Assembly: GCF_029167375.1 (NCBI RefSeq)
Contig: NZ_JARFTP010000038.1
Coordinates: 1 to 37,729 of the forward strand
Direction: 5' to 3'
Origin: Tsukamurella sp. 8F
Lineage (GTDB): Bacteria; Actinomycetota; Actinomycetes; Mycobacteriales; Mycobacteriaceae
DNA length: 37,729 nucleotides
The notes beneath the pieces were generated by a model. It was given only the letters and a program-made list of their open reading frames with translations, did no database searches and was not told the DNA's origin. Position numbers and translations under genes: made by a program. Shown here one piece after another: positions 1 to 37,729 of this stretch. Each line of letters opens with the position of its first letter. Position 1 is the first letter of the stretch.

Positions 1-11
1 CCGCACCAAGA

Positions 12-40
12 CGCCCCCGCCGAGCGGCGGGGCCTTCTTC
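12..40. terminator. Bidirectional hairpin terminator
   Basis: A 7-bp GC stem (15-21 with 26-32) closes a 4-base GAGC loop. AAGA lies on its left and TCTT on its right, so either strand reads a hairpin followed by a short T-containing tail. It lies just beyond the stop codon of the minus-strand MFS fusion gene and probably ends that operon. The gene on the other side is outside the window. Confidence 0.55.
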
Positions 41-49
41 GTGGTCGGT

Positions 50-2791
50 CTACTGCGCCGGGTGCGCGGCGGACCCGAGCGAGATGTCGGCGACGTTCTC
101 CCGACCGCCGGCGACCTTCACCTGCACGGCGGCGGGCTCGTACATGCTCGCCACGAGCGCGAACCTGCCGTCAGTGAGGCCCTCGAGACGGTAGAAGCCT
201 TCGGCGTCGGTGACGACGGAGGCGACGAGTGTCCGGTCCGGCCCCAATGCCGAGACGGTCGCGCCCACGAGCGGGCTGCCGTCGGCAGCGCGGACATGGC
301 CCTGTACCCCGCCGATCGCGGCGAGCACGATCTCGACCCGCTCGGTGTCGCCACCGGCCACGGCGACGAGCTGGCTCGACGGCTGGTAGCCGGGCGCAGT
401 AGCGGTCACTGCGACGGTGCCGGCCTGGACGCCGGCCAGGCGGAACGTCCCATCGGGGCCGGCCTCGGCGCGTGCCACGACGGCGCCGGTCTGGTCTGTG
501 ACCATGACCAGGGCCGGGACCCCGCCCTTATCGTCTCGAACGACGCCGACGAGCGCGGTGCCCCCGACGAGCTCGAAGTCGCGGTCTACGGTGCGTCCCT
601 CGGCGACGCGGGCCGTGAACGCCTGCGGTGCGAAACCCGGCGCCGTTGCGATCGCGGTGTACACCCCGGCCGCGAGGCCGGCGACTCCGTAGCGGCCATC
701 CGCATCGGTCTCGCCGCGGCCGACCTGGTTGCCCGTGGCATCGGTGATCGTCACCTGCGCACCAGCGATCGGCTTGCCTGCCGACCCGCTGATCACACCG
801 GCCACTGAGGGCCGCACGCCGACTGGGAGCCCAACGGGCCGCGCAGGATCCATCGCCGGGGCCGCAGGCGCGGCCGCGGCGGACTCAGCAGGAGCCGATG
901 CCTGCGCGGCGGCCGCGGTGCCGGCGACAGCCGTGGCGGTGCCCACGGCGGCCGTAGCGGCGACCGCCGGTGCAGCAGCGCCGGGCTCGCCCGAGTCACG
1001 CTCCACCAGCGCCGACGGAGACCCACCGGAGTCGCCCGCGACCGCGAATATCTCCTCGCCGACCGACTCGACCGCCGCCGGACGCTTGGTCGAACCCGTG
1101 AACAGTGAGGCGATGGCGCCGATGGCGCAGCAGATCAGCGCGAACGTGAACGCCGCGGTGAGGCCGTCCGAGAACGGATCTGAGATCAGGTGCGGGAAGA
1201 AATCGAGGCCGAACAGGTGGTCCTGGCTGGCCTGCGACAAGTTGGAGACGTGACCCGACAGCAGCTCCTGCACCGGGTTGTAGCCCAGGAAGGCGGCGAA
1301 CAGCACGCCGACGGTCGGCAGATTGGCAACGTTGTTCGCCGCCTCCTGCGAGACGCCGTTGGCGGTAAGGCCGTTGAACATCGCGCTGGGCAGATGCGAA
1401 CTCAGACCCGCGATCATCAGTGAGAAGAAGAGACCGATGGACAGCACCATGGCCGCGTTCTGGAAGGTCGTCATCATGCCCGCGCCGGAACCACGCGCGT
1501 TGGCCGGGAGACTGTTCATCACCTCGGCCCGGTTGGGCGACGCGAACATACCCATCGAGATGCCGTTGACCAGCAGGATCGCGGCGAACGCCCAGTAGTT
1601 GAAGTCGACAGGCAGCGCGATCAGCAGTCCGAACGTCACCGCGGTCAGGCCGAGGCCACTGACGGTGAACCACTTGGCACCGATCTTGTCGCTGAGTGCG
1701 CCCGACACGGGTGCACTCAACAGGAAGCCGATCGTCATCGGGACCATGTAGATGCCGGCCCACAGCGGCGTACGCGAGTAGTCGTAGCCGTGCTGCGGAA
1801 GCCAGATGCCCTGCAGCCAGATGATGAGAATGAACTGCAGGCCGCCGCGGCCGATCGACGCCATCAGATTGGCGAGGTTGCCGAACGCGAAGGAGCGGTC
1901 GCGGAAGAGCTTCAGGTTGAACAGCGGGTTGGCGACCTTGAGCTCGATGCCCACGAACACCACGAGCACCACGAGCCCGCCGATGATCGCCGTGAGCACC
2001 CAGGGGTTGGTCCAGCCCATGTTGGAGTCACCGTACGGCTGGATGCCGTACGTGATGCCGACCAGGATCGCGATGAGCCCGACGGCGAACGTGATGTTGC
2101 CCCACCAGTCCATCTTCGCCTTGATGCGCGTACCCGTGTCGTGCAACATCAGGTACGCCCAGATCGTGCCGATCAGGCCGAACGGCACGGAGACGAGGAA
2201 CACCAGGTGCCAGTGCCACGGCGCGAGCACGCCGCCGATGAGCAGGCCTAGGAACGAGCCGGCGATCGCGGCCACACCGTTGATGCCCATCGCCAGGCCG
2301 CGCTGGTTCGAGGGGAACGCGTCGGTGAGGATCGCCGAGCTGTTCGCCATCAGGAACGCACCGCCGATGCCCTGGATCACGCGCCAGAAGATCATCCAGA
2401 GGGCAGCGCCACCACCGTCGAACCACGTGACCGCCAGGAAGATCGACGAGATCGTGAACACCGCGAAACCCATGTTGTACATGCGGGCACGACCGAACAT
2501 GTCGCCCAGACGGCCGAAACTGACCACCAGCACTGCGGTGACGACGAGGAAGCCCATCATCATCCACAGGAGATAGCTGGTGTTCCCCGACTCGAGCGGG
2601 TTGAGATGGATGCCCTTGAAGATGTCGGGCAGCGCGATCAGGACTATGGAACTGTTGATCGTCGCGATCAGCATGCCCAGGGTGGTGTTGGACAGCGCGA
2701 TCCACTTGTAGTGCGGACCGAGCTCCTCCATGGTGTAGATGTGGCCCTTGCCGCGCCTGCGCGACGGCGCGGCCACTGTCTGCTCAGACAC
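50..2791 (-). CDS. DHA2-family MFS efflux pump fused to three C-terminal carboxypeptidase-regulatory-like modules
   Basis: A 913-residue membrane protein. Residues about 25-560 carry 14 hydrophobic segments with MFS motifs (GRLGDMFGR after TM2, WRVIQGIGGAF in TM4), typical of EmrB/QacA-type proton-drug antiporters. A roughly 75-residue loop separates TM13 and TM14. An Ala/Val/Pro-rich linker (about 590-660) leads to three repeats of about 80 residues with the pattern G-x-V-x-G-x-P-(I/L)-x-G-A-x-V then D-G-x-(Y/F)-x-(L/V)-x-G-L, diagnostic of the transthyretin-like CarboxypepD_reg fold. With 14 helices the tail should be cytoplasmic, which is odd because such modules usually act outside the cell. 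The start is GTG at 2791, with AAGGAG five bases upstream. It is the last gene of the MarR operon. The substrate is unknown; a drug or lipid-like compound is a guess. Confidence 0.88.
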   Translation of the reverse strand: MSEQTVAAPSRRRGKGHIYTMEELGPHYKWIALSNTTLGMLIATINSSIVLIALPDIFKGIHLNPLESGNTSYLLWMMMGFLVVTAVLVVSFGRLGDMFGRARMYNMGFAVFTISSIFLAVTWFDGGGAALWMIFWRVIQGIGGAFLMANSSAILTDAFPSNQRGLAMGINGVAAIAGSFLGLLIGGVLAPWHWHLVFLVSVPFGLIGTIWAYLMLHDTGTRIKAKMDWWGNITFAVGLIAILVGITYGIQPYGDSNMGWTNPWVLTAIIGGLVVLVVFVGIELKVANPLFNLKLFRDRSFAFGNLANLMASIGRGGLQFILIIWLQGIWLPQHGYDYSRTPLWAGIYMVPMTIGFLLSAPVSGALSDKIGAKWFTVSGLGLTAVTFGLLIALPVDFNYWAFAAILLVNGISMGMFASPNRAEVMNSLPANARGSGAGMMTTFQNAAMVLSIGLFFSLMIAGLSSHLPSAMFNGLTANGVSQEAANNVANLPTVGVLFAAFLGYNPVQELLSGHVSNLSQASQDHLFGLDFFPHLISDPFSDGLTAAFTFALICCAIGAIASLFTGSTKRPAAVESVGEEIFAVAGDSGGSPSALVERDSGEPGAAAPAVAATAAVGTATAVAGTAAAAQASAPAESAAAAPAAPAMDPARPVGLPVGVRPSVAGVISGSAGKPIAGAQVTITDATGNQVGRGETDADGRYGVAGLAAGVYTAIATAPGFAPQAFTARVAEGRTVDRDFELVGGTALVGVVRDDKGGVPALVMVTDQTGAVVARAEAGPDGTFRLAGVQAGTVAVTATAPGYQPSSQLVAVAGGDTERVEIVLAAIGGVQGHVRAADGSPLVGATVSALGPDRTLVASVVTDAEGFYRLEGLTDGRFALVASMYEPAAVQVKVAGGRENVADISLGSAAHPAQ

Positions 2792-2842
2792 TGTCGCTCC
2801 TTGTAGTGACTAGCTGGGAAAAGTGTTGACTATTCCGGTTTC

Positions 2843-3664
2843 TCACGTGTCGGCGACACTGTCGGCACGAACGGCCTGTACCTCGAGGTCCAGGCGGGCG
2901 GTGCTCCCGATCTGCGCAACACCGGTCAGCAGCTTCTCGTCGAAGCTGATCCCGAAATCGCCGCGGCGCAGCTCGGTGCTGGCACGGAAGCCCAGTCGCG
3001 TTCCGCCCCAAGGGTCCTCGGTCTCGCCGAGGTAGGTCATCCGCAGATCGACCGGGACTGCGCTGCCGCGCAGCTCCAGTGCGCCCTTGACGGTCCACAC
3101 ATCGTCCACGGGGCCGGTCACCACGCCGCTTCGGAACCGCGCGACAGGATGGCGCTCGACGTCGAAGAAGCCGTCCGAGCGCAGATGACCGTCGCGCATC
3201 TGGTTGCCGGTGTCGATGCTGGCGACCTTGATCTCCACATCCACAGCGGACTTCTCGATGGGATCTGCGACAGTGATGGATCCGGAGAACTCGTCGAATC
3301 GGCCCTTCACAGAAGAGATCCCGAGGTGACGCACGCTGATCTCTATCGTCGAATGCTGCGGGTCGATGACCCACTCGCCCGGCGACGGCAGTGGACCCGA
3401 GCCGGAGCGCACCAGGGTGACGCTTCCGAGCCTGGCGGTGCCGGTGGCCGATACCAGGGCGACGCGAGCCTGGGGCTCGAAACCCGGGGACGTGACGACG
3501 GCCGTGTACGTTCCCGGCGCCAGGCCGTCGACCGTGACGGATCCGTCGGTGCCGGACTCGACCCGGGCGACCTGGTCTCCCGTCATGGACATCACGGTGA
3601 CGACGGCGCCGTCGTGCGCGTCGCCCGCGGACGTGACTACGCGCAGCGCGATCCCGGCGCTCAC
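2843..3664 (-). CDS. YceI-family protein with N-terminal carboxypeptidase-regulatory-like module
   Basis: A 273-residue protein. Residues about 3-85 form one transthyretin-like module (VDGLAPGTYTAVV signature). From about residue 93 it is a YceI domain: it opens with W-x-I-D-x-x-H-S-x-I-x-F/I-S-V-R-H-L and continues with VKGRFDEFSG and SDGFFDVERHP. YceI proteins are lipocalin-like barrels that bind polyprenoid or amphiphilic ligands and are often periplasmic, but no signal peptide is visible here. The GTG start overlaps the upstream TGA by four bases (GTGA), so translation is probably coupled. The added module matches those in the two neighbouring proteins, suggesting the three products meet. 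A carrier for the pump's substrate is inference. Confidence 0.85.
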   Translation of the reverse strand: MSAGIALRVVTSAGDAHDGAVVTVMSMTGDQVARVESGTDGSVTVDGLAPGTYTAVVTSPGFEPQARVALVSATGTARLGSVTLVRSGSGPLPSPGEWVIDPQHSTIEISVRHLGISSVKGRFDEFSGSITVADPIEKSAVDVEIKVASIDTGNQMRDGHLRSDGFFDVERHPVARFRSGVVTGPVDDVWTVKGALELRGSAVPVDLRMTYLGETEDPWGGTRLGFRASTELRRGDFGISFDEKLLTGVAQIGSTARLDLEVQAVRADSVADT

Positions 3665-4488
3665 GCGCCGGCTCCAGCACCGAGCACGAACTCGTGCGAC
3701 GCCACACGACCGCCGACGACGTCGACGGTGGCCGCGGCGGGCGTGTACCCGTTAGCGATCACCGTGTAGTCGCCGGGCAGCACGTTCTCGAAGCGGTAGC
3801 GGCCCTGCACGTCCGTGACGGAGCTGCCCACCATCTCGCCGCCGATGTCGAGCAGGACGACCTGGCTGTGCGCGACGATCCCGGAACCGCCCGGAGCAGC
3901 GACATCGCGGACGGTGCCGGCGAGCTCGGCGGCGACGTGCAGCGCGACGGTCAGTTCCGTCGGGCCCGAACCCCCGACTGTCACCGTCTGCGCGACGGGC
4001 TCGCAGCCGGGCGCAGTCACGACCAGCGTGTACTGCCCCCCGGACAGACCGGAGAAGACGAAGGCGCCGTCGGCGCCTGCATCCTGGACCAGGCTGACGT
4101 TGCCGTCCTGGTCCGTCATCGCCGCGGTCGCGCCGGCGAGTGGCCGACCGGATGCGGCATCGACCACGATGCCCTTCACCGCGGGCAGGACCCCCAGCAC
4201 GACCTCGGTCGCGACCGGCGCGGCGCCGACGATGACCGCCACCGCGGTCGGCTCGTAGCCCTCGGCCGACACGACGAGCACGTAGTTGCCGGCGACCGGG
4301 ATGTGCGCGGTGAAACCGCCACCCGCGGTGCCGACGACCCGCGCGGTCTGTCGACCGCTCGGGTCGATGACGGTGACGGTCGGCTCGGCGATGGCCGCCC
4401 CGGAGCCGTCACGCACGAGCCCGTCCACACGGCCGGAGCCGCGGTCCGAGCCGTGACCTGAGCCGCGGTCGATCCCGTTGTTGGTCAT
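3661..4488 (-). CDS. Protein of three tandem carboxypeptidase-regulatory-like modules
   Basis: A 275-residue protein made almost wholly of three beta-sandwich modules of the CarboxypepD_reg/transthyretin-like type (about residues 20-100, 101-180 and 181-270), each with a D-G-x-(F/Y) and a G-x-Y-x-(L/V)-(V/I) strand signature. A short Gly/Ser/Asp-rich leader precedes them. There is no signal peptide, catalytic domain or membrane segment, so a binding or scaffold role is likely. The ATG overlaps the MarR stop as ATGA, with GAGGAG nearby as ribosome binding site. The modules resemble those fused to the YceI protein and the MFS pump downstream. I know no characterised protein of this exact architecture. 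Confidence 0.8.
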   Translation of the reverse strand: MTNNGIDRGSGHGSDRGSGRVDGLVRDGSGAAIAEPTVTVIDPSGRQTARVVGTAGGGFTAHIPVAGNYVLVVSAEGYEPTAVAVIVGAAPVATEVVLGVLPAVKGIVVDAASGRPLAGATAAMTDQDGNVSLVQDAGADGAFVFSGLSGGQYTLVVTAPGCEPVAQTVTVGGSGPTELTVALHVAAELAGTVRDVAAPGGSGIVAHSQVVLLDIGGEMVGSSVTDVQGRYRFENVLPGDYTVIANGYTPAAATVDVVGGRVASHEFVLGAGAGA

Positions 4489-4982
4489 ACCCTCTCCTCG
4501 TTCTCGTTCACGTTGCGCTCGGCGCCGGCCGCCTCCTCGGCCGCGGCGGCCAGCGAGTCCGCGAGCAGGCCGATGGACCGCTCGAGCTCGGTCCGCTGCT
4601 CCTCGTCGAGCCGCTCCAGCGCCGCTGCCATCAGCTGGGACTTCCGCGACGTCGCTCCACAGATGTACGAGCGGCCGTCCTCGGTCGGCACCAGCAGGGA
4701 CGCGCGGCCGTCGTCGGGATCGGCCATCCGGGTGATCAGCCCCTGCCTCTCCAGTGCCGCGACGATGCGCGACATCGTCGGCGCGGCCACGCCCTCACGC
4801 TCGGCGAGGTCCGTCGTGCGCAACGGGCCGTGGTAGACCACGGAGAACAGCGCGGACGCCGAACCCGCCGCGAGCGCACCGTGGCCCGCGTGCACTCGCA
4901 GAGTCCGGATGATCCGGATCAAGTCGTAGTGCACCGCCGTCGCCCCCGTGGGCTCCGGCGCCTCCATGGGAATACTTTGCAT
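4485..4982 (-). CDS. MarR-family transcriptional regulator
   Basis: A 165-residue winged-helix regulator. The centre has the MarR pattern: a helix-turn-helix (TTDLAEREGVAAPTMSRIVAALE) followed by the wing (RMADPDDGRASLLVPTEDG), with long helices at both ends for dimerisation. It heads the four-gene operon, so it most likely represses its own promoter and releases it on binding a ligand that the pump exports. That is the usual MarR logic; the ligand is not known. The ATG at 4982 has AGGG about a dozen bases upstream; the internal Met6 has no ribosome binding site. The stop overlaps the next start (ATGA). Confidence 0.92.
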   Translation of the reverse strand: MQSIPMEAPEPTGATAVHYDLIRIIRTLRVHAGHGALAAGSASALFSVVYHGPLRTTDLAEREGVAAPTMSRIVAALERQGLITRMADPDDGRASLLVPTEDGRSYICGATSRKSQLMAAALERLDEEQRTELERSIGLLADSLAAAAEEAAGAERNVNENEERV

Positions 4983-5023
4983 GCGATAACAATTCCCTTC
5001 GGAGAAACAATGAGTCCTCGGAC

Positions 5024-5052
5024 AGGTTAGTTGCTACATGCTATGTAATCAA
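5024..5052 (-). promoter_or_regulatory. Promoter of the marR operon with embedded palindromic operator
   Basis: On the minus strand, TTGATT (5047-5052) is followed after 17 bases by TAACCT (5024-5029), a good -35/-10 pair. The spacer contains the inverted repeat TACAT-GCT-ATGTA (5035-5047). A dimeric regulator bound there would block RNA polymerase, so it is the obvious MarR operator. That MarR binds it is inference. Confidence 0.6.
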
Positions 5053-5079
5053 TTCGAGGTCCGAGTTACTCCCGACACA

Positions 5080-5101
5080 GCCGCCGGGCCACACCGGCGG
5101 C
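5080..5101 (-). terminator. Hairpin after add
   Basis: A perfect 8-bp stem (GCCGCCGG with CCGGCGGC) with a 6-base loop lies about 30 bases past the add stop codon. It has no T tract, as is common in actinobacteria. It separates add from the marR promoter. Confidence 0.4.
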
Positions 5102-5130
5102 ACCGCCGGGCGGCAGGAGACCCACGACCG

Positions 5131-6246
5131 TCACCCGATCAGAACGGCGAAACCGGGCTTGATGACGTCGTCGATGATCTCCAACCTCTCATCGAAGTGG
5201 ATGAAGGCGGATTTCATGGCGTTGATGGTGAAGCGCTGCAGGTCGGCCCACCCGAACCCGAAGGTCTCGACGAGCCCGAGCATCTCCTTGCTCATGCTGG
5301 TGTCGCCCATGAGCCGGTTGTCGGTGTTGACGGTCACACGGAAGCGCAGGCGAGCGAGCATGTTGAAGGGGTGCTCGTCGAGGGACGCGACGGCGCCGGT
5401 CTGCAGGTTGGAGGACGGACACAGCTCGAGCGGGATGCGGGCGTCGCGGACGCGGGCGGCTATGCGCCCCAGCGCGGCACCGGACAGATCGTCGGAGTCC
5501 GGGTCGACCCCCTCGGGCAGGGTGATGTCGTCGGCGATGCGGACGCCGTGACCGAGGCGGTCCGCACCGCAGAAGGCGATGGCCTCGTGGATGGACGGCA
5601 ATCCGAACGCCTCACCGGCATGAATAGTGAAGGGGGCGGAGGCGTTTCGCATGTACTCGAACGCATCCAGGTGGCGGCTGGGCGGGAATCCGGCCTCGGC
5701 GCCGGCGATGTCGAAACCGACTGCGCCGCGGTCACGCCAGCGCACGGCGAGCTCGGCGATCTCGCGGGAGCGGGCGGCGTGGCGCATGGCGGTCACCAGG
5801 CAGCGCACCACGATCGGCCGGCCGGCGATGCGCGACGCTGACTCACCCGAGGCGAATCCGGCGAGCACCGCCTCCATCACTTCGTCGAGGGTCAGCCCGG
5901 CTTCGAGGTGCTGCTCCGGCGCGAACCGCACCTCGGCGTACACGACGCCGTCGGCGGCGAGGTCGAGCGCGCACTCCTGTGCGACGCGCGCGAGGGCCTC
6001 GGGTGTCTGCATGACACCGACGGTGTGCGTGAACGTCTCGAGATAGCTGACGAGCGATCCCGAGTTCGCGGCGTCCCGGAACCAGGTGGCCAGCGACTCG
6101 ACGTCCGAAGCCGGGAGGTCGGGATAACCGGTCTGCTCGGCGAGATCGAGGACGGTCGCGGGCCGCAGACCTCCGTCGAGGTGGTCGTGCAGGAGGACCT
6201 TCGGTGCCTGACGGATGGATTCGAGATCGAGCGGAGCCGCTGCCAT
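5131..6246 (-). CDS. add: Adenosine deaminase
   Basis: A 371-residue cytosolic enzyme that hydrolyses adenosine and deoxyadenosine to inosine and deoxyinosine in purine salvage. Family motifs are all present: the N-terminal metal site [12 protein letters not shown], the HAGE motif ([10 protein letters not shown]) with the catalytic Glu, the GHG stretch (DRLGHGVRI), CPSSNLQTG, and the late metal and base-contact motif VNTDNRLM. Length is normal. The ATG at 6246 has no Shine-Dalgarno sequence, but a TAGTTT box lies six bases upstream, fitting a leaderless transcript. The add-deoA-cdd cluster beside sdh is the order I recall from mycobacteria, although here two extra genes separate add from deoA. 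Confidence 0.95.
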
Positions 6247-6252
6247 AGCGCG

Positions 6253-6258
6253 AAACTA
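6253..6258 (-). promoter_or_regulatory. -10 box of a leaderless add transcript
   Basis: TAGTTT on the minus strand ends six bases before the add ATG, so transcription would begin at the start codon. No ribosome binding site is present. Confidence 0.4.
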
Positions 6259-6315
6259 CCGCACGTCCGGGGGCGTCGGCCGCGATCACACGCGGCGAGG
6301 GCTACCGTCGGAGGT

Positions 6316-7242
6316 ATGCGCGTGGCGATCCTCGACGACTTCCAGCGGGTGGCACTCGATCACGGCGATTTCACCGGCATCGACACGACGGTCTTCGACG
6401 CTCCCCTCACAGATCCCGCGGCGCAGTTGCAGGAGTTCGATGCAGTGGTCGCCATGCGCGAGCGCACCCCGTTCCCGGCGGGGTTGCTGCAGGCGCTCCC
6501 CCGCCTGCGGCTGCTGGTGTCGACGGGTCGGCGGAATCGCTCCATCGACATCCAGGCGGCGCAGGAGTGTGGAATCACGGTGTGCGGCACCGGCTATCGT
6601 CCGGCGGCCGCGGCCGAGCACACCTGGGCCCTGATCCTCGCTGCGCTGCGGCACGTGCCCGAGGAGCACGCGAACATCCGTGCCGGGCGGTGGCAGAGCA
6701 CCATCGGGTTCGAGCTCGACGGGGCGACACTCGGCCTCGTCGGGCTCGGGAATCTGGGCGCGCGAGTGGCGCGCGTCGGAGGCGCCTTCGGGATGGACGT
6801 CATCGCCTGGTCGACCAGCCTCACCCCCGAGCGGGCCCGGGGCGCCGGGGCCACGGCCGTGACCAAGGAGGAGCTGTTCACCCGCGCCGACGTCGTGAGC
6901 ATCCACCACGTGCTGTCCGAACGCTCGCGCGGCCTCGTGGGCGCAGCGGACATCGCGCGGATGCGGCCGGGCGCCCTACTCGTGAACACCTCGCGCGCAG
7001 GGCTGCTCGACACCGCATCCGCAGCGGAGGCGGCCCGCGACGGCGCGATCCGGCTGGCGCTCGACGTGTTCGATACCGAACCGCTGTCCCCGGGTGATCC
7101 CCTGCGTTCGCTGCCCGGCGTCCTGACGGGGCACGTCGGCTACGTGACCGAACAGCAGTACCGGCTGTTCTACGCCGATGCCGCGGAGGACATCCGCGCG
7201 TTCGCCGCGGGCACGCCCGTTCGCGTTATGAGCCCCCAGTAG
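6316..7242 (+). CDS. D-2-hydroxyacid dehydrogenase family protein
   Basis: A 308-residue NAD(P)-dependent oxidoreductase of the phosphoglycerate dehydrogenase/formate dehydrogenase-like superfamily. The Rossmann fingerprint is LGLVGLGNLGARVA. The catalytic Arg is in LLVNTSRAGLLD, the Glu in DVFDTEPLSPG and the His in GHVGYVTEQQ. The N-terminal substrate domain contains AVVAMRERTPFP. The substrate cannot be read from sequence. The start is ambiguous: GGAGGT touches the ATG at 6316 but suits a GTG at 6322 (seven bases), while TACCGT at 6303-6308 would allow a leaderless message from 6316. It is divergent from add and interrupts the salvage cluster. Confidence 0.88.
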   Translation: MRVAILDDFQRVALDHGDFTGIDTTVFDAPLTDPAAQLQEFDAVVAMRERTPFPAGLLQALPRLRLLVSTGRRNRSIDIQAAQECGITVCGTGYRPAAAAEHTWALILAALRHVPEEHANIRAGRWQSTIGFELDGATLGLVGLGNLGARVARVGGAFGMDVIAWSTSLTPERARGAGATAVTKEELFTRADVVSIHHVLSERSRGLVGAADIARMRPGALLVNTSRAGLLDTASAAEAARDGAIRLALDVFDTEPLSPGDPLRSLPGVLTGHVGYVTEQQYRLFYADAAEDIRAFAAGTPVRVMSPQ

Positions 7243-7276
7243 CCGACCGTGTGTTCATAGAGGTCCGAGGAGAGGA

Positions 7277-7694
7277 ATGGCGATGTCCGACTGGAACAGA
7301 CAGATCATCGACGAGTTCCGTGCGAACGGCGGCACGGTGTCCACCAACGGATTCGGTCGCCGGCTGGTGCTCCTGCACCACACCGGCGCGAAGTCGGGAG
7401 CGGCGCGTGTCTCCCCCCGTCATGGGCCTGCGCGAGGATCCGGATACGTGGCTGATCGCGGCGTCGAAGGCCGGCGCGCCCGACAATCCCGCGTGGTTCC
7501 ACAACCTGCGCGCTCACGCGGACGCCGAGATCGAGACTCCCGACGACGGGACCGTCGAGGTCCGGGCCGAGGTCTTGAGTGGCGCTGCGCGCGATGCGGC
7601 GTGGGAGAAGTTCAAGGCGGAGGCGCCGGGCTTCGGCGAATACGAGGCCCGCACGACCCGCGTCATCCCCGTGGTAGCGCTGCGCCGACGCTGA
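7277..7694 (+). pseudogene. Frameshifted deazaflavin (F420)-dependent nitroreductase-family protein
   Basis: Two reading frames together encode one small oxidoreductase of the F420-dependent Ddn/quinone-reductase type. The first frame gives the N-terminal half (MSDWNRQIIDEFRANGG then LVLLHHTGAKSGAARVSP). The second continues with VMGLREDPDTWLIAASKAGAP, the NPAWFHNL motif, and the end at 7694. The join is a run of six C at 7413-7418; with five, the frame is restored and the product would be 138 residues, normal for the family. AGGAG lies just before the ATG at 7277; ATG 7283 is an alternative. Either the gene is broken, or the C run carries a one-base sequence error. Family assignment is from motifs only. 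Confidence 0.75.
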
Positions 7695-7705
7695 CGCCCC
7701 GCCCG

Positions 7706-9004
7706 TCAGGCGATCCGGTCGATCACCAACGGCCGCCGCGCGGGCGCGGCATCGCCGAAGGTGACAGCATCCTCCAGGGCCGCGGCGGCGCCGTCGAAAC
7801 GCTCGGGCGTATCCGTGTGCAGGGTGAACAACGGCTGGCCGGCGGCGACGGCGTCACCCGGCTTGGCATGCATGGTCACGCCCGCCGCGGCCTGCACGGG
7901 CTCGCCCTGCCGTTCGCGTCCGGCGCCGAGACGCCAGGCCGCGACCCCGACGGCCATCGCGTCGAGTCCGGTGACGACACCCGCCGACGGTGCCGGTACG
8001 TCCCGGGTATGCCGAGCCACCGGTAGCGGCGCATCGGGATCCCCGCCCTGTGCTGAGATCATCGCCCGCCACGCATCCATCGCATGCCCTCCGCGCAGAT
8101 GCTCCGCCGGATCCGCGTCGACGCCTGCGAGCGCAAGCATCTCGCGTGCGAGCGCCAACGTCAGCTCGACGACGTCGTCCGGCCCGCCGCCCGAGAGGAC
8201 CTCGATGGACTCGGCCACCTCGAGACCGTTTCCGGCGGTACGGCCCAGCGGGCAGTTCATGTCGGTCAGCAGTGCGACGGTGTCGACGCCCGAGTCCCGC
8301 CCCAGCGCGACCATGGTCTCGGCTAGCTCGCGCGCCTGAGCCTCGGTCTTCATGAACGCGCCCGCACCGACCTTGACGTCGAGGACGAGCGACGCCGTAC
8401 CCTCGGCGATCTTCTTGCTCATGATCGACGACGCGATCAGCGGGACCGCCTCGACGGTGCCGGTGACGTCGCGCAGGGCGTACAGCTTCTTATCGGCGGG
8501 CGCGAGGCCCGAGCCGGCCGCGCAGATCGCCCCACCGACCGCCTCCAGCTGGGCGAACATCTCGGCGCCCGTGAGGTCGGCGCGCCAGCCGGCGATCGCC
8601 TCGAGCTTGTCGAGCGTCCCGCCCGTGTGGCCGAGCCCGCGCCCCGACAGCTGCGGCACGGCCACGCCGTAGGACGCTACGAGCGGCGTGAGCGGCAGTG
8701 TGATCTTGTCACCGACGCCACCGGTCGAGTGCTTGTCCGTAGTGGGGAGCGGGCGACCGCCACGGCGCAGCCCCGAGAAGTCCATGCGTTCACCGGTGCC
8801 GATCATCGCGGCGGTCCAGCGAGCGATCTCGCGGCGCTCCATGCCACGCAGCAGGATGGCCATGGCGAGCGCGGACATCTGGTAGTCGGCGACGGTGCCG
8901 TCCGTGAACGCCCGCACCACCCAGTCGATCTGGCCGTCCGTGAGCGCTTCCCCATCGCGCTTCGTACGGATGATCGACACGGCGTCGTATACCTCGGCGG
9001 CCAT
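7706..9004 (-). CDS. deoA: Thymidine phosphorylase
   Basis: A 432-residue enzyme that splits thymidine or deoxyuridine with phosphate into base and deoxyribose-1-phosphate in pyrimidine salvage. It has the nucleoside phosphorylase II layout: an N-terminal alpha domain (GQIDWVVRAFTDG), the phosphate loop DKHSTGGVGDKITL, the family signature SGRGLGHTGGTLDKLEAI, and a C-terminal domain with the MHAKPGDAVAAGQPLF motif. An open frame continues upstream, but the correct start is ATG 9004: it overlaps the cdd stop as TGATG and matches the family N-terminus. Pyrimidine-nucleoside phosphorylase is the only close alternative. It converges with the frameshifted oxidoreductase, 11 bases apart. Confidence 0.95.
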   Translation of the reverse strand: MAAEVYDAVSIIRTKRDGEALTDGQIDWVVRAFTDGTVADYQMSALAMAILLRGMERREIARWTAAMIGTGERMDFSGLRRGGRPLPTTDKHSTGGVGDKITLPLTPLVASYGVAVPQLSGRGLGHTGGTLDKLEAIAGWRADLTGAEMFAQLEAVGGAICAAGSGLAPADKKLYALRDVTGTVEAVPLIASSIMSKKIAEGTASLVLDVKVGAGAFMKTEAQARELAETMVALGRDSGVDTVALLTDMNCPLGRTAGNGLEVAESIEVLSGGGPDDVVELTLALAREMLALAGVDADPAEHLRGGHAMDAWRAMISAQGGDPDAPLPVARHTRDVPAPSAGVVTGLDAMAVGVAAWRLGAGRERQGEPVQAAAGVTMHAKPGDAVAAGQPLFTLHTDTPERFDGAAAALEDAVTFGDAAPARRPLVIDRIA

Positions 9005-9444
9005 CAGCGCGCCTCCCCCGCCGCGTTCGCGGCACCGCCGGGCCGTGAGCCCACGGCCGCCAGATCGTCGGGGCCGAAGGCGTCGACCAGAAGCCCGGCG
9101 AGCGGGACCGGCCCGCTGCGGTGATCTACGAGCAACTCGCCGCCACCGAACTCGTAGAGCACCTGTCGGCATCGACCGCACGGGAGGATGACGTCGCCGT
9201 CGGCGTTGCAACATGTGAAGGCCGCCAACCTGCCGCCCCCGGAAATGTGTAGCGCCGACACGAGTCCGCACTCCGCGCAGAGACCTAGACCGTATGAGAC
9301 ATTCTCCACATTGCAACCGGTGACAAGACGGCCGTCGAGTGTGAATGCCGCGGCACCGACGGGATAGCCGGAATAGGGCGCGTAGGCATGCTTCATGGCA
9401 TCGAAAGCGCTGCGCCGCAACGATTCCCAGTCGATGTCAGACAT
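9004..9444 (-). CDS. cdd: Cytidine deaminase
   Basis: A 146-residue zinc enzyme that deaminates cytidine and deoxycytidine to uridine and deoxyuridine. The short length and three-Cys metal site (CAECG and PCGRCRQ) fit the homotetrameric class; the Glu of CAE is the proton shuttle. The N-terminus has the substrate loop AYAPYSGYPVGAA and NVEN. The ATG at 9444 has GAGGTGG upstream. The stop overlaps the deoA start (TGATG), so the two products, which act in sequence on deoxycytidine, are translationally coupled. It is divergent from sdhC. Confidence 0.95.
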   Translation of the reverse strand: MSDIDWESLRRSAFDAMKHAYAPYSGYPVGAAAFTLDGRLVTGCNVENVSYGLGLCAECGLVSALHISGGGRLAAFTCCNADGDVILPCGRCRQVLYEFGGGELLVDHRSGPVPLAGLLVDAFGPDDLAAVGSRPGGAANAAGEAR

Positions 9445-9472
9445 CTGTACCACCTCGTTCTTTCGTTCTCCG

Positions 9473-9500
9473 GTATTACTCGACCAATTCGGCAAGGCAA
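9473..9500 (-). promoter_or_regulatory. Candidate promoter of cdd-deoA
   Basis: The minus strand reads TTGCCT (9495-9500), a 16-base spacer, then TAATAC (9473-9478), about 30 bases before the cdd start codon. The boxes are fair but not consensus. Confidence 0.35.
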
Positions 9501-9506
9501 TCCTAA
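9488..9506. promoter_or_regulatory. Possible IdeR/DtxR-type iron box between cdd and sdhC
   Basis: Nineteen bases, with flanks TTCGG and CCTAA on the plus strand, match about 14 of 19 positions of the palindromic IdeR box (TTAGG-TTAGSCTAA-CCTAA type). It overlaps the candidate cdd -35 box and lies about 180 bases upstream of sdhC. Succinate dehydrogenase is iron-rich, so iron control would make sense, but the match is imperfect. Confidence 0.25.
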
Positions 9507-9682
9507 GTTTCATCTTTCTGACCGATGAGTAGCCAGAGTGGTTTCGATTCCACATTCGCATGGGTTTAAGGTCAATGCGTGGGTTCAGGTACACGTCGGG
9601 GCCGACGCCACCACGGGATCGATGATCCTCGGGTGCCCGGAGCTCCCGCCGCGTCCATCGACGATGTTGGAGGCAGGGCTCG

Positions 9683-10087
9683 ATGAGCAGCACGACTGAA
9701 GCGCCGGCGCCTAAGAGCGCGCGGCGGCCGTCCATCTACCGCGGCGATCCTGGCATGTGGTCGTGGGTGCTCCATCGCATCAGCGGCGTCACGATCTTCT
9801 TCTTCCTCTTCGCACACGTCCTCGACACGGCGGTCATCCGGATCAACCCGGAGACCTACAACGAGGTCATCGACACGTACAAGAACCCCGTCGTCGGTCT
9901 GCTGGAGATCGGCCTCGTCATGGCCATCCTCTACCACGCCCTCAACGGCGTCCGCGTGATCCTCGTCGACTTCTGGTCGAAGGGCGTGCAGTTCCAGAAA
10001 GTCATGACGGTCGTGGTGTGGGCCGTGTTCCTCACCGCCGGCATCGGCATGGCCGCCCGCCTCCTCTACATCATGTTCACGAACTAG
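9683..10087 (+). CDS. sdhC: Succinate dehydrogenase cytochrome b556 subunit
   Basis: A 134-residue membrane anchor with three transmembrane helices (about 28-50, 70-92 and 108-130). The family entry motif R-P-S-I-Y-R and W-S-W-V-L-H-R-I-S-G lies before TM1, and FLFAHVLDT carries the likely haem-ligand His in TM1; YHALNGVRVILVDF is the loop and TM2 signature. With SdhD it anchors the catalytic dimer and reduces menaquinone. GGAGG sits nine bases before the ATG. It is the first gene of sdhCDAB; sdhD follows after 13 bases. The upstream 238 bases are shared with divergent cdd. Confidence 0.95.
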   Translation: MSSTTEAPAPKSARRPSIYRGDPGMWSWVLHRISGVTIFFFLFAHVLDTAVIRINPETYNEVIDTYKNPVVGLLEIGLVMAILYHALNGVRVILVDFWSKGVQFQKVMTVVVWAVFLTAGIGMAARLLYIMFTN

Positions 10088-10100
10088 GGGCCGCACAGAT

Positions 10101-10559
10101 ATGACGACTGCGAACGAGCCCAAGCTCGCCAAGACCCTCATGAAGAACTACGACCGCCCGGCCTCGCTGGACAACCCGCGGTCGCCGCACCGGCCGAAGT
10201 CGGGCGACTTCGAGAAGTACGCGTGGATCTTCATGCGCCTATCCGGCATCGCCCTGCTTGTCCTGACCTTCGGCCACGTGTTCATCATGCTCGCCCTCGA
10301 CAGCCGCGGTGTGCACCGCATCGACGCGTCGTTCGTCGCCGCGCGCTGGAAGGAGCCCTTCTGGCAGTGCTGGGACCTGCTGATGCTGTGGCTGGCACAG
10401 CTACACGGGGGCAACGGCGTGCGCGTGATCATCGACGACTACGCCAAGAAAGACCAGACCCGCTTCTGGCTCAAGACGCTGCTGGCGATCTCGATGATCC
10501 TCATCGTGGGCCTCGGCTCGTACGCGCTGCTCACCTTCGATACGACCTCAGTCGCGTAG
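10101..10559 (+). CDS. sdhD: Succinate dehydrogenase hydrophobic membrane anchor subunit
   Basis: A 152-residue protein with three transmembrane helices after a polar N-terminus of about 40 residues. The R-L-S-G-I-A-L segment with FGHVFIMLALD gives the TM1 His, and LAQLHGGNGVRVIIDDY is the conserved loop before TM2. It pairs with SdhC to hold the haem and quinone site. The start ATG follows a modest AGGGG. It sits between sdhC and sdhA in the usual mycobacterial order. Confidence 0.93.
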   Translation: MTTANEPKLAKTLMKNYDRPASLDNPRSPHRPKSGDFEKYAWIFMRLSGIALLVLTFGHVFIMLALDSRGVHRIDASFVAARWKEPFWQCWDLLMLWLAQLHGGNGVRVIIDDYAKKDQTRFWLKTLLAISMILIVGLGSYALLTFDTTSVA

Positions 10560-10588
10560 CCGGCCCCAGAGAGGACACCTAGGAAGAC

Positions 10589-12340
10589 ATGCAGGAACAT
10601 CGTTACGACGTGGTGATCGTCGGCGCCGGCGGCGCCGGCATGCGGGCAGCGATCGAGGCCGGCCCCCGCGCACGCACCGCGGTGCTCACCAAGCTGTATC
10701 CCACGCGCAGCCACACCGGTGCCGCTCAGGGCGGCATGTGCGCCTCGCTGGCGAACGTCGAGGAGGACAACTGGGAGTGGCACACCTTCGACACGGTCAA
10801 GGGCGGCGACTACATCGTCGACCAGGACGCTGCGGAGATCATGGCCAAGGAGGCCATCGACGCCGTGCTCGACCTCGAGAAGATGGGTCTGCCGTTCAAC
10901 CGCACCCCCGAGGGCAAGATCGACCAGCGACGTTTCGGCGGCCACACCCGTGACCACGGCAAGGCGCCGGTCCGCCGGGCGTGTTACGCCGCGGACCGAA
11001 CCGGCCACATGATCCTGCAGACGCTGTATCAGAACTGCGTCAAGCACGACGTCCAGTTCTTCAACGAGTTCTACGTGCTCGACATCGCGATCACGGAGAC
11101 CGAGGACGGCCCCGTCGCGACCGGTGCCATCGCCTACGAGCTCGCGACGGGCGAGCTGCACGTGTTCCACGCCAAGGCCATCGTCTTCGCCACCGGCGGA
11201 TCGGGACGCATGTACAAGACCACGTCCAACGCGCACACCCTGACGGGTGACGGCCTGGGCATCGTCTTCCGCAAGGGCCTGCCCCTCGAGGACATGGAGT
11301 TCCACCAGTTCCACCCGACGGGCCTCGCAGGCCTGGGCATCCTCATCACCGAGGGCGTCCGCGGTGAGGGCGGCATCCTCCGCAACGCCGACGGCGAGCG
11401 TTTCATGGAGCGGTACGCCCCGACCATCAAGGACCTCGCGCCGCGCGACATCGTCGCCCGCTCAATGGTGTTGGAGGTCCTCGAGGGCCGCGGCTGCGGA
11501 CCGAACAAGGACTACGTCCTGATCGACGTCACGCATATTCCCGAGGAGACGCTCAACGAGAAGCTCCCCGACATCATGGAGTTCTCGCGGACCTACCTCG
11601 GTGTCGACCCGGTCAAGGAGCCTGTGCCGGTGTACCCCACGTGCCACTACGTGATGGGCGGGATCCCCACCAAGATCAACGGTGAGGTGCTGCGCGACAA
11701 CGAGCACATCGTCCCCGGGCTCTACGCCGCCGGCGAGTGTGCGTGCGTCTCGGTGCACGGCGCAAACCGCCTCGGCACCAACTCGCTGCTCGACATCAAC
11801 GTCTTCGGCCGCCGGGCCGGCATCGCCGCAGCCGAGTACGCACATTCGCACGACTTCGTGCCACTGCCCGAGCAGCCGGAGCACATGGTCGAGGACTGGC
11901 TCGCGAACATCCTCTCGGACCACGGCGACGAGAACGTGATGGCGATCCGCACCGAGTTGCAGCAGACGATGGACAACAATGCCGCGGTGTTCCGCACCGA
12001 GGAGACGTTGACCAATGCGCTCAACGACATCCATGCGCTCAAGGAGCGCTACGACCACATCACCGTCACGGACAAGGGCAAGCGGTTCAACAGCGATCTG
12101 CTCGAGGCCATCGAGCTGGGCTTCCTCCTCGAGCTGGCCGAGGTGACCGTCGTAGGCGCGCTGAACCGCAAGGAGTCCCGGGGCGGCCACGCCCGCGAGG
12201 ACTTCCCGACGCGCGACGACGAGAACTACATGAAGCACACGATGGCGTACAAGCAGGGCACGGGCCTCACCTCGGACATAACCCTGGATTGGAAGCCTGT
12301 CGTCCAGACCCGATACGAGCCGATGGAGCGTAAGTACTGA
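10589..12340 (+). CDS. sdhA: Succinate dehydrogenase flavoprotein subunit
   Basis: A 583-residue catalytic subunit that oxidises succinate to fumarate with covalently bound FAD. The dinucleotide fold is VVIVGAGGAGMRAA (residues 8-21). The flavin-linking His is His42 in RSHTGAAQGG. Active-site motifs include FHPTGL, GVRGEGGILRN, ARDIVARS-like PRDIVARSM, CHYVMGGI, and HGANRLGTNSLLD. The C-terminal helical domain has the SRGGHAREDFP motif. Length is normal. Its TGA overlaps the sdhB ATG (TGATG), coupling the two catalytic subunits. Confidence 0.97.
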   Translation: MQEHRYDVVIVGAGGAGMRAAIEAGPRARTAVLTKLYPTRSHTGAAQGGMCASLANVEEDNWEWHTFDTVKGGDYIVDQDAAEIMAKEAIDAVLDLEKMGLPFNRTPEGKIDQRRFGGHTRDHGKAPVRRACYAADRTGHMILQTLYQNCVKHDVQFFNEFYVLDIAITETEDGPVATGAIAYELATGELHVFHAKAIVFATGGSGRMYKTTSNAHTLTGDGLGIVFRKGLPLEDMEFHQFHPTGLAGLGILITEGVRGEGGILRNADGERFMERYAPTIKDLAPRDIVARSMVLEVLEGRGCGPNKDYVLIDVTHIPEETLNEKLPDIMEFSRTYLGVDPVKEPVPVYPTCHYVMGGIPTKINGEVLRDNEHIVPGLYAAGECACVSVHGANRLGTNSLLDINVFGRRAGIAAAEYAHSHDFVPLPEQPEHMVEDWLANILSDHGDENVMAIRTELQQTMDNNAAVFRTEETLTNALNDIHALKERYDHITVTDKGKRFNSDLLEAIELGFLLELAEVTVVGALNRKESRGGHAREDFPTRDDENYMKHTMAYKQGTGLTSDITLDWKPVVQTRYEPMERKY

Positions 12341-13113
12341 TGACCGCTGCAGTCGAAGACAAGCCCGCCGGCGCCGCTCAGCCCCCGGTTCCGCCGGGCT
12401 CGGTCATGGTGACGCTGAAGATCATGCGGTTCAACCCGGAGGATCCCGACGCCGCCGGCTGGCAGAGCTACAAGGTCCCGGCGCTGCCGACCGACCGATT
12501 CCTCAACCTGCTCCTGTACGTCAAGGGGTACCTCGACGGCACGCTCACGTTCCGCCGGTCCTGTGCGCACGGCGTGTGCGGCAGCGACGCGATGCGTATC
12601 AACGGCGTCAACCGTCTGGCGTGCAAGATGCTGATGAAGGATTTCCTGCACGAGGGCAAGGACGTCACGATCACCGTCGAGCCGATCCGGGGCCTGCCGG
12701 TGGAGAAGGACCTCGTCGTGGACATGGAACCGTTCTTCGACGCGTTCCGCGCCGTGAAGCCCTACCTGATCACCTCGGGCAACGAACCGACCCGCGAGCG
12801 GATCCAGTCGGCGACGGACCGCGCGCGCTTCGACGACACGACCAAGTGCATCCTGTGCGCGTGCTGCACGACCAGCTGCCCCGTGTACTGGATGGACGGG
12901 TCGTACTTCGGCCCTGCCGCGATCGTCAACGCGCACCGCTTCATCTTCGATTCGCGCGACGAGGGCGCCCAGGAGCGACTGGACATCCTCAACGAGGCCG
13001 AGGGCGTGTGGCGCTGCCGCACCACCTTCAACTGCACCGACGCGTGCCCCCGTGGCATCCAGGTGACCAAGGCCATCCAGGAGGTCAAGCGCGCCCTCCT
13101 GTTCAGCCGCTAG
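12340..13113 (+). CDS. sdhB: Succinate dehydrogenase iron-sulfur subunit
   Basis: A 257-residue electron-transfer subunit. The N-terminal plant-ferredoxin-like domain binds [2Fe-2S] through CAHGVCGSDAM and the later Cys of RLACK; the third ligand is Asp (GSD), as in some other bacterial SdhB proteins. The C-terminal domain binds [4Fe-4S] (CILCACCTTSCPVYW) and [3Fe-4S] (CRTTFNCTDACPRGI). It passes electrons from FAD to the quinone site in SdhC/D. It is the last gene of the operon; a strong hairpin follows 17 bases after the stop. Confidence 0.97.
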   Translation: MTAAVEDKPAGAAQPPVPPGSVMVTLKIMRFNPEDPDAAGWQSYKVPALPTDRFLNLLLYVKGYLDGTLTFRRSCAHGVCGSDAMRINGVNRLACKMLMKDFLHEGKDVTITVEPIRGLPVEKDLVVDMEPFFDAFRAVKPYLITSGNEPTRERIQSATDRARFDDTTKCILCACCTTSCPVYWMDGSYFGPAAIVNAHRFIFDSRDEGAQERLDILNEAEGVWRCRTTFNCTDACPRGIQVTKAIQEVKRALLFSR

Positions 13114-13130
13114 ACCCTCTGCTGCAGCCA

Positions 13131-13168
13131 GGAACGCCCCGCCCGGAAATTCCCGGGCGGGGCGTTCC
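13131..13168. terminator. Strong bidirectional terminator between sdhB and the MFS gene
   Basis: A perfect 16-bp stem (13131-13146 with 13153-13168) closes a 6-base AAATTC loop between two convergent genes. There is no T run. The length and position make it the transcription barrier for both strands. Confidence 0.8.
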
Positions 13169-13175
13169 GCATCGC

Positions 13176-14498
13176 TCAGGCCTGATCGCAGAGAGCGCCC
13201 GAGGCGTCACAGCTGACGCCGACGCGCTCCCTCTCGATCCGTACGCTCAGCAAGGCGGCCGCGATGGCCGCGGTCACCAGTCCTACGCCAGCCCATACCG
13301 GGGCGACCGCGCCCGCGGCGAGCGCCACGCCGCCCACCCATGGCCCGAGCGCGTTGCCGACGTTGAACGCCGATACGTTCACGGACGCCGCAAGAGTCGG
13401 CGCATCGCCGGCCATTCCGATCACGCGGCCGTTCAGTGCGGCCGCGATGGAGAACGCCGCGGCTCCCAGCAGGAAGAGCACGACGAGAGTCGCGGGTGCC
13501 CAGTGTGCGAGGGACGCGAGCAGGACGAGCGCCACAGCGGTCGCGACGAGGCTGCCCAGCACGTTGGCGAGCATCCCGCGGTCTGCGATGCGCCCTCCCA
13601 CCACGACACCGGCCAGGCTGCCCAGCCCGAACAGCAGCAGCGCCAACGGCACACGCGAAGCCGGCACGCCGGAGACGTCGGTGAGCAGCACTGCGACGTA
13701 CGTGTAGGCGCAGAACACGGCGGCCTGGAACAGCGCCGTCGTCGCGAGAGCCACCCACAACCGAGGGCGGCGGAACGCGGCCGACTCGCGGCTCAGGAGC
13801 TCACGCATCGGTACCGCGGCGGGCCGCGTGTCAGACACCGCGGCGGGCCGCGCATCGGGCACCGCGGCGGGCCGCGCATCAGACACCGCGGCGGGTCGCG
13901 CATCGGGCACCGCGGCGGGCCGGCCGTCGCCGGGGACGCTCACGTGGACCAGGACCGCGCAGCCGGCGGCCACGACGGCGACCGTCGCCAGCGACGCCCG
14001 CCATCCGAAGGTGCCTCCGATCCACGTACCGACAGGAACACCGAGCACCGTCGCGATGGTGAGGCCACCGACGACGACGGCCATCGCCCGCGCGAGCGCG
14101 TCCGGTCCGGCGAGGCGCGCGGCCATCACGGCCGCCATTGCCCAGTAGGTCGCCGCCGCGACAGCGGCGATGACTCGCGTCACGACGAGCACCGTGAAAC
14201 CGTCCACCAGTAGTGGCACCACATGCGCGGCGACGAACACGGCCAGCGCCCCGACGGCCGTGGCGCGGCGCGGCAGCCGCAGGGTCGCGAGCGTCATCAG
14301 AGGCGCGCCGACGAGCATGCCGATCGCGAACGCGGTCACGAGCCACCCCGCGGTCGCCACCGACACGTGCTGGTCGGATGCGACCTCGGGCAGGATCCCC
14401 GCGAGCAGGAACTCGCTGGTCCCGACCGCGAACGTGCCGATGGCGAGCGCGTACACGGCGCGCGGGACCGCCGTCCTGTTCTGGATCATATGTTCCAT
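13176..14498 (-). CDS. DHA1-family MFS efflux transporter with a repeat-expanded central loop
   Basis: A 440-residue transporter with 12 predicted helices of the Cmx/arabinose-efflux DHA1 group (GTSEFLLAGILPEVA in TM1, GAPLMTLATLRLPRR in the TM2-3 loop). The cytoplasmic loop between TM6 and TM7 holds about five copies of an 8-residue repeat, A-R-P-A-A-V-(P/S)-D, not part of the normal family. The gene follows a TetR gene on the same strand after 45 bases, so the pair is probably a regulated drug-efflux unit; the substrate is unknown. The first ATG (14498) has only a distant AAAGG, and a second ATG lies three codons in. Confidence 0.9.
   Translation of the reverse strand: MEHMIQNRTAVPRAVYALAIGTFAVGTSEFLLAGILPEVASDQHVSVATAGWLVTAFAIGMLVGAPLMTLATLRLPRRATAVGALAVFVAAHVVPLLVDGFTVLVVTRVIAAVAAATYWAMAAVMAARLAGPDALARAMAVVVGGLTIATVLGVPVGTWIGGTFGWRASLATVAVVAAGCAVLVHVSVPGDGRPAAVPDARPAAVSDARPAAVPDARPAAVSDTRPAAVPMRELLSRESAAFRRPRLWVALATTALFQAAVFCAYTYVAVLLTDVSGVPASRVPLALLLFGLGSLAGVVVGGRIADRGMLANVLGSLVATAVALVLLASLAHWAPATLVVLFLLGAAAFSIAAALNGRVIGMAGDAPTLAASVNVSAFNVGNALGPWVGGVALAAGAVAPVWAGVGLVTAAIAAALLSVRIERERVGVSCDASGALCDQA
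13813..13924 (-). repeat. Five tandem 24-bp repeats inside the MFS coding sequence
   Basis: The core ACCGCGGCGGGC, or close variants, starts at 13813, 13837, 13861, 13885 and 13909, exactly 24 bases apart, so reading frame is kept. Each unit encodes Arg-Pro-Ala-Ala-Val plus a Pro/Ser-Asp-Ala spacer. The units differ at a few positions. The run sits in the cytoplasmic loop between the two halves of the transporter. Confidence 0.9.
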
Positions 14499-14503
14499 AA
14501 TCG

Positions 14504-14513
14504 AGGCATGCCT
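14504..14513. promoter_or_regulatory. Palindrome upstream of the MFS gene
   Basis: AGGCATGCCT is a perfect 10-bp palindrome six bases before the MFS start codon, between the TetR gene and its likely target. It is a possible operator for the TetR protein, but a short one. Confidence 0.25.
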
Positions 14514-14543
14514 TTCGGATCGGTGGTTCTTCGAGCCCGCGGT

Positions 14544-15131
14544 TCAGCGGGGGCGGAGCAGCGCCATGAGGGCCCGGACAGCGCGCGGACCAGCGGCCGG
14601 GTCACCGTCGACCCGGGCCGACACCTGCAGACCGTTGATCGCGGCGTGCACCACGGCAGCCAGCTCGTCCGGCGTGGCGTCGTCGGCGATCGAGCCGTCC
14701 TCCTGCCCGCGCCGGATCAGGGAGGCGAGCAGTTCCTGGAACGCCCGAAGGTTGTCCCGCGCCATCCGCGCGATATCGGCCTCCGAGGGTCCGATCTCGA
14801 CTGCGGCGTTGATCACCAGACAGCCGCGGAGGTCAGGTGTCGCCCGCTGATCCGCGAGCGTCTCCGCAAGCAGTTGCTCCAAGAGTTCCCGGCCCGACCC
14901 CGGCCCCTCCAGAGCGGCTCGCCGATCGAGCTCCTTCTGATCGCCGTAGCGGGTCATACACCTGCGGTACAGATCGGCCTTGCAGTCGAACGTGTTGTAC
15001 AGGCTGCTGCGGGACAGTCCGGTTGCGCGACACAGGTCGTCCGTCGAGGTGCCGGCGTACGAACGTGAGCGGAACGTCTCGACCGCGGCATCCAGCGCCG
15101 CGGTCTCGTCGAAGTTCCTCGGCCTGCCCAC
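14544..15131 (-). CDS. TetR-family transcriptional regulator
   Basis: A 195-residue repressor. The N-terminal DNA-binding domain has the AcrR/QacR-like layout: GRPRNFDETAALDAAVETF, then the recognition part TSTDDLCRATGLSRSSLYNTF with the K-A-D-L-Y-R-R end. The C-terminal ligand domain (LVINAAVEIGPSE) fits the TetR C-terminal type common near drug pumps. The frame stays open further upstream, but GTG 15131 has AAGG eight bases ahead and gives the usual M-G-R-P start. It probably controls the MFS pump immediately downstream; the effector is unknown. Confidence 0.9.
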   Translation of the reverse strand: MGRPRNFDETAALDAAVETFRSRSYAGTSTDDLCRATGLSRSSLYNTFDCKADLYRRCMTRYGDQKELDRRAALEGPGSGRELLEQLLAETLADQRATPDLRGCLVINAAVEIGPSEADIARMARDNLRAFQELLASLIRRGQEDGSIADDATPDELAAVVHAAINGLQVSARVDGDPAAGPRAVRALMALLRPR

Positions 15132-15147
15132 GGCGACGACCTTAGCA

Positions 15148-15161
15148 GTTATGTACTCAAC
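15148..15161. promoter_or_regulatory. Imperfect palindrome upstream of tetR
   Basis: GTT-AT-GTAC-TC-AAC is symmetric at 10 of 14 positions and sits 17 bases before the tetR start, where an autorepressor would bind. No convincing -35/-10 pair was found around it. Confidence 0.3.
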
Positions 15162-15188
15162 GTTCCAATTCGTCGCCGACGCACACAC

Positions 15189-15235
15189 CGGCGTGCTGCG
15201 AAGCGCACCGGACAGATGCTCTTCGCAGCACGCCG
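15189..15235 (-). terminator. Long hairpin after the MFS-TGT fusion gene
   Basis: A perfect 15-bp stem (15189-15203 with 15221-15235) with a 17-base loop begins eight bases past the stop codon. It has no T tract. It isolates the fusion gene from tetR downstream. Confidence 0.6.
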
Positions 15236-15242
15236 ACTGCGC

Positions 15243-18200
15243 TCAGCGGCGGGCGCCGACGCGCTGCTGACCGCGCCCGAGGGTCTCCGTCTTGTAGGCG
15301 TCGTAGTCGCCCGCCGACACCGCGACGCGGATGCCCTCCACCAGCGCGACGAGGAAGCGCTCGTTGTGCTCGGTCGCGAGCACAGGCGCGAGCGGATCGC
15401 CCACCGCGAACAGGTGGTGCAGGTACGCGCGGGCGGGTCCCTGCGCTCCGGGCTCCGCATCCGGGTCCACCGGCCGCACGTCGGCCCGGTATGCCGCCTC
15501 GGTGACGTCGATCCGGCCCGCCCAGGTGAGCAGCACACCGCGTGCGGCGGCGCGACCCGACTCGGAGCCGTCGAACAGGTCGACGCCGGCTTCGAACGCC
15601 GCGAACACGTCGGCCGGTTCGACGACGCCCGGCAGGTACCGCGCGCGTCGCTCGTCCAGTTCGCCGATCGCCGCGACGAGCAGCTGCGTCTGGTCCGCTG
15701 CGTGGTCGATCCCGGCGATCCGGTAGCCACCGAAGCCGAGGCCGCCCGCGAACGTGTCCTCATCGTGCATCGCCTGCAGCTCACGCGCCGCGCGACGGCG
15801 CAGGTCCTCGGCATCGCCGCCGGTCACCACCGCCCACAGGGAGCGCGCCTCCGACCGCTGCGCGGCCTCCCAGTTGTGTTCGGCGAGGCCGCGGCGGGCC
15901 CACACCAGTGAGCGGTCGACCGCCTGCCGCGCGGCCGCCGGCGACGGCGCGGGTACGAGGGGCGGACTCAGGACGAACGCGACGTCCCCGCCGAGCAGGT
16001 GCGCCGAGCGCACTGCAGACTCTGGCGTGATCCGGCCGTCCTCGCCGTCCACGGGCGAGCGGAAGTCGATGCCGTCGTCGTCGACGCTCGCACCCTCCGT
16101 CGCGGCCGCGAGAGCCGCGCCCGGATTGGAGAACGTCGCGGCGGGCCACGACGTGAACGCGCCGAGCCCTCCGGCGGCCGAGACCACCTCGGCCCCCATC
16201 GCGTCGAGCAGGAAGGCATCGACGATCACCGCCCGGGCGCCTGATCGGCTCAGCGCCTCCGGAGCGACTCCACCCGATGCGGGCAGAAACGCAGGGGTCG
16301 GCACCGGTCCGTGCGGAGTCGCGAGGCTACCGGTCCGACCACGCGTCCCGTCGAGACGGCGGACCACATCGAGGCGCACCGGATCCGAGATGCCCTCGGC
16401 CTGCAGGCGGCCACGGGCCGCGGTCGAGCGGTAGTCGGTGCGCAGCGTCGACAGCTGCGCCGCGAGCGCACGGTTGTCGGCGCGCAGCTGCTCGATCGGG
16501 TCCGGTTCGACGCTGTCGGTAGTCGCGGCATCGAGAGCGGGGACGTCCGGCGTCTGGTCCGTGGCAGGCTCGGACGCGGGCGGGGGCGTATCCACCACCG
16601 CAGGTGCCACCACCACAGGTGCGGCCGCGGCGGCGTACGCGCGGGGGTCGCGCTTGGCCTCGTCCATCGCGGCGTGCACGGCCGCCTCCTGCGCGAGCGA
16701 GGCGTACTGCACGTCGGAGCCGCCCGTACCCGCGACCGCGACCGCGGCACCGGTCCCGGCAGCGGCACCGGTCCCGGCAGCGGCACCGGTCTCGGTTGCG
16801 GTACCGGTCTCGGTACCGGCCGCGGCGGAGGTGAAGCCTTCGGCGACAACTCCATCCGAGGCGGCGGAACCGGCGGGAGCCGGCGCACCGGCACCCTTGC
16901 GCTTGATGTGCGTAGGCGCGGCGAAGCACACCACGGCGAGGAAGCCGAGCACCAGAACCGCGGCGGGCAGGAAGATACTCGTGCCCATCGCCTTGGCGAA
17001 CGGCTCGAGGATGGCGTGCGGCACCGGGCCCGAGCTGGACTCGAGCGCCTCGGCGTTCACCGCATGCCCGGGTGAGGCCGCCGACAGCTTGTCCTCGAGC
17101 TGGTTCTGCATGAGGACGCCGACGGCCGCGGAGCCGAGCACGGCGCCGACCTGACGCGTCATGTTGTAGACGCCTGCACCGGCGCCTGCGAGCTGCATCG
17201 GCAGGTTGCGGGTCGCGGTCGCCGACAGCGGCGCCCACACGAAGGCGTTGCCGATGCCCATGACGGCGACCGGCACGATGATCTCGAAGACCGACGACGA
17301 CGGGCGCGCGACCGCGCCCAACCAGAAGTACGAGATCGCGGTGACGGCGAACCCGAACCCGGCGATGTAGCGCGGGTGCAGCCGGTCGGTGAGGCGTCCG
17401 GAGACCGGCGCCAGGAACCCGGACAGGACGGCGAGCGGAATCAACAGAAGCGCAGACCGCATGGGTGAGAGCCCCATCGAGACCTGCGCGAACAGCATCA
17501 GCGGGATGGACATACCCGTCATCGCGAAGCCCATGGTGGTGATGCCCACGTTCGCGAGGGTGAAGTTGCGGTCCTTGAACAGGGACAGGCTCATCAGCGG
17601 CTCGGGCGTGCGGGCCTCCCACCACACGAACACCACGAGCAGCACGACGCCCACGACGATCAGCGACCAGATGGAGATGGGCCCGGTGATCGTGCCCCAG
17701 TCGTACTTCTGCCCCTGCTGCAAGCCGTACGTGATGAGGAATAGACCGGCAGCGCTGAGCAGTATGCCCAGGTAGTCGATGCGGTGCTTGTGCGTCGGCA
17801 GGGTCGGCACCAACCACACGGCGAGCACGAAGGCGACGACGCCGACCGGCACATTGACGAAGAAGACCCACTTCCAACTGAAGGTATCCACCAGGAACCC
17901 GCCTGCCAGCGGGCCGACCAGGATTGCCACACCGGCCACCGAGCCCCACAGTGCCATCGCTGTACCGCGCTTCTCGGCAGGGAAGATCCGAGTGATGACC
18001 GCCATCGTCTGCGGTGTCATCAGGGCTGCGCCGATGCCCTGGACCACGCGGGCGACGATGAGCATCGTCACCGTGCCGGAAAGCCCGCACCAGGCCGACG
18101 ACCCGGTGAAGATCACGAGCCCGACGAGGTAGACCCACTTGGGCCCGAACATGTCTCCCAGGCGCCCGGACAACAGCAACGGAACGACGTAGGCGAGCAG

Positions 18201-18398
18201 GTAGCCGCTGGTCACCCACACGACACTGTTCAGGTCCGCATGCAGGTCCACCATGATCGAGTGGGTCGCGACCGACACGATCGTGGTGTCGACCAGGATC
18301 ATGAAGAAGCCGACCACCATCGCCCACAGGGCGGGCCAGGGGTGCACATGTCCCGTGCCGCTGCCGGGTGGTGCGGCCGGGGTGTCGAGCTTGGTCAT
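15243..18398 (-). CDS. DHA2-family MFS pump fused to a degenerate tRNA-guanine-transglycosylase-like domain
   Basis: One uninterrupted 1051-residue reading frame. Residues about 20-495 are a 14-helix DHA2 pump (GRLGDMFGPKWVYL, VVQGIGAALMTPQT, GPLAGGFLVDTFSWKWVFFVNVP). Residues 500-630 are a low-complexity Ala/Gly/Thr linker, and about 633-660 look coiled-coil (EQLRADNRALAAQLSTL). Residues about 688-1040 follow the order of queuine/archaeosine tRNA-ribosyltransferase: HGPVPTPAFLP, GGLGAFTSWPAA, IDFRSPVDGEDGRITPE, SLVWARRGL, RYLPGVVEPADVF, VDLFDGSESGR, RAYLHHLF, ATEHNERFL. The nucleophile-position Asp (Asp943) and zinc-position His (His1011) remain. The DSGGFQ, DECTP and VQGG base-recognition motifs and the CxCxxC zinc cysteines are gone, so exchange activity is doubtful. 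The tail should be cytoplasmic. The ATG overlaps the PadR stop (ATGA). Confidence 0.85.
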   Translation of the reverse strand: MTKLDTPAAPPGSGTGHVHPWPALWAMVVGFFMILVDTTIVSVATHSIMVDLHADLNSVVWVTSGYLLAYVVPLLLSGRLGDMFGPKWVYLVGLVIFTGSSAWCGLSGTVTMLIVARVVQGIGAALMTPQTMAVITRIFPAEKRGTAMALWGSVAGVAILVGPLAGGFLVDTFSWKWVFFVNVPVGVVAFVLAVWLVPTLPTHKHRIDYLGILLSAAGLFLITYGLQQGQKYDWGTITGPISIWSLIVVGVVLLVVFVWWEARTPEPLMSLSLFKDRNFTLANVGITTMGFAMTGMSIPLMLFAQVSMGLSPMRSALLLIPLAVLSGFLAPVSGRLTDRLHPRYIAGFGFAVTAISYFWLGAVARPSSSVFEIIVPVAVMGIGNAFVWAPLSATATRNLPMQLAGAGAGVYNMTRQVGAVLGSAAVGVLMQNQLEDKLSAASPGHAVNAEALESSSGPVPHAILEPFAKAMGTSIFLPAAVLVLGFLAVVCFAAPTHIKRKGAGAPAPAGSAASDGVVAEGFTSAAAGTETGTATETGAAAGTGAAAGTGAAVAVAGTGGSDVQYASLAQEAAVHAAMDEAKRDPRAYAAAAAPVVVAPAVVDTPPPASEPATDQTPDVPALDAATTDSVEPDPIEQLRADNRALAAQLSTLRTDYRSTAARGRLQAEGISDPVRLDVVRRLDGTRGRTGSLATPHGPVPTPAFLPASGGVAPEALSRSGARAVIVDAFLLDAMGAEVVSAAGGLGAFTSWPAATFSNPGAALAAATEGASVDDDGIDFRSPVDGEDGRITPESAVRSAHLLGGDVAFVLSPPLVPAPSPAAARQAVDRSLVWARRGLAEHNWEAAQRSEARSLWAVVTGGDAEDLRRRAARELQAMHDEDTFAGGLGFGGYRIAGIDHAADQTQLLVAAIGELDERRARYLPGVVEPADVFAAFEAGVDLFDGSESGRAAARGVLLTWAGRIDVTEAAYRADVRPVDPDAEPGAQGPARAYLHHLFAVGDPLAPVLATEHNERFLVALVEGIRVAVSAGDYDAYKTETLGRGQQRVGARR
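16746..16817 (-). repeat. Four tandem 18-bp repeats in the linker of the MFS-TGT fusion
   Basis: Units starting at 16746, 16764, 16782 and 16800 share the core ACCGGTCYCGG. Each adds six residues of the Ala-Gly-Thr-Gly type to the linker between pump and soluble domain. The unit size keeps the frame. Confidence 0.85.
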
Positions 18399-18988
18399 AG
18401 AGATTCCTCTCCGATCGCGGAGTGCGCGGGCCATTCGACGGCCCCCGCTTCGATGTCGTCGAGCAGAGCCCCGAGCCAGGCGATCTCGGACTCTCGTTGG
18501 GCGGCCATGTATTCGATGTCGAGCAGGATCACGCGCGGCTTCTGCGGCGCGAGGTCGGCGAGCGCACCGCGCAGCACGGCGGCATCGCGTTCGAGCACCT
18601 TCATGCGGCTCCGCAGGTGCTCGACCACCTCGCCGCGGTCCAGATCGTGTGCCTTGGACATCGCGACGGGGAACTCGGGGTACTCGATCGCGGGCGTCGC
18701 GAGCATCTCGCCCACCCGGCTGCGCAGGGCGTAGCGCCCGGCCCGTGTGATCCGGTAGGTGGTGCGCTCGGGCCGGTTCCCGTCTCGTTCGGTGCCTGCG
18801 GCCTCCACGAGTTCGGCCTCGGCCAGGCGGTTGACGGTGTGGTAGAGCGAACCGGGCTTCACCTTGACGATCACGTCCTCGCGACGGCCCATGAGGGTTT
18901 GGAACATCTCGTACGGGTGCATCTCCCGCTCTGTGAGCAGGGAGAGTGCCGCTATACCCAGCGGGGTCAACTTGGTCCCACCCAACAT
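18395..18988 (-). CDS. PadR-family transcriptional regulator
   Basis: A 197-residue regulator. The N-terminal winged helix is PadR-like: LTPLGIAALSLLTEREMHPYEMFQTL, then VKPGSLYHTVNRLAEAELVE and the wing with ERTTYRITRAGR. The C-terminal part is a long helical Vir/PadR dimerisation domain. ATG 18988 has GAGAGGG just upstream and matches the family start; the frame is open further upstream but lacks PadR features. The stop overlaps the start of the MFS-TGT fusion (ATGA), so the two are translationally coupled and the pump is the likely target. The ligand is unknown. Confidence 0.92.
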   Translation of the reverse strand: MLGGTKLTPLGIAALSLLTEREMHPYEMFQTLMGRREDVIVKVKPGSLYHTVNRLAEAELVEAAGTERDGNRPERTTYRITRAGRYALRSRVGEMLATPAIEYPEFPVAMSKAHDLDRGEVVEHLRSRMKVLERDAAVLRGALADLAPQKPRVILLDIEYMAAQRESEIAWLGALLDDIEAGAVEWPAHSAIGEESL

Positions 18989-19046
18989 CCGTCCCTCTCC
19001 CGGGCAGAGCCCGTTCCACACCACGGGACCACCGTACCGCGCCGAA

Positions 19047-19062
19047 TACTCCACGCGGAATA
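19047..19062. promoter_or_regulatory. Candidate PadR operator
   Basis: TACTCC-ACGC-GGAATA is an inverted repeat with one mismatch, about 60 bases upstream of the padR start, and is framed by CCGAA and TTCGG. It is the only clear dyad in this 94-base gap. Confidence 0.35.
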
Positions 19063-19082
19063 GTTCGGTCAGGTGATCTACT

Positions 19083-19934
19083 TCACCGCTGCACCGCACG
19101 CATATCGGTGACGCGCCAGGCCTTCGCGGCCTTATCGGTCTTGCCACACGACGGCGGCCGCGGCGACAGCCGCTCCGATGCGACGGTGACATCCCATGCA
19201 CGGCCGTCGACATGGGTGACCCGGGCACGATCACCGTCGGCGGCCACCGCGAGGGCCTCGACCGGCGCCGGTCCGAGGACTCCGCGGACCGCGACCTCGG
19301 CGACCTGGCCCGCCGCGGACGTGGAGGACCTGCCACGCAGACTGTCGGGCACGACGTATCCGGCACGTGCGGCATCGAATACGGCCTTCGCAGACTCCCC
19401 CGTCACGCGCCCGTACGTGTAGCCGGTCGGCAGCACGATGAGCACGGGGGCGAACCGGTGCCCACCGGTATGCGAGCACTCCCACACCACGGGATCGGCG
19501 TAGCAACCGGCGAGAGCCGCCGCGACCGGGCGTCCGCCCACGGCGCAGCACACGTCGCGCTTGCCGTGGGCGCACACCAGCGCGACGGGCCCGGCTACGT
19601 CCCCGCCCTCTGGATCCAGGGCCGGGATGTCGGCATAGTCCATCACGGTGAACCGGCGCAGCCGCGATCGGCCCGGCACCGACGAGGCGATGAACACGGC
19701 TCGGCCGCTGGGTGGCGGTACCCGCCCGGGCCGACGGATCAGCAACACCCGCAACGCGTTCCTCTGCGCGAACTCCCGGATCGCGGCCGACGTGGCGGGG
19801 TCGAACGTGTCACCCTTCAGCACGTCACGGCTCCAGCCGCCGGCTGCCTCGATGCACAGCCAACCGGTCTCGGTAGCCGCTGTTCCGGGGAGCGGCTCGT
19901 CCACGAACGATGAGCAGCGGGGTACGTCGGACAT
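19083..19934 (-). CDS. Sucrase/ferredoxin-like family protein
   Basis: A 283-residue protein of the sucraseferredoxin-like family, a thioredoxin-fold group that probably binds an iron-sulfur cluster. The diagnostic stretches are CAHGKRDVCCAVGG and WECSHTGGHRFAPVLIVLPTG, which supply the Cys and His pattern. It begins with a conserved RCSSF motif. No role has been firmly assigned to bacterial members; electron transfer is a plausible guess. The ATG at 19934 has no ribosome binding site; TAACGT lies six bases upstream, so the message is probably leaderless. It is divergent from the carboxypeptidase gene. Confidence 0.85.
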   Translation of the reverse strand: MSDVPRCSSFVDEPLPGTAATETGWLCIEAAGGWSRDVLKGDTFDPATSAAIREFAQRNALRVLLIRRPGRVPPPSGRAVFIASSVPGRSRLRRFTVMDYADIPALDPEGGDVAGPVALVCAHGKRDVCCAVGGRPVAAALAGCYADPVVWECSHTGGHRFAPVLIVLPTGYTYGRVTGESAKAVFDAARAGYVVPDSLRGRSSTSAAGQVAEVAVRGVLGPAPVEALAVAADGDRARVTHVDGRAWDVTVASERLSPRPPSCGKTDKAAKAWRVTDMRAVQR

Positions 19935-19940
19935 GCGTTC

Positions 19941-19946
19941 ACGTTA
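19941..19946 (-). promoter_or_regulatory. -10 box of a leaderless transcript (sucrase/ferredoxin-like gene)
   Basis: TAACGT on the minus strand ends six bases before the ATG at 19934. No Shine-Dalgarno sequence is present. Confidence 0.45.
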
Positions 19947-19973
19947 GCGGGCCGAAGAGCACGGTCATGCGAC

Positions 19974-19979
19974 TACGCT
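19974..19979 (+). promoter_or_regulatory. -10 box of a leaderless dacB transcript
   Basis: TACGCT ends eight bases before the dacB ATG and no ribosome binding site precedes that ATG. It lies within the same 53-base divergent gap as the opposing TAACGT box. Confidence 0.4.
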
Positions 19980-19987
19980 GACCCACG

Positions 19988-21286
19988 ATGACCGGCCGCC
20001 TACCCGTGCTCGGCGCCGTGGTGGTGCTGGTCGGTGCCCTTGCGGCGCCGTCCGCCCACGCGGAGCCGACCCCAGCTCCCCCGCCGCTGACGTCGACGCC
20101 CCCGCCGGGCGCCGCGAAGCCCGCCCCGTTCGCGAGCGTGACGACCCTGAACACCGACGCGTGCCCGCACCGCGATGTGCCGCCGCCCGCGGTCGACTCG
20201 TCCGAGGTGCCGAAGCCCGGGCAGATGGCACCAACACCACTGGCTGTCCCCACCCCCGCAGCGGGCGGACTCAACGGGTGCGGCGTCCTCCTCCCCGTGG
20301 GGGCGCCACCCGCGCCGGCCGGAATCGACTCGTCGGGTTGGCTGATCGCCGACGTGACCGCCGGGAAGGTGCTCGCCGCGAAGGACCCGCACGGCCGCTA
20401 CCGACCGGCGAGCACCATCAAACTGCTGCTCGCCCAGGTCGCGCTCCGCGAGCTGAAGCTGGACACCGTGGTCACCGGGACGCTCGACGACGCGTCGCAG
20501 GAGGGCGACGCCGTCGGGCTCGGGCCGGGTGGGCGCTACACCGTGCGCGATCTGCTGCTCGGCCTGCTCCTGCTGTCCGGTAACGACTGCGCGCACGCGC
20601 TGGCGATGCAGCTCGGCGGAATCGACGCCACGGTCGCCAAGATGAACGCCCTGGCATCGGAGCTGGGCGCACACGACACGCGGGCGGCGTCACCGTCGGG
20701 CCTGGACGCGCCGGGGATGAGCACGAGCCCGTACGACCTGGCCCTGATCCTGCGCGCCGCCATGCAGAACCCGACGTTCCGCGAGCTGGACACGACCAAG
20801 CAGGCGTTCCTCCCCGGCTACCCCGCGCGCCGTGACATCCCCGGCGACAAGGACCACCCCGGCTACACGATGGTCAACGAGAACCAGCTGCTGTTCGACG
20901 TGCCGGGTGCGCTGGGCGGCAAGACCGGCTACACGGACGACGCGAAGAAGACGTACGCGGGCGCGGTCGAGCGGAACGGTCACCAATACGTCATCACGCA
21001 GATGTTCGGTCTGGCGTACGCGGACAACACCTATTGGGACCAGTTCAACCGGCTGTTGGACTACGCGCTCGCGCTACCCGAGGGCGCGTCCGTGGGCGCG
21101 TTCGGCTCCACCCCCGAGGGAGCGACCGCCGCTCCCGGCGGCGATGCGGCGCCCGCCGGTCAGTCGGCCTCGGGCGGGCACGAGGGCATGTCTGACGGCC
21201 TGCGGTGGGCGATCGGCGCCGCCGGGGCCGCACTCGTGCTGGTGCTGGTCGTCGCGGCCGTGCGCGCGGCGCGGGGCCGCGAGTGA
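19988..21286 (+). CDS. dacB: D-alanyl-D-alanine carboxypeptidase (DacB-type, membrane-anchored)
   Basis: A 432-residue low-molecular-weight penicillin-binding protein of the S11 family that trims the terminal D-Ala of peptidoglycan stem peptides. A signal peptide ends at AHA-E (residues 25/26), followed by a Pro-rich segment and the serine transpeptidase-like domain: PASTIK with nucleophile Ser142 and Lys145, the SGN triad in LLSGNDC, and KTG at Lys312. A C-terminal helix (about 402-425) plus Arg residues anchors it in the membrane. Its stop overlaps the next start (TGATG). It corresponds to mycobacterial DacB1 in order and type. Confidence 0.93.
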   Translation: MTGRLPVLGAVVVLVGALAAPSAHAEPTPAPPPLTSTPPPGAAKPAPFASVTTLNTDACPHRDVPPPAVDSSEVPKPGQMAPTPLAVPTPAAGGLNGCGVLLPVGAPPAPAGIDSSGWLIADVTAGKVLAAKDPHGRYRPASTIKLLLAQVALRELKLDTVVTGTLDDASQEGDAVGLGPGGRYTVRDLLLGLLLLSGNDCAHALAMQLGGIDATVAKMNALASELGAHDTRAASPSGLDAPGMSTSPYDLALILRAAMQNPTFRELDTTKQAFLPGYPARRDIPGDKDHPGYTMVNENQLLFDVPGALGGKTGYTDDAKKTYAGAVERNGHQYVITQMFGLAYADNTYWDQFNRLLDYALALPEGASVGAFGSTPEGATAAPGGDAAPAGQSASGGHEGMSDGLRWAIGAAGAALVLVLVVAAVRAARGRE

Positions 21287-22749
21287 TGTTACCGTCGGGC
21301 CTCGCTGTACCGGACAAGGGCCTACGCTCCGACTCGATCGGGCTGTGGTCCAACATGGCGATCGGCCTGTCGGCGACCGCACCGGCCTACAGCCTCGCGG
21401 CGACACTCGGCTACGTGGTGGCGGCCGTAGGCGCCAAGGCTCCGGCGATGTTCGCGGTCGCGTTCGTTCCGATGCTGCTGGTGGCCTTCGCCTATCGCGA
21501 GCTGGCCGACGAGAACCCCGACTGCGGAACGACTTTCACGTGGGGAACGCGCGCATTCGGCCCGTGGGTCGGGTGGATGGGCGGATGGGGGGTCGCGGTG
21601 TCGGCGATCATCGTGCTCGCGAACGTCGCGGAGATCTCGGCGCAGTACCTGTTGCGCGTGCTCACGCTCGACTCCCTGGCCGACGACACGCTGGTGACGG
21701 CCTCGTTCGGGGCGCTGCTCATAGCGGCGATGACGTGGGTGAGCTACCGCGGGATCGTCGTATCGGAGCGGCTGCAGAACGTGCTCATGGCGGTGCAGTT
21801 CGTGGTCCTGGTGGGCGCCGCGGTGGTGGCGCTGGCGATGGTATGGGCCGGAGATGCAGGCCCGCAGGCGGTGCGCCCACGCTGGTCGTGGCTGGATCCC
21901 ACCGGACTGTCGGCATCGCAGCTCGCCGCCGCCGTCATCCTGTGCATCTTCCTGTACTGGGGGTGGGACGCGTGCCTGGCCGTGGGCGAGGAGACCCGCG
22001 ACGCGAGCAGGACACCGGGTCTGGCGGCGGTGCTGTCGACCGTGGTGCTACTCGGCACGTACGTGCTCGTCGCGTTCGCCGTGCAGGCGATCGCGGGATT
22101 CGGCTCGACGGGAACCGGGCTCGGCAACGCCGCTCACCACGACGATGTGTTGACCGTGCTGGGCCGTCCGGTCGGCGGACCGATACTCGCGGCTCTGCTC
22201 ATGCTGCTGGTCGCGCTGTCGGCGCTGGGATCCACTCAGTCGACGGTGTTGCCCACCGCCCGTGGCACACTCGCGATGGCGGTCTACAAGGCAGCGCCGG
22301 ACAGGTTCGCCCGCGTGCACCCGCGATTCCAGACACCGTCGTTCGGGACACTGGTGATGGGCGCGTCGGCCCTGGCCTTCTATGTGGTGATGTCGGTGTT
22401 CAGCCGGGACGCACTCGGCGATTCGATCAGCTCGCTCGGTCTCGCGGTCGCGTTCTACTACGGAGTCACAGCCTTCGCATGCGCGTGGCACTTCCGGCGT
22501 ACCGCCCTCTCGTCGTTCCGGAACCTGTTGCTGCGCATGATATTCCCATTACTCGGCGGGATAGCTATGGTGTGGGCGTTTGCGCAGAGCTGCCGCGATA
22601 TGCTCGCCCCGAGCTACGGCGCGACGTCGTTCGGCCCGATCGGCGGCGTCTTCGTCATGGGCGTCGGCATGCTGGTGCTCGGCGTGCCGCTCATGATCGC
22701 GTGCGCCGTTCACCGCCCGGGGTTCTTCCGGGGGCGCGTGGACATCTGA
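21286..22749 (+). CDS. APC-superfamily amino acid permease
   Basis: A 487-residue membrane protein with about 12 helices and the APC signature in TM1 (SNMAIGLSATAPAYSLAATLGYV) and TM2 (AFAYRELADENPDCGTTFTWG). It probably imports an amino acid or polyamine by proton symport; the substrate is not readable. The ATG overlaps the dacB stop (TGATG), so it is co-translated with the carboxypeptidase; uptake of released D-alanine is an attractive but unproved idea. Its last 40 bases overlap the 3' end of the convergent LysR gene. Confidence 0.88.
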   Translation: MLPSGLAVPDKGLRSDSIGLWSNMAIGLSATAPAYSLAATLGYVVAAVGAKAPAMFAVAFVPMLLVAFAYRELADENPDCGTTFTWGTRAFGPWVGWMGGWGVAVSAIIVLANVAEISAQYLLRVLTLDSLADDTLVTASFGALLIAAMTWVSYRGIVVSERLQNVLMAVQFVVLVGAAVVALAMVWAGDAGPQAVRPRWSWLDPTGLSASQLAAAVILCIFLYWGWDACLAVGEETRDASRTPGLAAVLSTVVLLGTYVLVAFAVQAIAGFGSTGTGLGNAAHHDDVLTVLGRPVGGPILAALLMLLVALSALGSTQSTVLPTARGTLAMAVYKAAPDRFARVHPRFQTPSFGTLVMGASALAFYVVMSVFSRDALGDSISSLGLAVAFYYGVTAFACAWHFRRTALSSFRNLLLRMIFPLLGGIAMVWAFAQSCRDMLAPSYGATSFGPIGGVFVMGVGMLVLGVPLMIACAVHRPGFFRGRVDI

Positions 22750-23621
22750 GTGTCGATGGCGGCGCCACCCGCGATGAAGGCGCGCGCGGCAGCCGACGGG
22801 TTGAAGCCGCTCCACGCGAGGTACTCGACCCGCCTCGGCCCGTCGACGACCGCGATGCGGTTCACACCTGCGCCCTCCGGGACCGCGCCGGGAGTCAGTA
22901 GCGCAACGGCGAGACCGCTGCGCACGAGGCCGAGCATCAACTCCGTGTCCATGACCTCGAACGCGACCTCCCGGCTGACTCCGCCCACCGCGAACGCCCG
23001 GTCGGTCTGCGCCCGGCCGGGGCCGCCCGCCGGGAAATCGACGAAGGTCTCGTCCGCCAGGTCCGCCAGACGCAACCGTCGACGCCCCGCCAGCCGGTGA
23101 TCGGCCGCGACGACGGCGACGTGGCGCTCGCGCGCCAGCACCCGGGTACGTACGCCGCTGTGCGTGAACTCGTCGGGCATACCCAGGACAGCGACGTCCA
23201 GGGCGCCGTCCGCGATCTCGCGGACGAAGTCCGCGCTTCCGCCGCCGCGCACGCTGATCCGCACCTCCGGATGAGCGCGATGGAACTTCCCGAGCGCCAC
23301 CGGAACGTCGAGCGCGGTGACGGTGGGGATCAACCCGACAGCAAGCGTGCCCCGGATGAGGCCGGTGGCCGCGGCCGAATCCGTGGCCGCCCGCTCCGCC
23401 GCTTCGAGCGAAACCCGTGCGGACGCCAGGAATGCATCGCCTGCCGCGGTGGTCTCGACCCGTCGGCTGTTCCGGACGAACAGCGCGACGCCGAGTTCTC
23501 GTTCCAGAGCCTTGATCTGGTGGCTCAGCGCCGACTGCACGACGTGACACCGCCCCGCTGCCCTGGTGAAGCTGCCCTCCTCGGCCACGGCTACCACGTA
23601 GCGCATCTGCTGAAGCTCCAT
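22710..23621 (-). CDS. LysR-family transcriptional regulator
   Basis: A 303-residue regulator. The N-terminal helix-turn-helix is canonical (MRYVVAVAEEGSFTRAAGRCHVVQSALSHQIKALERELG), followed by FVRNSRRVETTAAG and the periplasmic-binding-protein-like effector domain (GTLAVGLIPTVTALD, MDTELMLGLVRSGLAVALL). Met at 23621 gives the usual M-E-L-Q-Q-M-R-Y start; an ATG 21 bases further up would place the operator dyad inside the gene. It is divergent from the EamA transporter, its probable target, and its 3' end overlaps the permease gene by 40 bases. Confidence 0.92.
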   Translation of the reverse strand: MELQQMRYVVAVAEEGSFTRAAGRCHVVQSALSHQIKALERELGVALFVRNSRRVETTAAGDAFLASARVSLEAAERAATDSAAATGLIRGTLAVGLIPTVTALDVPVALGKFHRAHPEVRISVRGGGSADFVREIADGALDVAVLGMPDEFTHSGVRTRVLARERHVAVVAADHRLAGRRRLRLADLADETFVDFPAGGPGRAQTDRAFAVGGVSREVAFEVMDTELMLGLVRSGLAVALLTPGAVPEGAGVNRIAVVDGPRRVEYLAWSGFNPSAAARAFIAGGAAIDTQMSTRPRKNPGR

Positions 23622-23636
23622 CCGTCCATGATCACA

Positions 23637-23655
23637 TCTCATTACTGCTATGAGA
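23637..23655. promoter_or_regulatory. LysR-type operator in the lysR/EamA gap
   Basis: TCTCAT-N7-ATGAGA is a perfect dyad in the 70-base divergent gap, where LysR regulators usually bind to control themselves and the neighbour. Confidence 0.55.
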
Positions 23656-23691
23656 ACAATGTGTTGGATTCATTCTCAGTGACCTTCCACG

Positions 23692-24621
23692 ATGGGCTAC
23701 ATGGCCGGGTATACGACGATCACACAGGCGGGTTCGACTCCGACGGCGGCGCCGGGACGTATCGGCACGACCGCGCTGACCGCACTGGCGCCCGCGGTGT
23801 GGGGGACGACCTACGCCGTCACTACCCACTTCCTGCCCGCCGGTCACCCACTCTTCGCAGCATTGATGCGCTCCCTGCCCGCGGGACTGCTCGCGATGCT
23901 CATCGCGCGTCGGCTGCCGCGTGGCTCTTGGTGGTGGAGGAGCGCGGTGCTCGGAATCCTCAACATGGGAGCGTTCTTTCCGCTTCTCTTCCTCTCGGCG
24001 CAACACCTGCCCGGCGGCGTCGCCGCCACCCTCGGCGCCACGCAGCCGATAGTGGTCGCGTTCCTCGCCGTGGCGATACTCCATGAGGGCCTATCGCTAT
24101 GGCGATTCGGCTGGGGTCTCGTCGGGGTGATCGGGGTCGGCCTCGTGGTCCTCGGTCCCGACGCCGCTCTCGACCCCGTCGGGATACTCGCCGGCGTCGC
24201 CGGGGCTGCGTCGATGGGCACCGGGGTGACGCTGACCAAGAAGTGGGGTCGGCCGGAGGGCGTCTCCGCGATCGGCATGGCCGGATGGCAGCTCACCGCC
24301 GCGGGTCTGGTGCTCATCGTTCCGGCGATGCTGATCGACGGCATCCCCTCCGGACTCGACTCGTCTGCGGTCGGCGGCTACCTCTGGCTCGGGCTCGTCG
24401 GAGCGCTGCTGACGTATGCGCTGTGGTTCTCCGGCATCCGCCGGCTCCCGGTGACGGCGACCGCTCTCTTGGGCCTCCTCTCGCCCCTCGTGGCCGCGGC
24501 CTTGGGCGCACTCGTGTCGGGCGAATCGCTCAGACCCGTACAACTTCTCGGCTTCGCCGTCGCCCTCGCGGCGATGGTCGCCGGTCAGGTCACTCCCGAC
24601 CGGAGGGCACCGATCACATGA
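23692..24621 (+). CDS. EamA-family (DMT superfamily) transporter
   Basis: A 309-residue permease of ten helices built from two EamA repeats (GTTYAVTTHFLPAGHPLFAALMRSLPAG in the first; ALLTYALWFSGIRRLPVTATALLGLLSPLVAA in the second). Family members export amino acids, drugs or other small metabolites. ATG 23692 and ATG 23701 are both possible; neither has a clear ribosome binding site. The divergent LysR regulator probably controls it. Confidence 0.9.
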   Translation: MGYMAGYTTITQAGSTPTAAPGRIGTTALTALAPAVWGTTYAVTTHFLPAGHPLFAALMRSLPAGLLAMLIARRLPRGSWWWRSAVLGILNMGAFFPLLFLSAQHLPGGVAATLGATQPIVVAFLAVAILHEGLSLWRFGWGLVGVIGVGLVVLGPDAALDPVGILAGVAGAASMGTGVTLTKKWGRPEGVSAIGMAGWQLTAAGLVLIVPAMLIDGIPSGLDSSAVGGYLWLGLVGALLTYALWFSGIRRLPVTATALLGLLSPLVAAALGALVSGESLRPVQLLGFAVALAAMVAGQVTPDRRAPIT

Positions 24622-24650
24622 GGATCGCGGGATTCGATGCGACCGGTGAC

Positions 24651-24672
24651 ACCTGAGCCGACCGGCTCAGGT
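24651..24672. terminator. Bidirectional hairpin between the EamA and alkD-like genes
   Basis: ACCTGAGCCG and CGGCTCAGGT form a perfect 10-bp inverted repeat around AC (in practice a 9-bp stem with a 4-base loop). It lies between two convergent genes and overlaps the minus-strand stop codon. Confidence 0.6.
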
Positions 24673-25335
24673 CAGATGCTTCAGTGCCTCACGCCGAGAC
24701 AATGGGGACAGCTCGTGTCGCGCCGCGAACTCCCGCACCCAGTCCGGGGCGGTGCGGGCCAGATCACGCAGGGCCCAGCCGATCGCCTTGCGGATGAAGA
24801 ACTCCGGATCCCCGAGGTTCGGCACGACCACGTCGCTCAACAATGCCCGGTCGGTATCTGCTCGGCGACCGACTTGGCAGATGATCGCCGCGCGACGGAT
24901 CCACATGTCACCGTCCCTGCTCCACACACGGATCGTGGCGGAGACGCCTGGAGCGGCGTCGAGCAACTCCCGCAACCGATGTGCCGCCTCGTCGACCAGG
25001 TCCCACCATGCGCCGGTACGGATCATCTCCTCGTGCACCGGGAGGGTTGCCACGTCCCCGCGCAGGGGCGGCAGCGCCATCACGGCGAGCGCCGCATACC
25101 GCTCCTCGCGGAACTCCGCCGACCGCCACAGATCGAGCGCGGCGGCCTGCAACAGCCCGGAGTCCTTCTCCCCCTCGGCGATCTGCCGGACCGCCGCACG
25201 CACCGCAGGTACCCGTACCCCCAGGAACGGCATCGGCGACTTCATGTAGGCCTGCTGCGCGGGGGCGAGCGATGGGTCCGCCGCCGCGCGCAACTCGGCT
25301 CGGACGGCAGTGGCCAAAGGGATCGGATCGACCAT
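24667..25335 (-). CDS. AlkD-like DNA alkylation repair protein
   Basis: A 222-residue all-helical HEAT-like repeat protein of the AlkC/AlkD family, which removes bulky or positively charged alkylated purines without base flipping. The active-site helix reads GAWWDLVDEAAH, with the Trp and the Asp four residues later as in AlkD; RRAAIICQV and FFIRKAIGWALRDLA supply the conserved Arg and Trp positions. The start at ATG 25335 has only a weak ribosome binding site. The gene ends the minus-strand run that begins with the MFS gene at 30539 and sits 17 bases past the YhjD-like gene. Confidence 0.88.
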   Translation of the reverse strand: MVDPIPLATAVRAELRAAADPSLAPAQQAYMKSPMPFLGVRVPAVRAAVRQIAEGEKDSGLLQAAALDLWRSAEFREERYAALAVMALPPLRGDVATLPVHEEMIRTGAWWDLVDEAAHRLRELLDAAPGVSATIRVWSRDGDMWIRRAAIICQVGRRADTDRALLSDVVVPNLGDPEFFIRKAIGWALRDLARTAPDWVREFAARHELSPLSRREALKHLT

Positions 25336-25352
25336 CGGCCTGTGCGAACGCT

Positions 25353-26390
25353 CTACCGCTTGCGGCGGAGTAGGAGCGCGGCTCCTGCTCCGGCTGCGAA
25401 GCCCGCGGCGCCGGCGAGGACGGACCGTGAGCCGTCCTCCTCGCGCACCATCGGGGAGATGACCACCGGGTCCGGGGCCTTGGGGACGGCGAACTGCTGG
25501 TTGCGCGGGTCGGTGGCAGCCCACGCGGTCGCGAACAGGACGATCCGGGACGTGAAGTAGATGAACAGCATGATGCCGAGGATCGGGCCGAAGGTCTGCC
25601 CGGCCGGTCCCTTCATCGTGGACCCGATGATCAGCGTCGCGACCTGGATGAAGATCACGAAAACCACCGCGGTCAATAGGCCGGCCCGCACGGCGTTACG
25701 CCACGGGAACTGCACCCGGGGCAGACGCGAGATGACGTACGTGAACAGCAGCCACGCGCCGGCCATGGTGATCAGGAAGGTGACGGCGCGGATCAGCAGG
25801 CTCAGCCCGGGCGCGCTGCCCAGTCCGGCCTTGTCCAGCAGCGTGCGGGTGAGTGGGCTCGACCCGAGAGCGGTGATCGCCCCGAACAGCACCATCGCGA
25901 TCCCGAGGCCGATCAATGCGACGAGGTCCGCAAGCTTGCCGCGCACGAAGTTCTGGTCCGGAACCTCACTGTCCCACATCTCGGTGAGCGCGGCCCGGAC
26001 GTTGGCGACCCAGCCGAGTCCTGCCCAGAGCCCGCCGACCAGGCCGATGACACCGACGGTCGCACGCGCGTCTATCGCCTGGTCCACAAGCTTCTTGAGC
26101 TTGTCCGCCATATCTCCCGACACCGACGAAGTGATCTTGTCGCGGACCTCGTCGAGGATCTCGGGTTGACCGATCAGCAAGAAGCCCATCACCGAGAACG
26201 CGAGCATGAGCAGCGGGAACAGCGCGAACACGCTGAAGTACGTGATGCCGGCGCCGAAGTAGTCGCCGTTGTTGGTCTTGTAGCGCGTCGCCGCGGCCAT
26301 TACGTGGTCGAACCACGGCCACTTCGCGCGGTACCGGTCCAGCAGGCCGGGGTTCTCGGCCTGCTCGATCTCGGACTGGGTCTGGGCCAT
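25353..26390 (-). CDS. YihY/BrkB-family inner membrane protein (YhjD-like)
   Basis: A 345-residue membrane protein with about six helices and the family motifs GAGITYFSVFALFPLLMLAFS and WRNAVRAGLLTAVVFVIF. It was once called ribonuclease BN, wrongly; members are integral membrane proteins, and lipid or LPS-precursor transport has been suggested for E. coli YhjD. The C-terminus is a short tail with a final hydrophobic Ala/Gly stretch and an R-R-K-R end. A strong GGAGG precedes the ATG at 26390. Its place next to trpS matches the mycobacterial arrangement. Confidence 0.88.
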   Translation of the reverse strand: MAQTQSEIEQAENPGLLDRYRAKWPWFDHVMAAATRYKTNNGDYFGAGITYFSVFALFPLLMLAFSVMGFLLIGQPEILDEVRDKITSSVSGDMADKLKKLVDQAIDARATVGVIGLVGGLWAGLGWVANVRAALTEMWDSEVPDQNFVRGKLADLVALIGLGIAMVLFGAITALGSSPLTRTLLDKAGLGSAPGLSLLIRAVTFLITMAGAWLLFTYVISRLPRVQFPWRNAVRAGLLTAVVFVIFIQVATLIIGSTMKGPAGQTFGPILGIMLFIYFTSRIVLFATAWAATDPRNQQFAVPKAPDPVVISPMVREEDGSRSVLAGAAGFAAGAGAALLLRRKR

Positions 26391-26474
26391 CGTCGATTCC
26401 CTCCGATGTATCGCCTTCGTGCGGCGTACATTACGCGACAGTCTGGATCCGCTTACTCGAATCCCGGGCCTAGC

Positions 26475-28357
<1,883 letters not shown>

Positions 28358-28364
28358 GCCCAGC

Positions 28365-28370
28365 ACCGTA
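28365..28370 (-). promoter_or_regulatory. -10 box of a leaderless xthA transcript
   Basis: TACGGT on the minus strand ends seven bases before GTG 28357. No ribosome binding site precedes either candidate start. Confidence 0.35.
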
Positions 28371-28398
28371 ACCGACTACACCGACATGTTTCCCGAGG

Positions 28399-28824
28399 CT
28401 ATCGCCGAGCGGAGCCTGCGATCGGCAGACCCGCGGCGGACCAGGCGCCACGGACCTCTGCGGCGTCGTCGGCACCCGCGTGCAGCGCAACCGTCAGCGG
28501 CGCTTCCGGGCGCGCCGTGACATCGGCGAGGATGGACGCGAACACGGGCAGCGCGTCCTCGTCGTCGGCCAGCACTTCGAGCGACTCGGCGATCGCGAGT
28601 ACCACCGTGCCTGCGATCCAGTCCAGGTCGCCTAGGCAGTCGGCCAGGGCGTCCCAGTTCCCGCCGAAGGTGAGCGGGAACTGCAGCGCGGCCGAGACCT
28701 CGTCGAGCAGAGCAGCTTTGGTGCGCATGCGACTGCCGCGCACGGCGCGCACGGCCGGAGAACCCCGGCGCAGTTCGTCCAGGCTGCCGCCGACGACGGT
28801 GGCGGCCGGTGTCACTTCGGTCAT
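28399..28824 (-). CDS. Barstar-family ribonuclease inhibitor
   Basis: A 141-residue cytoplasmic protein with the barstar core: a K-A-A-L-L-D-E-V-S-A-A-L-Q-F-P helix, then FGGNWDALADCLGDLDWI, the acidic inhibitor loop and helix that plugs the barnase active site. A longer stretch of open frame upstream is only a shadow of the RNase gene. ATG 28824 overlaps the RNase stop (ATGA), so inhibitor is made whenever the RNase is. Pairing with the barnase-like gene just upstream makes the function clear: protection of the producer from its own RNase. Confidence 0.92.
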   Translation of the reverse strand: MTEVTPAATVVGGSLDELRRGSPAVRAVRGSRMRTKAALLDEVSAALQFPLTFGGNWDALADCLGDLDWIAGTVVLAIAESLEVLADDEDALPVFASILADVTARPEAPLTVALHAGADDAAEVRGAWSAAGLPIAGSARR

Positions 28825-29300
28825 CGCAGCCTCTTGAAGGTCTTGTAGTGGTCGAGGGTGTACCAGGCGCTGTGGTCGCTGCCCGTGATGATCCGCTCGG
28901 CGTCGCGGGTGCTGCCCCGCTTCTTCACGCTGACATCCCACTCCTTGTAGGACACGCGCTTCCCGTCCACGGTCGACGGGAGGCGTCCCTCGCGGTTGCC
29001 GAACGTGGTTCCGCCGTGGGTGCCCGATCCGTCGTGAGGCGGCCAGGTGCCCGCGTCGATGCGGGCCAGAGTGTCGAGCACACGCTGCGGCACACCCTTG
29101 CTGTTCACGCCGCCCGACACGGCGCCGCCCGGCTTGGGCTCGACCGATGCCGAACCCGGCGATACCGAACCGGCGGCGACGTTCGACGCCGCCGTCGCCG
29201 CAGTATGCGGCGTCGCCGGCTCCTTCGAGCACGCGCCGAGTCCGATCGCGAGCAGCAGCGTCAGCAGCAGACCGGTACTGGAGGTCACTATCCTGCGCAC
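28821..29300 (-). CDS. Barnase-like guanyl-specific ribonuclease, lipoprotein
   Basis: A 159-residue secreted RNase of the N1/barnase family. It starts with a lipoprotein signal (LLLTLLLAIGLGAC, lipobox Cys about residue 24), then a low-complexity spacer, then the catalytic domain (about 70-159): VPQRVLDTL, FGNREGRLP, YKEWDV with the general-base Glu, the Arg pair in KRGSTRDAERI, and YTLDHYKTF with the general-acid His. All catalytic positions are kept. The start GTG 29300 has TAGCGT seven bases upstream; a GTG three codons earlier is the alternative. Membrane anchoring instead of free secretion is unusual for the family. It is coupled to barstar. Confidence 0.9.
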   Translation of the reverse strand: MRRIVTSSTGLLLTLLLAIGLGACSKEPATPHTAATAASNVAAGSVSPGSASVEPKPGGAVSGGVNSKGVPQRVLDTLARIDAGTWPPHDGSGTHGGTTFGNREGRLPSTVDGKRVSYKEWDVSVKKRGSTRDAERIITGSDHSAWYTLDHYKTFKRLR

Positions 29301-29307
29301 GGCGTGC

Positions 29308-29313
29308 ACGCTA
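29308..29313 (-). promoter_or_regulatory. -10 box of a leaderless RNase-barstar transcript
   Basis: TAGCGT on the minus strand ends seven bases before GTG 29300, within the 18-base gap after the MFS stop codon. No ribosome binding site was found. Confidence 0.4.
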
Positions 29314-29318
29314 CCGGA

Positions 29319-30539
29319 CTACACGGTGAGCGACTCGTCGGCGGGCTCTCGCGCCGCACGGCGCGCGGCCGCACGCGCCTGCGCGAACGCCGCCGCGACC
29401 ACGCCGAGCCCTGCCACCGCGAGCACGAAGCCGACCAGTCCCGTCGCCGGGTAGCCCCAGCCCGCGTCGATGACCATGCCGCCGAGCAGGGCGCCCAGGG
29501 CGTTCGCGATGTTCAGCGCGGAGTGGTTGAGCGTCGCCGCGAGGGTCTGCGCGTCCCCCGCGACGTCCATCAGCCGCATCTGCAGCGCGGGGACCAGGGC
29601 CGAACCGGTGAAGCCGACCAGGAAGGCGAGAACGAAGGCCGCGACCGGGTTCTGCACGAGCGCGGTGTACAGCAGCATCACGGCGGCGATCAGGGCGAGG
29701 CCCGCGACGAGGCTGCGTGGCACGGAGCGGTCGGCGGCCCAGCCGCCGACGGTGTTGCCCGCCACCATCCCGAGGCCGTACACGGCCAACGCGATCGGTA
29801 CGGCGGCCGACGGAAGCCCGGTGGCATCGGTGAGCGTCGTCGAGAAGTAGGAGTAGACCGCGAACATACCGCCGAACCCGACGACTCCTGTGGCCAGCGC
29901 GAACCCGACCTGCGGATTGCGCAGGGCGCCCAGCTCGGTCACCGGATTCGTGACCGGGATGTCGACGTGCGGCAGCCACGCCGCCAGCGCCGCGACCGTC
30001 GCGCCCCCGATGACGACGACGAGCGCGAATGCGCTGCGCCAGCCGAGCGCGTTGCCGATCCATGTCGCGATCGGGACGCCGATCACGTTGGCGACCGACA
30101 GCCCGAGCATCACGCGGCCGACCGCGCGCCCCCGGTTGCCCGGACCGGCCAGGTGCGCGGCGAACAGGGCCGCGACACCGAAGAACGCGCCGTGCGGCAG
30201 CCCGGCGACGAACCTCGCGGCCATCAGCAGCCCGTAGCCGGGCGCCAGCAGCGACAGGCCGTTGCCGACCGTGAAGGCGACCATGAGGGCGATGAGCAGA
30301 GTTCGACGCGGGACGCGCGAGAACACGGTCGCGATGAGCGGCGCGCCCACCACCACGCCGAGGGCGTACGCGGCGATGACGTGTCCGGCGGTCGGTTCGG
30401 ACACCCCGAGATCGCCGGCGATCGCCGGCAGCAGGCCCATAGCGACGAACTCGGTGGTGCCGATGCCGAAGCCGCCGAGGGCCATAGCGAGCACGGCGAG
30501 GCCGATGCGGGTTCGGCGGGACTGATCGGAGGATGCCAC
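29319..30539 (-). CDS. DHA1-family MFS efflux transporter
   Basis: A 406-residue, 12-helix transporter of the AraJ/Cmx-like DHA1 group (IGTTEFVAMGLLPAIAGDLGVSEPTAGHVIAAYALGVV split over TM1-2; GAPLIATVFSRVPRR; GLPHGAFFGVAALFAAHL in TM4). Such proteins export sugars or antibiotics; no substrate can be named. It has no regulator beside it. GTG 30539 is the likely start, without a clear ribosome binding site. The RNase gene starts 18 bases after its stop, so read-through into RNase-barstar is possible. Confidence 0.88.
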   Translation of the reverse strand: MASSDQSRRTRIGLAVLAMALGGFGIGTTEFVAMGLLPAIAGDLGVSEPTAGHVIAAYALGVVVGAPLIATVFSRVPRRTLLIALMVAFTVGNGLSLLAPGYGLLMAARFVAGLPHGAFFGVAALFAAHLAGPGNRGRAVGRVMLGLSVANVIGVPIATWIGNALGWRSAFALVVVIGGATVAALAAWLPHVDIPVTNPVTELGALRNPQVGFALATGVVGFGGMFAVYSYFSTTLTDATGLPSAAVPIALAVYGLGMVAGNTVGGWAADRSVPRSLVAGLALIAAVMLLYTALVQNPVAAFVLAFLVGFTGSALVPALQMRLMDVAGDAQTLAATLNHSALNIANALGALLGGMVIDAGWGYPATGLVGFVLAVAGLGVVAAAFAQARAAARRAAREPADESLTV

Positions 30540-30671
30540 GGCGAGCTACAACACCGCAGCGCGCCTGACGCATCCCGGATCGAGCTGTGAGCCGACGCAC
30601 CCGTCCTGGCCTGCGCTGCGACGGTGACCGGCACGGCTACGGGCGCGGTCGGGCAGACACCGTACGTCGGT

Positions 30672-30677
30672 TATGAT
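30672..30677 (+). promoter_or_regulatory. -10 box of the metX riboswitch transcript
   Basis: TATGAT, close to the consensus TATAAT, would start transcription near 30684, just before the first riboswitch helix at 30687. No clear -35 box is seen. Confidence 0.55.
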
Positions 30678-30686
30678 TCTCGGCGA

Positions 30687-30797
30687 GGTCATGAGTGTCA
30701 GCACACAGCCCCGGCTTGCTGACCGGCAACCCTCCAACCGCGGTGGGGTGCCCCGGGTGATGACCTGGTTTCCCGGCCGCGGCACACCGTCGCCGGG
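30687..30797 (+). promoter_or_regulatory. SAM-IV riboswitch upstream of metX
   Basis: The leader matches the Actinomycetales SAM-IV class, which binds S-adenosylmethionine. Closing helix P1 is GGTCAT (30687-30692) with ATGACC (30760-30765). P2 is GTCAGC (30697-30702) with GCTGAC (30718-30723), and the conserved CCGGCAACCCTCC and GGTGGGGTGCCCCGGG segments follow. The extra 3' helix typical of SAM-IV is CCCGGC (30772-30777) with GCCGGG (30792-30797), ending 13 bases before the metX GGAGG. This spacing suggests control of translation initiation, inferred rather than shown. The open frame running through it is not coding. Confidence 0.92.
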
Positions 30798-30819
30798 CGG
30801 CAAGCGCGACGGAGGTTTC

Positions 30820-32058
30820 ATGACTATCGGTGCGTTCCCCCCACGGCTCCAGCCGGCGGGGTCCGAGGCCGCGCCCGGATGGGCGACCGCCCCGGACGGT
30901 GCCCGCCAAGCCGTATCGATCGGACCGCTCGAACTCGAATCCGGTGCCGTACTGGACGATGTCACGATGGCCTTCCAGCGTTGGGGCCGCCCGAATCCCA
31001 CTCTGTCCAACATCGTGCTCGTGCTGCATGCCCTCACGGGCGACTCGCACGCGACCGGCCCCGCGGACGCCGAGCACTCGCAGGCGGGCTGGTGGGACGG
31101 GCTGATCGGCAGGGGTGCCGCGATAGACACCGACGAGTGGTGCGTGGTGTCCGCGAACGTGTTGGGCGGATGCAACGGCTCGACGGGCCCCGGCTCCGTC
31201 GCTCCGGACGGACGCGCGTTCGGCTCCCGCTTCCCCACCGTGACGTGCCGCGACCAGGTCGCTGCGGAACACGCCCTGCTCAACCGGCTCGGTGCGACCG
31301 AGGTCGCGTCGGTGCTCGGCGGATCCATGGGCGGCGCCCGCGCGCTCGAATGGGTGGTCACCTACCCCGACGAGGTGCGCTCGGCCCTGATCCTCGCAGT
31401 CGGTGCGCGCGCGACCGCCGATCAGATCGGCACCCAGACCACCCAGATAGCCGCGATCACGTCCGATCCCGACTGGCAGGGCGGCGACTACCACGACTCC
31501 GATCGACTGCCCGACGTCGGACTCGGTATCGCGCGCCGCATCGCGCACCTCACCTACCGCACCGAGTTCGACCTCGACGCTCGCTTCGGCAACGAGCCGC
31601 AGGGCGACGAGGACCCGCGCACCGGCGGACGCTACGCCGTCACGTCGTACCTGGAGCACCAGGCGCAGAAGCTCGCGCGGCGTTTCGACGCCGGTAGCTA
31701 CGTCGTACTCACCGACGTTCTGAACCACCACGACGTCGGGCGCGGCCGGGGTGGTGTCGAGGCGGCACTGCGCGGCTGCCGGGTTCCGGTAGTGGTCGGC
31801 GGCGTCGACTCGGATCGCCTCTATCCGCTCCGTCTCCAGCAGGAGATCGCCGACCTCATGCCCGGCTGCACAGGCCTGCGCGTGGTGCACTCGAAGGACG
31901 GGCACGACGCGTTCCTGACCGAGGCCGAAGCGATCGGCGCGCTCATCGCGGAGACGATGGACCTCGCACGGGGTCGGGAACGCGCCGGCCGACGGGCTCC
32001 TGTCAGCGTGGGGCCAGTCCGACCGGCGGGGGCGGAGCGCCCTCCGTCGACGACGTAG
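30820..32058 (+). CDS. metX: Homoserine O-acetyltransferase
   Basis: A 412-residue alpha/beta-hydrolase enzyme that acetylates L-homoserine with acetyl-CoA in methionine synthesis. Motifs: [29 protein letters not shown], the nucleophile elbow [12 protein letters not shown] (Ser), the Asp in [11 protein letters not shown], and the His in SKDGHDAFL. The frame is open back through the riboswitch, but ATG 30820 has GGAGG five bases before it. The usual partner metY (O-acetylhomoserine sulfhydrylase), often just upstream in related genomes, is absent here. The last 56 bases overlap the 3' end of the convergent gene, giving an unusual Arg/Pro-rich C-terminus. Confidence 0.95.
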
Positions 32059-33385
32059 TGGGGGCCGGCCCTGCGGCCGGACGCCTGTTCGGGCCGTTGG
32101 CGTTTCGCGGCTCGGCCCCGCTGGTGGGCGACTCGCTCGCGGACTCGCTCCCCCCGCTCGACGACTCGGCGGCGCTCGCACCCGACGAGCCCGGCGGCGA
32201 CGGCGTGGTGAGCGGCGGCTCCGAGCTTCCGCTCGGCGGCTGCGATGTGGAGCCCGCCGCAGACGTCGGCGCCGACGTGCTGTGCGGGATCGACGTGGGG
32301 GGCTTCCTGGTCGTCGATCGCGGGGCGACCGGGCGGTTCTCGACGGTCGTCGGCGTCGCGAAGATCGTCATCGCGGGTTCGTCGCCCGTCTCGGTGGTGA
32401 TCACGGGCGGGGGCGCGGCGGGCTGCGGCGGGCCGACCACATCCACACCGGTCGACGGATCGGCGCTGGTGGTGTCCGACGCGGGCGTCGCAACGGACGG
32501 GCCCTGGGCGGCGGGCGCCGTGGCAGTCGGCGTGGACCGCACAGCAGGCAGTGCCTCGCCGCCGTCGCCGGTGGAACCGATGCCCCCCGCAGCGATGGTG
32601 GCCACGAGGCCCGCGCCGAGCAGGCCGATCACCACCAGCACCGGCAGCATCAAGGCCGCGACACGCGCGCCGTACCCGCCGAGCGTCGCGATGCCCCGCC
32701 GCGAGCCGGGCGACGCCGCCGTGACACCCGCGACATCGAGCGCGACATACGCGGCGCCGACCGCGGCCAAGGCCTCGGGTTCCTCGGGCACGACCAGCTC
32801 GGAATCCTTGTCCCACAGGACATCTCCGGCCGCATCGACCACCGCGGGCAATGCGCCGCCGATGCCGAACGGGACGACCGCCCCGGGTTCCGCGGGTACA
32901 GCGGTCAGCAGCGCACGCAGTCGGGCGGGCAGGTCACCATCGACGGGCCGCGGAAAGCCACCCTTCCACCGGACCTCGCCGGACTCGACGTCCACGAGGT
33001 GCGCGCGCACTCGCGTCGAACCCGCGTCGAGCAGCAGGACGGAGCCGAAACGCGCGATCTCGCCGGTCTCGCCGAGGCAGCGCATGACTGCGTCGACATC
33101 GCGTACGACGGAGGCGGTGCGCCGCGTGCCGGACGAGCGGAGCCTCAGCGCGAGCAGTTCCCAACGCGTGCGATAGGCGATGCCCACGCCGTCGACGGGG
33201 CTCTCCGAATAGGACTCGAGCAGGTCGAAACCGGAGCTGATCTTGTCGGCCGGACCGATGGACGGGAACGCACCACGGTCGATGGTGCGACTCTCACGCG
33301 AGACGATCTCGTCGCCGTCGACGGCGACGAGAGTGCAGAGGACACGGCCCGAGTCGGAGGTCGCGCCGAGCGCGGTGGCAGCCAT
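32003..33385 (-). CDS. Single-pass membrane protein with degenerate actin/Hsp70-like cytoplasmic domain and Ser/Thr/Pro-rich outer tail
   Basis: A 460-residue protein of unknown function. Residues about 1-215 look like a pared-down ASKHA (actin/Hsp70) fold: [17 protein letters not shown] resembles a phosphate loop, [15 protein letters not shown] an adenosine-side loop, and [14 protein letters not shown] the Hsp70-like closing helix. ATP binding is doubtful. One helix follows (about 233-258, [20 protein letters not shown]), then about 200 residues rich in Ser, Thr, Pro and Ala, presumably outside the membrane. GGAGGT sits six bases before ATG 33385, a better start than the GTG touching it. Mycobacteria have similarly built membrane proteins, but I cannot name a confirmed family. 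Its end overlaps metX. Confidence 0.7.
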
Positions 33386-33552
33386 CGCCACACCTCCGTC
33401 CTGACCGTTACCGGACGCCGTTCGTCTGGCATCTCCCGGTGCTCGCGGGGGTGTCGCTCACGGCACCGATATCGAATACATCCTAGCTTGATACCGAATC
33501 GTTACCGAGCCTCCGTGGCGAATCCCTCATTCGCGATCGTGCATTCATGGGA

Positions 33553-33879
33553 CTATTTCGTGCCGAGCGGGCTGATCCCCCACGCGATGACCAGGATCGA
33601 TGCGGCCGCTACGGCAAGCACCGCGACATCGAAGATCTTGCTGCGAACACGCAGCAGCCCGGCGCGTCGATCGCTGCAGACCGCCCGGAGCACAGCCGCG
33701 AGCCCAGTTCCCGAACCGAAGACGAACAACCCCCGGCGCCACCGTTCGAGAGCGATCAGGAGCAGCGCCGCCGCGAGCACGACGATCACGACACCGAACG
33801 CGGCGTTCGTCACGAGCGCGCGCGTCACACGTGCGCGGTGCAGACGCCGCGTACGGGAGTCGGTCGAGCGGGTGCCCAC
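33553..33879 (-). CDS. DUF3017 small membrane protein
   Basis: A 108-residue protein with about three hydrophobic helices (near 23-43, 50-65 and 83-101). It carries the family segment L-R-A-V-x(4)-R-R-A-G-L-L-x-V-R-S-x-x-F-D-V-A-V-L. No function is known. The GTG start directly abuts the folD stop codon, so the two are co-translated, an arrangement typical of actinobacteria. The 167 bases beyond its stop, up to the next minus-strand gene start, hold no gene. Confidence 0.85.
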   Translation of the reverse strand: MGTRSTDSRTRRLHRARVTRALVTNAAFGVVIVVLAAALLLIALERWRRGLFVFGSGTGLAAVLRAVCSDRRAGLLRVRSKIFDVAVLAVAAASILVIAWGISPLGTK

Positions 33880-34728
33880 CTACGCCTGACGCTCGGCCGC
33901 GTCGAGGACGTTGGAGAGGAGGAACGCCCGGGTGAGGGGCCCCACGCCGCCGGGATTCGGCGACAGGAATCCGGCCACCTCGGCGACCCCGGGAGCGACG
34001 TCGCCGCGCAGGCCCTCCGGCGTACGGCTGACGCCGACGTCCAGCACGGCTGCGCCCGGCTTGACCATGTCCGCCGTGATGAGACCGGGCCGCCCGGCGG
34101 CGGCCACGACGATATCGGCCCGCCGAACCTCGTCGGCGAGGTCCCGGGTGCCCGTGTGGCACAGCGTGACCGTCGAGTTCTCGCTACGCCGAGTGAGTAG
34201 CAGGCCGATCGGGCGGCCCACCGTCACGCCGCGTCCGACGACCGTGACGTGGGCACCGTCGAGCTCGACGCCGTAACGGCGGAGCAGGTGGACGATGCCG
34301 TGCGGAGTGCACGGGAGCGGCCCCTCCGCGCCGAGGACGAGACGGCCGAGGTTGACCGGATGCAGGCCGTCGGCATCCTTGTCCGGTGCGACGCGCTCCA
34401 GGATGGCGTTCTCATCGAGGTGCCGAGGCAGCGGGAGCTGCACGATGTAGCCGGTGCACTCGGGGTTCGCGTTGAGTTCGTCGATGACGTCCTCGAGCTC
34501 CGCCTGGGACACCGTCTCGGGCAGGTCCCTGCGGATGGACGCGATCCCGACCTTTGCGCAGTCGCTGTGCTTCCCCTTCACATAGGACTGGGAGCCGGGG
34601 TCGTCGCCTACGAGGACCGTGCCGAGCCCCGGGGTGATGCCGCGCTCGCCGAGCACCTCCACCCGCTTGCGGAACTGTTCGAACAACTCGTCGCGGGTGG
34701 CCTTGCCGTCAAGAACAGTCGCCGTCAC
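33880..34728 (-). CDS. folD: Methylenetetrahydrofolate dehydrogenase/cyclohydrolase
   Basis: A 282-residue bifunctional enzyme that interconverts 5,10-methylene-, methenyl- and 10-formyl-tetrahydrofolate. Motifs: [25 protein letters not shown] with the catalytic Lys, [27 protein letters not shown], the NADP loop [13 protein letters not shown], and the C-terminal [15 protein letters not shown]. Although the frame is open nine codons further, GTG 34728 gives the family-like start [12 protein letters not shown], and TAGACT seven bases upstream fits a leaderless message. Confidence 0.95.
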
Positions 34729-34735
34729 GCCCGGC

Positions 34736-34741
34736 AGTCTA
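34736..34741 (-). promoter_or_regulatory. -10 box of a leaderless folD transcript
   Basis: TAGACT on the minus strand ends seven bases before GTG 34728. No ribosome binding site precedes this GTG. Confidence 0.4.
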
Positions 34742-34837
34742 TCGGCCGCAGCCACTCACGCGAACGGGCGACCGGTTCCATTCCGCGGTGTGCCTATGGC
34801 TAGCGCCGCCGCCCATTTCGGACAATGATCGGTGGCC

Positions 34838-35401
34838 ATGACCACCAACACCGTCAAGAAGGCCATCGACTCCGTCTGGCAACTCGCGCTCGCGCTCGGC
34901 ATCGTCTCGGTGCTGCTCGGCATCGTCATCCTGGCGTGGCCCGGCGCGTCGCTCGTCGTCGCGGGCACCCTCTTCGCGGTGCTGTTGTTGTTCAGCGGCT
35001 TCTTCCAGGTCGCAGGCGCGCTGCTGGGCGACGGCGCGCACCGCCTGCTGGGTGTGATCAGCGGCGGACTGTCGATCGTGCTGGGCTGCATCGCGCTACG
35101 CAGCGAGGCCGAGACGCTGCTGCTGCTCGCCATCTGGATCGGCATAGGCTGGCTCTTCCGCGGGATCACCACCATCTCGGTGGCCGCCTCGGAGCCCGCG
35201 CTCCCGCAGCGCCCCTGGGTCATCTTCACCGGTGTATTGACGATCATCGCCGCGCTGGTCCTGCTGGTCTCACCCTTCTCGTCGCTGTGGACGCTACTGC
35301 TGGTGACGGGTATCTGGGCGATCGTCGTCGGCGTCGGCGAGATCGTCACCGCCTTCGGCATCCGAAAGGCGACGCGCGCCGCGCTGCCGCCGATCGCCTG
35401 A
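34838..35401 (+). CDS. HdeD-like DUF308 membrane protein
   Basis: A 187-residue protein with six transmembrane helices in two-helix repeats (LGIVSVLLGIVILAWPGASL; GVISGGLSIVLGCIALRSE; GVLTIIAALVLLVSPFSSL), the DUF308 pattern of HdeD, an acid-resistance membrane protein in E. coli. Function here is unknown. A GTG at 34832, six bases after a GACAAT box, could be a leaderless start, adding two residues; ATG 34838 is the conservative choice. It is divergent from folD. Confidence 0.85.
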   Translation: MTTNTVKKAIDSVWQLALALGIVSVLLGIVILAWPGASLVVAGTLFAVLLLFSGFFQVAGALLGDGAHRLLGVISGGLSIVLGCIALRSEAETLLLLAIWIGIGWLFRGITTISVAASEPALPQRPWVIFTGVLTIIAALVLLVSPFSSLWTLLLVTGIWAIVVGVGEIVTAFGIRKATRAALPPIA

Positions 35402-35415
35402 CCCACTCCTGGTCG

Positions 35416-35444
35416 CCCGGGCTCCGATCCAACCGGGGCCCGGG
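35416..35444 (+). terminator. Hairpin after the HdeD-like gene
   Basis: CCCGGGCTCCG (35416-35426) pairs with CGGGGCCCGGG (35434-35444), 11 bp with one G-T pair and a 7-base loop, 14 bases past the stop. It has no T run. Confidence 0.5.
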
Positions 35445-35463
35445 TCTGCCAGACTCATGGCTC

Positions 35464-35928
35464 GTGTTCCGCATCCTGTTCTTCGAGCCACGCATCCCGC
35501 CCAATACGGGCAACGCGATCAGGCTGGCCGCCGTCACGGGCTGCGAACTACATCTGGTGGAGCCACTCGGGTTCGACCTGTCCGAGCCGAAGCTCCGGCG
35601 GGCGGGGCTCGACTACCACGACCTGGCGGTGGTGACGGTGCACGCCGATCTCGAGGCCGCGTGGGCAGCGCTAGCGCCCGAGCAGGTGTACGCCTTCTCC
35701 TCTCACGCGACACGGTTCCACCACGAGGTCGCGTACCGCCCCGGAGACGTTCTGCTGTTCGGCCCCGAACCGACAGGGCTCCCCCCCGAAGTACTCGACG
35801 ACCCGCACGTCACCGAGCGGCTGCGGATCCCGATGCTCGCAGGCCGGCGATCACTGAACCTGGCCAACTCAGCGTCGATCGTCGCCTACGAGGCGTGGCG
35901 GCAGCAGGGTTTCGGCGGCGCGGTCTGA
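35464..35928 (+). CDS. trmL: tRNA (cytidine(34)-2'-O)-methyltransferase (TrmL-like, SpoU family)
   Basis: A 154-residue SPOUT-fold methyltransferase that 2'-O-methylates the wobble base of certain tRNA-Leu. Motif 1 is EPRIPPNTGNAIRLAA, with HLVEPLGFDLSEPKLRRAGLDY next; motif 2 is LLFGPEPTGLP, and motif 3, IPMLAGRRSLNLANSASIVAYEAWRQ, forms the knotted SAM site. Length matches the minimal TrmL type without an RNA-binding extension. The frame is open further upstream; GTG 35464 matches the family start (M-F-R-I-L-F-F-E-P). There is no clear ribosome binding site. Confidence 0.92.
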   Translation: MFRILFFEPRIPPNTGNAIRLAAVTGCELHLVEPLGFDLSEPKLRRAGLDYHDLAVVTVHADLEAAWAALAPEQVYAFSSHATRFHHEVAYRPGDVLLFGPEPTGLPPEVLDDPHVTERLRIPMLAGRRSLNLANSASIVAYEAWRQQGFGGAV

Positions 35929-35965
35929 GGCGGTAGCGCGTGGCGGCCGCCGAGGTTCACAGCAA

Positions 35966-35984
35966 CAACACGGCCGCCGTGTTG
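35966..35984. repeat. 19-bp perfect palindrome after trmL
   Basis: CAACACGGC-C-GCCGTGTTG is a perfect 9-bp inverted repeat around one base, 37 bases past trmL and 110 before the next start. As RNA it gives an 8-bp stem with a 3-base loop, so it may be the trmL terminator; as DNA it could be an operator for the next gene. Confidence 0.5.
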
Positions 35985-36040
35985 CAATTGTGACCAATGT
36001 GTTAGACGAGTCCCATGTGTCTACAGTGATTCTGGTTCTA

Positions 36041-36061
36041 CCATCGACAGACCGTCGATGG
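36041..36061 (+). promoter_or_regulatory. Palindromic element upstream of the unknown 140-aa gene
   Basis: CCATCGAC-AGACC-GTCGATGG is a perfect 8-bp inverted repeat. A TACAGT -10-like box lies just upstream (36022-36027). The 16 bases CATCGACAGAC(C/T)GTCG inside it recur at 36529-36544 before the diiron oxygenase gene, with one difference, which suggests one regulator for both. Confidence 0.5.
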
Positions 36062-36094
36062 ACGTCGAACACGAAGAGCTCAGGAGGCAGCGCT

Positions 36095-36517
36095 GTGACC
36101 GCCACGATTTCGCCCCAGGAGACGACCACGCACGCATATCCGTTCTGGGTCGGGCTCGGCACCGCCTGCCATGAGGTCGAAGCCACGATCTGGGCGTTCG
36201 GGCAACCGGCGGACGCATGGTGCCACATCGAGCTCAACGACGGACCGCTCACCGACCCTGAATTCCCCTTCCGACTCATCGTCGCAGGTCCCGGCGGTCG
36301 AGCCTTCGCTGCGCAGATCATCCCCCACCTGCGCCGCGTCCTGGGCGCCGAGTTGCTGGGCGAGCGCGACTACTTCCACCGGTCCGGTCCGGCCCACTCG
36401 GGCGACGTACACGACGACGTCGACGCTGGGGCCGTCACGCCGGTGGTGCACTGGATGGACGAGAGCCGGCAGGGACCGGCCCGCACCGGCGGGCGACATC
36501 GCGGCATCGCGTCCTGA
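36095..36517 (+). CDS. Hypothetical protein
   Basis: A 140-residue soluble protein that I do not recognise. It is predicted to be an alpha/beta domain for about 105 residues (YPFWVGLGTACHEVEATIW, WCHIELNDGPLTDPEFPFRL, GGRAFAAQIIPHLRRVLGAELLGERDYF), then a polar tail rich in Gly, Arg, His and Asp. It has no signal peptide or membrane helix. The GTG start at 36095 is well supported by AGGAGG seven bases upstream; an earlier in-frame ATG has none. A palindrome in its leader recurs before the next gene, a diiron oxygenase, so the two may be co-regulated. Confidence 0.75.
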   Translation: MTATISPQETTTHAYPFWVGLGTACHEVEATIWAFGQPADAWCHIELNDGPLTDPEFPFRLIVAGPGGRAFAAQIIPHLRRVLGAELLGERDYFHRSGPAHSGDVHDDVDAGAVTPVVHWMDESRQGPARTGGRHRGIAS

Positions 36518-36528
36518 CGGCGGCCGAA

Positions 36529-36544
36529 CATCGACAGACTGTCG
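36529..36544 (+). promoter_or_regulatory. Second copy of the shared palindromic element, upstream of the diiron oxygenase
   Basis: CATCGACAGACTGTCG contains the perfect palindrome CGACAG-A-CTGTCG (36532-36544). It overlaps the -35 position expected for a TAGCCT -10 box at 36565-36570, the usual place for a repressor. It differs from the copy at 36042-36057 at one base. Confidence 0.5.
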
Positions 36545-36652
36545 GAAACTGTCCACCGGAGTGATAGCCTAGACGGCAGGACATATCATGCGGCATCGTG
36601 GCCTGCAGCCTCTTCGGGGGATCACGTAGCCGCCCGGCCGAAGGAGTCCTCC

Positions 36653-37669
36653 ATGTCTCTACCGAGCTTGCCGTTGACCCACGCCGCACGCATGCGCAAC
36701 CGCCGCGCACCAGGCCAGGACGAGTACGAACAGAATCTGCGTGACCTGTCGGACGCGTCGGTGCACCGCAACTTCGATCCGTACATCGACATCGACTGGG
36801 ACTCCCCCGAGCTGGCGGTGACCCCCAACGACCCCCGGTGGATCCTGTCCGATCGCATCGATCCCATCGGGCGCACCGAGTGGTACAAGTCGCTGCCGGC
36901 CGAGAAGCAGATCCGCATGGGCATGTGGCGCCAGGCCAACGTCGCGAAGGTCGGGCTGCAGTTCGAGTCGGTCCTCATCCGCGGCCTCATGCAGTACACG
37001 GCCGCCCAGCCCAACGGTTCGGTCGAGTTCCGCTACGCGACGCACGAGGCCAAGGAGGAGTGCCAGCACACTCTGATGTTCCAGGAGTTCGTCAATCGCA
37101 TCGGTGCTGATGTTCCGGGCGGACAGTGGTGGTTCCGGCGCCTGTCCATCCTGATCCCGTTGGCGGCAACCACATTCCCGACGATCTTCTACATGGGCGT
37201 GCTCGGCGGCGAGGAGCCGATCGACCACATCCAGAAGCAGTTCCTGCGGTCCACCGAGGGCCAGCACCCGACGATGACGGCGGTCATGCAGCTGCACGTC
37301 GCCGAGGAGGCGCGACACATCTCGTTCGCACACCAGCGGCTCGAGCAGGTGGTTCCGACTCGCGGGCCCCTGCCGAAGTTCATGCTCTCGCTCGCGCTCC
37401 CCATCGTCATGCGCGTACTGCTGACTGCCATCGCGGTGCCGCCGAAGGAGTTCCGCCGCGAGTTCGATATCCCGCGCGAGGTGTGGCGTGAGATGTACTG
37501 GCGTTCGCCGGAGTCCAGGGAGATGAAGCGTGACGTCTTCGGCGACGTCCGTCTGCTGGCCAAGCGCACCGGCCTGATGAATCCCCTCTCGCGGGTCGTG
37601 TGGCGCCTGCTCGGCATCGACGGCCGCGCCTCGCGGTTCCGCAGCGAGCCGAGCTACGCGGCCGCCTGA
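36653..37669 (+). CDS. AurF-type diiron oxygenase
   Basis: A 338-residue helical protein of the p-aminobenzoate N-oxygenase (AurF)/diiron oxygenase family. The metal ligands expected for AurF are present in order: Glu105 (LQFESVL), Glu136 and His139 (KEECQHTLMF), a Glu at 187 or 188 (GGEEPID), and His215, Glu219 and His222 (HVAEEARHISFAHQRLE). Such enzymes use O2 at a non-haem diiron centre to oxidise amines or activate C-H bonds; the substrate here is unknown. AAGGAG lies before the ATG. A hydrophobic stretch near 240-262 (FMLSLALPIVMRVLLTAIAV) might touch the membrane. Nothing notable is seen in the final 60 bases after it except a weak 5-bp hairpin. Confidence 0.87.
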   Translation: MSLPSLPLTHAARMRNRRAPGQDEYEQNLRDLSDASVHRNFDPYIDIDWDSPELAVTPNDPRWILSDRIDPIGRTEWYKSLPAEKQIRMGMWRQANVAKVGLQFESVLIRGLMQYTAAQPNGSVEFRYATHEAKEECQHTLMFQEFVNRIGADVPGGQWWFRRLSILIPLAATTFPTIFYMGVLGGEEPIDHIQKQFLRSTEGQHPTMTAVMQLHVAEEARHISFAHQRLEQVVPTRGPLPKFMLSLALPIVMRVLLTAIAVPPKEFRREFDIPREVWREMYWRSPESREMKRDVFGDVRLLAKRTGLMNPLSRVVWRLLGIDGRASRFRSEPSYAAA

Positions 37670-37729
37670 GCCGCACACTCACAGACGTCGTTCGGGCGAC
37701 GCACCGGGGCCGGGGGGTGGGCCGATTCT

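Follow-up and report, generated by a model that had tools for sequence, protein, structure and literature searches.

Proteins that join a transporter to a tRNA-guanine transglycosylase (TGT) domain have been named in Tsukamurella, namely the MFS-TGT protein Tpau_0550 (D5USC3) and the MMPL-TGT protein Tpau_4044 (D5UNC0); the account that names them describes this architecture as unique to the genus and uses such fusions as a guide to candidate queuosine-precursor transporters (PMC11130926). The original prediction, according to which no described protein joins both families, is superseded by these two examples. The window analyzed here, a stretch of 37,729 nucleotides from Tsukamurella sp. 8F, encodes a further protein with the same layout, an exporter-type transporter followed by a C-terminal bacterial TGT domain. 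Its MFS part, however, belongs to another MFS family than that of Tpau_0550, since the three MFS heads of the genus share only 23-30% identity with each other, and its tail appears to be a recent gain. Decay of the TGT pocket, a coiled coil, and repeated capture of the tail are described here and were not found in the consulted portion of the published account. Tpau_0550 and Tpau_4044 presumably correspond to class B and to class A or C, respectively, of the genes described below. New in this work are the presence of the tail module on five exporters, tail-less orthologues of the exporter in the window, selection acting on the tails, and an older loss of zinc cysteines. Also new is a genus in which no separate tgt gene was found (16 genomes searched) and the catalytic-type copy is joined to an MMPL exporter.

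The fusion gene and its exporter part

The gene is read without internal stops from an ATG that overlaps the 3' end of an upstream PadR gene (Table 1), the real start of which probably lies further inside the listed frame. Judged by sequence, the frame is confirmed as a true fusion in which a coil and a degenerate TGT domain follow an MFS exporter of DHA2 type, as originally predicted: MFS_1 (residues 28-422, E 4.8e-57) and TGT are both matched within one frame. Like DHA2/EmrB-type exporters, the head passes the TIGR00711 model (312.8 bits against a cut-off of 230.2), whereas the protein is longer than these by about 550 residues. A simple hydropathy scan of the head gave overlapping segments, the count of 14 helices being the number claimed in the original prediction. 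GC3 amounts to 0.92 in the MFS part, 0.80 in the linker, 0.93 in the coil, and 0.88 in the TGT part, and thus the tail still looks coding.

Table 1. Features of the fusion locus, in coordinates of the window.
Feature	Position	Strand	Basis
Whole gene: MFS exporter, linker, coil, and degenerate TGT tail, 1051 aa	15243..18398	-	open frame; Pfam, NCBIfam
MFS exporter part, DHA2/EmrB type, residues 1-500	16899..18398	-	MFS_1 28-422; TIGR00711 above cut-off; genus orthologues
Low-complexity linker, residues 501-634	16497..16898	-	sequence
18-bp tandem repeat inside the linker	16744-16813	-	repeat detection
Coiled coil, residues 635-658, IEQLRADNRALAAQLSTLRTDYRS	16425..16496	-	profile match, heptads
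TGT-fold tail, residues 664-1051	15246..16409	-	PF01702 (Pfam match 15279-16340); predicted fold
Asp943 codon, aligned with nucleophile Asp280	15570..15572	-	alignment
His1011 codon, aligned with zinc ligand His349	15366..15368	-	alignment
Upstream gene of a PadR-family regulator; its end overlaps the start codon of the fusion gene	18395..19375	-	PF03551

Tail-less orthologues of the exporter occur in 14 of the 15 other genus genomes, and genus orthologues share 68-83% identity with its head (both among the matches listed). The three tail-less ones that were translated (G012, G008, G015) stop shortly past the last helix. In the nearest relative, G007, the orthologous MFS runs on into the coil and the start of the TGT part, up to the contig end. 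Consequently, the sequences indicate that the exporter acquired its tail recently, in the lineage that comprises this genome and the nearest relative sampled. Two parts that are always separate in relatives had been named beforehand as evidence against a fusion; the exporter does stand alone in the 14 genomes (among the matches listed), but it is joined to the tail in G007. A PadR gene adjoins this exporter type at 15 of 15 genus loci; gene neighborhoods were read at 21 loci of stand-alone tgt and at 5 of the 14 loci where the MFS has no tail. A scan of named genomes with the whole protein returned two remote MFS matches in Mycolicibacterium.

Fold, pocket, and coil of the tail

Residues 687-1040 match PF01702 with an E-value of 9.9e-61 (206.2 bits against a curated cut-off of 26.3), and the TGT superfamily model TIGR00449 reaches 164.8 bits against 47.6, both so far above the cut-offs that the match is far beyond chance. 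The AlphaFold2 model of the tail (mean pLDDT 92.0, pTM 0.91) retrieves Z. mobilis TGT (PDB 3uvi) as its top Foldseek match (E 1.3e-34, TM 0.85/0.88). Thus, the TGT fold is borne out, and the missing profile match that would have spoken against it was not observed.

Together with the fold, the tail shares with bacterial Tgt a full-length alignment in which Asp943 falls on Asp280, so that the nucleophile residue is kept, and His1011 on the zinc ligand His349, both as predicted; Arg949 is kept as well. In contrast, Asp102, Asp156, and Gln203, the base-recognition residues of Tgt, are replaced by Asn758, Ser811, and Thr859, and the Phe106/Gln107 positions are deleted, in agreement with the claimed loss of the recognition motifs. 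The fold alignment covered 56 of the 61 rows of the tree described below. Since the tail also misses the Tgt equivalog model TIGR00430 (165.3 against 306.75), its designation as a pseudo-enzyme appears justified at the level of sequence. Moreover, joined to an exporter as it is, the tail differs from bacterial Tgt in its zinc site, where of CxCxxC and His only His1011 remains. The predicted loss of the cysteines is correct, but it does not hold as a sign of decay: they are also absent from 11 of 21 sampled stand-alone Tgt with intact tabulated pocket residues. Their loss is therefore older and no mark of decay in this tail, and the zinc site is a weak criterion for active Tgt here.

The short coiled coil claimed before the TGT part is supported by a profile match at 16365-16505 (1.9e-25) and by heptads with I, N, L, and Y at positions a and three L at positions d. 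Every one of the 41 matching places in a profile search of the genus lies in a tail-bearing frame, and no coil without TGT was found, which rules out the coil as an independent mobile part. In the order-wide coil search, 27 candidates were scored per genome shown.

Tail-bearing exporters of the genus

The coil and TGT module was found on five distinct exporters, with the coil present each time. MMPL-TGT (class A) is a single frame in 14 of the 16 genomes, and so is MFS-TGT (class B) in 14; a second set of MMPL-TGT tails (class C) is found in 8 of 16 and a further tail-bearing exporter (L052 type) in G013 only (both among the matches listed), while the fusion type of the window is present in its own genome and in G007, there as far as the contig end. 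In 14 of the 16 genomes, the catalytic-type TGT copy and an MMPL exporter are encoded in the same frame; four other genera have tgt and MMPL as separate genes lying directly side by side. In a tree of 61 rows, stand-alone Tgt and genus tails split at 100/100; the tail of the window, most similar to L037 (50% identity), forms a long branch that joins class C at 92/56.

A single ancestral MFS-TGT followed by duplication is ruled out by the low identity between the three MFS heads, each of which has closer tail-less relatives (among the matches listed). Tail-less orthologues or closer tail-less relatives were in fact seen for every head except class A (among the matches listed). That class C arose by duplication of the whole class A gene is disfavored because, among the matches listed, the class C head has an orthologue without tail in G011 (68%, 1021 bits) and scores up to 619 bits with stand-alone MMPL of other genera versus at most 489 bits with class A heads. 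MmpL3 is the top match of the class A MMPL head among solved structures, yet with just 161 bits, and orthology is not claimed.

Purifying selection is acting on class B and class C tails, with the pocket eroding more than the remainder. In a set of 15 hand-picked pairs with crude head borders and one head comparison left out, dN/dS was 0.09-0.20 for class B tails (7 pairs) and 0.19-0.30 for class C tails (4 pairs), whereas class C heads gave 0.05-0.06. With the divergent stand-alone row L082 excluded from the reference set, the tail of the window retains 0.31 of the conserved columns in the pocket (16 positions) against 0.46 over the whole domain, while alphaE retains 0.61, the C-terminal helix 0.78, and the coil 0.80. 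The higher retention of coil and C-terminal helix may come from folding alone.

Origin and possible role of the tail

From this pattern, a housekeeping tgt gene would have fused to a neighboring MMPL exporter gene, the coil would have arisen where the two meet, and coil and TGT would later have been copied onto other exporters and have lost the active site. We tentatively propose, as a plausible though far from secure reading, that the tail is a pseudo-enzyme module for exporter assembly or regulation. At the inner membrane face, coil and C-terminal TGT-fold helices would link the exporter to a putative partner, which may be a further copy of itself or a different exporter with a tail, the catalytic-type MMPL-Tgt among them, and the job of the tail would be assembly, placement, or gating rather than catalysis or base sensing. 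In outline, this would resemble eukaryotic queuine transglycosylase, in which QTRT2 is the inactive accessory partner of QTRT1. Both QTRT2 and the tail have a TGT fold without a full active site, but their sequence match is weak (E 2.6e-10 to 4.1e-10) and QTRT1 chains match the tail far better (about 1e-36 to 1e-34); QTRT2 is not known to be fused to a transporter.

The assembly reading is favored by the spread of the module over five exporters, by the selection on the tails, by the preserved fold and the better retention of coil and C-terminal helix, by heptads that are consistent across the four examples tabulated, and by a coil Asn that is invariant in 10 of 10 rows. Asn at a heptad a position favors parallel pairing. 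However, the coil spans no more than three and a half heptads, the beta1alpha1 loop-helix is the least retained set of the tail (0.15), alphaE retains only 0.43 in class C, and class C tails evolve much faster than their heads. A class C tail model (L048) reached a pLDDT of 84.8 and a pTM of 0.86. In the Z. mobilis TGT dimer, the interface comprises a loop-helix motif and the hot spot Phe92, Trp326, Tyr330, and His333 (PMC5395182). These elements are retained only in part: Phe748, Tyr992, and His995 of the tail match hot-spot residues, but Pro988 sits at the Trp326 position, where 7 of the 8 class C rows have no aromatic residue either, and none of the 15 class B rows keeps Phe92.

That the long frame is spurious, or the join an assembly error, has a negligible probability: many long chance frames arise in high-GC DNA, but independent copies of the join rule this out, among them the one in the separate G007 assembly, further fusions in the genus, and the published report on other data (PMC11130926). 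Rather doubtful, though to be taken seriously, is a passenger tail, in which 3' MMPL-tgt copies recombined onto exporter genes and fold harmlessly without a function of their own. The decayed pocket, the class C tails changing several times faster than their heads, and the same exporter existing without tail in most of the genus (among the matches listed) all agree with it; tail dN/dS well under 1 for each of the 11 pairs measured in classes B and C, the persistence of class B in one frame, and a module that recurs on five exporters, always with coil, do not.

Unlikely in our estimation is the sensor, close to the original idea, in which a changed pocket binds a nucleotide, nucleobase, or tRNA and gates the exporter. 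Although the tail still has the barrel fold together with Asp943 and Arg949, the recognition positions are all altered or deleted, and the pocket is the second least kept set tested, with only the loop-helix below it. Since pocket retention falls below that of the whole domain, sensing of a 7-deazapurine or nucleoside finds no support, and base sensing by this tail is disfavored on sequence grounds; the tail may still gate or regulate the exporter from the inner side, with base recognition not the likely signal. Quite improbable is uptake, with fused transporters importing queuine or preQ1 and passing the base to TGT. The logic behind it is published, and MMPL is a high-scoring neighbor of Q-salvage genes in the same account (PMC11130926). 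Against uptake, an MMPL of C. propinquum failed to restore preQ1 uptake in E. coli, poor expression being allowed for by its authors. All 16 genus genomes lack QueA, and hence the queuosine base must be salvaged, but a QPTR-family gene (PF02592) in all 16 makes import by fused exporters unnecessary. Furthermore, the head of the window falls in an efflux subfamily, its tail-less orthologues are the rule (among the matches listed), and the base pocket is mostly lost.

Beyond the assembly module itself, housekeeping Tgt might have become a membrane docking system, with the catalytic type on MMPL and inactive, coil-bearing copies on at least four other exporters pairing and tying export systems and possibly tRNA queuosine together, a broader view that we hold to be speculative and somewhat doubtful. 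Because no separate tgt was found in the genus, it can be tested whether queuosine is inserted into tRNA at the membrane and whether export depends on this insertion. Transporter-TGT fusions served to pick candidates in the published account, yet such a fusion need not signify a queuine transporter (PMC11130926). One enzyme-derived domain captured serially by unrelated exporters, nearly genus-wide, in half of the genus, in two genomes, and in one genome, comes with built-in controls in the form of tail-less orthologues at the same locus. The case illustrates how a housekeeping RNA enzyme can be turned into a reusable accessory part, and the similar tails on several unrelated exporters of related species suggest that an old enzyme now serves exporters in a new role, as a connector or regulator.

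A pump and a TGT fold in one frame

The original prediction that one frame joins an MFS pump, a low-complexity linker, a coiled coil and a tRNA-guanine transglycosylase (TGT) part is borne out by the open frame, Pfam and NCBIfam (Table). The exporter part (head) scores above the DHA2 efflux subfamily cut-off, and the C-terminal part (tail) scores above the TGT superfamily cut-off, well below that for true Tgt. A simple hydropathy scan gave overlapping segments and no clear count of the predicted 14 helices. Among solved structures, a sequence search reaches bacterial TGT at about 1e-45. Moreover, the AlphaFold2 model of the tail (mean pLDDT 92.0, pTM 0.91) has TGT 3uvi as its top Foldseek match (E 1.3e-34, TM 0.85/0.88), confirming the predicted fold. 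GC3 of the tail (0.88) is close to that of its own head (0.92), and a PadR regulator gene overlaps the start codon with its 3' end. The fusion is confirmed as real.

Features of the fusion, its surroundings and related loci (pocket numbering as in Z. mobilis TGT)
Feature	Location	Strand	Detail
Fusion gene	window 18398 to 15243	-	single frame, 1051 residues
MFS_1 (Pfam)	residues 28-422		E 4.8e-57
Low-complexity linker	between head and TGT part		18-bp tandem repeat inside
Coiled coil	residues 635-658		between head and TGT part
TGT, PF01702 (Pfam)	residues 687-1040		E 9.9e-61
Pocket changes in tail (alignment)			Asn at 102, Ser at 156, Thr at 203, 106-107 deleted
Other tail positions (alignment)			Asp943 = 280, Arg949 = 286, Ala952 = 289, His1011 = 349
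TetR regulator and second MFS gene	window 13176-15188		between fusion and sdhB
Other MFS gene	window 13176-14498	-	
24-bp tandem repeat in that gene	window 13804-13922		4.6 copies; encodes repeated DARPAAV in loop
Class A locus	L036:6875-10942	-	MMPL + TGT in one frame
Class C gene of genome G005	G005:C3:3866369-3872234		MMPL head in two pieces ~3.7 kb apart; TGT-tail frame open
Stand-alone tgt of other genera without CxCxxC	L075, L077, L078, L079, L081, L082, L083, L085, L086, L088, L089		
tgt and MMPL direct neighbours	L077		genes overlap
tgt and MMPL direct neighbours	L086, L088, L089		gap within about 130 bases

Fusions across the genus

PF01702 matches are present in all 16 genomes of the genus (very probably Tsukamurella), with three such proteins in this genome, and the proposed search for further fusions returned several types. 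Class A, an MMPL exporter whose TGT keeps the tabulated pocket residues and, like most stand-alone relatives, has Leu in place of Cys158, forms one frame in 14/16 genomes; the frame is broken in G014, and in G007, the nearest sampled relative, the contig ends within the TGT part. The 16 genomes yielded no tgt gene standing on its own, and catalytic-type Tgt was found only joined to the MMPL exporter. Class B (MFS and decayed TGT) is likewise one frame in 14/16; among its copies, the one found here (L037) shows the least decay (pocket 0.56). Class C joins a different MMPL to a TGT that has decayed further, and its tails occur in 8/16 genomes, with head and tail on separate contigs in G003; the class C gene of G005 looks interrupted. 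A third MFS type with a tail, L052, was found only in G013 among these genomes. The window's type occurs here and in G007, whose orthologous MFS (83%) continues into the same coil and the beginning of the TGT part until the contig ends. In a family-wide draw of 186 genomes outside the genus, TGT was found in 175, with a single match in 173; a few long frames among the places listed (such as G218, 1066 aa) mean that fusions may exist elsewhere.

Probable repeated capture by exporters and a proposed origin of class A

The three types of MFS head (window, class B, L052) are 23-30% identical to one another, and each of the three has closer tail-less relatives. Among the matches listed, orthologues of the window's head (68-74%) lie away from PF01702 places in 14 of the 15 other genus genomes, and the three of these translated (G012, G008, G015) stop soon after the MFS part. 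The pattern that would have refuted the original prediction, with the two parts always as separate genes in relatives, appears only in part: the exporter stands alone in those 14 genomes, and G007 has the same join. A PadR gene adjoins this exporter in 15/15 genus loci, including G007, and in all five longer stretches, just as here, sdhA-sdhB flanks it on one side while PadR, Suc_Fer-like and D-Ala-D-Ala carboxypeptidase-like genes flank it on the other. The window's TetR and second MFS genes have no match in the short exporter loci or the five longer stretches, so the flank beside the tail differs from that of tail-less loci.

Also among the matches listed, class B heads find counterparts at 54-67% in 32/45 genomes outside the genus, none coinciding with a TGT place on the list; in G011, class C has an orthologue (68%) without a tail, and MMPL standing alone in other genera score higher against class C than class A heads do; L052 has tail-less relatives at 49-50%. 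Such dissimilar heads with tail-less relatives imply that the module of coil and TGT is carried by five distinct exporters. The coil profile matches 41 places in the 16 genus genomes, every one in a tail-bearing frame; across 249 genomes drawn from the order, where only some candidates were scored, it matched the three genus members drawn and gave one weak partial match in G272 (6.8e-5).

In 4 of the 21 stand-alone loci read, from four genera, tgt and MMPL are separate, adjoining and in the same direction. An MMPL lies <=7 kb from tgt in three more (L080, L085, L093) and none in the available flanking stretch of the other 14; the positions of listed matches suggest a fifth neighbourhood in G035. 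This adjacency is a functional link predating the fusion. Inspection by eye of such loci, covering the ends of seven MMPL and the starts of seven Tgt, showed no coil. Most simply, class A would have arisen by fusion of neighbouring genes, with the coil arising at the joint. Phylogenetic analysis of 61 TGT domains by maximum likelihood separates genus tails from stand-alone Tgt at 100/100; the program flags the window's tail, L082 and L040 as long branches.

Active-site decay and a possible role of the tail

Asp280 was verified by residue count along the solved-structure chain; Asp102, Asp156 and Gln203 serve base recognition in Tgt. Asp943 and His1011 indeed align with the nucleophile and zinc positions. 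Relative to what class A and zinc-less stand-alone Tgt conserve, the window's tail retains 0.31 of the pocket (16 positions) versus 0.46 over whole-domain conserved columns. Retention is highest in the coil (0.80), followed by the C-terminal helix (0.78) and helix alphaE (0.61), and lowest in the beta1alpha1 loop-helix (0.15) and the pocket. Decay is stronger at the active site than in the fold. The alignment upholds the predicted loss of base-recognition motifs and CxCxxC, but the latter is no sign of decay, since 11/21 stand-alone Tgt of other genera lack CxCxxC (present in 10/21) and all 21 have Asp102, Asp156, Gln203 and Asp280 intact. This points to a zinc-free Tgt lineage within the order.

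Tail dN/dS (Nei-Gojobori) is 0.09-0.20 in class B (7 pairs) and 0.19-0.30 in class C (4 pairs), hence both are constrained; for class A tails the most distant pair gives 0.25 and three others 0.01-0.05. Heads give 0.05-0.20 (B), 0.05-0.06 (C, 3 pairs) and 0.08-0.40 (A), so that class C tails evolve several times faster than their heads.

We favour pairing or docking, mainly via the coil, as a candidate role for the tail, given the retention pattern and the heptads. Four tabulated coils have I/L, N, L and Y at a and L, L, L at d, and the Asn is invariant in 10/10 aligned rows. The TGT dimer hot spot comprises Phe92, Trp326, Tyr330 and His333 (PMC5395182). Here the evidence on the interface points both ways: of 40 genus rows, 39 retain Tyr330 and 39 retain His333, while at position 326 class A has Tyr or Phe, the window's tail has Pro and 7/8 class C rows have a non-aromatic residue, and Phe92 is lost in 15/15 class B rows. 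The coil would carry most of the pairing or docking, and the TGT fold would be a body possibly pairing with a second TGT fold. The main rival is that the tail is a passenger. The proposed sensing of a 7-deazapurine is disfavoured because the pocket is mostly lost, and queuine import by the fused exporters is unnecessary, as PF02592 (the QPTR family) is already in 16/16 genus genomes and QueA in 0/16.

In PMC11130926, MFS-TGT and MMPL-TGT fusions had been described as unique to Tsukamurella and used as leads to precursor transporters, which overturns the claim that no described protein joins the two families; there, an MMPL of C. propinquum gave no preQ1 uptake, although poor expression may be the cause. 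With the wordings tried, listings of open-access journal papers gave no other account of these fusions. The genus holds a series of fusions and not one odd case, partly known and richer than the published account.
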